A stretch of DNA of 64,000 nucleotides from positions 1,079,396-1,143,395 of the forward strand of contig NZ_LT841358.1 of the NCBI RefSeq assembly GCF_900177045.1, written 5' to 3'. The notes below the pieces were generated by a model. The model worked only from the letters and a program-made list of their open reading frames with translations, did no database searches and was not told where the DNA came from. The DNA comes from Candidatus Nitrosotalea okcheonensis (GTDB lineage Archaea > Thermoproteota > Nitrososphaeria > Nitrososphaerales > Nitrosopumilaceae). Made by a program: the position numbers and the translations under genes. Positions 1 to 64,000 of this stretch are shown piece by piece (the first letter of the stretch is position 1; every line of letters begins with the position of its first letter).

Positions 1-1
1 A

Positions 2-214
2 GAAAAATTAAAACTTGCGCTAGAATTGACAGAAAAAACGCGAGATTACAATTTGGGAACTTCACTTCGAAATTACATTGATCCAAGAGTAGTCAAAGCG
101 TGGTCAGATTCAGTGGGACTAGAGTGGGAAAAACTTTACACCTCTGCATTACAAAAGAAATTCCAGTGGGTGTCAAAAGTGGATATCAACTGGAAAGAGA
201 TTGCGCAAGTTTGA
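2..214 (+). CDS. DNA topoisomerase IB, C-terminal end (5' truncated by window edge)
   Basis: The reading frame is open from base 2, so this is the tail of a longer gene; the TTG at 26 is not a real start. The visible ~70 residues hold the type IB active-site block, LGTSLRNYIDPR, in which the Tyr of NYIDPR is the nucleophile that forms the 3'-phosphotyrosine link, followed by the conserved WEKLY...LQKKFQWV tail. Eukaryotic topoisomerase I ends in the same way. Among archaea a type IB enzyme is known from Nitrososphaerota and relatives, so the fragment is also a lineage marker. It would relax supercoils of both signs. The tRNA-Met gene starts 44 bp after the stop codon. Confidence 0.9.
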   Translation, partial: EKLKLALELTEKTRDYNLGTSLRNYIDPRVVKAWSDSVGLEWEKLYTSALQKKFQWVSKVDINWKEIAQV

Positions 215-257
215 GCAAGCTACATTTAATTGCATCAAGAATTTAGGCGTTATTTAT

Positions 258-351
258 GCCGGGGTAGCTCAGCCTGGCCTAGAGTGCCAGTCCATACAAA
301 AGGGTAATACTCATAATCTGGAGGTCGTGGGTTCGAAACCCACCCCCGGTA
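258..351 (+). tRNA. tRNA-Met (CAT, elongator) with an 18-nt noncanonical intron
   Basis: Acceptor strands GCCGGGG (258-264) and CCCCGGT pair, with A as discriminator; T-arm GTGGG-TTCGAAA-CCCAC is perfect. The anticodon stem closes only if 18 nt are removed after CCAG, giving CCAGA-CTCATAA-TCTGG, so the inferred intron (TCCATACAAAAGGGTAAT) lies between tRNA positions 30 and 31 rather than at the usual 37/38. The mature length is then 76 nt. The absence of the three-GC initiator stem and the CTCATAA loop favour elongator Met over initiator Met; tRNA-Ile2 (C34 modified) cannot be fully excluded. I did not confirm the bulge-helix-bulge. The 3' end serves as an integration site. Confidence 0.88.
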
Positions 352-354
352 TAC
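336..354 (+). repeat. attL-like direct repeat at the tRNA-Met 3' end
   Basis: The 19-bp string AAACCCACCCCCGGTATAC covers the 3' half of the T-arm and acceptor stem and three bases beyond the tRNA. It recurs exactly at 2688-2706 and, with one C missing and shorter flanks, at 1444-1456. This is the standard footprint of tyrosine-recombinase integration into a tRNA gene. Confidence 0.75.
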
Positions 355-412
355 CACCTCTGTTTCGAAACCCAATAAACGAATTTGGGGTGTTTTTTCT
401 TGGGCCTTTAAT

Positions 413-431
413 TCAAAAGGAAGCCTTTTGA
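413..431 (+). terminator. Hairpin downstream of tRNA-Met
   Basis: TCAAAAGG and CCTTTTGA are perfect 8-bp arms around a 3-nt loop, about 60 bp after the tRNA and just after a T-rich run. It could end the tRNA transcript or mark the promoter side of the integrase-like remnant that follows; the assignment is weak. Confidence 0.35.
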
Positions 432-432
432 T

Positions 433-573
433 ATGATGGAAACAGATCTACACAACTCGCCCAAGCGTTTTGAGAGGGAAAAGGGAAACATCTCCGGATA
501 CCTGTCAAAGAAGTGTTTCGTGTTTTTTGGATTCATTCTTTATTTAATTTGCATTTGTAACCTAAATTTTTGA
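433..573 (+). pseudogene. Probable remnant of an integrase N-terminus
   Basis: A 46-residue frame begins with two ATG codons 2 bp after the hairpin and ends in TGA. Residues 3-25 (DLHNSPKRFEREKGNISGYL) resemble, from memory, the start of tyrosine recombinases found in this archaeal group; after that the sequence becomes a low-complexity hydrophobic run (FVFFGFILYLICIC) and stops, as expected if the rest was deleted or shifted. Its position directly beside a tRNA-borne att repeat supports the reading. Similarity is remembered, not searched, so it may instead be a small unrelated peptide. Confidence 0.4.
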
Positions 574-668
574 CTATTGATAACATAGTTTCTATTTGTC
601 AGCTCTAATTGCAGTCAGAAAAAGAAACTAGTTCTTCTTCCTTAGCTAAAGTATCAAAGATGGAATCA

Positions 669-1007
669 TTAGGTTGCTACAACATCATGATAATAACAAA
701 GTATGGCTAGTTGTTTGAAATCTCGCTTGAATTTTTCAATATGCTTAGGAATCTCTTTTTTTACCACTCTATCAAATTTGGTCTTGGGTATAAAAATAGA
801 AAATTCCAAGTTTGTATCCTGATAAACAAAGCCATCCTCTTTCCAATATCCTTCAGATGGACTGTCAACACTCAACCCGTCGTACCTATCAATGAAGAAA
901 TTTTTCACATCTACAATATCTTGATCTGGAATTGGATCGCCGTTGTTATAATTGGTTGACAATTTATAATGAAGTTTTACTTTATTTTGAAGTAGGCGTT
1001 TAGACAA
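669..1007 (-). CDS. Hypothetical protein, second gene of a small operon in the tRNA-Met element
   Basis: 112 residues, no membrane segment and no motif I recognise; mixed charged sequence with an aromatic-rich C-terminus (CYYHDVV). It begins 3 bp after the stop of the 61-residue gene upstream, so the two are surely cotranscribed. The pair sits between two att-like repeats, and a 14-bp palindrome lies just upstream of the first gene. A small autoregulated two-gene unit in an integrated element suggests a toxin-antitoxin or similar stability pair, but nothing in the protein itself identifies a toxin. Confidence 0.6.
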   Translation of the reverse strand: MSKRLLQNKVKLHYKLSTNYNNGDPIPDQDIVDVKNFFIDRYDGLSVDSPSEGYWKEDGFVYQDTNLEFSIFIPKTKFDRVVKKEIPKHIEKFKRDFKQLAILCYYHDVVAT

Positions 1008-1010
1008 CGC

Positions 1011-1196
1011 CTACAGTTTTGTATATGGAATATTTAACTTTGAAAGTATATCACATTGTTTTTTTGAAATATAGTATTCTGTTCTTGATACTGCTCTAAA
1101 TGGTTGTCCGCTTTTTCTTAAAGCACCTATCATTTTGGCTTCAATCTTGGGATCGACCTGGACCTTTCTGTAAGTATTCAGCTGTTGTGCTTGCAT
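1011..1196 (-). CDS. Small hypothetical protein, first gene of the operon
   Basis: 61 residues, basic (many K and R), predicted soluble. No known fold is recognised; the C-terminal part (EYYISKKQCDILSKLNIPY) looks helical. It is translated just ahead of the 112-residue gene with a 3-bp gap. A TATA-like stretch and the palindrome at 1210-1223 lie immediately upstream on the same strand, so it is the promoter-proximal and possibly regulatory member of the pair. Confidence 0.55.
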   Translation of the reverse strand: MQAQQLNTYRKVQVDPKIEAKMIGALRKSGQPFRAVSRTEYYISKKQCDILSKLNIPYTKL

Positions 1197-1209
1197 GTGT
1201 GTTATAATA

Positions 1210-1223
1210 AACCCTATAGGGTT
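1210..1223 (-). promoter_or_regulatory. Palindromic operator next to the TATA region of the small operon
   Basis: AACCCTATAGGGTT is a perfect 14-bp palindrome, 13 bp upstream of the ATG at 1196 and adjoining the TATA-like TTTATTATAA on the minus strand. Binding here would block transcription-factor access, so autorepression by one of the two small proteins is the simple interpretation. Confidence 0.5.
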
Positions 1224-1443
1224 ATTAATATTATTGAGCTTAATTCTAGAACAAAATAGTTACGAGCTCTCACGTTCCCACACCCTTTCTATATATGTCT
1301 GATGAAGATTCTTTTTCATCCTGCATAACGGCAACCACATTTCATTTCAGGTTGATTTTGTTTAAAGAAAAATATTAAAAATTAGTTTGTGTACATTGTA
1401 TTGGTTGAATTTCATTAATTGGGTTTCAAATCAGAACCGATAG

Positions 1444-1456
1444 ACCCACCCCGGTA
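1444..1456 (+). repeat. Imperfect internal copy of the tRNA-Met att repeat
   Basis: ACCCACCCCGGTA matches the core of the 19-bp flanking repeats with one C deleted. It falls between the small operon and the HEPN/MNT pair and would split the region into two cassettes, as if two elements had integrated in tandem at the same tRNA. Confidence 0.4.
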
Positions 1457-1491
1457 CTTTGTTTTTCAAAGTACTGACCAACTGTAAAATG

Positions 1492-1881
1492 TCAAATTTT
1501 TAATTTTGATTTTACCATCTTCAAGATACGTTCTGCCCATTTGATGGCATTTTCTGCATCCTTCAAGCTCATCAGATCAGGTTGGTATTCTGACTGGTTT
1601 TTCATACCAAGTAGAGTACTAAATTGCTTGCTAATGATATCATGTTCTTCTTTTGTCAAGATTCCCATGATTAGCGATAGTACGTCAGGATGCTGACCGG
1701 ATGAACGTCTGCCAATCTCTGATGTTGTCAAGGCATCTAGCGCATTGATTGAGCTGTGGACAGAACTCATTACTGCGCTATCATAGGCTTCTTTTTCCAG
1801 TGCAATTTTTGCCATCATTAACGAGTTTTCAGCCTTTGTAACATACCCTGAAGCCTTCTTTGGATCTATCGTCTTTGCCAT
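1492..1881 (-). CDS. HEPN-domain protein (putative RNase toxin of a HEPN/MNT pair)
   Basis: 129 residues, all helical, with the HEPN signature R-x4-H at R59-H64 (RSSGQH) in the usual position between two long helices, and the family-type SSVHSSINALDAL helix before it. HEPN proteins paired with MNT enzymes are typically ribonucleases silenced by nucleotidylation. Known HepT toxins carry a Tyr two residues after the motif His that receives AMP; here the residues are Pro and Asp, so silencing, if it occurs, must use another residue or mode. The gene overlaps the end of the upstream nucleotidyltransferase gene by 16 bp. Confidence 0.8.
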   Translation of the reverse strand: MAKTIDPKKASGYVTKAENSLMMAKIALEKEAYDSAVMSSVHSSINALDALTTSEIGRRSSGQHPDVLSLIMGILTKEEHDIISKQFSTLLGMKNQSEYQPDLMSLKDAENAIKWAERILKMVKSKLKI

Positions 1882-2480
1882 TTTATTTTATCAAGCTCCA
1901 AACCTGCTATAAGCATATGATTGTCAAGAATTGAGCGCACAAGATCGCCTCTTTTTTTAGAAACAAATTCTTTTTTAGAGAATACGATTGGAGAAATTCT
2001 GCCATGAAATATTTCTGATAGTTCTGTTTTTGCCTTACCTACAATAGTATAGACATGATCTGGATCATTTGATATTACCAGCAGATCAATGTCACTGTCC
2101 TCTCTTTCCTCTCCCTTTACAATACTTCCAAAGACGGCTGCCGAGATTATTTTTTTTGTGTCAAAATATTTTTTTAGAATCAATACTAGGGTTACTAGAG
2201 TTTTATTTTCTGCCTCAAAAATAGGCTTCACAATCTGATTTAGTATGTAATTTTTATGATTTAGCGATATCTGGTAAGCCTTTCCTACAGGCTGCACTTT
2301 TATGATACCAAACATCTCAAGTCGTCCTATTGTTTGATTGGCTTCTGTATGAGAAATATTTGCAGTTTCTGCAAGTCGCCGTACTGTGAAAATCCTGCCT
2401 TTGTATTCAAAAAGAGCGCGAAGAATACTAATCGATGCCCTGTTACCAAGCAATTGTTCTAGATAGTTATGAAATCTCAT
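1866..2480 (-). CDS. Winged-helix plus MNT-type nucleotidyltransferase
   Basis: 204 residues. The first ~80 residues form a MarR/ArsR-like winged helix (RRLAETANISHTEANQTIGRL), and the minimal nucleotidyltransferase core follows with G118-S119 and the metal-binding pair D130-x-D132 (SDIDLLV). MNT proteins modify and neutralise their HEPN partners, and the fused DNA-binding domain suggests this one also represses its own promoter. It is the first gene of the pair and overlaps the HEPN gene. Three CCATAT sites surround its promoter. It may also be a transcription factor with a degenerate transferase, although the catalytic residues look intact. Confidence 0.8.
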   Translation of the reverse strand: MRFHNYLEQLLGNRASISILRALFEYKGRIFTVRRLAETANISHTEANQTIGRLEMFGIIKVQPVGKAYQISLNHKNYILNQIVKPIFEAENKTLVTLVLILKKYFDTKKIISAAVFGSIVKGEEREDSDIDLLVISNDPDHVYTIVGKAKTELSEIFHGRISPIVFSKKEFVSKKRGDLVRSILDNHMLIAGLELDKIKWQRR

Positions 2481-2488
2481 ACTAATTC

Positions 2489-2540
2489 TTCCATATGGAA
2501 TTTATTTATGCCATATGGAATAATTATCTTCCATATAACC
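2489..2540 (-). promoter_or_regulatory. Triple operator around the promoter of the MNT/HEPN operon
   Basis: CCATAT occurs at 2491, 2511 and 2531, spaced exactly 20 bp. The first is the centre of the perfect palindrome TTCCATATGGAA, the second of GCCATATGGAA, and the third is a half-site, TTCCATATAA. The TATA-like CATAAATAAA of the minus strand lies between the first two. The start codon is 9 bp beyond the first palindrome. Confidence 0.6.
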
Positions 2541-2687
2541 TTTGATGTATAAAGATACTCATATCTCAAGCATGTTTCATGATTCGATTAGTTTTGAACA
2601 TTTACTAACCAAGAGACTTTCAGTGTAATTCTACGAGAATTTGGAATTTTCTGACCATGTAACGAGCGGTGTTAAACTGATCTCACA

Positions 2688-2706
2688 AAACCCACCCCCG
2701 GTATAC
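2688..2706 (+). repeat. attR-like direct repeat
   Basis: Exact second copy of the 19-bp string at 336-354. No tRNA body precedes it, so it is the distal copy left by integration into tRNA-Met. It defines an insert of about 2.35 kb. Confidence 0.75.
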
Positions 2707-2783
2707 AACTAAAAGTAAACCCCACATGATATCCTAGTCTGTAGCAAGGCAGCGTACTTATTCCAAGGCCGTAGACAAGATAG

Positions 2784-2915
2784 ATCTCTAGACCCCTCCA
2801 AACATCTTCCATTGATAACAACACTATAATTTATGTTGGAATAGGAGTTGCAGTTGCAGCTGGTGGTGGGACCATAATTGTCATCATGAAGAAAAGAAAA
2901 CCCGCCATCCATTGA
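2784..2915 (+). pseudogene. C-terminal remnant of a membrane-anchored surface protein
   Basis: An open frame without a start codon encodes 43 residues that end in a clear transmembrane anchor (YVGIGVAVAAGGGTIIVIM) followed by the basic cytoplasmic tail KKRKP. Such a Gly/Val-rich helix plus KKRK end is how many secreted archaeal proteins terminate. The N-terminal bulk of the gene is missing, and the distal att repeat lies 80 bp upstream, so the integration or its decay probably removed the rest. Confidence 0.5.
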
Positions 2916-3165
2916 TTATTAAATCTAAATTTAATTTTTGGTTATAAAAAGAGTAATTTAGCAAAGTATCGAATTGAGATGTGATGTCTCAAATATTCCA
3001 AACATGTTTAGAGAAAAATCAAGGTGAACCCGATTTAGTTTTAATTTTAGACATTTTATCAACATAGTAATCATAAAACCAAATTAGATGCCGCTAGTCA
3101 CATGTAATCAGAGTGATTTTCTCAGATTGACATTTTAAACAAAAAATTTGTGAAATGGGTTGTCC

Positions 3166-3636
3166 CTATCCACGTATAAGGTCAGCCCATGATTTTCGTT
3201 CTTCCATTGGAACATCATGTGGTCTTCCTTCTGCTTTCTCTTTTATCAGATCAGCTGCCATCTCTGCCTCAATTTGTAGCTCTTCTTCAATTCTTCTTGA
3301 GAACAAGCCAGCAGGCCCAGATATTTTGTAGTTCATGCTAATTTCCAAAAGAGTTGCATTTCCCAGTGCGCTCAAAAGAAAATCCTTTGTTCCAGTTATC
3401 ACACCCTTTGTCCAAAGTATATGTAATTCTCCTTTGGGCACAAGGGTAATTTTTTGTAGGCACCTGTCTACCTTGCCTATGACAACTTCTCTAACAATCT
3501 CATTTTCTTTCTTTGAGATGTTCCTAATTTTTTTAGTCAAATTCCAGAACTTGGGATCATCATCGACTTTTGATACCACGTCGTACACCTTTTCTGGTGG
3601 TGCACCAATCTGTATTCTGACTTTGATTTCTACCAT
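3166..3636 (-). CDS. SRPBCC (START/polyketide-cyclase fold) protein
   Basis: 156 residues starting with the family-type strand-helix pattern MVEIKVRIQIGAPPEKVYDVVSKVDD, and ending in a long amphipathic helix (RIEEELQIEAEMAADLIKEKA) that lines the hydrophobic cavity of this fold. Members bind lipids, coenzymes or other hydrophobic ligands. No catalytic residues can be named and the ligand is unknown. It stands alone; nothing recognisable lies in the 250 bp between it and the membrane-anchor remnant. Confidence 0.7.
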   Translation of the reverse strand: MVEIKVRIQIGAPPEKVYDVVSKVDDDPKFWNLTKKIRNISKKENEIVREVVIGKVDRCLQKITLVPKGELHILWTKGVITGTKDFLLSALGNATLLEISMNYKISGPAGLFSRRIEEELQIEAEMAADLIKEKAEGRPHDVPMEERKSWADLIRG

Positions 3637-3733
3637 GTCATATTATTAGTGATTCTAGAATAAATCAGGTATGTATACATTGTAAGACGATTGTGTCGGT
3701 AGGGCTGGAGTAACTGCTCATTGTATCATTTCT

Positions 3734-3743
3734 TAAATATTTA
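3734..3743 (+). promoter_or_regulatory. TATA box with palindromic core upstream of the RHH regulator
   Basis: TAAATATTTA is a perfect palindrome ending 17 bp before the ATG at 3761, inside the near-symmetric TTTCTTAAATATTTAGAAA. The position fits an archaeal TATA box for a leaderless or short-leader transcript, and the symmetry would suit binding by the ribbon-helix-helix product itself. Confidence 0.5.
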
Positions 3744-3760
3744 GAAATTAACTACACATC

Positions 3761-4297
3761 ATGGAAGAGACACACCATAACAAGAAAAAAACATCTACCA
3801 TTACATTCAGGTTTGATTCAGATCTCATAGACAGATTACAGAAAGAGGCTAAAAATCATCAAGTAAATACCAACACACTTGCAACCCAGGCCTTGAAAAG
3901 ATTCCTAGAGTGGGACATTTACCAATCAAGGATAGGCCTGGTCAGCCTTAACAAATCTGTGTTTACAAAAATTTTTGATGGTTTGAGTGAAAAGAAGATA
4001 ATAGAAATTGCATCCATTGGGAAGGATGAAATGCTCGATATTGCAATGTTCATGAAAGGAGAGACTGACATTATTTCCTTTATGTTATGGTTTGAGATGC
4101 AAATGATCAACTCCTCTGTTCAGGTAAGTCACATGTCTGATAATGGGACTCATACTTTTGTTATGAAACACGATATTGGTAAAAACTGGTCATTATACAA
4201 CAAGACAGTCTTGGAGCTCATCTTCGAAGAGTTGTTCCACAAAAAAATTGATGTCAAATATGACAAGAACATGTTTGCACTCAAATTCTCAGAATGA
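3761..4297 (+). CDS. Ribbon-helix-helix regulator with lineage-specific C-terminal domain
   Basis: 178 residues. Residues ~10-50 (TSTITFRFDSDLIDRLQKEA...TLATQALKRFLEW) follow the RHH pattern: a short strand that reads DNA in the major groove, then two helices. The C-terminal ~120 residues have no named domain that I recognise but resemble a type common in ammonia-oxidising archaea. The promoter overlaps a palindrome, consistent with autoregulation. It is monocistronic, between a divergent SRPBCC gene and a secreted-protein gene. Confidence 0.7.
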   Translation: MEETHHNKKKTSTITFRFDSDLIDRLQKEAKNHQVNTNTLATQALKRFLEWDIYQSRIGLVSLNKSVFTKIFDGLSEKKIIEIASIGKDEMLDIAMFMKGETDIISFMLWFEMQMINSSVQVSHMSDNGTHTFVMKHDIGKNWSLYNKTVLELIFEELFHKKIDVKYDKNMFALKFSE

Positions 4298-4486
4298 TTT
4301 GAAAATGAAATCCAAATTGCATAAATCTAAGATCATCCAACTTAATCATTTGAGGCAAGTTTCAAATGTATAAAATAAGAAATCATGGTAAAACTCATTG
4401 GTACTAGTTAGACCGATTTAACCCCTACCGGCATACTTTTCATAGAGGCGAATACCTTTTATTCTAAGACGATTCAAATACTGAAA

Positions 4487-4852
4487 ATGTCCAAAAAGGT
4501 GCTAGTTTTTGCAGTGCTGTTTTCTCTTGTACTATCCATGACAGCAATGCAAGAGGCAAGTGCTCTGACTAGAGGTGCAGGTGAATATGGTCGTACCACA
4601 TCAATCTTGAATCCAACCCAGGTCTGCGGTAACCATGTCTGCCAGCCAGGTGAGAGTACCAAATGGTCATCAGCAATATTATCATCACAACGTCAAGGTC
4701 CCGGCAAAGCTACTGGTGCACAGTATGGATTCATTATAATGCATCAATTGGTTGTAAATTCTCTATCAAAGATGGCCTATGCAAATCAAACAACTTGGAG
4801 CCATCCAGTCACATCAGTACATACAGGCATGAATTCCACTGGATCAAAATAG
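4487..4852 (+). CDS. Small secreted protein with a CxxxxC-PGE motif
   Basis: 121 residues: basic start (MSKK), hydrophobic helix and an A-S-A cleavage-like site around residue 26 give a clear signal peptide. The mature part opens with NPTQVCGNHVCQPGE, a two-Cys motif that could make a disulfide or bind metal, and then loses obvious structure. A TATA-like stretch lies about 30 bp upstream. Function is unknown. The last third is low in recognisable pattern, so a late frameshift cannot be excluded. Confidence 0.6.
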   Translation: MSKKVLVFAVLFSLVLSMTAMQEASALTRGAGEYGRTTSILNPTQVCGNHVCQPGESTKWSSAILSSQRQGPGKATGAQYGFIIMHQLVVNSLSKMAYANQTTWSHPVTSVHTGMNSTGSK

Positions 4853-4953
4853 ACGTTTATATTCCAAAAGCAAATTCTGGCAAAAACACAACCCAATGTG
4901 GAACATGATTTCCAAAGTTAATGTTAAATTGGCAGGTTTGACCCAGTTTCATA

Positions 4954-6141
4954 ATGACAGAGTTTGAAGAGTTTGCACATGCCCTTTTAGATCAGCTCTC
5001 AGTTGAAATAAACGAGGAAAAAGAAATAACAAACTCAAAGACAAAATCCATTCAGGCGTTTGCCTCAAAGATAAAGTTTGAAGATATTGAACCAATTTGC
5101 AGTAGGTTATTTTCAGACATGTCAAAAAAAATAGTAGAATTTACAGGAATTTCAGTATCGCAAGCAAGAGTCGAGTTTCCCGAACTTGTCGAGTTTAAGC
5201 GTCTAAAAGGGCGCAAGGTGTACCCAACAAAAGAGTCTGCAGAATTTGTAGACGAATTGTTCACCGCAATTGCACATGAAGATGTTTTAAAGATAGCAAC
5301 TCTTGCAGAAAATCAGACTTTTAGATACCTAGTCTATTCAACGTATGCAAAGGGGTACATCTCGCAGATATCTACCACGTATGGAGATTTTTACGAATCT
5401 GCAATATACCTAAACAAGTTCATCCTATCAAGTTATCCTCAGATCATACTATACAAGCAAGGCGAACCCTATGAATCAAGATTTGATCAAGTAAACTCTG
5501 GATACATTGGAGCCTTGAAGATGACCATCCTTGAGGAACAGATTCACTCGATACAAAATAATCTGTACAGCATTAACAAAAATGCAGTATCCGAAGTAAA
5601 TGCAATCAACGAAGAGCTTGCAAAAATAATCTTGTGTCTTGATGATACTACAACAAAAAACCTTTACAATTATTTACAGATACCTGAAGTTCCAGATGAA
5701 TATCCAGTAGCAAAGAGGGCAAACCTATTTTTCATATTAAATCCAGATAATTTCATAGTTCAAGTCTTGGGTCCAGATGTGATGACATTTACAAAGGTTA
5801 CAGTCGATCCCAAAATCTCGGAGATGATTCCACAACTTCTTGACATTTACCAGAGATGGTTAAAACCAATCCAGTCACATCATGCAGCATTTACAACAAT
5901 GGAAGGAATGGCAGAGTTTGCGGTAAAAAACATTCTAAGGGATGATCAAGATTTCAAGAATTACCTAGTCACGTTTGCAAACAGTGACATCTCAGCATAT
6001 CAAATCAGAAAGAGTATTGGGACAGATTTTACAGAACATGTCTTTGCAAAGCTAGGCAAGAATACATACAGAACATTGATTGCAAATCCTCCAACAACTC
6101 GGGAACTCAAAAATCCAGAAAGTTATATAAATAGAAAATGA
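4954..6141 (+). CDS. Hypothetical protein coupled to the SirB1-like gene
   Basis: 395 residues, soluble, largely helical at the N-terminus, no domain recognised. The stop codon overlaps the start of the next gene (ATGA), which indicates translational coupling with the transglutaminase-like protein. The two products are therefore likely to work together, but the role is not visible from sequence. Confidence 0.8.
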   Translation: MTEFEEFAHALLDQLSVEINEEKEITNSKTKSIQAFASKIKFEDIEPICSRLFSDMSKKIVEFTGISVSQARVEFPELVEFKRLKGRKVYPTKESAEFVDELFTAIAHEDVLKIATLAENQTFRYLVYSTYAKGYISQISTTYGDFYESAIYLNKFILSSYPQIILYKQGEPYESRFDQVNSGYIGALKMTILEEQIHSIQNNLYSINKNAVSEVNAINEELAKIILCLDDTTTKNLYNYLQIPEVPDEYPVAKRANLFFILNPDNFIVQVLGPDVMTFTKVTVDPKISEMIPQLLDIYQRWLKPIQSHHAAFTTMEGMAEFAVKNILRDDQDFKNYLVTFANSDISAYQIRKSIGTDFTEHVFAKLGKNTYRTLIANPPTTRELKNPESYINRK

Positions 6142-6959
6142 ATGAATTTGATCCATTTGCAGCAGAGTGGATTTCTTATGCAAAAAGTCCACAATACACA
6201 CTAATTGAAAAATGTCTAAAATTATCCCAGATCCTAGAATTTCCTGACTTGGATATCACAGAATATATACAAAAATTAAAAACATTTGAACAAGGGTTAT
6301 GTGATCACATATCCGATGTCAAAAACCCCATCTACCTTGTTTCCATGTTAAATGAGTACATGTTTGACATCTTGGAATTTGAAGGAAATAGTGATGACTA
6401 TTACAATCCAAGAAACAACTTTCTCAATGTAGTAATTGACAAGCGTACCGGAATACCAATTACATTATCAATTATCTACATCGAGCTTGCAAAAGTAATA
6501 GGACTTGAGCTTAGTCCTGTTGGGTTTCCAGGTCATTTCCTTGTAAAATATTCAGAGGAGCTTGTTTTGGATCCATTCAATGGAGGTAGTCTATTAGATA
6601 TCGAAGACCTGCAGGACATACTTGATGCTACATATGGTGAAGGAGTAGAGTTTGAGCCAGAATATCTAAATGACATAGAACCAGAAAAGATTTTGATAAG
6701 AATTCTAAGAAACCTAAAGGGCTCGTACACCGAGTCTTTCAGTTATGAGAAAGCAATGCACTGCATCAATATGATACTAGGCCTTGATCCCAACGCACCT
6801 GAAGATATTAGAGACAAAGGAATTATTCAGACAAGACTATTACAAAATGATCTTGCGTTAGCATCTCTTAACAAGTATATCGAACTTGCTCCAGAAGCAG
6901 ATGATGTTGACGATGTATTAGAGATGATAAAAAACATCAAGGAAAAATCTAGTCAATAA
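6138..6959 (+). CDS. SirB1-type transglutaminase-like protein with TPR-like tail
   Basis: 273 residues. The central block YYNPRNNFLNVVIDKRTGIPITLSIIYIELAK...GFPGHFLVKY is the SirB1 N-terminal (Transglut_core2) pattern, and LDPFNGG follows as in the family; the catalytic Cys of true transglutaminases is replaced by Thr/Ser in the LSIIY helix, as is common for SirB1 proteins. The C-terminal ~70 residues look like TPR helices. It is cotranslated with the preceding 395-residue protein. The function of this family is unsettled; a protein-binding or peptidase-related role is possible. Confidence 0.8.
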   Translation: MNEFDPFAAEWISYAKSPQYTLIEKCLKLSQILEFPDLDITEYIQKLKTFEQGLCDHISDVKNPIYLVSMLNEYMFDILEFEGNSDDYYNPRNNFLNVVIDKRTGIPITLSIIYIELAKVIGLELSPVGFPGHFLVKYSEELVLDPFNGGSLLDIEDLQDILDATYGEGVEFEPEYLNDIEPEKILIRILRNLKGSYTESFSYEKAMHCINMILGLDPNAPEDIRDKGIIQTRLLQNDLALASLNKYIELAPEADDVDDVLEMIKNIKEKSSQ

Positions 6960-7119
6960 TTGATTGTACGTCTTTTCCTTTTTTGATCAGCTTGTGTTCG
7001 TATCTTACAATTTTATTTCGGATTGTTCCTTTGAGGATATCGACCTCGTTTCTCAGGCTGGCTACCTCATCTTCAAGTCTAGCTACTCTTTCATAAATGG
7101 ATTCATCTTCGCCTGCCAT
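6949..7119 (-). CDS. Small coiled-coil protein
   Basis: About 56 residues from the ATG at 7119 (MAGEDESIYERVARLEDEV...). Heptads RVARLEDEVASLRNEVDIL form a short coiled coil, followed by a basic helix. It overlaps the end of the convergent SirB1-like gene by 11 bp. An ATG 15 bp further upstream is possible. It probably forms dimers or docks to a partner; nothing more can be said. Confidence 0.6.
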   Translation of the reverse strand: MAGEDESIYERVARLEDEVASLRNEVDILKGTIRNKIVRYEHKLIKKGKDVQSIID

Positions 7120-7190
7120 ATGTTTAATCTTCACTAGATGTGACCTTAAAAATTTATGGTTTATTTTGTTGAGGATTTTGTCAGTATTTT

Positions 7191-7352
7191 CTATAGGGTA
7201 AATTCACCGTTGCATGATTGGCACTTGCCTTTCTCGCTTCCAATCAATCCTATTATCAAAATTTTTCCTATTGTACCGCATTTAGGACATAGGCCGGTTG
7301 TAACGTTTTTTGGACCGCTTGATCTTGGTTTTACCGATTTTCTCCTTACCAT
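7191..7352 (-). CDS. Small zinc-ribbon protein
   Basis: 53 residues starting MVRRKSVKPRSSG, with two knuckles CPKCG and CQSCNGEF that should bind one Zn. The basic N-terminus suggests a nucleic-acid or ribosome partner. The start at 7352 is preferred over the longer frame that would run back into tRNA-Ser. It lies 53 bp from that tRNA and may share its transcript. Confidence 0.7.
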   Translation of the reverse strand: MVRRKSVKPRSSGPKNVTTGLCPKCGTIGKILIIGLIGSEKGKCQSCNGEFTL

Positions 7353-7405
7353 TGAATAAATTTGCAAAAATCGGTTTATTAAGTTTAAGCGTAGATCGCA
7401 GAAAG

Positions 7406-7489
7406 CGCGGGGAGTGGGATTCGAACCCACGGGTCCTTACGGACATGGGATTAGCAATCCCACGCCCTACCAGGCTAGGCGACCCCCGC
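7406..7489 (-). tRNA. tRNA-Ser (GCT)
   Basis: Read on the minus strand: acceptor GCGGGGG pairs with TCCCCGC, discriminator G; anticodon arm GGGATTGCTAATCCC gives anticodon GCT; the long variable arm (ATGTCCGTAAGGACCC, itself a hairpin) is the class II mark of tRNA-Ser; T-arm GTGGG-TTCGAAT-CCCAC is perfect. It decodes AGC/AGU. No intron. Confidence 0.97.
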
Positions 7490-7551
7490 ACGATGTTGCT
7501 GAAATTTAAACTGTTATTATAACTTTGGAACCAAATCTGGAATGAATTTCC

Positions 7552-8298
7552 TTATTCTTCGCCAAAACGTTTGTAGTTTTCCACAAGATCCTTGAGGTGA
7601 ATTTTCTCCCCGCCTACAATCTTCAAATCCACTTTGATTTTGCCTTTCTCAATAGTAATAATATTGTATGTGTTATCAAAGAGTCCCCTCATTCTTTCAG
7701 AAGATACAGTTCCGGCATTTGCTATAGATAAATTTCCAAAATTCCAAAACCATGGCCTGTGCTTGTGGCCACATATTACAAGGTCTATCTTGCTTGCAAG
7801 TGCAGTACGCAGTGCATCTCCAGAATCTATTACAGTTACCCTATCATTTCCAGTATCAGGAACGCCGATCAGATGATGATGCATTGCAAGTATCTTGGTC
7901 TTGTTTTCATATTTTTTCATGGTTCTCTCCAGCCACAGGTTCTGTCTATACCCTATCTCGCCCTCATCTCGATCAGGTCTTGCAGTACCAAGTGTTACAA
8001 GTATTGTATCATCATCTAGTTCATTTACAGAATCAAAAGGAAAGAACTTTTTGAAGAGAAGATATCCCGTGTTTCTATAATCATGATTTCCACTCATTGC
8101 AATTATCTTTTCAGTATCAAACTGAGAGAACTTGGCTTTGCATTTTTCATATTCCTTGAGTAGTCCCTCATTTGTGAGATCACCAGTTGCTACAATAACA
8201 GACGGTTTGAGTTGATTTATCTCTTCCACTGCGATATCAAAGGTTTCCTCTTTGAATTGAGCCCCAACATGAACATCTGAAATCTGTACTATCTTCAT
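7552..8298 (-). CDS. Calcineurin-like metallophosphoesterase
   Basis: About 248 residues from ATG at 8298. All motifs are present in order: DVH (DxH) near residue 9, GD, GNHD, a late H in MHHH and GHKH. These bind the two metals of the family. The size and layout are those of CpdA/YfcE-like phosphodiesterases that cut cyclic nucleotides or other phosphodiesters. The substrate is not shown by sequence. It runs divergently from the isocitrate/isopropylmalate dehydrogenase gene. Confidence 0.85.
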   Translation of the reverse strand: MKIVQISDVHVGAQFKEETFDIAVEEINQLKPSVIVATGDLTNEGLLKEYEKCKAKFSQFDTEKIIAMSGNHDYRNTGYLLFKKFFPFDSVNELDDDTILVTLGTARPDRDEGEIGYRQNLWLERTMKKYENKTKILAMHHHLIGVPDTGNDRVTVIDSGDALRTALASKIDLVICGHKHRPWFWNFGNLSIANAGTVSSERMRGLFDNTYNIITIEKGKIKVDLKIVGGEKIHLKDLVENYKRFGEE

Positions 8299-8408
8299 CA
8301 ACAAGGTCTCCTATCAATGATGGGTTTAAGCTTTAGCATTATACAATAAATTTTGCAAGTAATTTTCTAGTTAGAATTAAATATGTAGATACTACAATCC
8401 CGCCTGAT

Positions 8409-9437
8409 TTGGGAAAAAAGGCTGCAATAATCAGAGGAGATGGTATTGGCCCAGAAATTGTTGATTCAATGTTAAAGGTATTGAAGGCATGTAACACTCA
8501 AACTGAATTGGTTTTATGCGAAGCAGGATCTGAACAATGGGAAAAATATGGTGGAGAGACATACATTCCAGATGCAACAATGAGTATTCTGGAAAACTCG
8601 GATGCTGGGTTCAAGGGACCTACAACCACAATCCCCAAGCCAAACTCTCCAAGAAGTGTTGCAGTGACACTGCGACAAAAATTTGATCTATATGCAAACA
8701 TCAGACCAATCAAGACATACAAGAGAATAACTCCAGACAAGACATTGGATTTTGTGTGTTTCAGGGAAGCAACTGAGGGGCTCTACACTGGAATTGAATT
8801 CAAGGTATCAGATGATGCTGCAATTGCAATTAGAAAGATCACACGGCAGGGAAGCAGTCGTTTTATCAACTCGGCATTAGCATGGGCAAAAAAATACCAC
8901 ATGAGCAAGTTGGTTGCAGTAACAAAGAGAAACATTCTAAAAATTACCGACGGAATATTCTGGGAAGAAGTGGAAAAGGCATCCAAGGCAAATCCCGGAA
9001 TATCTGTTGAAGAATTATACATAGACAACATGACCCAACAACTGGTCATAAAACCAGAGCAGTTCAACGGCTCTGTCTTGATAAGCACTAACCTCTTTAT
9101 GGACATAATATCAGAATTGGCATCAGGCATAATTGGATCCATTGGATTGGTTTACTCTGCAAACATGGGAGACAAGTTTGCCATGTTTGAGGCTGCTCAT
9201 GGAAGTGCACCGTCATTCAAGGGACTAAACAAGGTAAATCCAACTGCTGCCGTATTATCAGGAGCATGGATGACAGAATATCTTGGTGAGACACACATCA
9301 GAGATGCAATATTTGCTGCCACAGATCAGGTAATCAATGAAGGCAAGTATGTTACATTTGACATTGGTGGGAGTGCGACCACTACACAAATGACTGATGC
9401 AATAATAGAGATTGCAAAACAGAAACTACGAAAATAG
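8409..9437 (+). CDS. Isocitrate/isopropylmalate dehydrogenase family protein (probably isocitrate dehydrogenase)
   Basis: 342 residues from a TTG start. The beta-decarboxylating dehydrogenase pattern is complete: GDGIGPEIV at the start, the substrate-binding TLRQKFDLYANIRPIK, a Tyr in EGLYTGIE and the C-terminal FEAAHGSAP dinucleotide loop. Length and the SPRSVAVTLRQ loop fit the short archaeal isocitrate dehydrogenase/homoisocitrate group better than the leucine-pathway LeuB, but the family cannot be split safely by eye. It would supply 2-oxoglutarate in the TCA branch. It converges with, and overlaps by 12 bp, the cupredoxin-like gene. Confidence 0.85.
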   Translation: MGKKAAIIRGDGIGPEIVDSMLKVLKACNTQTELVLCEAGSEQWEKYGGETYIPDATMSILENSDAGFKGPTTTIPKPNSPRSVAVTLRQKFDLYANIRPIKTYKRITPDKTLDFVCFREATEGLYTGIEFKVSDDAAIAIRKITRQGSSRFINSALAWAKKYHMSKLVAVTKRNILKITDGIFWEEVEKASKANPGISVEELYIDNMTQQLVIKPEQFNGSVLISTNLFMDIISELASGIIGSIGLVYSANMGDKFAMFEAAHGSAPSFKGLNKVNPTAAVLSGAWMTEYLGETHIRDAIFAATDQVINEGKYVTFDIGGSATTTQMTDAIIEIAKQKLRK

Positions 9438-10334
9438 GATAGCATTCAGCCTAGATTTTACAAAGACTATGACAGACATTATTGATGCAATCAAAACAAT
9501 AAATGATGCAGAACCAAACTCTGGAACACTTGCAGTGTTGTCATTAAGAGTAAAGTTTGAATGAATGATTGGCAGAGGTTGATTCTGAACTAGGGGAGAA
9601 GATGATGGTGGGATCGATATTAGATCAAGTGACCTGTCATCGTTTGCATTCATGTCACCTGCAGTATTGGCAGAATTTGCATCAAAGAATAGTCGGTATT
9701 GTCCATTTGGAACATTACTCCATACAAATGCTACAGGAACACTATGTTTTGCAGGAACATCTAGTTTGACAAAATTATTGTAAAAAAGTGAGGATTGATT
9801 TGTTATTTTTAGTGTGAATATTATAGAATGTGCGTCAGCGTTTCCTGTATTTTGAATCTGTTTTGTTATTACAATACCATTTGAGGTATAGTTTTGTTTT
9901 TCAACTTTGAGAGAATCAGGAACCCAGGAAAGTTCAGCATGCGAAAATCCATTTGATACTACAACCAGTCCAGAGGGCCATGTGTCAGTCTTGTCATAAT
10001 ATTGATACTTTCCAACAGAACCAAAGAACTGTGTAAATGAATGCCCAGGCAGTATGATTCCGCTATCAAAGACTCCTTGTGGACCATAGTTTGATGTTCC
10101 AGTAGTAACAGTATGTGTCCTATTATCCCGATTTGTCCAAGTAACTGTATCTCCGACAGAGACATTTACCTGAAATGGATTATAGCATGAGAGATTAGGC
10201 ATGCAATGATTTGCAGTTCCATTTACTATAATCACTTGTGCGTCATATGCCTGTACACTTGGAAACCACATAGAATAGAAAATTGCAGTCACGGTTACAG
10301 CACAAATCAGATGATAAAATCTCAACAATGTCAA
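9426..10334 (-). CDS. Secreted cupredoxin-like protein with PEFG-type C-terminal anchor; copper site degenerate
   Basis: 302 residues: signal peptide, a plastocyanin-like fold (DAQVIIVNG...VSVGDTVTWTNRDNRTHTVTTG...GKYQYYDKTDTWPSGLVVV), a CARDB-like beta domain (~130-225) and the anchor SVPEFGSASFIVLIASI + basic tail. The first copper ligand His (RTHTV) is present, but the usual Y-x-C-x-x-H-x-x-M run is YQYYDKTDTWPSG, so Cys, His and Met ligands are gone. The domain probably no longer binds type 1 copper. PEFG is a sorting or anchoring motif described in Thaumarchaeota exported proteins. Confidence 0.85.
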   Translation of the reverse strand: MTLLRFYHLICAVTVTAIFYSMWFPSVQAYDAQVIIVNGTANHCMPNLSCYNPFQVNVSVGDTVTWTNRDNRTHTVTTGTSNYGPQGVFDSGIILPGHSFTQFFGSVGKYQYYDKTDTWPSGLVVVSNGFSHAELSWVPDSLKVEKQNYTSNGIVITKQIQNTGNADAHSIIFTLKITNQSSLFYNNFVKLDVPAKHSVPVAFVWSNVPNGQYRLFFDANSANTAGDMNANDDRSLDLISIPPSSSPLVQNQPLPIIHSNFTLNDNTASVPEFGSASFIVLIASIMSVIVFVKSRLNAILFS

Positions 10335-10384
10335 CTTCTCTCCTTTACAGATAAACTAAGTGTACTTTTTGTAAGAAAATCATA

Positions 10385-10921
10385 TTAGGGTTTGTTTCTT
10401 GTACATTCTATTACAATCAATTCTTCATAAAATAATTTCTTTTTTGCGGCGATTTTAACATCAAAACCAAGAGACGTGGATAATTGTATCAAGGAGTCAT
10501 ACTTTGCAAGAGAAGAGGTAAGAAATACCATCTTACCGCTTTTTTCAATTCTCTGGCTAGCAGATTTTATTATCATACTTGGGATCTCTATACCATCATG
10601 CAGACCATCTACTGCAGGATCAAACAATTTATCAGATGGTAGATATGGTAGGTTACACACAATCAGATCAAAACTAGTATTCAGTGCATCAGCTGCATTG
10701 CAACAGATGCAGTTGTCAATTGTTGCATGTGTCTTGACTAGCGCAGCAATGTTAATATCAGTTGCAACAACAAGTGTAAAATTTTTTGATAAAGTATCTG
10801 CGAGAATTCCAGAGCCTGTTCCAATGTCAAGTGCAGACTTGCCTGTTTTGTTTTTTAAATAATCAGAAAAGAAGATCGAATCCTCTGCTGGCACATAGTA
10901 ATTACTGGATTCTTTTTGCAA
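10385..10921 (-). CDS. HemK/Mtq2-like N5-glutamine methyltransferase
   Basis: 178 residues, class I methyltransferase with the SAM loop DIGTGSGILAD, acidic D in TDIN, and NLPYLP, the (N/D)PPY-type catalytic motif of HemK enzymes. Short archaeal/eukaryotic members (Mtq2) methylate the GGQ glutamine of release factor aRF1, which fits its place among translation genes. Its start overlaps the end of rsmA by 20 bp. Confidence 0.82.
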   Translation of the reverse strand: MQKESSNYYVPAEDSIFFSDYLKNKTGKSALDIGTGSGILADTLSKNFTLVVATDINIAALVKTHATIDNCICCNAADALNTSFDLIVCNLPYLPSDKLFDPAVDGLHDGIEIPSMIIKSASQRIEKSGKMVFLTSSLAKYDSLIQLSTSLGFDVKIAAKKKLFYEELIVIECTRNKP

Positions 10922-11603
10922 TTTCTATTATCTCACCATCAGGTATTTCTTCAAGTCTTTTATCTGAGTCAATCTCTATTCCCATTTTTTTTCCAATGTT
11001 ACGTATGGTCTTTCTTTTAAATGAAAATAGCTTGTTTACGGCATGTACTGTTTGACTTGAGAGTACATGCTTTTGGATAATAGATAACACAATTGAATCA
11101 ACCTTTGGAGGTGGTCTAAAGTTTGTGTTTTTTACATCCATGATGTTTTCAATATCAAGACAATAGTTTGCAAGAACTGATATGGCCCGTCTTTCCTTGC
11201 CATTTTTTTTGGTTAGCTTTTGGGCAAACTCCTTTTGTACCATTACAATAGCACGCTTGAATTTTCTTTGAACAAGCCATTCTATGGCAGTTCTGCTCTC
11301 AGAGTAGGGAAGATTTGAGACAAGAATGGTAAATTCTATACTTTTCTTGAAAGCATCACCCTCTTCCAAGACTAGATTTGGAATATGTGATAGAGTATTC
11401 CTTGCTTGCGAATACAGAAGTGGGTCTTTTTCTACAGAGATTACCTGTTTTGCATCTCGGCAGAGCGGCAATGTCAGGATACCATGGCCTGTTCCTATCT
11501 CAAGGACAATGTCATCTTTTGTTATACCAGCAGAATCAATTATTGATTTTACGATTGATTGTGTTATTAGGAAATGTTGCCCTAGAGACCTGCGTTTGAT
11601 CAT
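10902..11603 (-). CDS. rsmA: 16S rRNA dimethyladenosine transferase (KsgA/Dim1)
   Basis: 233 residues. Signature blocks: LGQHFL at the start, EIGTGHGILT SAM loop, SVEKD, NLPYSES catalytic motif, and the FRPPPKVDS block specific for this family. It dimethylates two adjacent adenines in the 3' hairpin of 16S rRNA during 30S maturation. It overlaps DUF655 upstream by 4 bp and the Mtq2-like gene downstream, forming a tight translation operon. Confidence 0.95.
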   Translation of the reverse strand: MIKRRSLGQHFLITQSIVKSIIDSAGITKDDIVLEIGTGHGILTLPLCRDAKQVISVEKDPLLYSQARNTLSHIPNLVLEEGDAFKKSIEFTILVSNLPYSESRTAIEWLVQRKFKRAIVMVQKEFAQKLTKKNGKERRAISVLANYCLDIENIMDVKNTNFRPPPKVDSIVLSIIQKHVLSSQTVHAVNKLFSFKRKTIRNIGKKMGIEIDSDKRLEEIPDGEIIEIAKRIQ

Positions 11604-12160
11604 TTTCTAACAAAGAGACTCATCCTTGTTTCCCCCGTTATCTCTTCGATGATTCTCTTTGCAATTTGTTTTGCTGGTTCTTTTAGTCCAACTCTTTCCT
11701 GCAAGTCCTTAAAGTCGGTAAATTTTTTCTTTTCCCTTTCCTCTAGCATTGTCTTCATGTATGTTTTTCCAATTCCAGGTATCAATTCAAGTGCATGAAT
11801 TCTAGGAGTGAGTGGTTGTGCATTGTTGAGATAATCTACAAATCTTTTTTCATTTTGCAATACAATTTTTTCCACTACTGCATTTAGTTCACTCTGTGCA
11901 GAAGATGATATATGTTCATGCTCTAGCCTGCCAAGCACTGAAAGAATTTTTGTTCTGCCTTCTTTTCCTATATAGACTCGTTCTCCAATCTCAAAGGTAG
12001 AATTTGGCATGGCAAGCAGTTCAAGTATGGTCAATCTTTCCTCTCCTATAGCTGTAACAATTATTCCATCTCGTCCTCTTACAGTAGTTGATTTTCCTCT
12101 TGTGACAAAATCTAATACGTATGCGTATTCCTCATACTTCCTAGTTTGAGAATGTTCCAA
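11600..12160 (-). CDS. DUF655 RNA-binding-like protein
   Basis: 186 residues, the usual DUF655 length. N-terminal KYEEYAYVLDFV...GIIVTAIGEERLTILELL is an OB-like beta region; the C-terminus has a helix-hairpin-helix (HALELIPGIGKTYMKTMLEEREKKKFTDFKDLQERV) that would bind nucleic acid. Archaeal genomes keep it in this order between rpoF/rpl21e and rsmA, which points to ribosome assembly or tRNA/rRNA metabolism; the exact role is not known. Confidence 0.88.
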   Translation of the reverse strand: MEHSQTRKYEEYAYVLDFVTRGKSTTVRGRDGIIVTAIGEERLTILELLAMPNSTFEIGERVYIGKEGRTKILSVLGRLEHEHISSSAQSELNAVVEKIVLQNEKRFVDYLNNAQPLTPRIHALELIPGIGKTYMKTMLEEREKKKFTDFKDLQERVGLKEPAKQIAKRIIEEITGETRMSLFVRK

Positions 12161-12180
12161 GATAAACCGTACTCCTAAAC

Positions 12181-12507
12181 TTAAGAGTTCTCCTTGATTA
12201 TCTTTAGCATCTTGTCGAGTGTTTCAGCAAGAATTAGTTTCTTCCAGCCGAAAGTAAATGCTCGCAATTCAGCTTCAGTACTTGGGAGATTATTTACAAT
12301 TTCTACTGCTTCTTCTTCTTGTATGCCACATTCTTTTACAAGTTGCTGCTTGAGTTTCTTTGCAGCCTTGGCATCAATTTTTGAAAACTTTGTAACATAA
12401 TCATATGTCCATCTTTGAATTTGGTCCATTGATTCAGTATCAACTTTTTCCATAATTTCTTTTACTTCTGGAATAGAAATGCCTTGTTTCTTCTTTACTT
12501 CTTCCAT
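12181..12507 (-). CDS. rpoF: RNA polymerase subunit Rpo4 (RpoF)
   Basis: 108 residues with the HRDC-like helical pattern of Rpb4 homologues (MDQIQRWTYDYVTKFSKIDAKAAKKLKQQLV...EEEAVEIVNNLP). Rpo4 with Rpo7 forms the stalk of archaeal RNA polymerase. It directly follows rpl21e, the standard archaeal arrangement, with no gap. Confidence 0.93.
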   Translation of the reverse strand: MEEVKKKQGISIPEVKEIMEKVDTESMDQIQRWTYDYVTKFSKIDAKAAKKLKQQLVKECGIQEEEAVEIVNNLPSTEAELRAFTFGWKKLILAETLDKMLKIIKENS

Positions 12508-12810
12508 CTATGCAACACCAAATGGTTTGATATGGTCTAACCTAGTGATTAAGGTTTTTGACTTGTTACCAAGATTAACTGCAAGTTTCACGGTTCTTCT
12601 GCCTACAGTAGTAACTGTTCCCACCTTTCCATGATATCTGCGATGTGGTAATGCCTTGTGTTGTGAAGGATCTAGTATTACCAAAACTTTGTCACCCACT
12701 GCATATTCTCTTAATAGAAAAGAGACTCCTCTGACCTTATCCTTAGTCATAACGGATCGTGACTTGTGCATAAAGCCGTGTGAACGACCCTTTGGTTTCT
12801 TAGTAGTCAT
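12508..12810 (-). CDS. rpl21e: Ribosomal protein L21e
   Basis: 100 residues, basic, with the L21e blocks RSHGFMHKSRSVMTKDKVRG and YAVGDKVLVILDPSQHKALPHRRYHGKVGTV split around the SH3-like core. A 50S protein near the central protuberance. It leads the operon rpl21e-rpoF-DUF655-rsmA-mtq2. Confidence 0.96.
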   Translation of the reverse strand: MTTKKPKGRSHGFMHKSRSVMTKDKVRGVSFLLREYAVGDKVLVILDPSQHKALPHRRYHGKVGTVTTVGRRTVKLAVNLGNKSKTLITRLDHIKPFGVA

Positions 12811-12918
12811 TAATTGTTAAGACTTGAGATGACCATAATTTAACACTTACTGGGTATAAAATAAAAATTAGACGGCATGGAAGATGATACTTCCATCCGG
12901 GAAACAATGATGAAAAGC

Positions 12919-13917
12919 CTATTCTTCAGGCTCTTCTTTCTTTTTCTTCTTGGTCTCATCCTCTGGATCTGCAACACCGCCTTCGGTTAGTGTGTAGAGA
13001 ACCTCTTGTTCTGGATGGTGAGGACTGTCAACCATTCTGGCAATTCTCTTCTTACCTGATTTCTTGAGGTAAACACGATATGTTGAGGCATGTGCTACAA
13101 CGTTTCCTCCTACAGGTCTTGTTGGATCACCGAAGAATTGGTCAGGTGATGACTGGACTTGGTTTGTCGCTATTGCTGCCACATTGTATGTTTCAGCAGT
13201 TCTTGAAAGCAGATGCATGAATTTGTTTAATCTCTGTTGCCTTACAGAAAGAGTGCCCCTGCCAAGGAATTCGGCTCTGAAAAGGCCTACTGCAGAGTCT
13301 ACAATAATTAATTTTATTTTATTTTCTTCAATTACAGGACCTGCCTCTTGTAAGATCAATTCCTGATGAGCACTATTGTATGCTCTTGCCACCATAATTC
13401 TGTCAAGAATTTTTTCTGGATCAAGACCCTTTGCTTTTGCAATTGAAACAATTCTTTCGGGTCTGAATGTATGTTCAGTGTCTATGTACAACACCCCACC
13501 GTCAAGTCCACCTTCTTCTTTTGGTTTTTGAACAGTCACACATACAGTATGACAAAGTTGTGTCTTGCCAGCACCAAATTCACCATAAACTTCGGTTACG
13601 GCTTGTGTCTCAATTCCGCCATCAAATAGAGTATCAAGTGCATTAGTTCCAGTTGTGATCTTTCCTATATCCTGTCTTCTTTTATAGATCTCAGTTGCTG
13701 AAACAAATTCTTTAGCAATTTGACCGTTATCAATTAGCTGTTGTCTCGCTTTGTTTACCAGATTTACAGCAGCATCAAGATCCATACCAGTGATTTCCGA
13801 TATGTCTACTGGTCCTCTTACAACAAGATCCAATATGTTATGGATTCCTGCATCGCTTAGCTTCTTGGAAGTTACTGGGCCTACCCCATCTAGATTTTCT
13901 AATCTTAAATCGTCCAT
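12919..13917 (-). CDS. radA: DNA repair and recombination protein RadA
   Basis: 332 residues. N-terminal helix-hairpin-helix (LDGVGPVTSKKLSDAGI), polymerisation motif region near FVSATEIY, Walker A GEFGAGKTQ, Walker B LIIVDSAVG, loop L1 LGRGTLSVRQQRLN and ATP-cap/L2 region TNQVQSSPDQFFGDPTRPVGG are all present. The C-terminus ends in an acidic/lysine tail typical of this group. It forms filaments on ssDNA for strand exchange. Transcribed alone, with an 800-bp intergenic region upstream. Confidence 0.97.
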   Translation of the reverse strand: MDDLRLENLDGVGPVTSKKLSDAGIHNILDLVVRGPVDISEITGMDLDAAVNLVNKARQQLIDNGQIAKEFVSATEIYKRRQDIGKITTGTNALDTLFDGGIETQAVTEVYGEFGAGKTQLCHTVCVTVQKPKEEGGLDGGVLYIDTEHTFRPERIVSIAKAKGLDPEKILDRIMVARAYNSAHQELILQEAGPVIEENKIKLIIVDSAVGLFRAEFLGRGTLSVRQQRLNKFMHLLSRTAETYNVAAIATNQVQSSPDQFFGDPTRPVGGNVVAHASTYRVYLKKSGKKRIARMVDSPHHPEQEVLYTLTEGGVADPEDETKKKKKEEPEE

Positions 13918-14302
13918 CTTACCGTATGGTACAGTACCAGTACCTTATAAAGGAATCCTTTGATGAAATTGTTACCTTCTCGGTGGTTTTTTTTGACTGT
14001 TAGTTTAGGTTAGTAGATTAATCCTTCTGTCTTATAACAAAAAACAGATCGTCAATGTTATTGCAGTTTTCCTAAAATAACATAATTACCATAGTTAGAC
14101 CACCAAAAGTTGGTTTGCGTTTATGACAGGATAACTACATGTCATATACAAAAACCACGTTAAGAAGTCAGATCAGATTTATGATTTGTTGCCTTTTGTA
14201 TTAATGCAATTCATTTGTTTGGATCTGAATAACATTTCTGTTTCCAAGACAAAAAAAGATAATTTTTTTATTAAAAATTCCAGTAACATAGTTAATCGAG
14301 TC

Positions 14303-14405
14303 TTTTATACGGCAAAAACCAATTACGAGTGGAACCGTGGATGTGTCTTCCTAGTGCACGATCACACCATCACTATGACACAAGTCCCTAATATCCACGG
14401 TTTCA
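14303..14405 (+). ncRNA. Candidate small structured RNA with its own TATA box
   Basis: TTTTATAC at 14303-14310 places initiation near 14331. From there three nested stems pair exactly: AACCGTGGAT (14333-14342) with ATCCACGGTT (14393-14402), GTGTC (14343-14347) with GACAC (14377-14381), TAGTG (14352-14356) with CACTA (14371-14375). An 11-nt one-sided loop (AAGTCCCTAAT) is left single stranded, and a T-rich run follows. It is not a tRNA, 5S or recognisable C/D box RNA. No convincing protein frame covers it. Confidence 0.5.
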
Positions 14406-14520
14406 TTGTGTTTATTTTATAGATACAACCATGGCGTGGTATTAATACATCAAGACATATTTGCCAGTTCAAAATGAACGAACACATTCTTTTCAATGCA
14501 TACCACATAGTAAATAATGC

Positions 14521-14581
14521 AGATTCTATACTGGCGGTGGTTCTTTTGGGCTCAACCCCAAAAGGGCAACCGCTAGAATCT
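14521..14581. ncRNA. Long imperfect hairpin, possible RNA or terminator
   Basis: AGATTCTA (14521-14528) pairs with TAGAATCT (14574-14581), then GCGGT with ACCGC, and TTTTGGG with CCCAAAA around the loop CTCAAC, about 24 bp in all, with a 5-nt bulge (TACTG) on one side only. On the plus strand a T-run follows, which suggests a terminator; on the minus strand a TATA-like TATATTTAAC lies about 75 bp upstream. The strand is therefore undecided. Confidence 0.45.
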
Positions 14582-14708
14582 GATATTTTTTTATTTACAA
14601 AGACAACCTGTTTGCGGTCATATTGACAAACTATCAACGAGACTCTCAGACAGGTTAAATATAGAAAATCAATGATTCAATAGATAGATACAGATAACTT
14701 GCAAAATT

Positions 14709-14888
14709 CTACTTTCTTCTTCGTTGACCGGGTTTGTTTTGACCGGGGACTCTTTTTAGGACGAATCTTTTTCTAAAATTATCCTTGTTTCGTGTAATGG
14801 ATATTGTTCCATGTCTTTCCCGTGATGGAACTTTAGGAGTTTGTCCTCTTACTTTTCCTGCTTTAGTAAGCGATCCGTGAGTTGGCAC
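14709..14888 (-). CDS. rps30e: Ribosomal protein S30e
   Basis: 59 residues from a GTG start, very basic: PTHGSLTKAGKVRGQTPK at the N-terminus and RKRFVLKRVPGQNKPGQRRRK at the end, the two diagnostic S30e blocks. It is a small 30S subunit protein. The GTG start and short length make it easy to miss. It lies directly downstream of nothing obvious and 50 bp before the radical-SAM gene on the same strand. Confidence 0.93.
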   Translation of the reverse strand: MPTHGSLTKAGKVRGQTPKVPSRERHGTISITRNKDNFRKRFVLKRVPGQNKPGQRRRK

Positions 14889-14939
14889 AAGTCAACTTTT
14901 ATTTTAATTCAATTTATGTATTTGGTTTTGATAAAAAAC

Positions 14940-16658
14940 CTACCAGTACTTTGCCTTGATGGTTTCTATTACTCTCTCGTGCTCTGGACCTTTTCTTCTT
15001 GCATATTTTTCCATTGCAGTCAATGGAACACCACCCAATGCTCTTGCAAGACCGGTAAATGCCTTTTTCTTGAAAGTATTATTACTTCCGGTTTTATCCA
15101 TGAATTTTTGGATTCCATACTTGAAGTTATGTTGCCATGTCTTGTACATGACACCAAGTTGTGGTGCAGTCAATTCATTTCCAATATCAAAGAACTCGGA
15201 TTTTTCAAGCAATCCAATTGGAACAAATGTGAGTGGAGTCACAGTAAACTGGGATTCGGGTTGCTCTCTTTCTAGTTCATTGATGAGTCGTATTGTATCC
15301 CAACCGTCTTCTTCTGTTTCTGCGTTGTCAAGACCCATGATTAATGTAAATGCCGGAATCCAATGATTTTCGTTTAGTGTCTTTACCCCTTCTTTTACAA
15401 CCCAATGCCATTCCTCTGGTTTGTATGGAGAGAGTTTTCTGTCTGCATATTTTCCAATCAATCTCAAGCTTCCTGTTTCAAATCCACATTGAACTCCAGT
15501 CTTGTTGTTAGGACCAGATTTGATTATCTTAGATATGTTTGGAAGTAATTTTTCATCAGCAATTGCACCAGCCAGGGTACCATGAGTTGGATTGGTGTGC
15601 TCAATTCCACATGACATGACTGCCTTGAAGAGTTCTTCTAATGCATCTCTATTTGGTGCCATGTTCTTTGTCTTTCTTGGATCAAGCCCATAGACAAAGA
15701 TATCATCACTGTGGAGCCATGCGTTACGCTGTCCCCCTTTCTTTATGTTCACCTCAATCTCTTGCTTTACTTTTTCAGGTGAATAATATCTCAATGGTCT
15801 TAGTGTAACGTCACAAAACTTGCAACCTCTCCCACATCCTCGCATGACTTCTACCATTCCATGCATACTTGGCTCCACGATATTTGGTATACTATCAACA
15901 TCTGGCTCGTCCCAATAGTGTATGAATCTACCATGGAATTTTTCTGCATCTTTTCCAAATTCTTTTACTTCAACTTTGAAATCGCTCTTAACAAATGGAT
16001 TCATGTTTTCAAATTCTCCAGCAATTAGTTTATTGAAAAATTCTCCAGCATGTCCATCAATTTCTGGTGCAATGCCACCCAGCTCTCCTTCCAATACTGC
16101 ATACAATCCATATTCTTGGATCTTTTTTGGATCATAATTATACTGCCAAGTTCCAGAAGCTCCAGCAATTACTTTGGCATGGCTTCCGTTTTTCTTTTTT
16201 GCAGCATTTATCTTCATGTGTAAATCGCGATTGTAAAATTCATCATATGATGTCTGTTTTCTACCATAGGTAAATGTCATAGTTACAGGACCCATTCCAA
16301 GAGGATCCATTTCATAGGTTCCAACCACTTCAGTTTCAGGACCAATAAACTTGTCCACATGATCAGGATGTGCCACTACAACTTCTTCTCTCTTGTATCC
16401 ATCTCTGAGAAGAGCAGCTTCTACTTTTCGTAGTCCATATGGAGCATAATTTGCAATACCATTTTTTTGACCTATAGGATTACAGATAAAATCAAAGAGA
16501 ACTTTTGGTGTTACCTGATCTTTTAAAATATAGTACCAGAAACTGTTTTTCGGTCTGTGTGGATCTACCGCAGGAGCGCAACCAAAGAAAGTTGCCAATG
16601 ATATTCCACGATATGGAGACATCAATGTACGGTCTGCAGTTAGTACAATCTTAGCCAA
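14940..16658 (-). CDS. Radical SAM protein with B12-binding-like N-terminus
   Basis: 572 residues. The N-terminal ~230 residues resemble the cobalamin-binding region of B12-dependent radical SAM enzymes; the iron-sulfur motif C-x3-C-x2-C is in RGCGRGCKFCDVTLRPLRYYSPE, followed by a TIM-barrel-like region (HSDDIFVYGLD, CGFETGSLRLIGKY). Substrate is unknown. Similar long proteins are conserved in ammonia-oxidising archaea; a methylation or lipid/cofactor maturation step is possible. No partner gene overlaps it. Confidence 0.85.
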   Translation of the reverse strand: MAKIVLTADRTLMSPYRGISLATFFGCAPAVDPHRPKNSFWYYILKDQVTPKVLFDFICNPIGQKNGIANYAPYGLRKVEAALLRDGYKREEVVVAHPDHVDKFIGPETEVVGTYEMDPLGMGPVTMTFTYGRKQTSYDEFYNRDLHMKINAAKKKNGSHAKVIAGASGTWQYNYDPKKIQEYGLYAVLEGELGGIAPEIDGHAGEFFNKLIAGEFENMNPFVKSDFKVEVKEFGKDAEKFHGRFIHYWDEPDVDSIPNIVEPSMHGMVEVMRGCGRGCKFCDVTLRPLRYYSPEKVKQEIEVNIKKGGQRNAWLHSDDIFVYGLDPRKTKNMAPNRDALEELFKAVMSCGIEHTNPTHGTLAGAIADEKLLPNISKIIKSGPNNKTGVQCGFETGSLRLIGKYADRKLSPYKPEEWHWVVKEGVKTLNENHWIPAFTLIMGLDNAETEEDGWDTIRLINELEREQPESQFTVTPLTFVPIGLLEKSEFFDIGNELTAPQLGVMYKTWQHNFKYGIQKFMDKTGSNNTFKKKAFTGLARALGGVPLTAMEKYARRKGPEHERVIETIKAKYW

Positions 16659-16713
16659 TTTTCAATTTGGATGGATTTTTATAGCATTTTAAGTTTTCCG
16701 GCATTTCCATATT

Positions 16714-17541
16714 CTAGTAATTATCAAGCACGCCTGATTTGTTCCGGTGTGTGTACCCAAACTCTTTGTTTGAAAGTAGAGTAGACCCATCAAAAACAGT
16801 TCCATCCTTGCATGCCATCACATCACCAAAGCAACAGCTACCACAAATTCCAATTCCACATTTCATCATTCTTTCAATGCTTGCCTCAACATGTGTCTTG
16901 TTTGAGGATGCGATCTGTACAACTTTGTGCATCATTTTTTCAGGACCACATGTATATACTGCGTCAAACCCAGTTTCATGGAATAAATTCTCCATCACAT
17001 CTGTAACGAGGCCCTTTTGTCCATAGCTTCCATCTTCTGTAACAACAATCACTTTATGCAGAGTACCTTCAAGTAGTTTGTTTGCCAGTCCTTCAAAAAA
17101 GACTTCAGATTTTGTCTTTGCCCCCATGATGATTGTTACATCATCGGTTTTCTTGAGAAATGTAACCAGTCGTATTAAAGGAACAAGTCCAGTTCCTCCA
17201 CCAACCAAAAGTAGTTTGCCTTGCTTTATTGTAAACGAATTTCCATATGGTCCTCTAATACCTATCTGATCTCCAACCTTCTTTGAGAATAATTCTGTAG
17301 TGGCAAACCCGTGTTTTCTTACTGTAAATGCGGCCTTGCCATTTTCTTGTGATATCATTACACTCATCGGGATTTCATTTACACCAAGTATCCACACCAT
17401 CGCAAATTGTCCTGGAAGAACTTGGGACATTGTATCATCAGAGAAAAATAGAGTGCGTACTGTGGGAGTTTCGTCAACCACTTTCTCTATTGTCACAATC
17501 TTTGGAGTATCAAAACTTTTTTGCAAGTCCAACCATCTCAC
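16714..17541 (-). CDS. pyrK: Dihydroorotate dehydrogenase electron-transfer subunit PyrK
   Basis: 275 residues: ferredoxin-reductase-type FAD domain (PGQFAMVWILG...IGIRGPYGNSF), NAD-binding VGGGTGLVPL and YTCGPEKMM, and the C-terminal 2Fe-2S ligands CGIGICGSC plus a later Cys. PyrK passes electrons from PyrD to NAD. Its start overlaps the end of pyrD by 32 bp, and the two subunits form the type 1B complex in pyrimidine synthesis. Confidence 0.93.
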   Translation of the reverse strand: MRWLDLQKSFDTPKIVTIEKVVDETPTVRTLFFSDDTMSQVLPGQFAMVWILGVNEIPMSVMISQENGKAAFTVRKHGFATTELFSKKVGDQIGIRGPYGNSFTIKQGKLLLVGGGTGLVPLIRLVTFLKKTDDVTIIMGAKTKSEVFFEGLANKLLEGTLHKVIVVTEDGSYGQKGLVTDVMENLFHETGFDAVYTCGPEKMMHKVVQIASSNKTHVEASIERMMKCGIGICGSCCFGDVMACKDGTVFDGSTLLSNKEFGYTHRNKSGVLDNY

Positions 17542-18418
17542 TTAATTTTTTAAAATTCTTTTTTTCCATATACTTTGATATCCCATTATTTATCTCAGAG
17601 AAGACGCCAGTCCATTTTTCTCCAACAGCACTGCCAACCTGTATGGCTCTTGACCCTGCAAGTAAAAATTCTACTGCATCTTCCCAACTTGAGATACCAC
17701 CACAACCAATGATTGGGATATCAAACTTGGATGAGATTTCATAGACGCATCTTACCGCAACAGGCTTGATTGGAGGTCCAGACAGTCCACCAATTTTGTG
17801 ACTCAGAATAGGCCTTGCTGTTTCCACATCAATTGCCATTGCACGTAATGTGTTTATTGCGGTTATACCATCAATTCCACTTTCACATGCAGTTTGTACA
17901 GTTTCTAAATAGTCTGAAGAGCCAAGACCAACTTTTGCAAGCACTGGAACCTTTGATTCTTTTTTTACGGATTTGACTATGGTGTGGACAAGTTCAGGAT
18001 CATCTCCTACTTCAAGCCCAACTTTTTCGACATGAGGACATGACAGGTTAAGTTCGTATCCAAGAATTTTTACATTTTCAAATTGTTTTATCATGAATGT
18101 AAAGTCCTCTGGAATAGAGCCAACAAGGCTGATAATTATCGGAACATCTTGATTTGATGACAACATTTTTGCAAAATATGATGCACCGGGGTTTGATAGT
18201 CCGACGGCATTTAGATATCCATGTTGTAGCCCAACGACAGTTGGGTTTGGGTATCCATCCCATGGTTCCCTGCTAAGTGATTTGGTAACAAGTGCACCTG
18301 CTCCTTCTTTATATAGACGACCAAAAACGTCAAGTGATATACCTAGAATGCCAGATGCAAGCATAGTTGGTCTTTCAAGTACAATCGGGCCCACATTAGT
18401 TGAGATGTCAGGACTCAC
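17510..18418 (-). CDS. pyrD: Dihydroorotate dehydrogenase, type 1B catalytic subunit PyrD
   Basis: 302 residues, TIM barrel with the catalytic Cys in ELNLSCPHV (the Cys base defines class 1), FMN-binding KVGLGSSDY and IGCGGISSWEDAVEFLLAGS phosphate loop. It oxidises dihydroorotate to orotate. pyrF lies far away in the window (45.1 kb), so the pyrimidine genes are scattered. Confidence 0.95.
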   Translation of the reverse strand: MSPDISTNVGPIVLERPTMLASGILGISLDVFGRLYKEGAGALVTKSLSREPWDGYPNPTVVGLQHGYLNAVGLSNPGASYFAKMLSSNQDVPIIISLVGSIPEDFTFMIKQFENVKILGYELNLSCPHVEKVGLEVGDDPELVHTIVKSVKKESKVPVLAKVGLGSSDYLETVQTACESGIDGITAINTLRAMAIDVETARPILSHKIGGLSGPPIKPVAVRCVYEISSKFDIPIIGCGGISSWEDAVEFLLAGSRAIQVGSAVGEKWTGVFSEINNGISKYMEKKNFKKLSEMVGLAKKF

Positions 18419-18495
18419 TTCTAATAATAAAAAATAGTTGTCTTATAACGTTTGATATAGTTCTGGATCTATAATGTTACATTTTTTAGTAAGCC

Positions 18496-19776
18496 ATGGA
18501 AATGCACTCTATGCATTCTGTAATTTTAACAGAGTTAGGTATTGCAGTTTTTGATGATAATAAATGTGTGAAATCGTTTCCATTTTCAAATCCAGCTACA
18601 CAATATGTAGAGATAAAAAAAGAACAGGTCAGTCTGAATGAGTTAGAACATTTTCTTACTAATTTGGGAAGTATCGTTGTTGTAAACGATTCTTCACTTT
18701 TGAAACTTTTGAGGAAAAAATCCATAGAAGCAGACATTATGGATGAAAAAAAGATAGAGACAATCCAGTCTTCAAAATTACGAGTCCTTGTAGATTCTGG
18801 ATTTGCAACAAATGAAGGAGATGCAAGGGGAAAACTGCGAGACTTTGCACTAAGTCTTTCATCATCAAGAGTTACAGAAATTTCTGAAAGTCCAGACTTG
18901 CACATAATTCAAGCAATCAATACATTAGATGAGATTGATAAGATAATCAACTTGCTAAGTTCCAGAGTAAGAGAGTGGTATGGATTACATTTTCCAGAGC
19001 TTGATAACATGATAGACACAATCAGTGGATATTCAAAAATCATAATGGCTGGAAGAAGAGATGATCTTACCCAGAACACGTATCTTGATGCAGGCTTTCC
19101 AGAAGAGAAGGCTGAGATGTTATCACTATTACAAAAAAAGAGCAGAGGAGGTCAAATCTCAGATGAGAATTTTACCATAGTTCAAAGTATTGCAAAACAG
19201 ATCTTGGATCTTTTTGAATTAAGACAATCGCTAGAAAAGCACATCGAATCACAAATGCAGTTGATTGCGCCAAATATTTCAGTCATACTTGGCTCTGCAG
19301 TAGGAGCAAGAATACTTGCCAAGGCAGGAAGTCTAAAGAGACTTGCAAGTATGCCTGCAAGCACCATCCAAGTTCTTGGCGCTGAAAAGGCTCTATTTAG
19401 AGCTCTCAAGACTGGAGCACAGCCACCAAAGCACGGTTTACTATTTCAGCATCAACTAGTTCATGCAGCTCCACGATGGCAGAGAGGCAAAATTGCAAGA
19501 GCAATAGCTGCAAAAGCTGCAATTGGTGCAAGAGTGGATATCTTTGGCGCTGGAAGAAATGATACGCTACTTGAAAAACTCAACATACGTGTTACCGAAA
19601 TAGGAGAAAAATACAAGGACGAGCCTGAGAGGCCAGCCTTCCAGCCACACAGAAATGAGGAACATAGAGACAGAAGGTTTGGAGGAGACAGAAGGTTTGG
19701 AGGAGGAAGAGGTGGAGAAAAGAGAAACGACTGGCAAAAAAACAAGAGAAAGAAGTTTGGAAAACGAAGAAGATAA
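18496..19776 (+). CDS. nop5: Nop5/Nop56-type C/D box RNP core protein
   Basis: 426 residues: N-terminal domain, coiled coil (~130-240), and the NOP domain with SVILGSAVGARILAKAGSLKRLASMPASTIQVLGAEKALFRAL that binds the box C/D RNA-L7Ae complex. The tail is rich in Arg/Gly/Lys. With fibrillarin and L7Ae it makes the 2'-O-methylation RNP. The end overlaps the flpA start by 20 bp. The first codons (MEMHSMHSV) offer several alternative starts. Confidence 0.95.
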   Translation: MEMHSMHSVILTELGIAVFDDNKCVKSFPFSNPATQYVEIKKEQVSLNELEHFLTNLGSIVVVNDSSLLKLLRKKSIEADIMDEKKIETIQSSKLRVLVDSGFATNEGDARGKLRDFALSLSSSRVTEISESPDLHIIQAINTLDEIDKIINLLSSRVREWYGLHFPELDNMIDTISGYSKIIMAGRRDDLTQNTYLDAGFPEEKAEMLSLLQKKSRGGQISDENFTIVQSIAKQILDLFELRQSLEKHIESQMQLIAPNISVILGSAVGARILAKAGSLKRLASMPASTIQVLGAEKALFRALKTGAQPPKHGLLFQHQLVHAAPRWQRGKIARAIAAKAAIGARVDIFGAGRNDTLLEKLNIRVTEIGEKYKDEPERPAFQPHRNEEHRDRRFGGDRRFGGGRGGEKRNDWQKNKRKKFGKRRR

Positions 19777-20431
19777 TATTTTTTGGGTAAAAAGCGAGGG
19801 AGAAAAGAGGCTTGCAACCATAAATCTCGTGCCCGGAAATCAAGTCTATAGAGAAAAGCTAGTCAAGATAGATGATGAAGAGTTTAGAATATGGGATCCT
19901 TATCGTAGCAAACTCGGTGCTGCGATAATGAATGGCCTTGAGATTTTGCCCATTGTCAGAAAGTCCAATGTTCTTTATCTAGGAGTATCAACTGGAACAA
20001 CTGCAAGTCATGTATCAGACATCGTTGGTCCAAGTGGAATTGTTTTTGCAGTAGAGCACTCAAGTAGAGTTGCAAGAGATTTTCTGGAAAGAGTAGCTTC
20101 GTTTAGATCAAACATCGTTCCAATTTTACAGGATGCGCGTAGTCCCAAACAATATTTTTCAGTATATGGTCCTGTTGATATTGTCTATGTAGATATTGCC
20201 CAGCCAGACCAGACAGAGATTGCAATATTAAATTGCAAAACATATCTGAAAAAAGGCGGATATATGATGCTAGTGATAAAAACGAGAAGTATCGATGTTA
20301 CAAGAGAGCCAGCTCAGGTAATGCGCTCAGAGGCCAAAAAACTATCTGCCAACTTTGAGATAGTCCAAGAGATAAACTTGGAACCTTATGAAGGAGACCA
20401 TGGCATGATTGTGGCAAAATATCTAGGATGA
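19757..20431 (+). CDS. flpA: Fibrillarin (rRNA/tRNA 2'-O-methyltransferase)
   Basis: 224 residues from TTG at 19757 (LENEEDNIFWV), the normal archaeal length; a longer frame exists only because it runs through the Arg-rich tail of nop5. Motifs: VYREKLV, LYLGVSTGTTASHVSDIVGP SAM loop, VEHSSR and DARSP, VYVDIAQPDQ, and K in VIKTRSID, giving the K-D-K-type catalytic set. It acts with Nop5 in the C/D box RNP, encoded just upstream with translational overlap. Confidence 0.95.
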   Translation: MENEEDNIFWVKSEGEKRLATINLVPGNQVYREKLVKIDDEEFRIWDPYRSKLGAAIMNGLEILPIVRKSNVLYLGVSTGTTASHVSDIVGPSGIVFAVEHSSRVARDFLERVASFRSNIVPILQDARSPKQYFSVYGPVDIVYVDIAQPDQTEIAILNCKTYLKKGGYMMLVIKTRSIDVTREPAQVMRSEAKKLSANFEIVQEINLEPYEGDHGMIVAKYLG

Positions 20432-21046
20432 GACACTCAACAAGATTTTGACTGGTTTCCAGCTCTTTCTAACAAATTCAGGAACATTTCCATTTTTAGA
20501 TATCCATTCCTTGATGAACCACATAGTTTTAGGATCAGATGGATATCCACTTCCCAAATCGTGACTCTTTCGTAGTTTTTCTATAGCCCTGTCTCTGTTT
20601 ACTTTTGCAATGATTGAAGCTGCAGAGACCACAGGGTATTTTCTGTCAGCATGATGACTTGAAACGATTTTTCCAGTCTTGACTATATTTGATATGTAGA
20701 GACCAAACCGTTTTGGGTTTACGTCACATGAGTCAACATATGATGAGTCTGCCTCCAGTTTTTTTATAACTTTGGCCATATAGTCTGCTTCAAGTTTGTT
20801 TAACAGATTTTTACTGACGCTCTTATCTATTGTCTTTGGAGAAATTTTTGCAACGTGATAACCTTCTACAATAGATAGTATCTGCCCGTATAATTTTTCT
20901 CGTGATTGAGGACTGAGTTGTTTTGAGTCTTTGACGCCAATCTTAACAAGCTGTTTTATATTTTTTTGTTCAATAGATATCCCAGATATTACAAGTGGAC
21001 CGAGAACTGAACCCCGTCCTGCGTCGTCGACTCCGCAGACTAGCAT
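20423..21046 (-). CDS. rnhB: Ribonuclease HII
   Basis: 207 residues. The DEDD-type active site is visible: D in CGVDDAGRGSVLGP, the following acidic residue of VKDSKQLSP, and D in YVDSCDVNPKRF. It cleaves the RNA strand in RNA-DNA hybrids and removes ribonucleotides from DNA. It converges with flpA, overlapping by 9 bp. Confidence 0.93.
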   Translation of the reverse strand: MLVCGVDDAGRGSVLGPLVISGISIEQKNIKQLVKIGVKDSKQLSPQSREKLYGQILSIVEGYHVAKISPKTIDKSVSKNLLNKLEADYMAKVIKKLEADSSYVDSCDVNPKRFGLYISNIVKTGKIVSSHHADRKYPVVSAASIIAKVNRDRAIEKLRKSHDLGSGYPSDPKTMWFIKEWISKNGNVPEFVRKSWKPVKILLSVSS

Positions 21047-21136
21047 ATTTGACTTATTCCTGTGGCAGACGTATTAAATCATCTTAGGGATCAAGTGATC
21101 GTTTCATAGATTATGAAAAGCAACATTATAAAAAAA

Positions 21137-21397
21137 CTAGCATGAAAGATCGCCATATTTTCCTTGCAGACCAGCAGCTCGCGCTATATTAGAGCCAGAT
21201 TGATCACTCATTATGGCAAGGTGACATACTCCACTCTTGTCAGAATGATCATGAAGATTATCTGTAAATGCAATTGCTGCATTCACAGACGAATCTGGAG
21301 AGTGAGCTCGCTCAAAAAGAATATGCCCAACAGCTTCAGGCACAGCTATCATCAAGATCACCAATATAGCAAATTTGTTGATTGATCTTTTATTCAT
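21137..21397 (-). CDS. Small secreted protein
   Basis: 86 residues with basic start MNKRSINK and a hydrophobic core FAILVILMIAVPEAVG, a good signal peptide or anchor; the rest is His/Asp/Ser-rich with a few Cys. No family recognised. It runs divergently from the Lrp-GAF regulator, sharing the 140-bp intergenic region with its two operator palindromes, so it may be regulated by it. Confidence 0.45.
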   Translation of the reverse strand: MNKRSINKFAILVILMIAVPEAVGHILFERAHSPDSSVNAAIAFTDNLHDHSDKSGVCHLAIMSDQSGSNIARAAGLQGKYGDLSC

Positions 21398-21454
21398 GTA
21401 TCATTTACCGTGATTCATGGCTATATTTACTATGGAAGAAATTATCATGAGAAA

Positions 21455-21523
21455 TTTCCATTTTGGAAGCAAATTACATTATAATATAGTATATTCCGGG
21501 TTATAATTTCCAGATCGGAAATT
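21455..21523 (+). promoter_or_regulatory. Two spaced palindromes in the Lrp-GAF promoter
   Basis: TTCC-N5-GGAA occurs twice: at 21456-21468 (TTCC ATTTT GGAA) and at 21505-21523 as the longer AATTTCC-AGATC-GGAAATT with 7-bp arms. Both have the same 5-bp spacer. The second overlaps the TATA-like TTATAATTT just before the start codon, so occupancy should repress the gene, as expected for Lrp-family autoregulation. Confidence 0.6.
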
Positions 21524-21535
21524 GATATTAATAAC

Positions 21536-22546
21536 ATGTATCAATGTAAAATTATGCTCGATGAGATAGACAAAGTAATACTCTCTCATCTGGGAAGAAA
21601 TGCAAGAATTTCCTCACAGGAGATAGCCAGTACACTTCAAGGCATTGGCTGTACAATTACCGATAGAGCTGTACGACAAAGACTCGTAAGGCTTGACAAA
21701 AACAAATCGATTCTAGGGTATTCTGTTATTTTGAATCCAAATCTAGTATCAGATAAAGTCAACAGGACAATACTTGTTAAATTCAAATTTTCTAAGAATA
21801 TTTCAGATGGAATTAACAGGTTGACAAGATATCTAAACGAGTCTTCCTTTTGTATCTATTCAGCAAGACTGAGCGGAGATTTTGACTGGGTTTGTCATTT
21901 TGTCTTCTCATCAATAGAACAATACGATCTTGAAACAAACAATTTTCTAAATAGATTTGCAGATGTGATATCTGATTTTCGTTCCTATGAATCAAAGGCT
22001 ACAAAATCTGCGCCTTATGTCCTATTTGATGAACATGTGGTTAATGAAAAAAAGCTTCAAGTGTATACCATATTGAATTCTATTAAAAAGTATGACAGTC
22101 TAAATGATCGACTCCAGTCCATAGTAGAGAATCTTGTAAAATATTTCAATGCCAAGTTCGCACGAATCTGGTTTTATGACAAGAAATCAAAAACACTGAT
22201 TCTAAAATACAGTGCAGGCAAGTACAAGAACATAAATGGTGAGTTTTCCAGAGTATCTCAAAATTCTTTAAAAATTGGTTCTATTGTAAAGACAAAGAGA
22301 CCCGCGGTTTCAAATGATGTGGTACATGATCCCAGAATAAAATATCACGAATGGGCAAAAAAAGAGAAGATCAGGTCTTTTGCAGGGTATCCAATATTGT
22401 ACAAGAGTGAAGTTGTAGCTGTTTTAGCTATTTTCAGTGGAAAATCACTCACACCAAGCGATTTTGAGATCCTAGGAATATTCTCAGACCAGCTCTCAAA
22501 GGAGCTTTCGGGTTTTTTTGAAACAAAAGACTTTCTTCTCATTTGA
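21536..22546 (+). CDS. Lrp/AsnC-type regulator fused to a GAF domain
   Basis: 336 residues. A winged helix of the AsnC type (LDEIDKVILSHLGRNARISSQEIAS...RAVRQRLVRLDKNKSILGYSVIL) is followed by an Lrp-like middle region, then, from ~165 to the end, a GAF domain (RLQSIVENLVKYFNAKFARIWFYD...SFAGYPILYKSEVVAVLAIFS). Plain Lrp proteins are ~150 residues with a RAM ligand domain, so this is an unusual fusion that could sense a small molecule, redox state or light. The ATG at 21554 is an alternative start. Two matching operator palindromes lie upstream. Confidence 0.85.
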   Translation: MYQCKIMLDEIDKVILSHLGRNARISSQEIASTLQGIGCTITDRAVRQRLVRLDKNKSILGYSVILNPNLVSDKVNRTILVKFKFSKNISDGINRLTRYLNESSFCIYSARLSGDFDWVCHFVFSSIEQYDLETNNFLNRFADVISDFRSYESKATKSAPYVLFDEHVVNEKKLQVYTILNSIKKYDSLNDRLQSIVENLVKYFNAKFARIWFYDKKSKTLILKYSAGKYKNINGEFSRVSQNSLKIGSIVKTKRPAVSNDVVHDPRIKYHEWAKKEKIRSFAGYPILYKSEVVAVLAIFSGKSLTPSDFEILGIFSDQLSKELSGFFETKDFLLI

Positions 22547-22632
22547 GGAAAAATTAACAACCATTATGTCATTTTGTCAATATCCAGTGTGGCCATTTCA
22601 ATTTATTAAATCAATTTTGACAAGACAACCTG

Positions 22633-23763
22633 TTGGAATCCGAACTTGTAGAAATAACAGAAGGGAGTACAAAACTTTTGGTGCCAAGGGAATCTCTATC
22701 AGAAAAAACACCCCCAAAGGAACCTGCATTTTTCAACCCAAGGGCAAGAATTAGTAGAGATTTTTCAATAATAGCATATTCTGCATTTCTTAAAAACTTC
22801 AAGGGCCCAAAGATCTTTTTAGATTCACTTGCCGGTATTGGAGCAAGAAGCATAAGAGTTGCAAACGAAATAGAATCAATAGAGAAAGTAATAGCAAATG
22901 ATGTCAACCAGCAAGCCTTAGAGATTGGGAAAAGTATTGCAAAATTAAATCAAGTTACAAAATGCGATTTTTCAGAAAATGAAGCTTGTAGGTTTTTGAG
23001 TCTGCACTCAACAAGAGATGGACGCGGTGCAATTGTAGATGTGGATCCATTTGGTTCACCCTCGCGTTATCTTGATTGTGCAATGAGGGCAACATTTCAT
23101 GGCGGACTCTTGTCGGTAACAGCTACTGACATGACTGTATTACATGGAATATTTCCAGAGGCATGCCAGCGCAAGTATTATGGAACTCCCATTAGAACAA
23201 TATACGGAAATGAGATAGCATTACGATTGATTCTAGGATGCATGAATATGGTGGCAGGTAGAATGGACATTATGATATCGCCACTATTTGTCCAGCACAA
23301 CATGCATTACTACAAGGCCTATGTCAAGATACTTGTTAGAACAAATACCAAAAATTGCATGGGATATATTTTACATTGTGATAATTGTGGGAACAGAAAA
23401 GTTGTACGTGACATAGAGCACATATGCAATATTTGTAATTCAAAGGCAAAACTTGCAGGACCTCTTTGGACAGAAGATCTATACGACAAAAATTTTATCG
23501 ATTCCATGGTAGTAGAGGAAAAAAACATGACAATTGACAAGTCTTGTAAAGCTGTACTTGAAAAATGCCAAGAAGAGATAGGCATGCCTCCCACATATTT
23601 CACTCTAGATGAGATTGGACATAGAAAGCAATCTGCCCCACCCTCTCTTTCCAAAATAATAGAAAAGATCAGAGAAGTAGGCAAAAAGGCTACAAGAACA
23701 AGCATGAATCCCACAGGATTCAAGACAGATGCCACTATTGATGAGATTCTAGCATTGGTTTAA
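22633..23763 (+). CDS. trm1: tRNA (guanine26-N2)-dimethyltransferase Trm1
   Basis: 376 residues from TTG. Signature blocks: AFFNPRARISRDFSII, LDSLAGIGARSIRVANE SAM loop, VDVDPFGSPSRYLDCAMRAT catalytic stretch, TATDMTVLHG and the zinc cluster CDNCGNRK...CNICNSKAKLAGPLW. It makes m2,2G at position 26 of tRNAs. It overlaps the convergent FtsJ gene by 4 bp. Confidence 0.95.
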   Translation: MESELVEITEGSTKLLVPRESLSEKTPPKEPAFFNPRARISRDFSIIAYSAFLKNFKGPKIFLDSLAGIGARSIRVANEIESIEKVIANDVNQQALEIGKSIAKLNQVTKCDFSENEACRFLSLHSTRDGRGAIVDVDPFGSPSRYLDCAMRATFHGGLLSVTATDMTVLHGIFPEACQRKYYGTPIRTIYGNEIALRLILGCMNMVAGRMDIMISPLFVQHNMHYYKAYVKILVRTNTKNCMGYILHCDNCGNRKVVRDIEHICNICNSKAKLAGPLWTEDLYDKNFIDSMVVEEKNMTIDKSCKAVLEKCQEEIGMPPTYFTLDEIGHRKQSAPPSLSKIIEKIREVGKKATRTSMNPTGFKTDATIDEILALV

Positions 23764-24356
23764 TTTCCAAGATATCCCAAGCAGACATAATACAGTTCAC
23801 TGCTTGATTTCCTACTCGCTTGGGGTTTTCTCAATTGTACCTTGGCAAATTTTTTTCGAATATAGTCTCTAAACTCAATAGAATACTGACCATCAAAGAC
23901 CTTGAAGAGCGCATTGCCTTTTTTTGCTAACACCTGATCCATTATCTTGCTTGCCGCATAATTGAGTGAGATTTGTCTTGTGTGGTCTACATCCCACATT
24001 CCAGTCACTGTCGGAGACAAGTCACAGATGACAGCATTCACTTTGCCTCCAAAATAATCAAAAACTTGTTCCACAATAGATTCATCTTCAATATCTCCCC
24101 TGACAAAATGGACCTCAGGAATTTCTTCTACATATGATTTGTCAATACCCATAACTTGCCCTCTGTTTCCTGAAAGTTCATGTGCGACTTGACTCCATCC
24201 ACCAGGAGAGCAACCCAAATCCAAGACAAAAAATCCAGGACCTATTATTCTGTATGATGTGTTTAGTTCTTTTAGTTTGTATGCAGCTCTGCTTCGATAT
24301 CCCTCTTTATGCGCTAGTCTCCTATACAAGTCACGCCTTGCATCGATTAATTTCAT
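23760..24356 (-). CDS. rlmE: FtsJ/RrmJ-type 2'-O-methyltransferase
   Basis: 198 residues. K in YRSRAAYKLKEL, D in FFVLDLGCSPGGWSQVA (SAM loop plus helix), D in VICDLSPTVTGMWDVDH, and K in ALFKVFDGQ make the K-D-K-E set of RlmE/Trm7 enzymes. It methylates the ribose of rRNA or tRNA. Its start overlaps the end of the TFE-beta-like gene by 4 bp. Confidence 0.93.
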   Translation of the reverse strand: MKLIDARRDLYRRLAHKEGYRSRAAYKLKELNTSYRIIGPGFFVLDLGCSPGGWSQVAHELSGNRGQVMGIDKSYVEEIPEVHFVRGDIEDESIVEQVFDYFGGKVNAVICDLSPTVTGMWDVDHTRQISLNYAASKIMDQVLAKKGNALFKVFDGQYSIEFRDYIRKKFAKVQLRKPQASRKSSSELYYVCLGYLGN

Positions 24357-24940
24357 TTTTTAGCCTTCTTCGTAGAGAGATCTGTCAATACCCATTGTTC
24401 AATCAAAGGACAAGTTCTCGGACTAATTTCGCCTTCAAGCGTACATTTTGATTCCACGGGACATATCAGACAAGGAGCAGATTCTATTGATTGTGTTGTT
24501 ACCGGTACATGTGCAATCATTAGCTTGTAAGTCCAACGTCCATTTTCAAGAATTTTCTCTCTTTTTACCAAGTGCTGTCTTTCAAGTTTTAGTGCAAGTC
24601 TTGAGCCATCCCTGCTTGAAAGTTTTAGTTTTTTCCAAAGCTCACTTTGGAACATGCCGTTGTCGCCACGTTTTGCAACCAAACCCAATACAGTTGTCTT
24701 TAATTTATCCATGTCAAGGCCTTCTATCTGGAAATTTTCGATCTCTTTTTCGTCAATTGCTTCAAGTTCTTCTTCTGAAAGTTCAGTCTCCTTTTTCTTG
24801 TCGACTTTAGACTTTTTCTTTTCTAGCTTATCAGATTCTGCTTTCTTGTCAGCTTTTGGTAATTCTTTTTTCTTCTCTGCCTTGGCTACTTCCTTCTTGT
24901 CTTCAGACTTTTTGATTAGTTTTTTTTCTTTTTTAGCCAT
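24353..24940 (-). CDS. TFE-beta/RPC34-type transcription factor with Fe-S domain
   Basis: 195 residues. The first ~65 are a Lys/Glu-rich tail; then a winged helix (VLGLVAKRGDNGMFQSELWKKLKLSSRDGSRLALKL) and a four-Cys cluster, CLICPVESKC...ISPRTC, matching the Fe-S cluster of RPC39/TFE-beta (CxxC...C...ISP..C). In archaea TFE-beta with TFE-alpha assists promoter opening; the same protein is the homologue of eukaryotic Pol III RPC34/39. The Lys-rich extension is unusual and may bind DNA. Confidence 0.85.
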   Translation of the reverse strand: MAKKEKKLIKKSEDKKEVAKAEKKKELPKADKKAESDKLEKKKSKVDKKKETELSEEELEAIDEKEIENFQIEGLDMDKLKTTVLGLVAKRGDNGMFQSELWKKLKLSSRDGSRLALKLERQHLVKREKILENGRWTYKLMIAHVPVTTQSIESAPCLICPVESKCTLEGEISPRTCPLIEQWVLTDLSTKKAKK

Positions 24941-25013
24941 GATTAATCACTAAACTATAACATTACTCCGGTATTACTACTAGCACTTGTGCAATATAAT
25001 AACATATAATTTC

Positions 25014-25496
25014 TTATTGTACCCTAATGTTAGCCATTACACTAATGCTGTTTTGATTGGTTTTGTCTTTCATTTCTGCCACAATTTGATATATACCGGG
25101 TTTGTCGATCACAGGAGAAAACGTATCTTGAATTGGTAGAGATGAATTGGTTTGTGCAAAACATTGTGTAAAATAAGCATTCTGAATAATCACCTGTTTT
25201 GGAGACGTATTTGGATCGTATATAGTCATGTACAAGTCACCGCAATCAAATGAAGTGTCATTCACCAGTACTCTAAAGTTCAATGGTGTTGATACGGTAT
25301 AATTGCTTACAAGATTTAGCAGTCGAATTTGTTTATCACCTTGTTGCTGTCCAATGGTTGATGGAAATTTAAATTGCCACATGTTTAATTGCCTATCAGG
25401 CTGTCCCAAAACATCAGACAATACATATCCCCCAAAAATCAATGATGCAATTATAGGAAAAACAAAAACAAGATAAGCAATTTTTTTTACCGCCAA
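25014..25496 (-). CDS. Membrane-anchored extracytoplasmic protein
   Basis: 160 residues with one N-terminal transmembrane helix (IAYLVFVFPIIASLIFGGYVL) and a soluble beta-rich part containing two Cys (DCGDLY and QCFAQ) and N-glycosylation-like sequons (NYT, NDT, NSS). No family recognised. It stands divergent from the OLD-family ATPase. Confidence 0.7.
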   Translation of the reverse strand: MAVKKIAYLVFVFPIIASLIFGGYVLSDVLGQPDRQLNMWQFKFPSTIGQQQGDKQIRLLNLVSNYTVSTPLNFRVLVNDTSFDCGDLYMTIYDPNTSPKQVIIQNAYFTQCFAQTNSSLPIQDTFSPVIDKPGIYQIVAEMKDKTNQNSISVMANIRVQ

Positions 25497-25601
25497 TTAT
25501 GATATAACCGCTCTAGTTCCCATATATCTATTTGGTCGAAAAAGATTCAAGTAACAAATTTGACGAATAAGTTAAATCACAGCCAAGCCAATAGCCGCTA
25601 G

Positions 25602-27683
25602 ATGCGACTTAGAAAATTTAGAGTTCAAGGCTATCGTTGCATTCATGATTCAGGGGAAATCAAAGTTGGGGATCTTGCAGCATTTGTTGGAAGAAATGAA
25701 AGTGGAAAAACTACAATTTTGGAAGCTCTCACGTTACTTAACAAAGATACAAAACTTTCCGAATTAGATTTATGTGATGAAATGAATGAGGAACTCAAAT
25801 CAGAGATAAGACTTGCAGAGGGAGAGTTTGTGTTAAGTGAGAAAGAGACTTCACTAATTCGAGAGAAATTTCCTAACCTTCAGGACATAAGAAAAATGAA
25901 AATCTATAGGACGAATAAACATGCCAGAGTACAATATGATTTTGGCGATGTAAAAATCAGTGGCGAGGCAAGTAAAAGACTCAATTCTTGGGAAAATTTT
26001 GTAGAGAGAATCAAGTCTTTTGTGGAAGCTATGCCAAACCCAATACGAATCAGAGTTGATACCAAATTTCTAAATGCCCCACCACCACGAACTAGAGAAG
26101 TCTTTATGGACATGATGGCCGAATTTAACAATAACATTTACCTAATTGCATCACAGGAACCTCGGGTGATTTCAGAATGGAAGGATATCTACCAAGATTT
26201 GGAAACCATATTTGACAACATGTTAATAGGAACAAACGAACGTTCTGCCCTAGATAATTTCATAGAGGATAAGTTACATCCAAGATTTGTTTACTTTTCA
26301 GATTATAAAAAAATACTTGGAAATATTGATCTTGAAGAATTTGTCAGGGAGACAAAAGGGATTAAAGCAAAGGGATTAGAATATGTTGAAGAATTTGACA
26401 AGGCAGAGACTGTAAATAATTTATTTTATTTAGCAGAGCTTGATGCCCAGAAGCTAGAAGAGGTTAGAAGCAGTCCATCAAGATTGATAAAATTATTACA
26501 CACTTCAAGTAGGAGGCTCAGTGAGAAACTTAACCCGGCGTGGAAGGGAGACCCCATCCATGTTGAACTTAGATGGAATCCAGGAAATGTTTTGAGTGTA
26601 GTCATATCAGATGTACATAAGGATGGCACTGTGACAAATACAGGGTTACTTAACAGAAGGGCAGAAGGATTCAAGTGGACTTTTTCATTCATCGTAAACT
26701 TTGCAGCTGAAACTCAAAAGGCAGAATTAAAGGAAGCAATACTTTTACTTGACGAGCCTGCAAGAAATCTCCATCCTGCACAGCAGAGAGGAATTTCAGA
26801 CTTGCTAAAAGGACTTGCAGGATCTAATCAAATACTTTATGCAACTCACTCACCTTTTATGATATTTGATTATACGCAAGGAAATCTGTTGGTGGTAGAG
26901 CTTGACAAGAGAAGACATCTAAGTAAGATCTATTATGATTATTGGAATGCGGACGATCAAACTCTCATTCCAATATTGTATGGTCTATCAAGAGGCCTTG
27001 TAGAATCCATAGTAGACAAACAAATAGGCTTTAACTCTAGACCTGTGATAATAGTTGAAACCATGTCAGATTGTATGTATCTGAATGCATTTGACAGATT
27101 CCTAAAGGATCCAAATCTTTCTATGAATCCACTTAACATAGTTGCAGCATACAACAAGAATTCGGTTATGCCACTTGCAGTATTTTATAAAAATCACGGG
27201 TATGATACCTTTATACTATTGGACAATACTGAGGAATCAAGAAAAATTTCTACAGAGCTACAGTCTAATGAATTCAAATCAGTACAAATGGTCTTTTTTG
27301 AACTTGCAGGACAACCAAAATTGTTCATTGAGGATCTTTTGATGGAAGATGATTATCTTTATGCTGTAAACCAAACTTATGAAGTTAGATTAAGAAAAGA
27401 GGGGTATGTAACATTGACCAAAGATCAAGTGGCAAGCAAGGGCAAGAAAAGCATAATAGACAATCTAAATGAAATTTGGAAAGAAAACCAGCACCTTGGG
27501 TGGGAGAAATTTGACAGAGAAGATATTTGCAGGTATATTTGTGAGAAAATAGTATTAGGCGAGACAGACTTTTTATCAGACAAGACAAAGGATCAGTTCA
27601 GATCACTATACAGATTGATTGCAGAGAGAATAAGACAGAATCAAAACTTGGGAATCCAGTCATCTGCAACCGGTAATCGATGA
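25602..27683 (+). CDS. OLD-family ATPase/nuclease (AAA plus TOPRIM-like)
   Basis: 693 residues. N-terminal ABC/RecF-type ATPase: Walker A FVGRNESGKTT near residue 33, signature-like region, Walker B ILLLDEPARNLHP and H-loop YATHSP. The C-terminal half has TOPRIM-like blocks VIIVETMSDCMYLNAF and FILLDNTEE; the usual VEGxxD is changed to VETMSD and DxD to DNT, so nuclease competence is uncertain. OLD proteins are often anti-phage or plasmid-control nucleases (Gabija GajA is one). No UvrD-like partner gene is adjacent. Confidence 0.78.
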   Translation: MRLRKFRVQGYRCIHDSGEIKVGDLAAFVGRNESGKTTILEALTLLNKDTKLSELDLCDEMNEELKSEIRLAEGEFVLSEKETSLIREKFPNLQDIRKMKIYRTNKHARVQYDFGDVKISGEASKRLNSWENFVERIKSFVEAMPNPIRIRVDTKFLNAPPPRTREVFMDMMAEFNNNIYLIASQEPRVISEWKDIYQDLETIFDNMLIGTNERSALDNFIEDKLHPRFVYFSDYKKILGNIDLEEFVRETKGIKAKGLEYVEEFDKAETVNNLFYLAELDAQKLEEVRSSPSRLIKLLHTSSRRLSEKLNPAWKGDPIHVELRWNPGNVLSVVISDVHKDGTVTNTGLLNRRAEGFKWTFSFIVNFAAETQKAELKEAILLLDEPARNLHPAQQRGISDLLKGLAGSNQILYATHSPFMIFDYTQGNLLVVELDKRRHLSKIYYDYWNADDQTLIPILYGLSRGLVESIVDKQIGFNSRPVIIVETMSDCMYLNAFDRFLKDPNLSMNPLNIVAAYNKNSVMPLAVFYKNHGYDTFILLDNTEESRKISTELQSNEFKSVQMVFFELAGQPKLFIEDLLMEDDYLYAVNQTYEVRLRKEGYVTLTKDQVASKGKKSIIDNLNEIWKENQHLGWEKFDREDICRYICEKIVLGETDFLSDKTKDQFRSLYRLIAERIRQNQNLGIQSSATGNR

Positions 27684-27790
27684 GGCAAAAAATATCAGCA
27701 TTTGTACTTTACTCCTAAATCATACCAGAACACAAGATGATAAAGTAGAATTTCTTATTAAGATTTAATTTAGAGAGAGGTTGTGAGTCT

Positions 27791-29977
27791 ATGAGTAACG
27801 TGTTATTAAGATCGTTTATTGTTCTTGCTTTACTTCTGGGCAGCGTATTTACAACATATGTAGCATACCCAGTTTATGCAGATTCTGGGTTTGTAACTGT
27901 AACCGCAACTAATTCTGGGGGGCAAACGATGATTTCAGTTAGCAATAGTGCAAATAATACTGGAAATATTGTTTCATTTACTTTGCAGATAACCGGAGAA
28001 GGCTCCTTCAAATCATTCAATATACAAAATGACTGGACAGGTACAAAGACTTCACCAACTACTTTGGCATTTAGTGCAATAACTCCACTTGCACCAGGAA
28101 TGACAACATCTTTTGGAATCAAGACAGATCAGCAAGCACCAACCATGACTTGGAAAACATCAGATGGTGAATCAGGTCAGATCGGGGTTCAACAGACTAG
28201 TTCCAATCAAGGAGGAGGGACTATTCAACAACCTGGCAAAAATGTTAGTAGCAATCAGAGTACTGGCAAAACATCAGCCACTAAGACAATACAACAACCA
28301 CCCAAAGGCATACTTGATACGTCAACATTTAGAATCATTCCTGCTACCCCATCACCAAATTCTCACATTCGTGTAGTTGGTTTTAGTTTTTCAGCACTGA
28401 CCAATCTTGATTTGTATATAGGTAATGACAAAATAGGCTCGTTTTCATCAGATGGTAACGGAAACTTTGTTACAACTGTACTTGTACCAGCATCAGAACA
28501 GCCGGGCAGTGTCAATTTTATTCTAAAGGATCAACAAAATGATCAAAAAACATTTTCTACAAATATCAAGGCGCCATCAAGTCGTAACAGTAGTCTGGTT
28601 ACAAATATCCCTTTGACACTAAACGTTGATCCTATTTATCACAGAGGAGAGACAAAGACAATTAACGGCACAGATAATCCTCAAAGCACCATAACTATAA
28701 CTCTGTTAGATCCAAAAGGAAATCCAATAACAACTTCAGTTGTACAATCAGATAAAGACGGAAACTATGCAATGAAGAATGTAGTGCCAACCGATAGAAT
28801 TTTTGGCAAATATTCAGTCACAGCATCAGATGGAAAGAATCAGGTAACTAAACAATACAACGTTGTCACAACTCACAACATTTCAGTTGTATCATCGGCT
28901 ACAAGGTACGAACCGGGACAAATAGTTATCATAAATGGCACCTCAATCTCAAATCAGATTGTGCATTTCGTAGTGACAGATCCTACCAATCAAGTCATTT
29001 ATTCAAAGGATGCAAATGTTACATCAGCAGGCACAGTTTCCATGTCATATCAGTTAGATGATTCAGCCATAAAGGGAACCTATGAGGTAACCGTAACACA
29101 AGGCACTGATCTTGTGACTATTTTCTTCGGAGTAGGACAAGATGTATCTCAACCTATAACAGCAACACTAGACAAGATTAGTTACCAGAATACAGACAAT
29201 CCTGTTGTAAGTATCACAGGTCCTCCATCATCAACTCTGAATCTCATCATAGTAGACCCTTCTGATACACAAAAGTTTGCAGACATTGTCAACCTAGGAT
29301 CAAGTGGGCAGGCAACATATTCATTTAATTTGACTTCATATACACCTGGAATTTATTCTGCCGTAGTTTCTCATGCAGAGGAAAAAGTGCAGGTACCATT
29401 TGCAGTAGGACTTTCAACTAATACTGGAAAAATCTCACTTAGTATTGTGAAGAACTCATACTTGCCAGGGGATAACATCATAATTATTGGAACCACTGCC
29501 AATGCAAACAGCCTTCTTCAAATTTCCTTGACTGACCCTAATGGACAAATAGTAAAAACAGAACAAACATTCTCAGACAAGACGGGTCACTTTTCTTCAT
29601 TTGATTTCAACCTCCCATCCACTGCAATTCCAGGAACATGGAAACTAGATGGTACTAGCGGAGTCAATCACTCATCTGTACCGTTAATTGTAAAGTCATC
29701 AAAACAAGCAATAACTATTTCTCTTGATAGGGCATCTGGTGCATACACTAGAGGGGATATTGTAACAATTTCTGGAACCGATGCAGGCGTTACTGCAGAA
29801 GTAACCATCACCATAAACGGCAATAGCACTGTTATCGATAAATTGCCCACCTCATCAACAAACCGAGGAGACTATAGTACAGCTTGGCAAGTTCCACGCA
29901 ATGTCAACCCAGGAACATATACGGTTGAAGCATCCTCCGTTACAGGCAAAGCAACAATCAGCATGACAATTCAGTAG
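27791..29977 (+). CDS. Large secreted protein with tandem Ig-like/MG2-type domains
   Basis: 728 residues: signal peptide ending VYADSG, an N-terminal Ig-like domain, a Q/S/T-rich linker (~135-175), then at least five repeats of ~90 residues with the cadence xxYxxGDxVxIxGTxxxxxxVxVxVxDPxGxxxxxxxxxTxxxGxxxxxxxxPxxxxPGTYxVxxxSG. N-glycosylation sequons are frequent. These features suggest an S-layer-associated or adhesion protein. There is no C-terminal membrane anchor, so it may be retained by other surface proteins. Confidence 0.82.
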   Translation: MSNVLLRSFIVLALLLGSVFTTYVAYPVYADSGFVTVTATNSGGQTMISVSNSANNTGNIVSFTLQITGEGSFKSFNIQNDWTGTKTSPTTLAFSAITPLAPGMTTSFGIKTDQQAPTMTWKTSDGESGQIGVQQTSSNQGGGTIQQPGKNVSSNQSTGKTSATKTIQQPPKGILDTSTFRIIPATPSPNSHIRVVGFSFSALTNLDLYIGNDKIGSFSSDGNGNFVTTVLVPASEQPGSVNFILKDQQNDQKTFSTNIKAPSSRNSSLVTNIPLTLNVDPIYHRGETKTINGTDNPQSTITITLLDPKGNPITTSVVQSDKDGNYAMKNVVPTDRIFGKYSVTASDGKNQVTKQYNVVTTHNISVVSSATRYEPGQIVIINGTSISNQIVHFVVTDPTNQVIYSKDANVTSAGTVSMSYQLDDSAIKGTYEVTVTQGTDLVTIFFGVGQDVSQPITATLDKISYQNTDNPVVSITGPPSSTLNLIIVDPSDTQKFADIVNLGSSGQATYSFNLTSYTPGIYSAVVSHAEEKVQVPFAVGLSTNTGKISLSIVKNSYLPGDNIIIIGTTANANSLLQISLTDPNGQIVKTEQTFSDKTGHFSSFDFNLPSTAIPGTWKLDGTSGVNHSSVPLIVKSSKQAITISLDRASGAYTRGDIVTISGTDAGVTAEVTITINGNSTVIDKLPTSSTNRGDYSTAWQVPRNVNPGTYTVEASSVTGKATISMTIQ

Positions 29978-30024
29978 GGAATCAATTAGCAATATTTTTT
30001 ACATCCAATACTTGAGAACGATTT

Positions 30025-30537
30025 GTGAACCTAAAGAGCAGGATAGATGAGATACCAGACTTTCCAAAAAAAGGAATTTTATTCAGAGATATCAGCCCGC
30101 TCTTAAGAGATCCATCAGCTTTATCACTTGTAATAGATGAGTTTACAAAAATAATACATCCAAACGATGTAGATGTTTTTGCAGGAATAGAATCAAGGGG
30201 ATTTCCCCTGGCGTGTGCATTGGCTCTCAAATACAATAAAGGGATGATAATGATTAGGAAACAAGGAAAATTGCCAGGTGTTACTCATAAAACAACATAC
30301 AACATAGAATATGGAAGTGCAACAATGGAGATTCAAACTAATGCAATAAAGAAAGGTCAAAAAGTGTACATTTGCGACGATCTGCTTGCAACTGGAGGTA
30401 CTGCAAAAGCAGCTGCAAATCTAGTTGAAAAAATTGGTGGTAATGTAGCAGGTTTTGCTTTCATAATAGAATTAACTGATCTGAAAGGATCAAAATCAAT
30501 CAAGGGTTACAAATACAACTCGTTGGTGAAATATTGA
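30025..30537 (+). CDS. apt: Adenine phosphoribosyltransferase
   Basis: 170 residues, the standard type I PRTase length. [18 protein letters not shown] at the start, [10 protein letters not shown], and the PRPP loop [17 protein letters not shown] are diagnostic. It salvages adenine to AMP. The stop overlaps the start of the next gene, which makes adenine from methylthioadenosine, so the pair forms a logical salvage route. Confidence 0.94.
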
Positions 30538-31328
30538 TAGAACAGGCAGAGATAGGAATCTTTGGAGGGACTGGAATATATGATTCAGGCCTTCTTACAG
30601 AAAGCAAAGAAATTACAATAGACACGCCATTTGGTAAGACTTCAGATTCCATAACAGTTGGAATTTACAAGGGGAGAAAAGTTGCATTCATGCCAAGACA
30701 TGGTAAAAAACACACCATTCCACCTCACTTGATAAACTTTAGAGCAAATATCTGGGCATTCAAAGAGATGGGAATTAAGAGAATCATAGCACCATCGGCA
30801 GTTGGAAGTCTCAGAGAGGAATTAAAACCCGGGGATGTGGTGCTTCCATCACAGTTTATAGATTTTACAAAATCAAGAAAATATACGCTTTATGAAGACA
30901 CCAAAGTCATTCACATATCAGTGGCTGATCCATTTTGCCCTGAGCTTCAAAGTGTTGTTTACAATATAACAAAGAAAATGAATTTGCATGTTCATAAAGA
31001 TGCTACATACATTTGCATTGAGGGGCCAAGGTTTTCAACAAGAGCAGAATCAAAATTCTATAAAAATGTAATAGGTGCAGACATTATAGGTATGACGCTA
31101 GTTCCAGAATGCCAGCTTGCACGAGAAGCCCAGATGTGTTATGTATCAATTTCCACAGTAACAGATTACGATGTATGGGCAGACAAGCCAGTTACTGCAA
31201 GGGAAGTCCTAGAAACCTTGTCTAAAAATGTAGGAACGACAAAGAACATACTGTCATTGCTTTTTGATTCAATACCAGAACAGCGCAGTTGTCTATGTCA
31301 CAAGGCATTTGAAGAAGCCCAGTTCTAG
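30534..31328 (+). CDS. mtnP: 5'-methylthioadenosine phosphorylase
   Basis: 264 residues from TTG, overlapping apt by 4 bp. [48 protein letters not shown], and [11 protein letters not shown] are the PNP/MTAP trimer-type blocks. It splits MTA, a polyamine and thermospermine by-product, into adenine and methylthioribose-1-phosphate; Apt then takes the adenine. Confidence 0.93.
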
Positions 31329-31609
31329 CCATCTGCAAAGGATTCTTTTGTTAGTCCTTCCGGAAGAGTGATATCTCCGCGAACAAGTTTTTGCTGGAGT
31401 TCGTTTATCACTTCATCCACATCATAACCAAGGTTCACAAGACTTTTTTCCACCATCTTTGATATTTTGGCACCAATATTATGACCGCCTATTCTGCCAA
31501 AGGCTATCGCGTTGAACTTGAACTGGTGACCATCAATATTAAAAGTGCCAGTTATCTTGGCAGCTATTTGACTACCACGAACATTATTGATATGAACTTG
31601 AATATCCAT
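31325..31609 (-). CDS. Hypothetical lineage-type protein
   Basis: 94 residues beginning with beta strands ([30 protein letters not shown]) and ending helical. No family recognised. It converges with mtnP (4-bp overlap) and is the last gene of a minus-strand group headed by the TrmB-like regulator, with 7 bp to the preceding gene. Confidence 0.65.
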
Positions 31610-31616
31610 GCAAGAT

Positions 31617-32018
31617 TTAGATCTCTACTGCTTTGTTAATTGATGTTTCTATGAGAAAGCTCCAGTGCTTATCATCATCAATCTTAAAATCATTTACCCT
31701 AAGTTTTATCACTTTTTCGTCAATACATTCATGTTGAATTTCGTCATTTTGTTTTATCTTTATTAATTTCCATTTATCCTTGTGTTTTTTAAGATTGCAT
31801 GAAAGTACAGCCCATTTTTGATCTGCAGATATTTTAGGCATTCCAACATAGTCTACAATGCTGTCTATTCCAAGTTGTTTTTCTTCACAGAAAATTTTCT
31901 TGCACTTGACACATCTCCATGTATCAATTGAGCCTATCGTTCTTCTCTCATAATTTAGATTTGTGACTCCATAGTATACTATTTCATGATTACAAGAAGA
32001 TTCTTCGTCTGTGGACAT
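31617..32018 (-). CDS. Zinc-finger-like protein downstream of the TrmB-like regulator
   Basis: About 133 residues from ATG at 32018 (MSTDEESSCNHEIVYYGV). A strong Shine-Dalgarno (GGAGGAGG) lies 6 bp before that ATG, which decides it over the ATG at 32063 that overlaps the regulator. C-H in CNHE, and CVKCKKIFC could bind Zn. The middle has DIDxG-type no clear domain. Likely a partner of the winged-helix protein upstream. Confidence 0.65.
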   Translation of the reverse strand: MSTDEESSCNHEIVYYGVTNLNYERRTIGSIDTWRCVKCKKIFCEEKQLGIDSIVDYVGMPKISADQKWAVLSCNLKKHKDKWKLIKIKQNDEIQHECIDEKVIKLRVNDFKIDDDKHWSFLIETSINKAVEI

Positions 32019-32031
32019 ATTTCCTCCTCCA

Positions 32032-32400
32032 TTATCGGTTATATTTAGTTCTTGCATCATCATATGGTTTTTCTAAAACAATTGAAATGTTATCTACCAA
32101 GAGATTCTTCTTAAATGAAATATTTTCTCTTTCACACATTCTTCTATACATATTCACAACAGCAAATCTAGGATGCATTGATTCAAACTCTGTTTTCGTG
32201 ATATCAATAAAGCCTCCATTTTGAATGAGACTTGTTGCTACTTGATGTGCATCATCTTCAGATATGTTCAGATCATTTGCTATGTCTTTGGCAGACATTT
32301 TGCCTTTTTTTACAACCAAGACATAAACTTTGGACTGTATTGGAGACAACCTAAGCTCTGAGACAATATTTTCCTCAACAGTATCAATATTGACACTCAT
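32032..32400 (-). CDS. TrmB-like winged-helix transcriptional regulator
   Basis: 122 residues. Residues ~12-65 (SELRLSPIQSKVYVLVVKKGKMSAKDIANDLNISEDDAHQVATSLIQNGGFIDI) are the TrmB/MarR winged helix. Unlike full TrmB proteins it lacks the sugar-binding C-terminal domain; a short helical tail is there instead. It heads a three-gene minus-strand unit. Confidence 0.75.
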   Translation of the reverse strand: MSVNIDTVEENIVSELRLSPIQSKVYVLVVKKGKMSAKDIANDLNISEDDAHQVATSLIQNGGFIDITKTEFESMHPRFAVVNMYRRMCERENISFKKNLLVDNISIVLEKPYDDARTKYNR

Positions 32401-32481
32401 TGATATTGAGACTCATAATGCCATAAATAAACATGCCAAGATTATAGCTGAAAATAAATATGGAATACAGTCAATTGTTTC

Positions 32482-33039
32482 ATGAGATTAATCATAGGGT
32501 TAACTGGAAGTTCAGGAGTCATATATGGTGTAAGAATGCTAGAAGTTCTCAAGCAATGCAATGTCGATGTTCATTTAATCATGACAGAGTGGGCAAAGAA
32601 ATGCATTGTATTAGAAACTGATTATGATTTGAAATATGTAAAATCATTAGCGGGACACTATTCAGATGATTCAAACATGGCTGCAAGTGTTTCAAGTGGA
32701 ACACACAAGACAGATGGCATGATAATTATTCCCTGTACCATGAAGACACTTTCGAGCATTGCCAATGGATATGAAGAGACTCTGGTTGCCCGAGCTGCCG
32801 GAGTTACCATGAAGGAATCTCGCAAGCTGGTTCTAGTTCCAAGAGAGACTCCACTTACCAGCATTCATCTTGAAAATATGCTCAAGCTTTCAAGAATTGG
32901 AGTAATCGTATTACCAGCCATGCCAGGTTTTTACAACAGACCAAAGAACATTGATGATATTTTGAATCATGTTGTAGGAAAATGCTTGGATCAATTTGGA
33001 ATTGAGCACAACCTGTTTAAAAGATGGGAAACTACCTGA
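32482..33039 (+). CDS. ubiX: UbiX-type flavin prenyltransferase
   Basis: 185 residues, Rossmann flavoprotein with GLTGSSGVIYGVRMLEVL, IIIPCTMKTLSSIANGY, and the RKLVLVPRETPLTSIHLENMLKL block that binds the prenyl phosphate. It makes prenylated FMN for UbiD-type decarboxylases. No ubiD lies in the window. Confidence 0.92.
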   Translation: MRLIIGLTGSSGVIYGVRMLEVLKQCNVDVHLIMTEWAKKCIVLETDYDLKYVKSLAGHYSDDSNMAASVSSGTHKTDGMIIIPCTMKTLSSIANGYEETLVARAAGVTMKESRKLVLVPRETPLTSIHLENMLKLSRIGVIVLPAMPGFYNRPKNIDDILNHVVGKCLDQFGIEHNLFKRWETT

Positions 33040-33053
33040 GTGGAATTAGTTAT

Positions 33054-33102
33054 CGTAGAATTATGAAATAATTGTACACTTGCTTTTGATTAAAATTCTA
33101 CG
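33054..33102. repeat. 9-bp inverted repeat upstream of the Hsp20-like gene
   Basis: CGTAGAATT (33054-33062) and AATTCTACG (33094-33102) are perfect arms 31 bp apart, directly before the TATA-like TTTATATTT of the next gene. This could be an operator pair or the ubiX terminator. A related string, AATTCTACGAG, also occurs near 2626. Confidence 0.4.
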
Positions 33103-33144
33103 AGTGTTTATATTTGGAGCATAGTTAAATCATACAGAATATCT

Positions 33145-33615
33145 TTGGCAAGCTACAAAAGCAGATACACTAATGACAAATCATTTGATATCATCATTCC
33201 CTTAATGGTTTTACTATTCTTGGGTGTGGTATACATGCTTTCACTTAGATCTTCACAGGGGTATGTCAATTTCATACTTATTGGAATAGCTGCTATGATC
33301 ATGATCTATTGGGTAAGAGTATTAAAAAAAATGACAGTAGAGAGTACTCCACAATATACACCAAAGGAAGCAGACACAAAGAACTGGGTGTATGACCTCA
33401 TAAAGGGAGAAAAGGAAATAATATTTGTAGCAGAAGTACCAGGTCCAGAGGATCAGGTAACTGTCAGATTGATTGACAAGATTCTATATGTACGAGGCTC
33501 GGGACACTTTTCAAAAGAAGTTCCAATTGAGACAACGCCAGACATGGGAATTCATGATTTCAAATACAGAAATGGTGTTCTCACCCTACGAATTAAAAAA
33601 TTAGAAACTCTTTGA
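33145..33615 (+). CDS. Membrane-anchored Hsp20/CS-fold protein
   Basis: 156 residues: two transmembrane helices at ~17-35 and ~41-57 (IIIPLMVLLFLGVVYML; FILIGIAAMIMIYWV), then an alpha-crystallin-like domain (EIIFVAEVPGPEDQVTVRLIDKILYVRGSGHFSKEVPIE...YRNGVLTLRIKK). The G-V-L-T-L-R-I block is the Hsp20 signature. Plain small heat-shock proteins are soluble, so a membrane tether is unusual and would hold the chaperone at the inner face of the membrane. Confidence 0.75.
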   Translation: MASYKSRYTNDKSFDIIIPLMVLLFLGVVYMLSLRSSQGYVNFILIGIAAMIMIYWVRVLKKMTVESTPQYTPKEADTKNWVYDLIKGEKEIIFVAEVPGPEDQVTVRLIDKILYVRGSGHFSKEVPIETTPDMGIHDFKYRNGVLTLRIKKLETL

Positions 33616-34704
33616 TTCTTCTAGTTTTGCTGGAAGATATTTGTCTGTAATATTAGTAAGACCATACTTTGAGAATGCCTCAAGTTCTGCCTTTCTCTTC
33701 AACTTGAGAAAGACCTCGAGCTGTTTTTTCCAGTTTCCTTCTTGATATCTAGGATCTTTTTGAAGGTCATAGATTCGCTTTATGTCAGATTCAGTCATGG
33801 GAATTGTAGGAAGTTTATATTTTTCAATGTCAGTTGCCCAGACACCCAACCACTTGGCATCTGGTACAGTTAGTTCCCTCAAGTGAGCTGCATTTGCAGA
33901 ACCAGATTTTATTACCATTGCAATGTGTTCACCATATACATCACCATCAGCCAATATAACAACAGGTAACCCCATTTCAGTGTTCAACCTTCTCAAAAGA
34001 TTTCTTGTTGACCTAGGAGCTTGACCGGCAGTGTCTACAATTATAGATTTGAATTTTTTATGAACTTTTTCTTCTACGAATCTTGTAAAAAGACCGCCCT
34101 TTTCTATGGCAATTACAAGTTCTGCACTAGTATCAACAAGTTCAGCACTGCTCAAACTTGGACCTATTAAATATCCATCAGGATGATCTGACAGATTCAT
34201 TCTCTTTCCTTCATATCCTGGAACAGTGTATTCTATTGTCAGGTCACCAAATACACTGCTTCGTTCTTCAGGAAATATGTGAAACTCTTCACGCGGGCTT
34301 GTGAGTACAGCTTCAAGGTCCACAATTATATTGTCAGACTCTGGCTGATCCTCAAAATCAATGCTAAATGCCTGTGATGAATAGTAAATGTCTCGCAATG
34401 TAGATGATTTTCCCTCTCGCACCAACCTGTTTACAAAGAAGGCAAGCCATGCAAGCTGTGTGTAAGAACGTAACTGGGACATGTTTCGTGAACTGCGAAC
34501 AGCGTTAGCACTACCCAAAATGTATTGTCTTATTTTTTTATCATAAACAATATTGCTTACAGATCTACTTGGTATAACAAATTGTGGAAATTTTCCCTTG
34601 TCTAGATTTTCATATATGCTAAGACCCTGTTGTTCCAACATTGACAGCAATCTTTTCTTTCTTGTTTCCGTAGTCTTGGCACTAGACTTGTTCTTCAATC
34701 TCAC
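33601..34704 (-). CDS. top6A: DNA topoisomerase VI subunit A
   Basis: 367 residues. The catalytic Tyr is in LRDIYYSSQ (as in Spo11), and the TOPRIM residues are in VIAIEKGGLF and ILADGDVYGEH. It makes double-strand breaks through a phosphotyrosine link and, with subunit B, relaxes and decatenates DNA. It converges with the Hsp20-like gene (15-bp overlap) and overlaps top6B by 23 bp. Confidence 0.95.
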   Translation of the reverse strand: MRLKNKSSAKTTETRKKRLLSMLEQQGLSIYENLDKGKFPQFVIPSRSVSNIVYDKKIRQYILGSANAVRSSRNMSQLRSYTQLAWLAFFVNRLVREGKSSTLRDIYYSSQAFSIDFEDQPESDNIIVDLEAVLTSPREEFHIFPEERSSVFGDLTIEYTVPGYEGKRMNLSDHPDGYLIGPSLSSAELVDTSAELVIAIEKGGLFTRFVEEKVHKKFKSIIVDTAGQAPRSTRNLLRRLNTEMGLPVVILADGDVYGEHIAMVIKSGSANAAHLRELTVPDAKWLGVWATDIEKYKLPTIPMTESDIKRIYDLQKDPRYQEGNWKKQLEVFLKLKRKAELEAFSKYGLTNITDKYLPAKLEESKSF

Positions 34705-36526
34705 TTCCCATCCTTATTAGTTGGTTATAATTTGGTTCTTTTTTCTTGCCAGCAAGTTCAGTAGCAAATTGTGCAATGAGTGGTACATATTTTGAATAAA
34801 GATTTGCTCGCTTTTTTGCCATGTCCGCAGCCCCTTGTCGCGACATGTGAACAGCTAGCTTTCTTGCCAAGTACTGTAACGCATTCTTTAATTCTCTTTC
34901 AAGCTCGGGCCTATCTGCTACATTTTCTTTTCCTACAGTCTTGTAAGGGATTCTAGTGGAACAAATATGTGATACTATGACAAGAGGCGGATCTCCTTTT
35001 ATTTTATATCTAGTCCATTCAGTTTCGTTAACTATCTTAAGTACCACATCACTTCCCTCATCATACAAGAGTGGTATACGATTTGCGAAACGGTAAACTT
35101 TGAGCCCGTTTGGTGGGATATCCCCACCATAAGCAATACCCATTTCGACTACGAATGGAAATCCGGAATATGCAGATGCATTGCGTTGCCAAACTGCTGC
35201 AAACTCTGGGTTGAAAAACTTCATTATCCCTTTTGAGAGTGGTTCTTCCCCAAGAGGCGCCAAGCAGCTAGGATCAGGTGCAAGAAATTCCTCGAATTTT
35301 TGAAGTGCATCAGCTAGTTTTACCAATTCTTCGTTTGTCATGCTGCCTATTCTTTTGTCTGGCTTGAACTTGGCAAATTCACAGAATTTTTCAGCAGTTG
35401 TTGGTCCAACCCTCTGAAATCGTTTTGTCAAGAATGTGAGAAGTGTATCACCCTGAACAGTACTTGCAAGTTGTTTGTAATATGGACTCTCGGGGCTTAA
35501 TTCCACTGCATGAGACTGTGATTCTCCAAAGTCCCAATATGTAATGGTTTTATTTGCAACATCGATATCATCGATCCTAATTTTTTGCAGCCCTTCAAAA
35601 TCAATATTCAGAAATGACATGACAGAGATTACAGTTCGTACGGGTTTTGATATGTCAGACCAGCGTTTCTGTGCACGCTCTAGTATTTCTTTTGGTGGTA
35701 GATTTTTTTTCAAGCTCAATTCTTTTTTGACTTTGTCAATCATCTTATTGTCTATAGTTGGAATCTGATAATGTGTATCAGTAATCATTCTTCTAATGGT
35801 CTCAACATCAATACCATGTGGATGAGGTTTGATAACGGTGGGAGGACGAGGCATATCTTTTACAATTCTTACATAATGAAATTTTTCTCCAGCCGGATCT
35901 TCAAATGTTATTGATGCATAAGGTGTGATCAAGGAAGTTTGGTATACATAATCTCTGATTTTGGATCCTGCTTTTGAGTAATCTCCTTCAAGAACAATAC
36001 TTACTGTGAGACCTGTCTTTGATCCTTCTTTTGTTGTATGTTTTTGTATGACTGGTTTGTTTTTCTGGATGTCAAGCAACATCACAAACTCATCAAGTGA
36101 TTTTCCATCAGAGCAACTCTTCACAGTCACGGGTTTGTTAGTAGTGATCTGACCATAGAGTATGGCCATCGTAGCACCAAGACCAAACATACCTCTTGCT
36201 TGTTTGAGACCAAACTTGGATCCATAAAGAACAGTACCAAAAGCAAGTGGAATGTGTTCAGGATCAATTCCCGGACCATTATCTTTTACAGTCAAGATGT
36301 AGTGTTTTGGATCTGCTTGTTCTGGATTGACGGCTTTTATCGAGAGATGAATATCAGGAAGTATTTTCCGGTGGTCACATGCGTCAAGTGCATTTTCCAC
36401 AAATTCTCTAACTGAAGTATAAAGCGATCTAGTGGGATTACTAAATCCTGCAAGGTCTCTATTTCTGTAAAAGAATTCGCTTGGAGATATTTGGCTAAAG
36501 ACTTCTTTACTCAAGTATGTTTCCAC
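34682..36526 (-). CDS. top6B: DNA topoisomerase VI subunit B
   Basis: 614 residues with the GHKL ATPase motifs FVENALDACD, VKDNGPGIDPEHIP and RGMFGLGATMA, a helix-two-turn-helix, and the transducer with the K in the switch region. It supplies ATP-driven gating to top6A. It overlaps the KH gene upstream by 20 bp. Confidence 0.95.
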   Translation of the reverse strand: METYLSKEVFSQISPSEFFYRNRDLAGFSNPTRSLYTSVREFVENALDACDHRKILPDIHLSIKAVNPEQADPKHYILTVKDNGPGIDPEHIPLAFGTVLYGSKFGLKQARGMFGLGATMAILYGQITTNKPVTVKSCSDGKSLDEFVMLLDIQKNKPVIQKHTTKEGSKTGLTVSIVLEGDYSKAGSKIRDYVYQTSLITPYASITFEDPAGEKFHYVRIVKDMPRPPTVIKPHPHGIDVETIRRMITDTHYQIPTIDNKMIDKVKKELSLKKNLPPKEILERAQKRWSDISKPVRTVISVMSFLNIDFEGLQKIRIDDIDVANKTITYWDFGESQSHAVELSPESPYYKQLASTVQGDTLLTFLTKRFQRVGPTTAEKFCEFAKFKPDKRIGSMTNEELVKLADALQKFEEFLAPDPSCLAPLGEEPLSKGIMKFFNPEFAAVWQRNASAYSGFPFVVEMGIAYGGDIPPNGLKVYRFANRIPLLYDEGSDVVLKIVNETEWTRYKIKGDPPLVIVSHICSTRIPYKTVGKENVADRPELERELKNALQYLARKLAVHMSRQGAADMAKKRANLYSKYVPLIAQFATELAGKKKEPNYNQLIRMGSEIEEQV

Positions 36527-37079
36527 CCTCCCAAAGTTGGAGTTTTTCTAATTTTTGTCTACGTCGTGACTCTTGGAGATCGTTGTAAACTTTTCCATGT
36601 GTGCTACCACTTGAAATAGATGTTATTGCGTTTACAGCAGATTTCAGCTGTATTCCATCGCCAATTATGGCAACAGTTCTACCATAAACAGATACTTTGG
36701 CGCCGCTTAGGTCTTCTATGTTTTTCCTAACACGACCACCCTCGCCTATTATTCTGCTCTTTATCCGCTCAATTTGGGCAGATGATTTTCCAGCAAACTG
36801 GCGCAGATCCATGATATGTAGCGAGGTTTCCTCCTGAACAAGACTCATTGCATTCTCCGCTGAGAATCCACGACCTATGGCCATTACAATTTCTTCAGCC
36901 TTAAATGGCATTATATTTTCAACGTTACCCACTCCCTTTATGACTGTCTCGCCTGTTTGACCATCAATGGTTAATGAGACAGAACAAATTTTTTCTATTT
37001 TGGTTTTTATCTTTCCAGATTTTCCAATCAGTACACCAACACGATCAACTGGAATTAGTATGATTTTCTCAAAAATCAT
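36507..37079 (-). CDS. KH-domain RNA-binding protein (Pno1/Dim2-like)
   Basis: 190 residues with two KH domains: IPVDRVGVLIGKSGKIKTKIEKI and, later, KSRIIGEGGRVRKNIEDLSGAKVSVYG, each with the GxxG loop. In eukaryotes Pno1/Dim2 helps 18S processing together with Rio kinases; the archaeal gene is almost always next to rio1, as here (4-bp overlap). Confidence 0.9.
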   Translation of the reverse strand: MIFEKIILIPVDRVGVLIGKSGKIKTKIEKICSVSLTIDGQTGETVIKGVGNVENIMPFKAEEIVMAIGRGFSAENAMSLVQEETSLHIMDLRQFAGKSSAQIERIKSRIIGEGGRVRKNIEDLSGAKVSVYGRTVAIIGDGIQLKSAVNAITSISSGSTHGKVYNDLQESRRRQKLEKLQLWEGGNILE

Positions 37080-37960
37080 TTTGTAACCCTCTCAAATACA
37101 TCAATTGGATTGTCCACTGTAAGTCCTCTCTTAACAAAGAATTTGGTAATATTACTAATATCTCTTTCAAGAAATTCTTTTGTCTTAGGATGTCTTATAT
37201 CTACTGCCGATCCAAAATCAAAAACCACAGGTCCTTTTTCTGTCTTGAAAATATTAAATTCTGAAAGATCAGCGTGTACCAGTTCTGCTTTTTGATATAG
37301 ATCAGAAATGATTTCTATTGTCTTTTCATAATCTGTGTAATCCACTTCTGATTCAACCAACGTAGGTGATGGAACACCATTAGATCCTATAAATTTCATT
37401 ACTAGAATATTTTTTACCACGGTAATTGGTTCTGGACATGGTATTCCAGTGTTAAAAGATTTGCTTAAATTACGGAATTCTTTTTTTGCCCACAACTCTA
37501 CAAGAGATCTGGTTCCTTTTTTTATTCGTGTAAATCGGGGATCACCTATAAGATAAGGATAACGCCTCTTAAAGTTAGAGGTAGTAACAAGATAAATTTT
37601 TACAGCAAGATCTTGACCAGAAGGATCAACTGCCCAATACATTTGAGATTCTTTTCCTGCACCTACTGCTCCGTTGACATATGAGATGATGCCATTGTTT
37701 ATCATTCGCGAGAGAAGCATCACAGTTGGTTTATCAAACACTGCTTCGAGTACTTTGTCTTTATCGAATATTTCCTTCTCAGTTTTTCTTGCCCTCTCTT
37801 TTCCGGCAAGTCTGAGGTTCATCTTTTTTGCAAGTTTGTCTTGCAATCCTAAATCAGATTCTTCAGGACTTGAATCTTCAGATTCATCATTTAATTCCAA
37901 CGAGTCCAAGTTATGCTCCTCGTGGACTTCGTTGAACTCATCTACAGAATCTTCACTCAT
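37076..37960 (-). CDS. rio1: Rio1-type atypical protein kinase
   Basis: 294 residues. After an acidic N-terminal stretch comes the RIO fold: GAGKESQMYWAVD P-loop, K in AVKIYLV, catalytic loop LVHADLSEFNIF, and metal-binding D in VFDFGSAVD. Rio1 acts in late 30S maturation. It is followed directly by the KH protein; aIF1A lies 61 bp upstream. Confidence 0.94.
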   Translation of the reverse strand: MSEDSVDEFNEVHEEHNLDSLELNDESEDSSPEESDLGLQDKLAKKMNLRLAGKERARKTEKEIFDKDKVLEAVFDKPTVMLLSRMINNGIISYVNGAVGAGKESQMYWAVDPSGQDLAVKIYLVTTSNFKRRYPYLIGDPRFTRIKKGTRSLVELWAKKEFRNLSKSFNTGIPCPEPITVVKNILVMKFIGSNGVPSPTLVESEVDYTDYEKTIEIISDLYQKAELVHADLSEFNIFKTEKGPVVFDFGSAVDIRHPKTKEFLERDISNITKFFVKRGLTVDNPIDVFERVTK

Positions 37961-38021
37961 ACTGATTTTACTCCTAGTAACAATACAGTTTGTAATACAA
38001 ACCTTGTAAAATCGATTGCTG

Positions 38022-38333
38022 TCAGAAATCTTGCGGCAATAGTCCCTTTTGTTTTAACATATCAACTTGTGACAGGGTATATCTCCAAGTAATGTCTCCG
38101 CGATCATCAGATTTGAAATCCCATGGAGCGATTGTTACAACATCATTATCCCTTATCCAGATTTTTCTCTTCAGTTTTCCTCTAATTCTACCCATTCGGG
38201 TCTTGTCATCAGTGCATCTTACAAGTATATGATCACTGCCCAAAAGTTTTACAACTCTTCCCAATAGTTCACCTTCTCCAGGTAATTGCATTTCCTTCAA
38301 TTCACTTTCGTTTAGTACTTTTCGCTTACCCAA
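38022..38333 (-). CDS. Translation initiation factor aIF1A
   Basis: 103 residues, OB fold: GELLGRVVKLLGSDHILVRCTDDKTRMGRIRGKLKRKIWIRDNDVVTIAPWDFKSDDRGDITWRYT is the eIF1A block almost without change. It binds the A site region of the small subunit in initiation. Part of the initiation-factor operon with aIF2-beta and DUF424. Confidence 0.96.
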   Translation of the reverse strand: MGKRKVLNESELKEMQLPGEGELLGRVVKLLGSDHILVRCTDDKTRMGRIRGKLKRKIWIRDNDVVTIAPWDFKSDDRGDITWRYTLSQVDMLKQKGLLPQDF

Positions 38334-38380
38334 AATTCTCAGACAATGATGTATTCAGTATGTATATAATCGTTGTATTT

Positions 38381-38677
38381 TCAAAATTTGAAAACAATAA
38401 GAAAAGGAACACCCTCAATTTCTTTCACACCTTTTGCAGATCCTATCCCTATTTTTATTGAAAGATCAATTGTTTTTTTACCAACCATGTTGATTATTGA
38501 AGAAGTTCGCAGAAGAGATTCTGCTTCTTTTTCGTCGATTATACGGTCTCCATAGTAACTCTTGGTAATGGTTATATCTAGATCAGATTGCCTAACTGTT
38601 CTACCAACTAATTCTGCATCACAGATATTTAGCATCCTATTGCTTTTTTGATTCACTATCTTAACTGCGAAATTCAT
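38381..38677 (-). CDS. DUF424 protein
   Basis: 98 residues (NRMLNICDAELVGRTV...DLDITKSYYGDRIIDEKEAESLLRTSSIINMVGKKTIDLSIKIG), the DUF424 pattern. It is usually encoded between aIF2-beta and aIF1A in archaea, as here, and starts exactly 1 bp after the aIF2-beta stop. It is taken to act in translation, but the activity is not known. Confidence 0.88.
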   Translation of the reverse strand: MNFAVKIVNQKSNRMLNICDAELVGRTVRQSDLDITITKSYYGDRIIDEKEAESLLRTSSIINMVGKKTIDLSIKIGIGSAKGVKEIEGVPFLIVFKF

Positions 38678-39100
38678 TTACGCATATTGACCCTTTAGAG
38701 GGGATCTTGCTCCGCATGCTTCACACTTGAGAAGTGTCACTCTATTTTCTTTTTCAACCCTTGTATCTGGACTTTTACAAGTGGGGCATTCAACATATTC
38801 CTTGAGATATCTATTCAAAAGTGCTGAAAATTCATGAGGATCTTTTTTGCCCACAAAGACTGCTTTGTCTCCTCCAAACTGTGCAGGTGTTGCAAACTCT
38901 TTTGATAGATATTGTAAAAGTTTTTCAGGATCTCTTCGTAGTATTTTTGGAAATTCTGAAAAATTTCTGAAAAATGTTCTATTTCCTTGCCACATGATAT
39001 CTACTTTGGGAAGTTCAAATCTTGATGTAGAGCTAGTCTTAGTCTGAGACACTTTATCTTGGATGTTCTTTAGTAATTTTTCGTATTCGGCTTTTGTCAA
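38678..39100 (-). CDS. Translation initiation factor aIF2 subunit beta
   Basis: 140 residues: core alpha-beta fold with RTFFRNFSEFPKILRRDPEKLLQYLSKEFATPAQ and the C-terminal zinc knuckle CPTCKSPDTRVEKENRVTLLKCEACGA. It joins the aIF2 complex that brings initiator tRNA. First gene of the seven-gene minus-strand operon ending in top6A. Confidence 0.95.
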   Translation of the reverse strand: MTKAEYEKLLKNIQDKVSQTKTSSTSRFELPKVDIMWQGNRTFFRNFSEFPKILRRDPEKLLQYLSKEFATPAQFGGDKAVFVGKKDPHEFSALLNRYLKEYVECPTCKSPDTRVEKENRVTLLKCEACGARSPLKGQYA

Positions 39101-39291
39101 CTATTTCAGTATGAGAATAGCCACCTATATGGATTTACATGATAAATTTGCTACTTGACACATATAATGTATGATTAGTCATGAAAACTTGTTCTAAATT
39201 GCTAATTCTGTTTTTTAGTGAAAATATAATGTGTTTTTACAAATTTGTGTCAATTGTACACTAGCCTCTAAGTTTTGGCATACCCTTGAAT

Positions 39292-39630
39292 TCAGGCAAT
39301 ACTTGAATGAGTTTTGTTTACCAGCCCTCTAAATACGCCCATCATCATTTCATGTTCTTTTTTTCTATCCCTCATATCTTGTGTCCCTTTAAATAATTCA
39401 ATTAGCATTTTGGCGTTTAGTTCAAGATCCACATCTTCAAGGAACTTTGCTCCACCCCTTATTACATCAGCGGCGTTGACCATCATCTCTATGGTATCCA
39501 GATCAATCGGATTTTTTTCTAGTTTTTGTAGACAATTAAAGATGAGTCTAGTCAATCTTGAGCATTCTTCAAGGAACAGGTTTTTGTGCATCTCAATGAG
39601 GGTCATACCATAGTACCGTACTTTCCCCAT
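39292..39630 (-). CDS. Helical protein resembling an Hpt domain without the phospho-His
   Basis: 112 residues, nearly all helix. The stretch NAADVIRGGAKFLEDVDLELNAKMLIELF looks like the RAAHTIKGGA helix of histidine phosphotransfer (CheA/Hpt) domains, but Asp stands where the acceptor His would be. If this reading is right, it is an inactive Hpt mimic that could bind receiver domains or kinases. Two histidine kinases lie within 11 kb. It may equally be an unrelated four-helix bundle. Confidence 0.55.
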   Translation of the reverse strand: MGKVRYYGMTLIEMHKNLFLEECSRLTRLIFNCLQKLEKNPIDLDTIEMMVNAADVIRGGAKFLEDVDLELNAKMLIELFKGTQDMRDRKKEHEMMMGVFRGLVNKTHSSIA

Positions 39631-39738
39631 TTAAGGTGATCGTTATGTATAAAATTCCCATATATGGATAATAACGTCATTTAGTATCACAATAATTATA
39701 CCAAGAACTTATCCATACGTCCCGGACATAATAATCAA

Positions 39739-39900
39739 TTGCCGCGAAAAGAATACAAAACAATCACCGTAAAAACAGAGGCTTTTCAGAAATTCGTAAA
39801 AGCCACAAGAGATGCGAAAAAGAATGATCCATCCATGGATAATAGTACATTCCTAAATTCACTCATAACAAAATACCAGAAAAACAGGAGATTGTCCTGA
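39739..39900 (+). CDS. Small RHH-like regulator
   Basis: 53 residues from TTG at 39739 (PRKEYKTITVKTEAFQKFV). The strand (KTITVK) then helix (EAFQKFVKATRDAKK) then helix (NSTFLNSLITKYQKN) order fits ribbon-helix-helix proteins. Short genes of this kind are common in this lineage. It lies 26 bp before the next gene on the same strand. Confidence 0.6.
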   Translation: MPRKEYKTITVKTEAFQKFVKATRDAKKNDPSMDNSTFLNSLITKYQKNRRLS

Positions 39901-39926
39901 TTGAGGACAGATGACTCTGTTACATC

Positions 39927-40250
39927 ATGGTCAAGATAAAGATAAACATGTCAATTGGTGAACTAATGATTGAATTTACTGATACCTCAGACTTGGAAAA
40001 TCAATTAAAAAACATTGATCTTGTAAAGATAGAATCACTGCTTGCAACAAAAATTCATTGTCATCCACATACAAAAGAATTCACACAGGCAACCCCAATG
40101 GATACGCAAATTATAGAACTTGGTACCGTGAATCTATTGAGGGTATCAGAGGGAGGTCAAGATGCTACAAAACTTGCCATATTCTTGTCTGCAAACAAAA
40201 TGAACCCAGAAGATGTCAAAAAGATAACAGGCATAACAATACGGAGTTGA
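39927..40250 (+). CDS. Hypothetical small protein, first of a pair
   Basis: 107 residues, with a strand-rich start (MVKIKINMSIGELMIEFTD) and a helical end. No family recognised. It is followed after 4 bp by the 77-residue gene, and preceded by the small RHH gene, so the three may be one transcript that leads toward the histidine kinase. Confidence 0.65.
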   Translation: MVKIKINMSIGELMIEFTDTSDLENQLKNIDLVKIESLLATKIHCHPHTKEFTQATPMDTQIIELGTVNLLRVSEGGQDATKLAIFLSANKMNPEDVKKITGITIRS

Positions 40251-40254
40251 TACT

Positions 40255-40488
40255 ATGTCAATAATAGAAAACCAAAACACCCCATCACTTTTAGAAATGT
40301 GGAAGTTCATTGATAAAAATCTGAATCCAATAGGAATTACACTAGACAAGGCAAGTTTGGATCATGTACAGATTTTTAGATTGTATATAGAGTTACGAAA
40401 TTTAGATAAAACATTCAGAGATTCAATACAGGTACACGTGTTAAAAAATGAACTTGCGTATTCTTTGTTATCTACCTTGATAAATTAG
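40255..40488 (+). CDS. Hypothetical small helical protein, second of the pair
   Basis: 77 residues, helical (LLEMWKFIDKNLNPIGITL..LDHVQIFRLYIELRNLDKTF), no motif recognised. It starts 4 bp after its partner and 82 bp before the PAS histidine kinase, and probably belongs to the same regulatory group. Confidence 0.6.
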   Translation: MSIIENQNTPSLLEMWKFIDKNLNPIGITLDKASLDHVQIFRLYIELRNLDKTFRDSIQVHVLKNELAYSLLSTLIN

Positions 40489-40570
40489 AATATGACGCAT
40501 CATAATTAAAAAATATAGAGTTACCGACCAAGTCCTTGTAACCAATAAGACTTTCATCTCAATTCCTTAA

Positions 40571-41734
40571 ATGTACACAACTGGAAGATACATGGTGACA
40601 AAAAATGAAAATGAGTCTTATGATTACAAAGAAGAGGATCTCAACATCCTGTTAGAACGCTATGAAAAAATGTCAGAAAAATACAGAAATTTATATGATA
40701 ATTCCCCAGATCTTTATAGAACAATCAACATAGATGGCATCATTTTAGATTGCAACAAGACCTATGCAAGTAAATTAGGATACAGCAAAGAAGATATCAT
40801 TGGGAAAACAATTTTTGAACACGTGGCAGAAAACAGTCAGAAACTATTACAAGATGCATATGACACATGGAAAACTACTGGGGTTGTGTCAAGTAGAGAG
40901 ATATGGCTAAGACGAAAAGATCAAACAATATTTCCAGTTTTGCTCAGTGCTACTAGTCTGTACGGTAACGATGGCACACTTGTAGGAAGTAATACTACGA
41001 TAAAAGATATGACTGAGATATATAACGCAAAAAAAGAAATTGAGGAACACAAATTAAAAAATCTCAATGCCATAGGAGATCTCTCTGCTAGAATATCACA
41101 TGATTTTAGAAATCCCATATCAATAATCAGAAATAGTCTAGAACTAATGAAGATCCAAAACCATGATCTCAGTGAGAAAAACAAGAATCATGTATTAATG
41201 ATGGAACGAGCCATTGCTAGAATATCCCATCAGTTAGAAGAGGTTTTAGACTATGTCCTACCAAGGCCATTAGATCTTCAGACCCATTCATTATGCAACA
41301 TTGTAGAGGCTGCAATCTCTAAGATAGACTTTGGAAAAGTGGTGTTGAGTGTTCCAAAAGAAGATCATGTAATAGTATGTGATGGAGCAAAAATTGAGAT
41401 TGTTCTTACTAACCTAATACTAAATGCAGTTCAAGCCATGGAGAAAAAAGGTAACATATTTGTAAGAATCAATGACATGACAGATTCCATCACAATAGGA
41501 GTGGAAGATACTGGCCCTGGCATACCAAAACACCTGATAGAAAAAATGTTTGAGCCCCTATTTACGACAAGACAGATTGGAACCGGTTTGGGACTAGTTA
41601 GCTGCAAGAGCATCATAGAAAAACATGGTGGAACAATCAACATAAGCACTCAGACTGGAAAGGGAACTACATTCACCATAAAACTGCCAAAATTCCAACC
41701 ACTCAAGACTCCCATTCATAGTGGATCATATTGA
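40571..41734 (+). CDS. Soluble PAS-domain histidine kinase
   Basis: 387 residues. A PAS domain (~40-150; NLYDNSPDLYRTINIDGIILDCNKTYASKLGYS), linker helix, H box with phospho-acceptor His at ~177 (ARISHDFRNP), then N box NLILNAVQAME, G1 VEDTGPGIP, F box FEPLFTT, G2 GTGLGLVSCKSI. No membrane segment, so it senses a cytosolic cue. No response regulator is adjacent. Its catalytic half closely resembles that of the DUF3068 kinase at 48.5 kb. Confidence 0.92.
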   Translation: MYTTGRYMVTKNENESYDYKEEDLNILLERYEKMSEKYRNLYDNSPDLYRTINIDGIILDCNKTYASKLGYSKEDIIGKTIFEHVAENSQKLLQDAYDTWKTTGVVSSREIWLRRKDQTIFPVLLSATSLYGNDGTLVGSNTTIKDMTEIYNAKKEIEEHKLKNLNAIGDLSARISHDFRNPISIIRNSLELMKIQNHDLSEKNKNHVLMMERAIARISHQLEEVLDYVLPRPLDLQTHSLCNIVEAAISKIDFGKVVLSVPKEDHVIVCDGAKIEIVLTNLILNAVQAMEKKGNIFVRINDMTDSITIGVEDTGPGIPKHLIEKMFEPLFTTRQIGTGLGLVSCKSIIEKHGGTINISTQTGKGTTFTIKLPKFQPLKTPIHSGSY

Positions 41735-41774
41735 GGTTTTTTTGGATTACATTTGGAAAAAGAAGAAAATTGTA

Positions 41775-41918
41775 CTAAGGCTTTCCTATTCGGAAGACAT
41801 TAGTACCACATTTTGGGCACACGCCCTTGACCGCAGGTCGTCCGTTCTTTAGCTTAACTTCCTTTGGGTTTGAGATGTCGACTTTTTTTCTGCATTTTAC
41901 GCAGTATGCTTGAGTCAT
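41775..41918 (-). CDS. Small zinc-ribbon protein (DUF5679-like)
   Basis: 47 residues: MTQAYCVKCRKKVDISNPK, then CPKCGTNVFRIG. Two CxxC pairs separated by the KLKNGRPAVKG stretch are the DUF5679 layout of a small zinc ribbon. It is on the opposite strand to the kinase and stands alone. Confidence 0.8.
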   Translation of the reverse strand: MTQAYCVKCRKKVDISNPKEVKLKNGRPAVKGVCPKCGTNVFRIGKP

Positions 41919-42035
41919 TTCAACTTCTTACGAATGAAGTGGTATATAGCAAGACGCTGTAAAAATTATTTCACTATACACTAGAGGGTGTTAAATTTTT
42001 ACATGGTCTAATTCAGATCATAGATCTAGTTTTTA

Positions 42036-42057
42036 CATAAAAATATATGTTTTTATG
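42036..42057. terminator. AT-rich hairpin
   Basis: CATAAAAA (42036-42043) and TTTTTATG (42050-42057) are exact 8-bp arms with a 6-nt loop in a 250-bp gap. It may end a transcript or belong to the promoter of the gene at 42172. The rest of the gap shows nothing I can name. Confidence 0.3.
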
Positions 42058-42171
42058 ATATTTCTTACGAGTAAGGGATTCAACGCCATGAAATTAACAA
42101 ATTGACCAGAAGAATAATCAAATTGTTAAATGTAGGTATGTTTTTAAAAGCCACAAAAAAGACTCAACTGA

Positions 42172-42669
42172 ATGGCAACTAAAAAAGGCCTCATCATTAC
42201 TGTTATGATACTAGCAGTCATTTCAGGAGCAAGTTTTGTGGTATGGTTTCTCCCACAAAACCATGGATCCTCGTTTGTGGTTTCAGACTACAAAAGCGAG
42301 TTGAACAGTGTGAGAGACAGACATTTGCTCATCGTTACGGATATGAAATCAAACCTAAATGGATTGTTAAACAAGACAGTGTCTCCTGATAATTTTACAA
42401 GCCATGCCCAAATCTCATCATCTCAGATTACCTCATTGATAACTGAGGTAGTGGAGAGTAACCCACCGGCAGAGTGGAAACACAGCTATGGAGCATATTA
42501 CGAATCCCTCAAAAAGTATAACGATTACCTAGCTGAGACAATATCTCTTGCAAACAAGATCAAGGGAAAAGCACCCTCAAGCGATATCAGTGACGAGATG
42601 TCAAAGCTTGATTCTCTCAAGAAAGAGTCAGACTCTTTAGCATCAGAGTCAAATCAAACTCGTCCATAA
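42172..42669 (+). CDS. Membrane-anchored extracytoplasmic helical protein
   Basis: 165 residues with an N-terminal membrane helix (GLIITVMILAVISGASFVVWFL) and a mostly helical outside part with N-glycosylation sequons (NKT, NFT, NQT). It resembles soluble coiled segments such as those of sensor-like proteins, but no domain is identified. The promoter is TATA-like (TTTTTAAAAG region) about 30 bp upstream. Confidence 0.65.
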   Translation: MATKKGLIITVMILAVISGASFVVWFLPQNHGSSFVVSDYKSELNSVRDRHLLIVTDMKSNLNGLLNKTVSPDNFTSHAQISSSQITSLITEVVESNPPAEWKHSYGAYYESLKKYNDYLAETISLANKIKGKAPSSDISDEMSKLDSLKKESDSLASESNQTRP

Positions 42670-42770
42670 AATTGTCAGAAAATACACGATTAACATAAGA
42701 CATCTTGAAATATTTGTAAAATCGGTAGAAACTACATTAATTAATAGGAAATGCTATTTTCGTCTATACC

Positions 42771-43916
42771 ATGTCAATAAAAGAAGCCAGTTTGCAAAGC
42801 GGGACAACAGAAACAAAGACTAGTCGGCTATTGGTAATTTGTGTTGACAGAGATGATGATATCGGAAGCAAGGCAGGTGTTATTACCCCAGTAGTGGGAC
42901 GTAACGCATGCATAGAAGCAGCCCAACGACTAGCACTAGAAGATCCAGAAGATGCAGACTCTAATTCAATTTTTGCCGCTGTGAAAACATTTGAGGATTT
43001 GACAAGCAAGGGATACCAAGCAGAGGTTGCACTTGTTTCAGGTACACAACATAAAGGGGTACAAGGAGATGAAAAAATTGTTTCCCAAGTAAAGGCAATT
43101 ACAATGAAATTTGCGGCAAATGGTGCAGTCATAGTATCAGATGGAGAGGATGATGAAAGTGTCATACCAATAATTCAAAATGTTTTGCCTATAGTTTCTG
43201 TAAAAAGAGTAGTAATGCGGGCAAGCAGATCAGTTGAATATTCTTATGCTGTTTTAGGAAGATATCTCAAGACAATTGCGTTTGATTCAAAATATTCAAA
43301 ATTCTTTTTAGGCGTTCCCGGAATGCTTTTGCTAATAGGAGGAGTAGCAACTGTTTTTGGTCTAACCCGAGAAATATTTGCAGTCCTAGTAAGCATTTTG
43401 GGAGGAGCATTTCTAATAAGAGCATTCGATGTTGACAGAGCTTGGACAAATTGGAACAAGCCTACACCTGGAGGGTTCATACGAACATTTACGCTAGTGG
43501 CAGGAATTGTAATGATTCTTGCATCACTTACAGCAGGCATTGGCTCTGCAGTACCTGGCATCACTACAAAACCTGATAGCATTTTGAAACTAGTTTTGAA
43601 TCAACAAACAACTGGACTATTCATATCAGGAATGTTGCCTTTCCTTTGGATGGGAATAGGATGTATTTTTGGAGGCTCGCTGTTAAGTAGTTGGTTCAAG
43701 GGAAGCATCAGATCAATTACAGACGTACTACGACTTATCGTACTAGTCACACTCTACCCGGTTGTTTCCCAATTTACTACAATCATGGTAAAAGGAGAGA
43801 GTCCGTTCACTCTCATTCCGCCGTTACTAATTGGTCTTGCAGTAATACTGATATCAGCATCCTTACTCTTCCATAAATATAGAAAGAAGAAGGGTGGCGA
43901 AGTACTATCAGAATAA
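42771..43916 (+). CDS. DUF373 membrane protein
   Basis: 381 residues. N-terminal cytosolic domain of DUF373 (RLLVICVDRDDDIGSKAGVITPVVGRNACIEAAQRLALEDPEDADSNSIFAAVK), followed by 6-7 transmembrane helices. Archaeal family, role not established; the D-D and GRxxC pattern could bind a nucleotide or metal. It is directly upstream of uppS (18 bp), which hints at a link to polyprenyl or envelope metabolism. Confidence 0.88.
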   Translation: MSIKEASLQSGTTETKTSRLLVICVDRDDDIGSKAGVITPVVGRNACIEAAQRLALEDPEDADSNSIFAAVKTFEDLTSKGYQAEVALVSGTQHKGVQGDEKIVSQVKAITMKFAANGAVIVSDGEDDESVIPIIQNVLPIVSVKRVVMRASRSVEYSYAVLGRYLKTIAFDSKYSKFFLGVPGMLLLIGGVATVFGLTREIFAVLVSILGGAFLIRAFDVDRAWTNWNKPTPGGFIRTFTLVAGIVMILASLTAGIGSAVPGITTKPDSILKLVLNQQTTGLFISGMLPFLWMGIGCIFGGSLLSSWFKGSIRSITDVLRLIVLVTLYPVVSQFTTIMVKGESPFTLIPPLLIGLAVILISASLLFHKYRKKKGGEVLSE

Positions 43917-43933
43917 AAGATAAAGTTCTCAAC

Positions 43934-44695
43934 TTGGGTGGTTTGTACAGACTATACTCTAGAAGATTAGAAAACGATATTCAGAGTGGAGAAATGCCAA
44001 AACATGTTGCCATAATACTCGATGGAAATAGGAGGTGGGCAAAACGTAATCTTATCATGAAGATAGATGGTCATTTCAGAGGTGCGGACGCAGTAGAAAA
44101 ATTACTAGATTGGTGTGAAGAGCTAAATATCAAAATAATCACCTTGTATGTGTTATCAGCAGAAAATCTTAACAGAAAAGACGATGAATTAGACTATCTC
44201 TATGATTTGATAAATAAGAGACTATACAAGCTATACAATGATCCAAGGATACACAAAAACCGCATGAAGGTAAAGGCTATTGGCAGCATGGAGTTGTTAC
44301 CAGACTTTCTAAGAGACATTCTCAACAAACTTGAGGAAACTACAAAAGATTACGATGATCATTATCTAAATATTGCAATAGCTTATGGAGGACAAAATGA
44401 ACTCGTTGATGCAATCAAAAAGATTGGCTCTAGGATCAAGGATGGTTCTCTTGACATCAATCAAATAGACAAAGAAGTAATCGAGTCTAGTCTTTATACC
44501 TCACACCTGCCGCAATCGTCTCCAGACATGATATTGAGAACATCGGGTGAAAAACGGTTGAGTGGTTTTCTGCTTTGGCAGAGTGCATACAGTGAGCTTG
44601 TCTTTATGGATGTATATTGGCCAGAATTTAGAAAAATAGATCTCATGCGTGCAATTAGGACTTTTCAGAAAAGAGGCCGTAGGCTTGGAAAATAG
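43934..44695 (+). CDS. uppS: cis-polyprenyl diphosphate synthase
   Basis: 253 residues. HVAIILDGNRRWAKRN holds the catalytic Asp, followed by GHFRGADAVEKLLDW, ITLYVLSAENLNR and the C-terminal ILRTSGEKRLSGFLLWQSAYSELVF that binds pyrophosphate. It makes the long-chain cis-prenyl carrier (dolichol-type) used for N-glycosylation of surface proteins, such as those seen in the window. Confidence 0.94.
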   Translation: MGGLYRLYSRRLENDIQSGEMPKHVAIILDGNRRWAKRNLIMKIDGHFRGADAVEKLLDWCEELNIKIITLYVLSAENLNRKDDELDYLYDLINKRLYKLYNDPRIHKNRMKVKAIGSMELLPDFLRDILNKLEETTKDYDDHYLNIAIAYGGQNELVDAIKKIGSRIKDGSLDINQIDKEVIESSLYTSHLPQSSPDMILRTSGEKRLSGFLLWQSAYSELVFMDVYWPEFRKIDLMRAIRTFQKRGRRLGK

Positions 44696-44726
44696 AAATA
44701 CTAGATGTAAGAAACTCCTTGTGTAA

Positions 44727-45131
44727 ATGTTGGAAGAAAGATCTGCAGGCACTGTTATTTATCGCCAATCACCCCAAGGCAAGCTGTATTTGTTGCTAAA
44801 CTACCCCTCAGGTCATTGGGATTTTGTCAAGGGAAATATTGAGAAAGGTGAAACTTTCAAGCAAACTGTTCTCAGAGAAATAAGAGAGGAAACCGGAATA
44901 GAAGACATTACATTTGTAGACGGGTTTGAAGACAAGGTAGAGTACCATTACCAACGAGACGGCCAAGTCATACACAAGGAAGTTATTTTCTTTTTAGCAA
45001 ATACAAAAACAAGTAAAGTGGTTTTATCACACGAGCACCGTGATTATACGTGGTTAAACTTCAATGACGCCCTTGAGAAACTGACCTACAAGACTGCTCA
45101 GAACATATTTAAAAAAATTAAAGATCTATGA
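44727..45131 (+). CDS. Nudix hydrolase (Ap4A-type)
   Basis: 134 residues. The Nudix box is complete: GNIEKGETFKQTVLREIREETGI (G-x5-E-x7-R-E-U-x-E-E-x-G-U). The GTVIYR...YLLLNYPSGHWDFVKG front and the W-rich end fit bis(5'-nucleosyl)-tetraphosphatase. It converges with pyrF (6-bp overlap). Confidence 0.88.
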   Translation: MLEERSAGTVIYRQSPQGKLYLLLNYPSGHWDFVKGNIEKGETFKQTVLREIREETGIEDITFVDGFEDKVEYHYQRDGQVIHKEVIFFLANTKTSKVVLSHEHRDYTWLNFNDALEKLTYKTAQNIFKKIKDL

Positions 45132-45875
45132 TCTAAGGGTTAGATCTTGAAGTTTTTGTACTTCGAGTTGAGGGTTTTTCGAATTCAGTATTGTCCTTCC
45201 AACAATCAGATAATTTGCACCTGCATTTAATGCATTATTTGGGTCACCACCCTGAGTTCCAATACCAGGTGAATAGATCTCGAATTTTCCCTTTGCTTTC
45301 TTGGCTGATAGTTCTATGAGTCTTGGCACCGTAGCTCCAACAACTATCCCATCAACATGTGATAAATAAGACCATTTCAAGAAAAGATCATGAATACTTG
45401 ACATTTTTCCACTAGATGGATCTTGTACTCTCAAACCATAACCGAGCTTTGCCCCAGGATGACTCATGTGTACCAGAGTTATTACACCGTGACTATCATT
45501 GTGGGCATTTTTTACAAGTTGCAATAAATTTTCTGGACCCATTATAGGATTAGATATTACAGCATCAAATTCACTATACCAGAGTCTTTGCAAAGTTACC
45601 ATGTTAGTATTTCCAATGTCATTTAGCTTAATGTCCGCAATCGTTTGCAGCCCAAAATCATGTGCAACCTTGTTTATTCTCTTGATGCTCTTCTCTCCCA
45701 GAGGTAACAAGAGATGAAAATTAAATTTTATAGCACATAGGTGCTTTCCAAGTGTTTTAATATTCTTCAGAGTATGTTTTTCAAGTAATTCCAGATTTGT
45801 GCCATCAAGATCATTTGCTAGTATTATAGAGCTTCTAGAAGAAGAAGCTCGTATTCTTTTTCGAAAGCTGCTCAT
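45126..45875 (-). CDS. pyrF: Orotidine 5'-phosphate decarboxylase
   Basis: 249 residues. IILANDLDG, CAIKFNFHLLLP, and ADIKLNDIGNTN (the K-x-D-x2 active-site set, here DIKLNDIGNT), then HMSHPGAKLG and SPGIGTQGGDPNNALNAGANYLIVGRTIL, the phosphate-binding end. It makes UMP. It overlaps the unknown gene upstream by 4 bp. Confidence 0.92.
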   Translation of the reverse strand: MSSFRKRIRASSSRSSIILANDLDGTNLELLEKHTLKNIKTLGKHLCAIKFNFHLLLPLGEKSIKRINKVAHDFGLQTIADIKLNDIGNTNMVTLQRLWYSEFDAVISNPIMGPENLLQLVKNAHNDSHGVITLVHMSHPGAKLGYGLRVQDPSSGKMSSIHDLFLKWSYLSHVDGIVVGATVPRLIELSAKKAKGKFEIYSPGIGTQGGDPNNALNAGANYLIVGRTILNSKNPQLEVQKLQDLTLRS

Positions 45876-46528
45876 AGCTTGACTAGAGGATGCTTACCTT
45901 TGAGTTTTATCACTTTTAGGTATGAGTATCCATGGTCATTCACGGTGCTGACAAAAGATGGTTCTGCGCCATCCTTGCTAGAATATTTTAGAAACGGTTT
46001 TGCAGGTTCTGAGTCAAGTTTGACATGACAAAAATACGAAGTCTCATCAGACTCATTAAAATTCATGAATACTCCCATATTCCATTTATTACCATCTGGG
46101 AAAACAAATAGTGGAAATGGAGATTCTTCAAATCCATAGCTTAGCTTAATCAAACTTGTAAGATCCTCAAGCTCAATTGATTGGTATACTACTTCTGGAG
46201 GCGACGTAGTTTCGGGTTTGAGAGTTTCAGGAAGCGATTTTACTCGTACGATTGGGGAGTAGATATACATTGGATTTGAGACAGTGTTGACAACATCAAA
46301 GTCTTCTTTTCCCGCCTTGAAACCATATGAAAGATAGTGCCCATTTTTCTCTGTGTAGACATAATAATTGACAGATCTTTCCTTTAGTAGATCCATTTGA
46401 ACTGAGATTATGCTTTTTCCATCAAGCTCAAAAGAAAAGGCGGTACGTGGAACCCTTTCCAAGGCACACACCATTCTTGAAAATTCAGTCATGTCTAACA
46501 CTTCAATATAAAAAGGAAGTTTTGTCAT
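45872..46528 (-). CDS. Hypothetical protein coupled to pyrF
   Basis: 218 residues from ATG at 46528 (MTKLPFYIEVLDMTEF); a TTG 12 bp upstream is also possible. Beta-rich, soluble, no domain recognised. It is translationally coupled to pyrF, and purA lies just upstream on the same strand, so it is probably core to this lineage, but its function cannot be read from sequence. Confidence 0.7.
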   Translation of the reverse strand: MTKLPFYIEVLDMTEFSRMVCALERVPRTAFSFELDGKSIISVQMDLLKERSVNYYVYTEKNGHYLSYGFKAGKEDFDVVNTVSNPMYIYSPIVRVKSLPETLKPETTSPPEVVYQSIELEDLTSLIKLSYGFEESPFPLFVFPDGNKWNMGVFMNFNESDETSYFCHVKLDSEPAKPFLKYSSKDGAEPSFVSTVNDHGYSYLKVIKLKGKHPLVKL

Positions 46529-46583
46529 AAGATTTCTCAAAAACTGTCCACATTAAAAGTAGTCGTTTATGGTTTTCTTTTCT

Positions 46584-47585
46584 CTACTGCCTTCTGTCAA
46601 TAATGTCATTTACATCAGGTCCAGTACCAATTAATGTCACAGGCACCTTGAGTTGTTCTTCAATATTTTTGATGAAATATTTGGCAGGAGAACTTAGATC
46701 TGAGAATGACTGCATTTGTGCACATTCAGGAAAGACCACGTCAAGTTTAGTAATTCCCAACTGTGTTGCACTATTTAGCATGATTGATCTTCTTGCAAGA
46801 TCAAAATCAAATTCAGCTGCACGTCTTTGTCTTCCAGTTACTGTTCCTACTTCTTGCCATCCATTAGCCACCGCTTTTTCTGGACTAATTTCATTTTTTA
46901 ATGGACCTTCCCCAACTCTGGTAACAAAAGATTTGAAAACGACAAGCACCTCGTCAACACTCTTTGGTCCTATTCCAACATCTGCACAAATTGCAGACGC
47001 CGTTATATCCTTTGATGTAACATATGGATAAGTGCCATGCCATAACGAGAGAAATGTACCTTGAGTTCCTTCCACTATTACATTTTCTTTTCTGTCAAGT
47101 GCAAAATTTACTTGATTAGGAATATCATCAAGATATAAAGTAAGAGACTCGATATCTCTTGCAAGTTTTAGTGTACGCATTGCCCTATCAGCATTGGCTG
47201 GTCCAGTACCAGTTCCCGTACTACCTATAGACTGCTTTAGTCTCCCTCCAGAGTCTGTTGCTCTATGTGACTCTTCAATTATACCACATTGAAAATCCAC
47301 AAACGATCTATCATGAGTACCGAATTCTTCTATTTCTTTTAGAAGTACTTCAGGACTTACTACTACCCCGGGTCCTATGAGTAATCTAGTACTAGGATTT
47401 AGAAAAGCGCTTGGTAGCATTCTAACTTTATACTTTTTATTTTCATATTCAATTGTGTGACCAGCATTTGGTCCCACTCCACCGCGAACGGCTACTGTTG
47501 GGTTATCATTCATTGCAAGGTAAGAAACTATTTTCCCTTTTCCCTCATCGCCATAAAAACCACCGACAATAACTGTAGAAGGCAT
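46584..47585 (-). CDS. purA: Adenylosuccinate synthetase
   Basis: About 333 residues from ATG at 47585, the short archaeal form. GGFYGDEGKGK is the GTP-binding P-loop with catalytic Asp, then GGVGPNAGHT with the catalytic His, GSTGTGTGPANADRAMR, EGTQGTFLSLWHGTYPYVTS and VTGRQRRAAEFD. It joins IMP and Asp in AMP synthesis. Confidence 0.94.
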   Translation of the reverse strand: MPSTVIVGGFYGDEGKGKIVSYLAMNDNPTVAVRGGVGPNAGHTIEYENKKYKVRMLPSAFLNPSTRLLIGPGVVVSPEVLLKEIEEFGTHDRSFVDFQCGIIEESHRATDSGGRLKQSIGSTGTGTGPANADRAMRTLKLARDIESLTLYLDDIPNQVNFALDRKENVIVEGTQGTFLSLWHGTYPYVTSKDITASAICADVGIGPKSVDEVLVVFKSFVTRVGEGPLKNEISPEKAVANGWQEVGTVTGRQRRAAEFDFDLARRSIMLNSATQLGITKLDVVFPECAQMQSFSDLSSPAKYFIKNIEEQLKVPVTLIGTGPDVNDIIDRRQ

Positions 47586-47666
47586 ATACATGATTGGCAT
47601 AACCTGACATATTTAAGCCAAATCTTAACAATACGGTTTTAGAACAGATCTAATTCCTAGATTCAT

Positions 47667-48128
47667 ATGACCTCTCCAAATTATGCGGGAAATATCATAG
47701 TAAACTTGGCAGGCCTTCCGGAGTTTCTAAGAAAACCAATATTGCACAAGAGACTAGCAGAATTTTTTTCGATGACCCAAGAGGACCAGAAAGAGATCAT
47801 AAACAATGCGTTACAAGCAGGGCCTACCATACAATTTGACAAATTTTCCATCTTGTTTAAGACGTGGCTCGAGATTCTTTGTAATTTGTCCGAAGAACAG
47901 AGAATAATCATGTTTTCAAGATATATCAACGAGATCACAAGTCACCCAGAAAAGCTAATTGTCTTTAACCTAGATGGAATTTTTGAAATATATATGTCAT
48001 TATCAGTAGATCAACGATCCATACTTTCTGCAACCATCAAAAAAATAATTAAAACATTTGATGAAAAGGACAGAAAGAAACTTTACATGATAATTCCAGA
48101 AATGGTAAAAAATGAGATGGATATCTAA
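47667..48128 (+). CDS. Hypothetical helical protein
   Basis: 153 residues, helical throughout (LPEFLRKPILHKRLAEFFSMTQEDQKEIINNAL, LSEEQRIIMFSRYI, LSVDQRSILSATIKKI). The triplicated helix pattern S-x-E/D-Q-R-x-I suggests three repeats of a two-helix unit. No family recognised. It converges with the zinc-binding gene (4-bp overlap). Confidence 0.65.
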   Translation: MTSPNYAGNIIVNLAGLPEFLRKPILHKRLAEFFSMTQEDQKEIINNALQAGPTIQFDKFSILFKTWLEILCNLSEEQRIIMFSRYINEITSHPEKLIVFNLDGIFEIYMSLSVDQRSILSATIKKIIKTFDEKDRKKLYMIIPEMVKNEMDI

Positions 48129-48424
48129 GTTGGCTTTTCTGGTTTTCGTTGACTCTCATCTGCGAAATTGACAACATCTCCTTCAGGAGTCAAAACACCG
48201 ACAAACACTTTCTCATATTTCTTTACTACTTTCCTATGATCAGGCATTGACATGTCTAATTTCATTTCATTCATGACCATGACTCGATATTGCTTCCACT
48301 CAGCCCAGCATTCATTACAGCACGGATATGCAGAAGCAAACGGATCAAGTTCGACGCCGTCTGGAATTTCCTTTTTACATTTGGTACATGTTCTTACCAT
48401 AATGAAACAACAAAAATGTAGCAA
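48125..48424 (-). CDS. Zinc-ribbon protein with a YggX-like C-terminal stretch
   Basis: 99 residues. CTKCKKEIPDGV...YPCCNECWAEWKQY has five Cys likely to bind Zn or iron. The following RVMVMNEMKLDMSMPDHRKVVKKY resembles the LVNENRLNLADPRARQYL stretch of the Fe(II)-trafficking protein YggX, so a link to iron-sulfur protection is possible. This comes from memory of the families and is not searched. Confidence 0.6.
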   Translation of the reverse strand: MLHFCCFIMVRTCTKCKKEIPDGVELDPFASAYPCCNECWAEWKQYRVMVMNEMKLDMSMPDHRKVVKKYEKVFVGVLTPEGDVVNFADESQRKPEKPT

Positions 48425-48527
48425 TTTAATTCTTTAAGAGATTAACATGTACAAACCATATAGTATAATCAAATTTCAAAAAATACACCCAACAGTACAT
48501 GATTAACAATCCCACTAAACATGAATT

Positions 48528-50009
48528 TCATAGTTTTGTCTTAGGTAACTCAATAGTAAAGGTAGTAGGATTGTTTGTTACCCGAATTTGTCCCCTGTGA
48601 CTTTTTATTATAGTATTGCAGCTAGCCAAGCCAAGTCCAGTTCCACGTTGTTTTGTTGTAAACAAGGGCTCAAATATTTTGTTCATGTATTTTTCAGGTA
48701 CTCCAGGCCCCGAGTCGGTTACACTAATTACATATGTATCTGGTTTATCTTCCACAGATATGACGATTTTTCCCGAATCACCTATTGCCTGGATTGCGTT
48801 AATGACAATGTTTGATAAAACAATTTCCAACTGGACAATATCACCTGTCATAGATACATCCTGTACAGGAGTTACAATTTTGACATCATCTGGAACAGAT
48901 ATATTTTCAAGAGTATTCTGTATCAGTGTATTTGATGAAAATTTTGTAATTTTCAACGGTCTCTCTCTAACAAAATCTAAAACTCCTCCAATCTGGTGAT
49001 CCATTTTATCAATTGCGCGCATTAGGTGTTGTAATCTTTTATCCATATTTTCATCTCTAAAGTCTTTGAGAGATATCAAAGAAACCTCACTTTTTATCAC
49101 CGTGAGTGTATTTCTCAAATCATGAGATATTCTAGCAGCTAAATTTCCTACGGCAATCATCTTTTCAGTTTTCAGCATAGTTTCATTTGACTCCTTCAGT
49201 TTGTTTCTCAAAATTAAAATCAAGTTTATTCCAATAGTTAATGAAGCTAAAAGTATTGGCATGATTTTTACATTATAATTAAAATCATCGATTTTAGATT
49301 TAGCTGCCTGTGACAAGATAAAAGAGGAATAATCGGTAGTTTTCTTCCATCCCTTTTCATTAACAGCTATTGTCTTATTGTCTTGTACCTGATAATCTTC
49401 CCAGTTTTTTTCAAACCTGATTAGATCTCCAGTTATTGGTTCAACCCAGAAAGTTGAATTTGTGTTAGACAATATTTTCACATTTGCATATTGAGGAAAA
49501 GTATAACTAATGTCCACATTACGTGTCTCAGATTTGAAAACATAGACATTAAGTCCATTAATTATGTCCGTTCTTTGATAAATAAGTGGTGCATCAGCAA
49601 AAATCAATGGATGAAGGAAGTTATAATTTTGCTTGTGTACCCCAGGTTTAAACCAGAATTGTTTTTCAGGCATATCCTTGTAGGTCAGGCTGTATGCATT
49701 AACTTGGTACAATCGCTCAGAATGAAACACTTCTTTTTCTGCATCTTCATTTATTCCACTTATAACGGACGAAATTGTCACATAATCCCCATTAATACTA
49801 GTTACCTTTTGAATCAGAGATTCCTTCAGATCAAACTGTTGTGATAAATTTCCTCCAACTTTACTTGCAATCTGATCTTTTCCCTCTTGTTCTAGATAAA
49901 CCTGAAAATTGTGGTGTATTTTTTGAGATTCAGGAATATAGACGGCAAACCAAATTGTAACCACTATGATTGTTGACATGAACATGAGAAGAATTCTCTT
50001 CTGAATCAT
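48528..50009 (-). CDS. Membrane histidine kinase with DUF3068-like extracytoplasmic sensor
   Basis: 493 residues: TM1 (~5-25), a ~220-residue outside domain, TM2 (~250-267), dimerisation and H box AARISHDLRNT, N box NIVINAIQAIG, G1 VTDSGPGVPE, F box FEPLFTTK, G2 GTGLGLASCNTII. The outside domain (FWFKPGVHKQNYNFLHPLIFADAPLIYQRTDIINGLNVYVF...FWVEPITGDLIRF) follows the DUF3068/PorA pattern known mainly from actinobacteria. No response regulator lies next to it. Confidence 0.9.
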   Translation of the reverse strand: MIQKRILLMFMSTIIVVTIWFAVYIPESQKIHHNFQVYLEQEGKDQIASKVGGNLSQQFDLKESLIQKVTSINGDYVTISSVISGINEDAEKEVFHSERLYQVNAYSLTYKDMPEKQFWFKPGVHKQNYNFLHPLIFADAPLIYQRTDIINGLNVYVFKSETRNVDISYTFPQYANVKILSNTNSTFWVEPITGDLIRFEKNWEDYQVQDNKTIAVNEKGWKKTTDYSSFILSQAAKSKIDDFNYNVKIMPILLASLTIGINLILILRNKLKESNETMLKTEKMIAVGNLAARISHDLRNTLTVIKSEVSLISLKDFRDENMDKRLQHLMRAIDKMDHQIGGVLDFVRERPLKITKFSSNTLIQNTLENISVPDDVKIVTPVQDVSMTGDIVQLEIVLSNIVINAIQAIGDSGKIVISVEDKPDTYVISVTDSGPGVPEKYMNKIFEPLFTTKQRGTGLGLASCNTIIKSHRGQIRVTNNPTTFTIELPKTKL

Positions 50010-50185
50010 ACTCGAAAAAATTTCATAAAATGTCTATTAAGGTCTTCGCCAAATATCATTTTTAAGAATATTCTACAAAAACTATTCTACTTTAAACAGA
50101 TTAGACATTATCATGGTTGATAAAATATCAACAATATTGACATCCCTTAAGAAGAAATAATAGGTTTGCAAGTCATACATATGTC

Positions 50186-50392
50186 ATGAAAATAAAATGT
50201 CCCAAGTGTGATAAAATAGCAGAGTTGGGAGATGATTTTTCCTATGTCAAATGTTCAAACTGTTCACTTGACATATCATATGGTGAATATGTGAAACTTA
50301 TCGCTTACAAGGATGCAAGATATTCAGATGTTTTAGGAGATTATACCAAAGACACTAGTGGTACTACATCCGGAACTCTTGATGATTGGTAG
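50186..50392 (+). CDS. Small zinc-ribbon protein
   Basis: 68 residues: CPKCDKIAELGDDFSYVKCSNCSLDISYGEY has two CxxC knuckles. The rest is acidic and Thr-rich. An archaeal TATA-like site precedes it. Function unknown. Confidence 0.65.
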   Translation: MKIKCPKCDKIAELGDDFSYVKCSNCSLDISYGEYVKLIAYKDARYSDVLGDYTKDTSGTTSGTLDDW

Positions 50393-50443
50393 AAAAAAAT
50401 CCACTGCAAGACTTATGTAATTTCAGAAGGCAGCAATATCTAG

Positions 50444-51088
50444 TTGGAATTTATAACTTTTGCAGAATCTGCCCTCAATCTTTTAGGCTTTGTAGTCGGA
50501 CTAATTTTAGGAATATTTGCATATATTGGATTTAGGAATACTGGCAGTCCAACACTTTTTAGATTGAATATTTCTTTTTTTTCAATCAGCATAGGATTTG
50601 GCGTTGTGGGGTTTGGATACATGTTAGAGTCTTTTGTCTTGGGTTATGTCAAAATAGATACTTGGATTCAAACATTAGGCATAGGAATTCAAACAGTGGG
50701 ATACTTTTTCATAGCATTCTCTCATGGAATAAAATCATTTTTTCCAAAGTCGAGATACTTCAAGTCTATAGTGGCGCCTCTTTTCATCATTCCAGCTAAT
50801 TCAATTGAGCATATTATAAGGTCAATTTCTTTTATCCTATTGGTATATGGGACAATTGAAACCATAATGTCATATATGGAAAATAGAAATAGAAATACTA
50901 TTTTCGTAGCTACAGGCCTAGGGTTACTTGCACTGGGCGAGTTTTTGGGATGGTATTCGATTGTATTTCCAAAATCAGTGTTGTATTTTATCTCAGTATC
51001 TACAAAGATAGTTGGATTAGGAGCACTTTTTGTTCCAATTTCTCAGGTTCCATTGAAAGGAGGACCAAGGTTTGGCAATAACATATAG
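50444..51088 (+). CDS. Seven-helix membrane protein
   Basis: 214 residues from TTG. Six or seven hydrophobic helices alternate with short charged loops (e.g. FVVGLILGIFAYIGF, SIGFGVVGFGYMLESFVLGY, GLLALGEFLGWYSIVF). No transporter motif is seen. The end overlaps the start region of the winged-helix gene, so the regulator may control or respond to it. Confidence 0.7.
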   Translation: MEFITFAESALNLLGFVVGLILGIFAYIGFRNTGSPTLFRLNISFFSISIGFGVVGFGYMLESFVLGYVKIDTWIQTLGIGIQTVGYFFIAFSHGIKSFFPKSRYFKSIVAPLFIIPANSIEHIIRSISFILLVYGTIETIMSYMENRNRNTIFVATGLGLLALGEFLGWYSIVFPKSVLYFISVSTKIVGLGALFVPISQVPLKGGPRFGNNI

Positions 51089-51095
51089 AACTCAC

Positions 51096-51362
51096 ATGAG
51101 TATAATAGGAGACATACTTTCTACTACGAGGGACGAGATTCCTGACGAGTCAGGAGCTAGTGTAACATACTTGATCCGAAAAGCAAATGTTTCATATGCC
51201 AGACTTTCAAAAATTTTAGAAACTCTTGTTTCACAAGGTCTTTTGGAGCAGACAAATTCTGAGAGAGCTTGCAAGTATAGAATTAGTGAGAGAGGAAGAG
51301 AATTTCTTCAGGCATATCGAGGATTTAGAGAATTTGCAGATTCATTTGGCCTGAGAATTTAA
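51096..51362 (+). CDS. Winged-helix transcriptional regulator
   Basis: About 88 residues from ATG at 51096 (MSIIGDILSTTRDE); the frame is open 24 bp further up. IIGDIL...TYLIRKANVSYARLSKILETLVSQGLLEQTN...YRISERGREFLQAYRGF matches the HTH_45-type winged helix common in this lineage. It follows the membrane protein in the same transcript. Confidence 0.78.
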   Translation: MSIIGDILSTTRDEIPDESGASVTYLIRKANVSYARLSKILETLVSQGLLEQTNSERACKYRISERGREFLQAYRGFREFADSFGLRI

Positions 51363-51469
51363 CCGTCGGCCTCATTATCGGTAACATCATCATTATCATC
51401 TTCTACATCATCATCTTCAGGATCATCATCGAATTCATCTTCAAAATCATTCTCAAAGTCATCTGACAT
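51359..51469 (-). CDS. Very acidic small peptide
   Basis: 36 residues starting MSDDFENDFEDEF, about half Asp or Glu. The frame overlaps the winged-helix stop by 4 bp. Such tails mimic DNA or bind basic proteins, but the low complexity (GAT/TCATCATC-type codons) means it may also be a simple repeat. Confidence 0.4.
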   Translation of the reverse strand: MSDDFENDFEDEFDDDPEDDDVEDDNDDVTDNEADG

Positions 51470-51534
51470 AATAATCACACAAAATATTTTCCTATAAAAG
51501 ACTTACATAGTCCCAATGACATCATCACTCAAAT

Positions 51535-51645
51535 CTAGTTAGTTGGTCCTACCCAGCCACTACACGAAACACAGATTTGCATACCGTCTTCATTTACGTA
51601 GGTTTCTCCGCCTGGAGGACACTGACATTGTTGTATCTCATCCAT
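51535..51645 (-). CDS. Small Cys-rich peptide
   Basis: 36 residues from ATG at 51645: MDEIQQCQCPPGGETYVN then CVSCSGW. The CxC...CxxC pattern can hold a metal. It is too short to place in a family; the coding appearance and Cys pattern are the only support. Confidence 0.5.
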   Translation of the reverse strand: MDEIQQCQCPPGGETYVNEDGMQICVSCSGWVGPTN

Positions 51646-51722
51646 GGTACTATAGTATACATATCAATCTTATATCATTTTCATAAAAAGAGATAATTTA
51701 CTATTAAACAGTAAGAAAAATT

Positions 51723-52313
51723 GTGATTCTACCGTGCAATGATACCATGATAAAAAAGGCATATGAAATTGTACAAAAGGGAGGAACCGTAGTGTTTCCT
51801 ACCGATACAGTGTATGGGATAGGCTGTGATCCACGCAACCAAGATGCAGTTAACAAGATTTACAAAATAAAGGGCAGAGAGAAAATGAAACAACTTCCGG
51901 TTTTGGCATACTCAAAAAAAGACATTGCAGACATAGCATTTTTTGATGAGATTTCTGAAAAAATAGCAGACAAGTTTTGGCCTGGTCCAGTTACGTTGAT
52001 TCTCAGAGTCAAGGACAAGAAAATTGAAGAAGCCCTTGATCTCAAAGGCAAAATTGCAGTGAGAGTTCCCAATCATCCTTGTGTACTTGCCCTTTTGGAA
52101 AAATGTCGATTGCTTGTAGGTACTAGTGCGAATCTTTCTGGGGAATCATCATTTAGTGACTCTAAAGAAGTGGCAAGTAAATTCTCAGGCTATGACATAT
52201 TGCTTGATGGAGGACAAATTACCAACTCGCATGAATCCACCATAGTTGAAGTTGTAGATAATGAATTAAAAATAGTAAGAGAAGGCAAAATAAAAATGGA
52301 GTCGTTAGTGTGA
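51723..52313 (+). CDS. Threonylcarbamoyl-AMP synthase (Sua5/YrdC)
   Basis: 196 residues from GTG. GGTVVFPTDTVYGIGCDP, KGREKMKQLPVLAYS, FWPGPVTLILR, VRVPNHP and GTSANLSGESS are the YrdC blocks. It makes the TC-AMP donor of the universal tRNA t6A37 modification. It overlaps the THUMP gene by 4 bp, and a Cgi121-domain protein of the KEOPS complex is encoded next door. Confidence 0.95.
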   Translation: MILPCNDTMIKKAYEIVQKGGTVVFPTDTVYGIGCDPRNQDAVNKIYKIKGREKMKQLPVLAYSKKDIADIAFFDEISEKIADKFWPGPVTLILRVKDKKIEEALDLKGKIAVRVPNHPCVLALLEKCRLLVGTSANLSGESSFSDSKEVASKFSGYDILLDGGQITNSHESTIVEVVDNELKIVREGKIKMESLV

Positions 52314-52831
52314 ATTTAATTGCAACATGCAGCAGACATATGGAGGAAGAGGCATGTAATGAAATTTCTGAAATTATTGAAGATCTCGGGGATGACTCGC
52401 CCAGAATAGGAAAATCAAGTTTTTCTGGTATAATTTGGATTGACACTTGCATTGATCCATTTTCTGTGATAGACAACATCAAAAAAATAATTCTAGACGA
52501 ACCATGGAGAATGAGATATTGTCACAGATTCATACCAATAAGACATACTACTTCATCCAATCTTGAAAACATTGTAGAGAGCGTAAAAAACCAAATTAAA
52601 ATCATGAAGGATATAGATACTTATAGAATCACAATTGAAAAAAGAGGATCAGATATATCCTCAAAAGAATTGATAAATTTAATTGCAGACATAATTCCAA
52701 ACAAGGTATCTTTAGAGTCTTACTACTGGAATGTCATGATTCAGATAATGGGCGGTATTGCAGGGATTTCCATACTAAAAGAAGAAGACATTGTGAGTAC
52801 ATTAAGACTCAAACGAGATTCAATGGAATAG
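52310..52831 (+). CDS. THUMP-domain protein (Tan1-like)
   Basis: 173 residues from GTG. The THUMP pattern runs from ~60 to 160 (CHRFIPIRHTTSSNLENIVESVKNQIK...RITIEKRGSDISSKELINLIADIIPNKVSLESYYWNVMIQIMGGIAGISIL). No methyltransferase or other catalytic domain is attached, as in Tan1/THUMPD1, the tRNA adaptor for N4-acetylcytidine formation. Located inside the tRNA-modification group. Confidence 0.85.
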   Translation: MNLIATCSRHMEEEACNEISEIIEDLGDDSPRIGKSSFSGIIWIDTCIDPFSVIDNIKKIILDEPWRMRYCHRFIPIRHTTSSNLENIVESVKNQIKIMKDIDTYRITIEKRGSDISSKELINLIADIIPNKVSLESYYWNVMIQIMGGIAGISILKEEDIVSTLRLKRDSME

Positions 52832-53599
52832 TGTTGCAGATCTTTCTACAAGCAAGTCTTCCAGAGGCGTACTAGAAATAACACAGTCAATCTCTTTTTG
52901 CGTCATTCCAAATTCTTTTTTTATGAATTTGGAATTGTCTTTTGAGAACACATTACTCTCTAAAAGATCGTTAATTTTATCAAATAGTTTTTCAAGCAAT
53001 GATTTTTTTCCAATTATCACAAGTATGGTATCGGTATTTGGTTTTACACCGACTTTGGATATGGCATCGCTAATTTGTCTAGTACATGCAAATCGCATGA
53101 GAATATCAGTCTCAAGTTTATTTGAAAGTAAGGTATCTGCTCTTTTAGCAGACAAGGAAATTGCCACTGTTTTTTTGACATGTTCTACGTTCAAGACATA
53201 CCGTGCTTGAATTCCTTGGATAACAAGATCTGGGTGTGTCTCTCGAATAGATTCAAGAAATTTGATTGGTTCTTTGACGGTTTTTTTGAGCAATACAAGT
53301 TCTACAGTAGTATTCATCAAATCAAACTGTATTCTTTTTGATCTTCCGCCATGGACCACTGGGATTATGCTTACAACATCCCCATTTTTTAACAAGGTCT
53401 CCTTTCCTTGTAACACAGACGAGTCTACGCCATTTACTGCAACTAGGATATTATCGTGGTCAATCTGAGGTAAATTTGCAGGTATTGATACTTTGAGATG
53501 ATCCAATAGTGCAAATATGGTGATGCCATCACGTTGAACTTCAAGTTTATCAGATGAAAATGATTTTCTTGCACTGCCCAGAAGCTTGACTATTATCAT
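52820..53599 (-). CDS. MoaD/ThiS-like ubiquitin fold fused to Cgi121 (KEOPS subunit)
   Basis: 259 residues. Residues 1-85 (MIIVKLLGSARKSF...LVAVNG...GDVVSIIPVVHGG) are a MoaD/ThiS beta-grasp with the terminal-type Gly-Gly at 84-85, but the chain goes on. From ~90 the sequence follows Cgi121/TPRKB (LLSNKLETDILMRFACTRQISDAISKVGVKPNTDTILVIIG). Cgi121 binds tRNA and Bud32 in KEOPS, which uses the TC-AMP made by Sua5, encoded 500 bp away. The fusion is unusual. It converges with the THUMP gene. Confidence 0.8.
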   Translation of the reverse strand: MIIVKLLGSARKSFSSDKLEVQRDGITIFALLDHLKVSIPANLPQIDHDNILVAVNGVDSSVLQGKETLLKNGDVVSIIPVVHGGRSKRIQFDLMNTTVELVLLKKTVKEPIKFLESIRETHPDLVIQGIQARYVLNVEHVKKTVAISLSAKRADTLLSNKLETDILMRFACTRQISDAISKVGVKPNTDTILVIIGKKSLLEKLFDKINDLLESNVFSKDNSKFIKKEFGMTQKEIDCVISSTPLEDLLVERSATLFH

Positions 53600-53647
53600 G
53601 GTATCATCAAAAAATATGTTAGACTATATCGAATTTTTGTAATGTAT

Positions 53648-53917
53648 CTAGTTGAGTATCTGTTCTTCAATCTCTTCAGTCTCATCAACTGATTCATCTG
53701 GAGCAACCACTTCAGACTCTTTTTCTTTTTGCTCCTCTAGTTCGCGTCTGAGATAAGAAGAAATGTAGCCCGCAATTTCGTTCTTTAGACCTTTAGATCT
53801 AACAATTGCGATTTCGTTTAGAACCTGTTTGTTGTGTGTAAAATCAATATCAAATTTTCCTTTATAAGTAGACATAAGTTCTGTGGAAATTCGTCTGATT
53901 CTATTCACGAATTGCAT
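53648..53917 (-). CDS. rps17e: Ribosomal protein S17e
   Basis: 89 residues from ATG at 53917 (MQFVNRIRRISTELMSTYKG), chosen because a TATA box (GGTATAAAAAAC) ends about 12 bp upstream. NKQVLNEIAIVRSKGLKNEIAGYISSYLRREL is the S17e core. An acidic tail of ~25 residues (EEQKEKESEVVAPDES...) extends past the usual end. A small 30S subunit protein. Confidence 0.9.
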   Translation of the reverse strand: MQFVNRIRRISTELMSTYKGKFDIDFTHNKQVLNEIAIVRSKGLKNEIAGYISSYLRRELEEQKEKESEVVAPDESVDETEEIEEQILN

Positions 53918-53939
53918 GGGACAAAGGGGTTTTTTATAC

Positions 53940-54695
53940 CTATACACCAAGATACGAGTCGGCATTTCTTTCTACTACAAGCAGCATTTCATCATATGAT
54001 TTGTTCAGGATACTAGCAGCACAAAAAAGGACGCTTGGAAGAAATGCTATTTGTGCAGTTTTCATACCAAAGCACTTGGAGAATTTCACCGGCCCATCAG
54101 TTTCCAACAATATTTTGTCATGATGTGTTTGTGAAAGAAGGACTTGTTTGTCATCAGAGTATACCATTGCAGGTCCATACGACACAAAACAGCCTAATTC
54201 CATTGCCTTTTGTAATTGTTTTTTGCTGCCAGAAAACCAATGAAGTAAAACACCTTTTATAGAATAAGAAGGGAGTATAGAAAAAATTTCATCCAGAGTT
54301 CTCCTTGAGTGAACAGATATTGGTTTACCTAATTTTTCTGCAAGCGAGAGCATCTTTTGAAACACTAATACTTGCCTTGAGAATCCAGCCTCGTCTGAGA
54401 CATATGTCTTGTCAAGACCAATCTCACCTATGCCAGATATTTTGTTAGAGTTTTGAGTAATTAGTTCCACCATTGCATGTAGATCATCATCTGCTTTTTC
54501 AGGATGAATTCCAATAAAGGGAAGGACGAGGGAGCTACGCTTACTCAGATCAAGTGTGGATTTTGAGCTCTGGTTATCCATGGACACACAGCAGGCCCTA
54601 ATTTTCATTTTATCCATAGTAGTGAGTATACATTCCATGTCACTAGAATATTCATTGTCTGATAGATGGATATGAGTATCAGTCAGCCAGGTCAT
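53940..54695 (-). CDS. TatD-family metal-dependent DNase
   Basis: 251 residues. DTHIHLSD metal site at the start, GIHPEK, IGEIGLDKTY, PISVHSRRTLDEI, LHWFSGS and ETDGP are the TatD blocks; the family acts as 3'-5' exonuclease/deoxyribonuclease. It precedes S17e on the same strand with 22 bp between. Confidence 0.9.
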   Translation of the reverse strand: MTWLTDTHIHLSDNEYSSDMECILTTMDKMKIRACCVSMDNQSSKSTLDLSKRSSLVLPFIGIHPEKADDDLHAMVELITQNSNKISGIGEIGLDKTYVSDEAGFSRQVLVFQKMLSLAEKLGKPISVHSRRTLDEIFSILPSYSIKGVLLHWFSGSKKQLQKAMELGCFVSYGPAMVYSDDKQVLLSQTHHDKILLETDGPVKFSKCFGMKTAQIAFLPSVLFCAASILNKSYDEMLLVVERNADSYLGV

Positions 54696-54793
54696 TTGTC
54701 ACATATCTGAGCATGAAATAGTGTGTATAAATCGATCCTTGCATAGTTTTTTTCCACTCAAAGTCTTTTATCAAGGGTTTTCGGATTTATAGT

Positions 54794-55015
54794 ATGGTAA
54801 CATCTGAATTTGGACTTTCTGTAATGTACAGAATTTTGAAAAAAGCAGGCGCAGAAAGAGTAAGTGATGAATCTGCCAATGAACTTCGAAGAATACTGGA
54901 GGAAATTGGTGTTTCAATTGCAAAAAATGCAGTAGAGATGTCAATACATGCAGGTAGAAAAACGATAAAATCAGAAGATATCAGACTGGCTGCAAAGCAA
55001 TTTTCAAAATTTTAA
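54794..55015 (+). CDS. Archaeal histone (HMf type)
   Basis: 73 residues, one histone fold: SVMYRILKKAGAERVSDESANELRRILEEIGVSIAKNAVEMSIHAGRKTIKSEDIRLAAKQF. The DNA-contact R-T pair and RKT loop (GRKTIKSED) are present. It wraps DNA in hypernucleosome-like arrays. TATA-like region about 30 bp upstream. tRNA-Cys follows 41 bp later. Confidence 0.95.
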   Translation: MVTSEFGLSVMYRILKKAGAERVSDESANELRRILEEIGVSIAKNAVEMSIHAGRKTIKSEDIRLAAKQFSKF

Positions 55016-55056
55016 TCTAAAAGATTTAATTGTTCAAGTAAAGACATTTTGATCGC

Positions 55057-55128
55057 GGTGAGGTGGCAGAGTGGCTATGCGTTCGCCTGCAAAGCGAATC
55101 TATAGGGGTTCAAATCCCTTCCTCACCT
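55057..55128 (+). tRNA. tRNA-Cys (GCA)
   Basis: Acceptor GGTGAGG with CCTCACC, discriminator T; anticodon arm TTCGC-CTGCAAA-GCGAA with anticodon GCA; T-arm AGGGG-TTCAAAT-CCCTT. A TATA-like GATTTAATTG lies about 30 bp upstream. No intron. The gene forms the left border of the accessory island; I did not find a second copy of its 3' end inside the window. Confidence 0.95.
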
Positions 55129-55358
55129 CTCTTATTTTGATGTAAAAGGGGCTGCACGTTATTGTTTTCCGTAATACCGTTATAGAATTCCGTAATACCT
55201 GCTTTTTTGATGTAAGGTAATTCTACCATGAAAAAACGCCTTAGTTTAGCATTTATCCTATGTTTCAGTACACGTTCATAGGACTTCGTAATTGTCACCT
55301 TCCCTGTCAGATAATCACTTTCGATTTTACTGAACAAAGCACCTAAAGTTATGTTCAA
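55110..55358 (-). CDS. Small protein whose 3' end runs into tRNA-Cys
   Basis: 82 residues with a basic helical middle (VTITKSYERVLKHRINAKLRRFF). The stop codon lies inside the antisense of the tRNA 3' end, so the last ~6 residues are encoded by tRNA sequence. This is the geometry expected where a gene of an integrating element was cut at the att site (as for the int N-part of SSV-type elements), but the sequence does not show integrase motifs. Unknown function. Confidence 0.45.
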   Translation of the reverse strand: MNITLGALFSKIESDYLTGKVTITKSYERVLKHRINAKLRRFFMVELPYIKKAGITEFYNGITENNNVQPLLHQNKRGEEGI

Positions 55359-55416
55359 AACCTTCCTAATAGGATTTTATGAAACTAGTTGGCTCAGTAG
55401 CTTACGGGTAAACCTT

Positions 55417-55875
55417 CTACAGGGTTGGCGGAGGTCTAACTTGTAACATTACATTATTTTCTACATAGTATATTGGATCTCCATTCTGATCGAATTTTTT
55501 TGTTTTTGATACACTAGTGACTGTTGCTTTTAATCTGATAACTGCATTATCGTCAAGCCTATATTCATTCCATTCTTCTTGCTGAGTTGAATAAGACATG
55601 TTAGGGAACTCCATTTCATTTTTTAGTGCTTCTGGTGTGTATACAGTACCATCCGGAGTACCTTTCTTACCAGATATGTTCATAACAGTAGTTAGTGTTT
55701 GACCATCTATACGATAGTTTGATTGACCACTTGAGCTGATCTTAGTAATTTTAGTTACCACATATTTTGTTTTAATTATGGTATGATCATTTCTTATTTC
55801 ATATTTGTTCCAAGGTTCACTTACCACCTCAAAATCTAGAGGTTTTTCTTGAACTGACAAACTACTATGCTCCAA
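55417..55875 (-). CDS. Hypothetical protein with two copies of one beta domain
   Basis: 152 residues. The segment EPWNKYEIRNDHTIIKTKY with VVTKITKI... and the later segment EEWNEYRLDDNAVIRLKAT with VTSVSKT... align over ~45 residues, so an internal duplication made the protein. No signal peptide. No family known to me. It overlaps the preceding gene by 11 bp. Confidence 0.6.
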   Translation of the reverse strand: MEHSSLSVQEKPLDFEVVSEPWNKYEIRNDHTIIKTKYVVTKITKISSSGQSNYRIDGQTLTTVMNISGKKGTPDGTVYTPEALKNEMEFPNMSYSTQQEEWNEYRLDDNAVIRLKATVTSVSKTKKFDQNGDPIYYVENNVMLQVRPPPTL

Positions 55876-56173
55876 TTATGATTGGATCTTTTGTTCTTGA
55901 TTGAATTGCATGTTGTGTCGGTTTAGCACCTATTGAAAATGATACTGCGCCACTACTTGTAGCAATATTATCAAGATCTTTGTTTAATACTACCCTACTA
56001 GAAATTAATAGAAAATCCATATTTCCCATTACTTGAACAGTAGGTTGCATCTGTTTAACAAACATGAGTTCATCGTTTTCCAGTCTTTGTAATAATTCCT
56101 CATTATCTTTCATTGACTGTTGTGATGCTTTTTCCACAATGTCCTTTGGTGCTTTTTCTGCTACATGAGTCAT
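55865..56173 (-). CDS. Hypothetical protein upstream of the duplicated-domain gene
   Basis: 102 residues; N-terminal half acidic-helical (DIVEKASQQSMKDNEELLQRLENDEL), C-terminal half with strands (VMGNMDFLLISSRVVL). No motif known. The two genes are coupled by an 11-bp overlap and form a unit of their own, 22 bp after the Fic gene. Confidence 0.55.
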   Translation of the reverse strand: MTHVAEKAPKDIVEKASQQSMKDNEELLQRLENDELMFVKQMQPTVQVMGNMDFLLISSRVVLNKDLDNIATSSGAVSFSIGAKPTQHAIQSRTKDPIIIGA

Positions 56174-56194
56174 GAATTACATAGTCATGATTAG

Positions 56195-56575
56195 TTATTT
56201 TAAGGATTGTGTAACTAAGCGTCGTACATCCTCAACATTATGGGTTTTTAGTGCTATTCCTGTAGAGATTTGGTGTTTATAATTTATGTCAGCGTTAAAA
56301 ATAATACCATTTATTCGAAGAAAAGTATCGGCAATTACAAATCCCATCCTTTTATTACCATCAGCAAAATATTGGTTAAAAGATAATGTATGCCACAGAT
56401 ATGCAGCTTTACCGATTATGGCATCTCTTTCAGGTTCATTTTCATAAACCTCTTCCACTTGGTATAACATAAAATCCACTCCTCCTTCGTATAAGTAACC
56501 AAATGCTTTTGGTTTAGGTTGAAGACTTTTGTGAATTTCTTCTATCTGTTCTTTAGCTAGATAATAAATCACCAT
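56195..56575 (-). CDS. Fic/Doc-type protein with Gln replacing the catalytic His
   Basis: 126 residues, the Doc size. The Fic core is present in FNQYFADGNKRMGF, where the general motif is HPFxxGNKR; here the residues are Q68-Y-F-A-D-G-N-K-R, so the catalytic His is Gln. The phosphate-binding DGNKR is intact. The protein could bind nucleotide without transferring it, or use nearby H62. It starts within the last codon of the upstream 481-residue gene (TAATG), so the two are made together. Confidence 0.75.
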   Translation of the reverse strand: MVIYYLAKEQIEEIHKSLQPKPKAFGYLYEGGVDFMLYQVEEVYENEPERDAIIGKAAYLWHTLSFNQYFADGNKRMGFVIADTFLRINGIIFNADINYKHQISTGIALKTHNVEDVRRLVTQSLK

Positions 56576-58020
56576 TAAATCTCATCTCTCTTTCGATTAA
56601 TCCATTTTTTTACAAATTTCTTAGCCTCCTTCTTTCCTTCGTCAACCCATTGTTGTATTTGATCTTCAGTAGGAGAGTAACCCATATCTTTGAGAATACG
56701 TTTCCAATTCATATCAGATAATACAAATCTCGGGCTAGAATTTAGTTTGATTTCAGATGCAAATGTTGCATATTGTATGCATTTATCAATTCCTCCTTTC
56801 TGTTTGAAAATTTCCTTGAGTTTTTCTATTGTTTTATTAAAAATATCTTCATAGTATGCCTTTTGTTTGATTTGTCTTTCAGTCTTTATTAATCGTGATG
56901 AACCAGTTGGACGACTACTGTTTACATAAAAGCCATCAGATAGAAACATTACAAACAGCGTATTTTTTCTGCCAACATAATGACCATCATGATCATAATA
57001 TCCAACCTTAAGTTTCTTAGATTCAAGTCCGTCAATTACTCTATGACAATAATCTATGTCATAAAGACAGAATATTACAATAAATCCAGTTTCAATCATA
57101 TCATGTAATTCATGAATTTTTGTAGTAATTTTAGCTGAATAATATCCGTCATATTTCCTAAAAATTCGTCCTACTTCTTCCGGATAATACCAAGTCGATA
57201 AATTAGCAACTATTTTTTCAGCATTTTTGTTCTTTTTTAGATCAGAGCCCATGAATTCAAGAACATCTTTTTCATGAGGCATATTGGGATCGATTGTGAA
57301 TGAACCAGGAAACATAACCATTCCAAAGTCTTTAGGTTTCTTACTGTTTGACTTGTAATTTGTTAGGCCTGTCTTAAAGATAGTCAACATCTGATTTAAT
57401 TCCTCCAAATCTTCAACATGAACCACATTACGAAATTCATTATTTTGAACAAGATTTTCTATTAGCACAATCAAGCTTCTTTCATCCAATCCATCATGAT
57501 CATCTCCTGCAAGTTCACCAATAAAGAACGGAATTAACTCTAGGCTTGCCTCACGCACATAACCTGAGCCATATACAGGAATTTTATCGACTGAAGTTAC
57601 TAATTCAGTAATCGCATGAAATATGTTTGACATTCTTGTTTTCAGGATAGAATAACACAGTCCTTGCCATTTTTGTTCGAATTCATGATTTGGCGGTATT
57701 CCAAGAATAACTCCCTCAGTTCGAGGTCGTGATAAAAGACCACTACCAGTATCCCATTCTATTACTGATCTATTTTCTAGATTCTTCCTTATTAGATATT
57801 TTGTAAGATCTAATCTATTATTTACATCAATGACTTTGTAATGGCGTACATCTACTTTTTCTAGAAAATTTTCTTCCACTAATGATTCAATTGATTTGTA
57901 TAGGTTTTTTCCGTTAGCTTCTTTGTGAAATCCTTTCTTTTTTAGGTCAGATCGTATTTCTTTCAGATCAAATATTTTACCTGGTTGTGGAAGACATGAT
58001 AATAGATCTTTTCTTTTCAT
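56575..58020 (-). CDS. Unknown 481-residue protein coupled to the Fic protein
   Basis: 481 residues. Residues ~1-65 look like a winged helix or helical wrapper (DLKEIRSDLKKKGFHKEANGKNLYKSIESLVEENFLEKVDVRHYKV), followed by a long alpha/beta region without a known motif and a basic C-terminus (WVDEGKKEAKKFVKKWINRKRDE). No catalytic pattern is recognised. It shares one base with the Fic gene start. Two short inverted repeats (AGAAT-N5-ATTCT) lie near its promoter at 58054-58076. Confidence 0.65.
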   Translation of the reverse strand: MKRKDLLSCLPQPGKIFDLKEIRSDLKKKGFHKEANGKNLYKSIESLVEENFLEKVDVRHYKVIDVNNRLDLTKYLIRKNLENRSVIEWDTGSGLLSRPRTEGVILGIPPNHEFEQKWQGLCYSILKTRMSNIFHAITELVTSVDKIPVYGSGYVREASLELIPFFIGELAGDDHDGLDERSLIVLIENLVQNNEFRNVVHVEDLEELNQMLTIFKTGLTNYKSNSKKPKDFGMVMFPGSFTIDPNMPHEKDVLEFMGSDLKKNKNAEKIVANLSTWYYPEEVGRIFRKYDGYYSAKITTKIHELHDMIETGFIVIFCLYDIDYCHRVIDGLESKKLKVGYYDHDGHYVGRKNTLFVMFLSDGFYVNSSRPTGSSRLIKTERQIKQKAYYEDIFNKTIEKLKEIFKQKGGIDKCIQYATFASEIKLNSSPRFVLSDMNWKRILKDMGYSPTEDQIQQWVDEGKKEAKKFVKKWINRKRDEI

Positions 58021-58115
58021 GAAGTACTATAATCACGAGGTTTATCTTAATCTAGTTTTTTTAGAATTTCGCATTCTGTAATTCTTATATACTAAGATCA
58101 TATGCATGATTGTTT

Positions 58116-58994
58116 CTATTCTTTAATTGGCGGTTTAATATCAGGCCCCAATGATGCATTAAATTTTGTAACATCCGTATTGAATTTCTTTTGATGTGCG
58201 TTATCAAATCCATCTTTAGTAGCTTCAGCTAGATCATAAAACCTATTACAAATATCTCCCCACACTAGACCCACCAAAAGTTCTCCTTGTAGTTTTTCAG
58301 CAGTCTTAAGTTCAAAGGTTGAAGGAATCACATTTTGTGCCAAACCTATCACTTCTCCAGTATTAGGATCTACTAATGGAGAACCACTAGAACTCGAAGT
58401 ACCAATTATATCAGTTTGAATTCCATATGGATCTTTTACATTATCTGAAGGTAATAACGCACCCACATGTCCAAATTGAATTATTGGACTAAGTCTCACT
58501 CCAGTTATCTTTGTAGTTATAGTAGACAATGAATGTGATCCTCGAGGAAAGCCACACATAGATATTTCATCAGAAATTTGTATCTTTGACGGTTTCTTTT
58601 TTATTTTTATAGATGGATACGAAGTATTGTTAACATTCTTCATTTTAGCTAAAGCAACATCCATTTCATAAGGATCAGATGTAGATTGCTGACCTGCATC
58701 CCTATTAGCTAAGAGCCTACCATTTACAACTATGGGTATTACTGCACTCTCAGTTTCTGAAGCGACTGGAAGTAATACAACTGTTTCAACATTTTTTCCT
58801 TTTGCTTGTAATGATTTTTCTATATCTATGCATTCGTTTAACACATGAGCTGCAGTCATGACATATCCACGTGAATCATAAATGAAACCACTACCGTTTA
58901 TTCCAACTAATTTTGTATCCATATCCATTAATCCTATAGACACTGTAGCTGATTTGATCTGTTGAATTATTTTCTGATCTTTTGGAAAACTCAT
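58116..58994 (-). CDS. Cytosolic trypsin-like serine protease
   Basis: 292 residues, chymotrypsin fold without signal peptide or membrane segment. The triad reads H50 in GYVMTAAHV, D112 in YEMDVALAKM, and S203 in SSSSGSPLVD (family GxSGSP). All three are intact, so it should be active. No PDZ domain follows as in HtrA; instead ~60 helical residues. The start overlaps the stop of the AbiTii-domain gene (ATGA), so they are made in step. Proteases of this fold occur as effectors or activators in several anti-phage systems. Confidence 0.82.
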   Translation of the reverse strand: MSFPKDQKIIQQIKSATVSIGLMDMDTKLVGINGSGFIYDSRGYVMTAAHVLNECIDIEKSLQAKGKNVETVVLLPVASETESAVIPIVVNGRLLANRDAGQQSTSDPYEMDVALAKMKNVNNTSYPSIKIKKKPSKIQISDEISMCGFPRGSHSLSTITTKITGVRLSPIIQFGHVGALLPSDNVKDPYGIQTDIIGTSSSSGSPLVDPNTGEVIGLAQNVIPSTFELKTAEKLQGELLVGLVWGDICNRFYDLAEATKDGFDNAHQKKFNTDVTKFNASLGPDIKPPIKE

Positions 58995-60442
58995 TTTATT
59001 TTTTCCAAATTAGTTTTATCCACTGTATAATAATGAAGAATATCACCAAGTAACAAATAGGTATAAACTACACATCTAGTCGCATCTGTTTTGTTAAATT
59101 TTGCATGATCTCCCTTACTAGCATAGCGGTAAATCCCACTAAGAAATTCATCCACATAACTAAACATGGAAGAAATGAATATTTTCTCAGTATTACTATC
59201 AATAGATAATTTCATGGCTTCCAGAATTCTATTTTTGAATTTAGTATCGTCTAATTGTATAGGCTTCCCATTTTCAGAATGACTAACATCAGTCGTTGGA
59301 GGATATAATACGTCAGCAACATCTTTGATCACTCTCCTACAAGTAGCAGCAACTTGAGAATATATTTCAGGATTCTTATCGAGAGAAAGCTGTTCGTATG
59401 TAATTGTTAATTTTTCAATTGCGCCTGGACACAAAGTTGTAAGTTTATGATCTACTTCTCGTCTTATTTGACTGAAAATCTCTTCAGGAATTTTTCCATA
59501 TTCCAATTCCAAAATTATTTCATCTAGAAATTCATGGATTCTATTTTTAACTCCGTTAATTACTCGGTCAATGTAATTATTAGGTACACTCGCAATAGAA
59601 ACAAAAGAGTCCTCGTTTAAAGATCCTTTTTCTCTAAGCATTTTGTTCAATTCATCAAGAGTTGCGCTACTGTGAATCATCATACCATTTTTCTTGAGAG
59701 GTTCTAATTCTGCAATAGGTTGTTCTAATTCAGCTATTCCGAATATTTCATTTATGTAATGAGGCAGCTGTAATTGTCGATTAAATGGATTATAAAAAAT
59801 CATACTGGCCAATCTATATTTTGGGAGTTTCTCTCTAGCCTCACCTTTAGTCTTAAAGAGTCCTTGATAGCCATTCATTTCCCAATCAATCCATTGATTG
59901 TTTTCTGAAATTCCCAGATATCTACAAATGGTTTTGCATTCTCGTAACAAGTCACCCATAATGATTGACTCGGAGCGTAGATCTTCACGCAGTTTTTTTG
60001 CATTCTTTAGTGCCTGATTAGATTTTGAGGAAGCAGTATTTTCTTCCATAGCTTTGACATATTCATATGCTTGTGATGCGAGTCTTGAGATTTCTATAGC
60101 GATCATACGTCTATCGTGACTTACGACTCGTTGGCGTATGCGACTTTGAGATAAAGACGTAATTTGCGAATATATTTCTTTTATAGTTTCATACTTATCT
60201 GGAAAATTTTCTTTCATGCGTCCCATCAACCCGCCATATGATATCAGTAGAGAAGTTAGTTTTTCTTCTATCAGTTCCTCTTTTTCATCAAAAGTTAACA
60301 TGTCAGGCGGATGGTATATCACATCATAAAGATTTGAGATATCATGAATAAGATCTTTCGATGTCATAATTTCTTTTTTAGTTATGAACTTAAAGACTTG
60401 TTGATCTGTTTCTAATTCATGTGTGTACGGGATTTCGTTCAA
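58991..60442 (-). CDS. AbiTii-domain protein, multi-domain
   Basis: 483 residues, all helical apart from one short beta region. The AbiTii pattern covers ~148-235: DLRSESIIMGDLLRECKTICRYLGISENNQWIDWEMNGYQ then LPKYRLASM, ending PFNRQL. The C-terminal ~130 residues (AATCRRVIKDVADVLYPP...LDEFLSGIYRYASKGDHAKFNKTDATRCVVYTYLLLGDIL) are the conserved second half found with this family. AbiTii is an abortive-infection domain of unsettled activity. It is the middle gene of HAD-AbiTii-protease, 10 bp after the HAD gene. Confidence 0.75.
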   Translation of the reverse strand: MNEIPYTHELETDQQVFKFITKKEIMTSKDLIHDISNLYDVIYHPPDMLTFDEKEELIEEKLTSLLISYGGLMGRMKENFPDKYETIKEIYSQITSLSQSRIRQRVVSHDRRMIAIEISRLASQAYEYVKAMEENTASSKSNQALKNAKKLREDLRSESIIMGDLLRECKTICRYLGISENNQWIDWEMNGYQGLFKTKGEAREKLPKYRLASMIFYNPFNRQLQLPHYINEIFGIAELEQPIAELEPLKKNGMMIHSSATLDELNKMLREKGSLNEDSFVSIASVPNNYIDRVINGVKNRIHEFLDEIILELEYGKIPEEIFSQIRREVDHKLTTLCPGAIEKLTITYEQLSLDKNPEIYSQVAATCRRVIKDVADVLYPPTTDVSHSENGKPIQLDDTKFKNRILEAMKLSIDSNTEKIFISSMFSYVDEFLSGIYRYASKGDHAKFNKTDATRCVVYTYLLLGDILHYYTVDKTNLEKIK

Positions 60443-60452
60443 ACTATCTGGA

Positions 60453-61307
60453 CTAATTTAATCCAGATTCTTTTTTCTTGGTTACAATCTGATACCCTAT
60501 CTTGTTGATTATAGTTTCAAGCATCATTCTCAGATCACTACCCTTTTCATAGTTCCTAGAGTATGGGCCAACGGTTGTTCTTTTTCCTCTGGCCAATTCA
60601 TACCCCTTGTGGGCCGAGTCTTTTCCAACTATTCCTATGCAATTACCCCCGTAATCTCTCACAGCAGAAAAACATGGAATGTCGCTTGGCCCATCTCCAA
60701 GGTATATCATGTACTCAAAAGGAATTCTTCTATCTACCCGCTTGATTGCATTATTTACTAGGTATGGCTTTTTTCGCAAGTCAGTTCCTGATATTCCCTT
60801 GTTAATTGCATACAAAAATTTGGTCTTTTCAGTAAATGTAACACTTGATTTTATTCCTACGATACTACCATGCATATCTATTGCAAACCTTCCTGCAAAG
60901 ATATCATCAAAATATTTTGAAAGAACACTGCCTTTGATGAGATCCTCCATTCCAGAGGATATGATATAACATTCTAGGCTGATACCTGCTTTAGTAAAAT
61001 CCTTGTTTTGCTTTATCATGGATTTCAATTCTGGAATAAACTCTGGAACTCCTTTGTATGGTTTAACATGCTCTCCAAGTGCAGTTAGTTTTTCATTAGT
61101 ATCTTGTTCAATATGACATGATTTCATTAGTTCAACAATCTCATTCATGTATGCCAAAGGCGGATCCCAGCCTTGAGAAACCATCTTTGATACATTTTCC
61201 CAAAATAACTTCTGTGATAATCCATTATAATCAAGCAAAAACCCTGTAGTATCAGGAGCTAAAGTTTCATCACAGTCACAAATGATTGCAATAGTGTTTT
61301 GGTTCAA
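60453..61307 (-). CDS. HAD-superfamily phosphatase
   Basis: 284 residues. Motif I DCDET (D11, D13), motif II S/T near IISSG, K in motif III, and motif IV GDGPSDIPC are all present, with an alpha-helical cap at ~20-100. Such enzymes dephosphorylate small molecules, often nucleotides or sugars. It is the first gene of the HAD-AbiTii-protease operon; only 10 bp separate it from the AbiTii start. It may be a true component of the system or a housekeeping enzyme picked up with it. Confidence 0.82.
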   Translation of the reverse strand: MNQNTIAIICDCDETLAPDTTGFLLDYNGLSQKLFWENVSKMVSQGWDPPLAYMNEIVELMKSCHIEQDTNEKLTALGEHVKPYKGVPEFIPELKSMIKQNKDFTKAGISLECYIISSGMEDLIKGSVLSKYFDDIFAGRFAIDMHGSIVGIKSSVTFTEKTKFLYAINKGISGTDLRKKPYLVNNAIKRVDRRIPFEYMIYLGDGPSDIPCFSAVRDYGGNCIGIVGKDSAHKGYELARGKRTTVGPYSRNYEKGSDLRMMLETIINKIGYQIVTKKKESGLN

Positions 61308-61452
61308 CGATTCACCTTTTTGTTGTTACAAATGGTTCCTTAAAGGATCTATTTTGAATATTAGGTACAGTATTTTCGATAAAACATACAATTGTGTACG
61401 AACCTGATCAGGCCCAATCTCATTTATTCAATGACGTGGGCGATTCCTGATA

Positions 61453-61866
61453 TCATAATTTATTCAAAACAATCGTTGTGAATTTTTGTACGTTGGTAGA
61501 TATGTCCAAATCAGTTCCCTCTTCCACTACACCTGCACCAAAGTTACCTTTGATGCAGAATAGACTGTTAATGCTTCCTCCCGGATAATCTTGTTGTTTT
61601 CCATAGCATTTATCAGCATTAATGCCTCCCGGCGTCCATTCAGTATATCCCCCACCTGCCTTAGATGCTGCAACAAAATTATCATAGTACTTGCTAGCAT
61701 CATCCGATGAATCGAATTTGTAAACTGCCACAGTTGATGTTGATGCCGTAAAATCTGAACCTATTGTAAAACTCTGAGATAGCCCATCTACAAAACCAGT
61801 TGCATTTTTCTTAAAAGGCGTAACATCATGAATTATCCATTCTGTGCCTATGTCATCCCTTACCAA
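61453..61866 (-). pseudogene. C-terminal fragment of a secreted-type protein, probably split from the TPR frame
   Basis: 137 residues from a TTG that directly follows an in-frame stop, so there is no room for a natural start. The sequence (DIGTEWIIHDVTPFKKNATGF...STVAVYKFDSSDDASKYYDNF...CYGKQQDY) looks like the extracytoplasmic part of a larger protein. The upstream TPR frame ends 14 bp inside it. A one- or two-base indel would join the two. Confidence 0.45.
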
Positions 61867-62140
61867 TTAACGCATCCACATTTCGAGGATCTATTTTTAA
61901 CGCTTCATTATAAAACAAGATTGCTGTTTTAGTTTCACCAAACGTAGCAAGACAAGATCCCTTTCCAATTAACGCATTAACATAATCAGGATTAATTTCC
62001 AATGCATTGTTATAACATACTAAAGCTTCAGAAATTTTACCATATTTTTCAGCTAAAATAGAACCCTTGTTGGAGAGTAATTCGACTGTATTCTCATTCA
62101 ATTTAATAAATTCCTGTTCCAGTCGCATCATTTTTACCAA
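61853..62140 (-). pseudogene. Truncated TPR protein
   Basis: 95 residues with two and a half tetratricopeptide repeats: GKISEALVCYNNALEINPDYVNALIGKGSCLATFGETKTAILFYNEALKIDPRNVDALIGKG. The third repeat breaks off at DALIGKG, right where the reading frame of the next fragment begins. A complete TPR helix pair should follow, so the gene is probably broken. Confidence 0.55.
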
Positions 62141-63153
62141 TTCTTCTAATACGCAACCTTCCAGAATATCCTTTTTCTTTTATTGTTGCCATGACATTCT
62201 TTATATCATAATCCATAGCAACAATATTTTTTTCATCCATATCTATGGCCACAATTTTGCCATTGTGTTTCATTTCTAGACTTTCCTTGAACATATTATA
62301 GACTTCTTCCCCTTCTTTAATTTCTCTTAGAAGTTTATCACCTCTTGTAGGATATGTGAAACATAAGTCATCCGTTACTTGCGGATCGTTTGGTTTTTTC
62401 AATCTTGGAATATTTACAACTCCCATCTTTTCTCCACTTTTCTCGTGTTTTACTCGTTCATTATGACTTTGTAAGATCATTCGTATAATATTCCTACATT
62501 GTTTTATGGATGAAAATATTTGATCGAGCCCTTCCTTATTTACAGTAACTGCTTTTTGTTTTCCTTCGCTGTCTATGTAAGCATAAGCATCATCATGTGT
62601 ATTATCATCTCTACCAAAAAATAATCTGTAGCCATGTTTGTATGCATCATATAGTGCACGATATTCTTGATACGATGTTCCTATTTTTGTCATCTCGCTT
62701 TTGATGTTATCACATGATCTTTGAATGATCCCAGCTGATTTTTGCTCTTGAAGCTCTAATGGTGGATAACCAACAAATTTTGAAACATATGCTATGTTTC
62801 GTTTTCCTATATGAGTATAGAAATCAACAACTTCTGATATGCCATATGATGAAATTTTTTTTAAAAGCCCTAATTTCTCTTCGTTACCATATCAAAAGTA
62901 GATTTGAATGTCAACGCTAGTACAGCAAGATTTTCAGAATACTGACAGAATTTTACAATGAGTTCTAGATTCAATACCTGGATCTGTTTCTCGTGTTCCT
63001 CTTTACTTGAACTAGGATCAACTGAGGTAAGAATTCAATTACTTCCTTCATAGCATCAACCATAAAGAAGAGTCCATCTTCATCATACATAGAATAGAGC
63101 ATTTCTGCTAGAGGAGGAATTTCACCTTCTTGATAAATTTCTATAGGAGGCAA
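62103..63153 (-). pseudogene. Frameshifted gene of the island (at least two frameshifts)
   Basis: Three frames carry one continuous protein: MPPIEIYQEGEIPPLAEML...EFLPQ from 63153; VDPSSSKEEHEKQIQVLNLELIVKFCQYSENLAVLALTFK...FDMVTK in a second frame, ending near 62890; and EEKLGLLKKISSYGISEVVDFY...TSYQEYRALYDAYKHGYRLFFGRDD in a third, to 62103. The breaks are near 63025 and 62890. The product was a helical, soluble protein of ~340 residues of unknown role. Sequencing errors could produce the same picture. Confidence 0.6.
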
Positions 63154-63294
63154 ACTACATTCATTCTAAATCCAACTAATAGCTAATTAAAATTAACACG
63201 TTCACAATTATTTGTGTACGACATTTTATCAACTAATACCAATTTGTACACTTGCAGATCACATGAGGATTTTGAGTTAATTACTAATTGTAAA

Positions 63295-64000
63295 TTATTT
63301 TAATGAAATATCATATTCAAATTGATATGGTTTGAAATTCTCATCATATCCTAATTGAAATACCAACTTTATATTATTTGTACCCTCAGGCACACCTTTG
63401 AATAGAATCGATCCACTCTTTGTAACACCAGGATAGATTTGTGTAAGCGTATCCAAAGAACCACCATAAGTTGTATCGTACTGGTTTCCTGCACTATCCA
63501 ATATAGCCATGGCAGTTGGTACAAAATCATCTGCTTCAGTTCCATAATTTTTCACTTGTAGATCTATTCTAAAGTCAGTCTCTTTTGTTCCAAGTTGATT
63601 CGTTACAAATTGTCCCGCATCAATCACAGATACTTCAAAATGCCCTTTTGAGATTTTTTGATTAACTTTTACAGCATTTTTAGAAAAATCTTGATCTTGT
63701 ATTTGTTGAATAGCTTGTGGACTTAATGTCATCAATCCAAATATTGACGTGCTAATCTTTTCGAATGTTAGATCATTTGTTTTAAAGGACAGATAAACAG
63801 TACCATAGCCAGAACTTCCTTGTTTTATTTGGTTAGAAGGTATTTCCCAGACATAAGCAAGTGTATTCTTCCCACTTATGAGATAGCTGTATTGCTTGAA
63901 ATCATCTTTACTAACATTTACAGTTCCAGTGTAAACTGTTTCATTATTTGAATTAACAATAGATACAATTCCTATACCATCTGATGAAATGTAGTTATTC
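63295..64000 (-). CDS. Extracytoplasmic Ig-like (DUF4352-like) protein, C-terminal part, truncated by window edge
   Basis: The frame is open from 63295 to the last base of the window, so the ATG at 63735 is internal and the start lies outside. About 235 residues are visible, beta-rich. KGHFEVSVIDAGQFVTNQLGTKETDFRIDLQVKNYGTEADDFVPTAMAILDSAGNQYDT...PGVTKSGSILFKGVPEGTNNIKLVFQ follows the DUF4352 pattern. Probably secreted or membrane anchored at the unseen N-terminus. Confidence 0.6.
   Translation of the reverse strand, partial: NNYISSDGIGIVSIVNSNNETVYTGTVNVSKDDFKQYSYLISGKNTLAYVWEIPSNQIKQGSSGYGTVYLSFKTNDLTFEKISTSIFGLMTLSPQAIQQIQDQDFSKNAVKVNQKISKGHFEVSVIDAGQFVTNQLGTKETDFRIDLQVKNYGTEADDFVPTAMAILDSAGNQYDTTYGGSLDTLTQIYPGVTKSGSILFKGVPEGTNNIKLVFQLGYDENFKPYQFEYDISLK

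Follow-up and report, generated by a model that had tools for sequence, protein, structure and literature searches.

The fusion gene and its neighbours

The 64,000-nucleotide stretch of Candidatus Nitrosotalea okcheonensis DNA that was analysed (the window) carries, at 52820..53599 on the minus strand, a gene for a 259 amino acid protein in which an N-terminal ubiquitin-like (Ubl) domain is joined to the KEOPS subunit Cgi121, as judged from the ORF list, Pfam, NCBIfam, AlphaFold and Foldseek. The Ubl domain is of the ThiS/MoaD/Urm1 type and comprises residues 1-85 (53345..53599, minus strand). The ThiS family, PF02597, scores above cut-off over residues 4-85 (E 4.2e-12), the end of the match coinciding with Gly84-Gly85. 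Together with His83 these glycines (53345..53353, minus strand; codons CAT GGC GGA, nucleotides 53353-53345) form the proposed boundary, the putative cleavage being after Gly85. The Cgi121 domain, residues 105-257 (52829..53287, minus strand), is matched over exactly that span by the KEOPS Cgi121 model NF011465 (E 3.1e-36; 124.8 bits against a cut-off of 40) and over residues 108-253 by CGI-121, PF08617 (E 5.9e-12, above cut-off). The Pfam and NCBIfam matches thus agree with the first-pass annotation, which had described a ThiS/MoaD-type Ubl and Cgi121 in one chain with Gly84-Gly85 at the end of the Ubl. NCBIfam equivalog models score the Ubl part below their cut-offs (SAMP1 22.9 against 60, Urm1_like 28.1 against 70, moaD_arch 30.9 against 49.5), so that it is called Urm1/SAMP-like here and assigned to neither.

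In Foldseek comparisons the Cgi121 part resembles solved Cgi121 of yeast, human, plant and Methanocaldococcus, and it has a fold match, by structure likeness alone, to solved Bud32-Cgi121 and Cgi121-tRNA structures. Binding of the tRNA 3′ CCA end by Cgi121 is described in a passage of PMC9889334 that cites PMC7718258. The Ubl part resembles SAMP1, Urm1 and MoaD. Mean pLDDT of the AlphaFold model is 89.7 and its pTM 0.67; the sole segment of three or more residues with pLDDT below 50 is residues 83-85, and it is flanked by two ordered domains.

Convergent with the fusion gene is one for a Sua5/TsaC-type L-threonylcarbamoyladenylate synthase (51723..52313, plus strand; TIGR00057, 172 bits, above cut-off), the enzyme that produces the t6A precursor in the first step of t6A synthesis. 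The gene for a stand-alone THUMP-domain protein (52310..52831, plus strand; PF02926, E 9e-4, just under the Pfam cut-off) overlaps the end of the Sua5 gene by 4 nt and the 3′ end of the fusion gene by 12 nt. Upstream of the fusion and on its strand are genes for ribosomal protein eS17 (S17e; 53648..53965, minus strand; PF00833, E 2.8e-15) and for a TatD-family nuclease (53940..54695, minus strand; PF01026, E 5.9e-48), the latter being the first gene of the run TatD-S17e-fusion. This run, with convergent THUMP and Sua5 genes, is in identical order in 54 named loci with full flanks, mostly of Nitrosopumilaceae or Thaumarchaeota. Much of the TatD/S17e/THUMP/Sua5 neighbourhood is also present in deep families where Ubl and Cgi121 are split, and so the association with genes for t6A and translation predates the fusion. 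Sua5 and THUMP genes adjoining the fusion, as the first-pass annotation had them, are both there, on the opposite strand, in a neighbourhood conserved far beyond the fusion itself; for the part that it envisaged for the Ubl in t6A synthesis, genome comparison gives no direct support. Elsewhere in the window, at 56195-56575 on the minus strand, reading by eye points to a small protein resembling Fic/Doc, whose motif (NQYFADGNKR) has N where H is usual.

Fused and split forms across the order

Makarova & Koonin found the Ubl-Cgi121 fusion, next to S17e, in all Thaumarchaea then available (PMC2948915). As this appeared in 2010, the finding as such was already known, and the novelty that the first-pass annotation implied for it falls away. 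The published fusion and that of the window are of the same protein family and share their architecture and the S17 neighbour on the same strand. While the 2010 study dealt with the fused state only, known from a handful of genomes, and put forward a part in regulating KEOPS or in tRNA modification, new here are the split relatives, the HGG boundary, the tails, the alternative partner and a case without Gly-Gly. Within the open-licence subset of the later t6A/KEOPS literature no follow-up of the fusion was found, and in the open-licence papers PMC12625751, PMC4569737, PMC11323500 and PMC4048286 there was no link of Urm1/SAMP conjugation or of NcsA to KEOPS.

Cgi121 was surveyed in 151 genomes of the order, and the DNA around 95 matches was read; because the search model was of Cgi121 only, the survey is neutral on HGG. 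The fusion is present in 33 of the 34 sampled genomes of the Nitrosopumilaceae (family f1 below). Genus g38 of family f8 is mixed, with the fusion in four genomes and two genes in three others. All 80 named loci retrieved also have it, one with a frameshift; they are left out of the evidence on HGG conservation, since HGG was part of one of the two patterns with which they were sought. These two counts answer the suggestion of the first-pass annotation that the fusion be sought in other genomes, and because of them it is neither a chance occurrence nor a frame artefact. The frameshift, a single one in the Ubl part of the fusion of Candidatus Nitrosotalea sp. TS (L209:3001-3778), is a sequencing error or the mark of a decayed gene.

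Most other families of the order have a separate Ubl gene that ends His-Gly-Gly-stop and overlaps Cgi121 or lies just before it, and in several of these split genomes the Cgi121 frame is bounded by the Ubl stop codon itself. Genomes of genus g16 have the Ubl gene elsewhere, away from Cgi121. Within the Nitrosopumilaceae one genome (G071; L138, G071:C9) has its chain re-split one codon past HGG, the sequence being HGG-Ala-TGA followed directly by TTG and Cgi121. On a tree of Ubl plus Cgi121, made by a quick method from 259 columns, parsimony gives five changes between fused and split, at least three of them forced by well-supported branches. Outside the order, the Ubl immediately adjoins Cgi121 in the four sampled f25 loci and in one f49 locus and is 0.5-0.8 kb away in f20, f23, f51 and f52; near Cgi121 in the sampled loci of f18, f27, f29, f40 and others there was no HGG-ending ORF.

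The main rival to a cut after HGG is that the chain stays full length, with the Ubl a permanent module of KEOPS that serves, for example, to dock components of tRNA thiolation or of the proteasome onto Cgi121, and HGG a binding motif or hinge. Fixation of the fusion in 33 of 34 f1 genomes and the short linker after HGG are in keeping with it, as is the adjacency of Ubl and Cgi121 even where they are unfused, which makes some functional link likely. The places at which the chain is split, all at the same point, are not what it would lead one to expect, and the sequences at and after HGG bear on it further.

The His-Gly-Gly boundary

Among the 37 fusions found via Cgi121 in the main set, all have HGG, and a search with an HMM from which the C-terminal tail had been left out gave no fused ORF lacking it in that set. 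Of the 259 columns 23 are invariant among the 37, and 14 of these, including His83, Gly84 and Gly85, are in the 85-residue Ubl part. At each of the two glycine positions all four Gly codons are used, and the residue after Gly85 may be S, A, T, R, K, M, N or L. Non-conservation of the Gly-Gly in homologues, which the first-pass annotation had named as what would speak against its proposal, is not the pattern seen, though one further fusion, described below, has lost it. The invariance also bears on the idea of the Ubl as a relic, a domain that has degenerated, has no carrier or modifier role and hitch-hikes with Cgi121. Gene fusions can preserve inert domains, and the scores against the NCBIfam SAMP1 and Urm1 models could be taken in that sense, but with so large a share of the invariant columns in the Ubl, and with genes for E1, NcsA/TtuA and JAMM present, a relic is highly improbable.

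By profile search, an HGG-type Ubl is present in 133 of the 151 genomes, mostly as a single copy. Of the separate Ubls where the DNA was read, 69 end exactly in HGG, 16 have tails of 1-9 residues after it (CL, MVGV, SPKPA and CLRYDGEVE are examples) and one is joined to a phosphoribosyltransferase. Since separate genes upstream of Cgi121 end exactly in HGG-stop, HGG is the expected mature C terminus. In the last of these cases (G011; L119, G011:C62) the HGG-type Ubl is fused not to Cgi121 but to the phosphoribosyltransferase domain (PF00156, E 4e-16), the joint ORF lying next to Cgi121 on its upstream side. Genomes of f9 encode the phosphoribosyltransferase on its own, in a gene that stands between those for Ubl and Cgi121. 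Across the relatives, then, this same Ubl naturally ends in HGG. It keeps HGG where this is internal, and after HGG the chain may stop or go on as a short tail, as Cgi121 or as a different enzyme. The exception is a Ubl-Cgi121 fusion with LHCS instead of HGG (G015; L327:877-1611, G015:C77). Neither E1 nor JAMM was detected in that one genome, which is 82% complete, and absence calls are weak where genomes are incomplete.

A permanent hinge has no need to keep Gly-Gly for so long. It is disfavoured by the split genes ending in HGG, by the tails and by the alternative partner, and a permanent two-domain KEOPS subunit leaves these unexplained, together with the exact fission points and the loss of Gly-Gly in the genome where both E1 and JAMM went undetected. 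Despite its standing as the main rival, it is therefore considered unlikely.

Machinery in the genome

The genome to which the window belongs is 1.97 Mb and 99.8% complete. It encodes two JAMM proteins (ORFs at L146:2566-3021, minus strand, and L147:2366-2773, plus strand), each with its HxHx7SxxD motif intact (HSHPVSVPYPSLTD and HSHPSGVAKPSVTD) and neither encoded near the fusion. By sequence the first resembles JAMM1 of the PDB (5ld9), and also, below cut-off, the model for haloarchaeal desampylase; the second resembles AfJAMM. The sole full-length E1 (ThiF/MoeB) follows a second Ubl in the same chain, with AGG where the two meet (G000:C1:1305908-1306837, minus strand; L148:2597-3913). Of the two Ubls found in the genome neither has a free C terminus. 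One thiolase of the NcsA/TtuA type is encoded. Kae1 is present (PF00814, E 1.9e-72), with a Bud32-like ORF, identified by reading only, 0.4 kb downstream of it. No MoaE match was found in this nearly complete genome, where controls were positive, and a MoaD role in molybdopterin synthesis is rejected for that reason.

JAMM was found in 138 of the 151 genomes of the order. It is missing in none of 54 genomes whose Ubl needs trimming and in five of 69 with an exact-HGG Ubl (Fisher p 0.067, not significant and uncorrected for kinship), a lack of significance that follows from JAMM being nearly universal. This co-occurrence with Ubls that need processing is consistent with processing and no proof of it.

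A proposed precursor, cut after HGG

The reading preferred here, with a probability of roughly two in three, is that the fusion is a Ubl precursor which a JAMM of the desampylase type cuts after HGG, giving an Urm1/SAMP-like Ubl and free Cgi121. The gene product would be a polyprotein, and a JAMM/MPN+ metalloprotease would cut it after His-Gly-Gly, at residue 85, during or after translation. The cut would free a Ubl bearing the C-terminal Gly-Gly that its E1 requires, and the freed Cgi121 would join Kae1 and Bud32 in KEOPS. The Ubl would most likely carry sulfur for tRNA 2-thiolation via NcsA/TtuA, be conjugated to proteins, or both. Its tie to Cgi121, Sua5, S17e and THUMP may lie mainly in a shared neighbourhood and in shared expression of genes for translation and tRNA modification, for which a covalent bond is not required.

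In favour of a precursor are the separate HGG-stop genes, the interchange of states, the invariance of HGG, the tails, the phosphoribosyltransferase partner, the loss of Gly-Gly where E1 and JAMM went undetected, the low model confidence at HGG, the JAMM genes, the want of a free C terminus in both Ubls of the genome and the precedents given below. Counting against it, an advantage of the covalent link could be why the fusion is nearly fixed in f1; furthermore, JAMM is near-universal in the order, the loss of Gly-Gly is from a single 82%-complete genome and neither JAMM gene is near the fusion. The release of a Ubl and a KEOPS subunit from one chain, put forward in the first-pass annotation, gains from relatives that encode exactly these two as separate genes and from precedents (PMC4326299, PMC4443979, PMC6043591); the cut itself, the protease responsible and the substrates of the Ubl we infer, the data being compatible with a cut precursor.

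The MoaX protein of Mycobacterium tuberculosis, a MoaD-MoaE fusion, is cut at Gly82-Ser83 and works only when cut (PMC4326299). It resembles the fusion of the window in having an N-terminal Ubl, an internal Gly-Gly with cleavage after its second Gly, and a fused partner enzyme (PMC4326299), but its partner is MoaE and its pathway that of the molybdenum cofactor, while here the partner is a KEOPS subunit in a genome without MoaE. In archaeal JAMM/SAMP systems a linear Ubl extension is removed exactly after Gly-Gly: HvJAMM1 cuts SAMP1-MoaE after GG (PMC4443979) and CsJAMM cuts SAMP precursors (PMC6043591), those of Caldiarchaeum being a close archaeal parallel. The extension in Ubl-Cgi121, where the cut is a predicted one, differs in being a whole conserved subunit.

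Regulated, partial cleavage would have the uncut chain and its products both act, with JAMM activity setting the activity of KEOPS and so of t6A synthesis, and the Ubl perhaps also conjugated to KEOPS subunits. Reversible control of SAMP1-MoaE by HvJAMM1 is a precedent (PMC4443979), residual full-length MoaX has been observed (PMC4326299), and regulation of KEOPS by SAMPylation was proposed by Makarova & Koonin (PMC2948915). However, many relatives have no fusion at all, so that control of KEOPS by cleavage would not be general, and KEOPS is unmentioned in the text on Saccharolobus Urm1 proteomics; partial cleavage is accordingly rated quite improbable.

Among eukaryotes, fusions of ubiquitin to ribosomal proteins likewise release a Ubl from a C-terminal partner belonging to the translation machinery, and there the partner can vary while the GG stays. 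They differ in Ubl family and protease class, and the partner in the window is a tRNA-modification subunit. The proposed cut exactly after Gly-Gly would parallel the way in which cells cut ubiquitin precursors.

If the precursor reading is right, the main HGG-type Ubl of the ammonia-oxidising archaea in the Nitrosopumilaceae is first produced in precursor form, the link between Ubl and KEOPS is one of co-expression and pathway and not a fixed covalent complex, and in the split, fused and tailed forms one sees how precursors of the ubiquitin style come about and are undone. There is somewhat better than an even chance that this is a natural, lineage-wide Ubl polyprotein in which a KEOPS subunit carries the main HGG-type Ubl as its N-terminal extension, the only form in which that Ubl is made, and a JAMM is needed to release it, the supply of this modifier or sulfur carrier (for s2U thiolation or protein conjugation) being tied one-to-one to a t6A subunit, with the C-terminal partner free to change while HGG stays. 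What the comparison predicts is precise: a single cut, directly following HGG, made by the product of one or the other of the two JAMM genes.

Elsewhere in the order, hit coordinates show a JAMM gene immediately preceding a ThiS domain, which in most cases starts an ORF of Ubl-E1 size (G057:C128, G050:C88, G070:C128, G075:C176, G115:C244, G118:C113, G130:C24, G139:C65 and G004:C90), which suggests a JAMM/Ubl-E1 operon in deep lineages.
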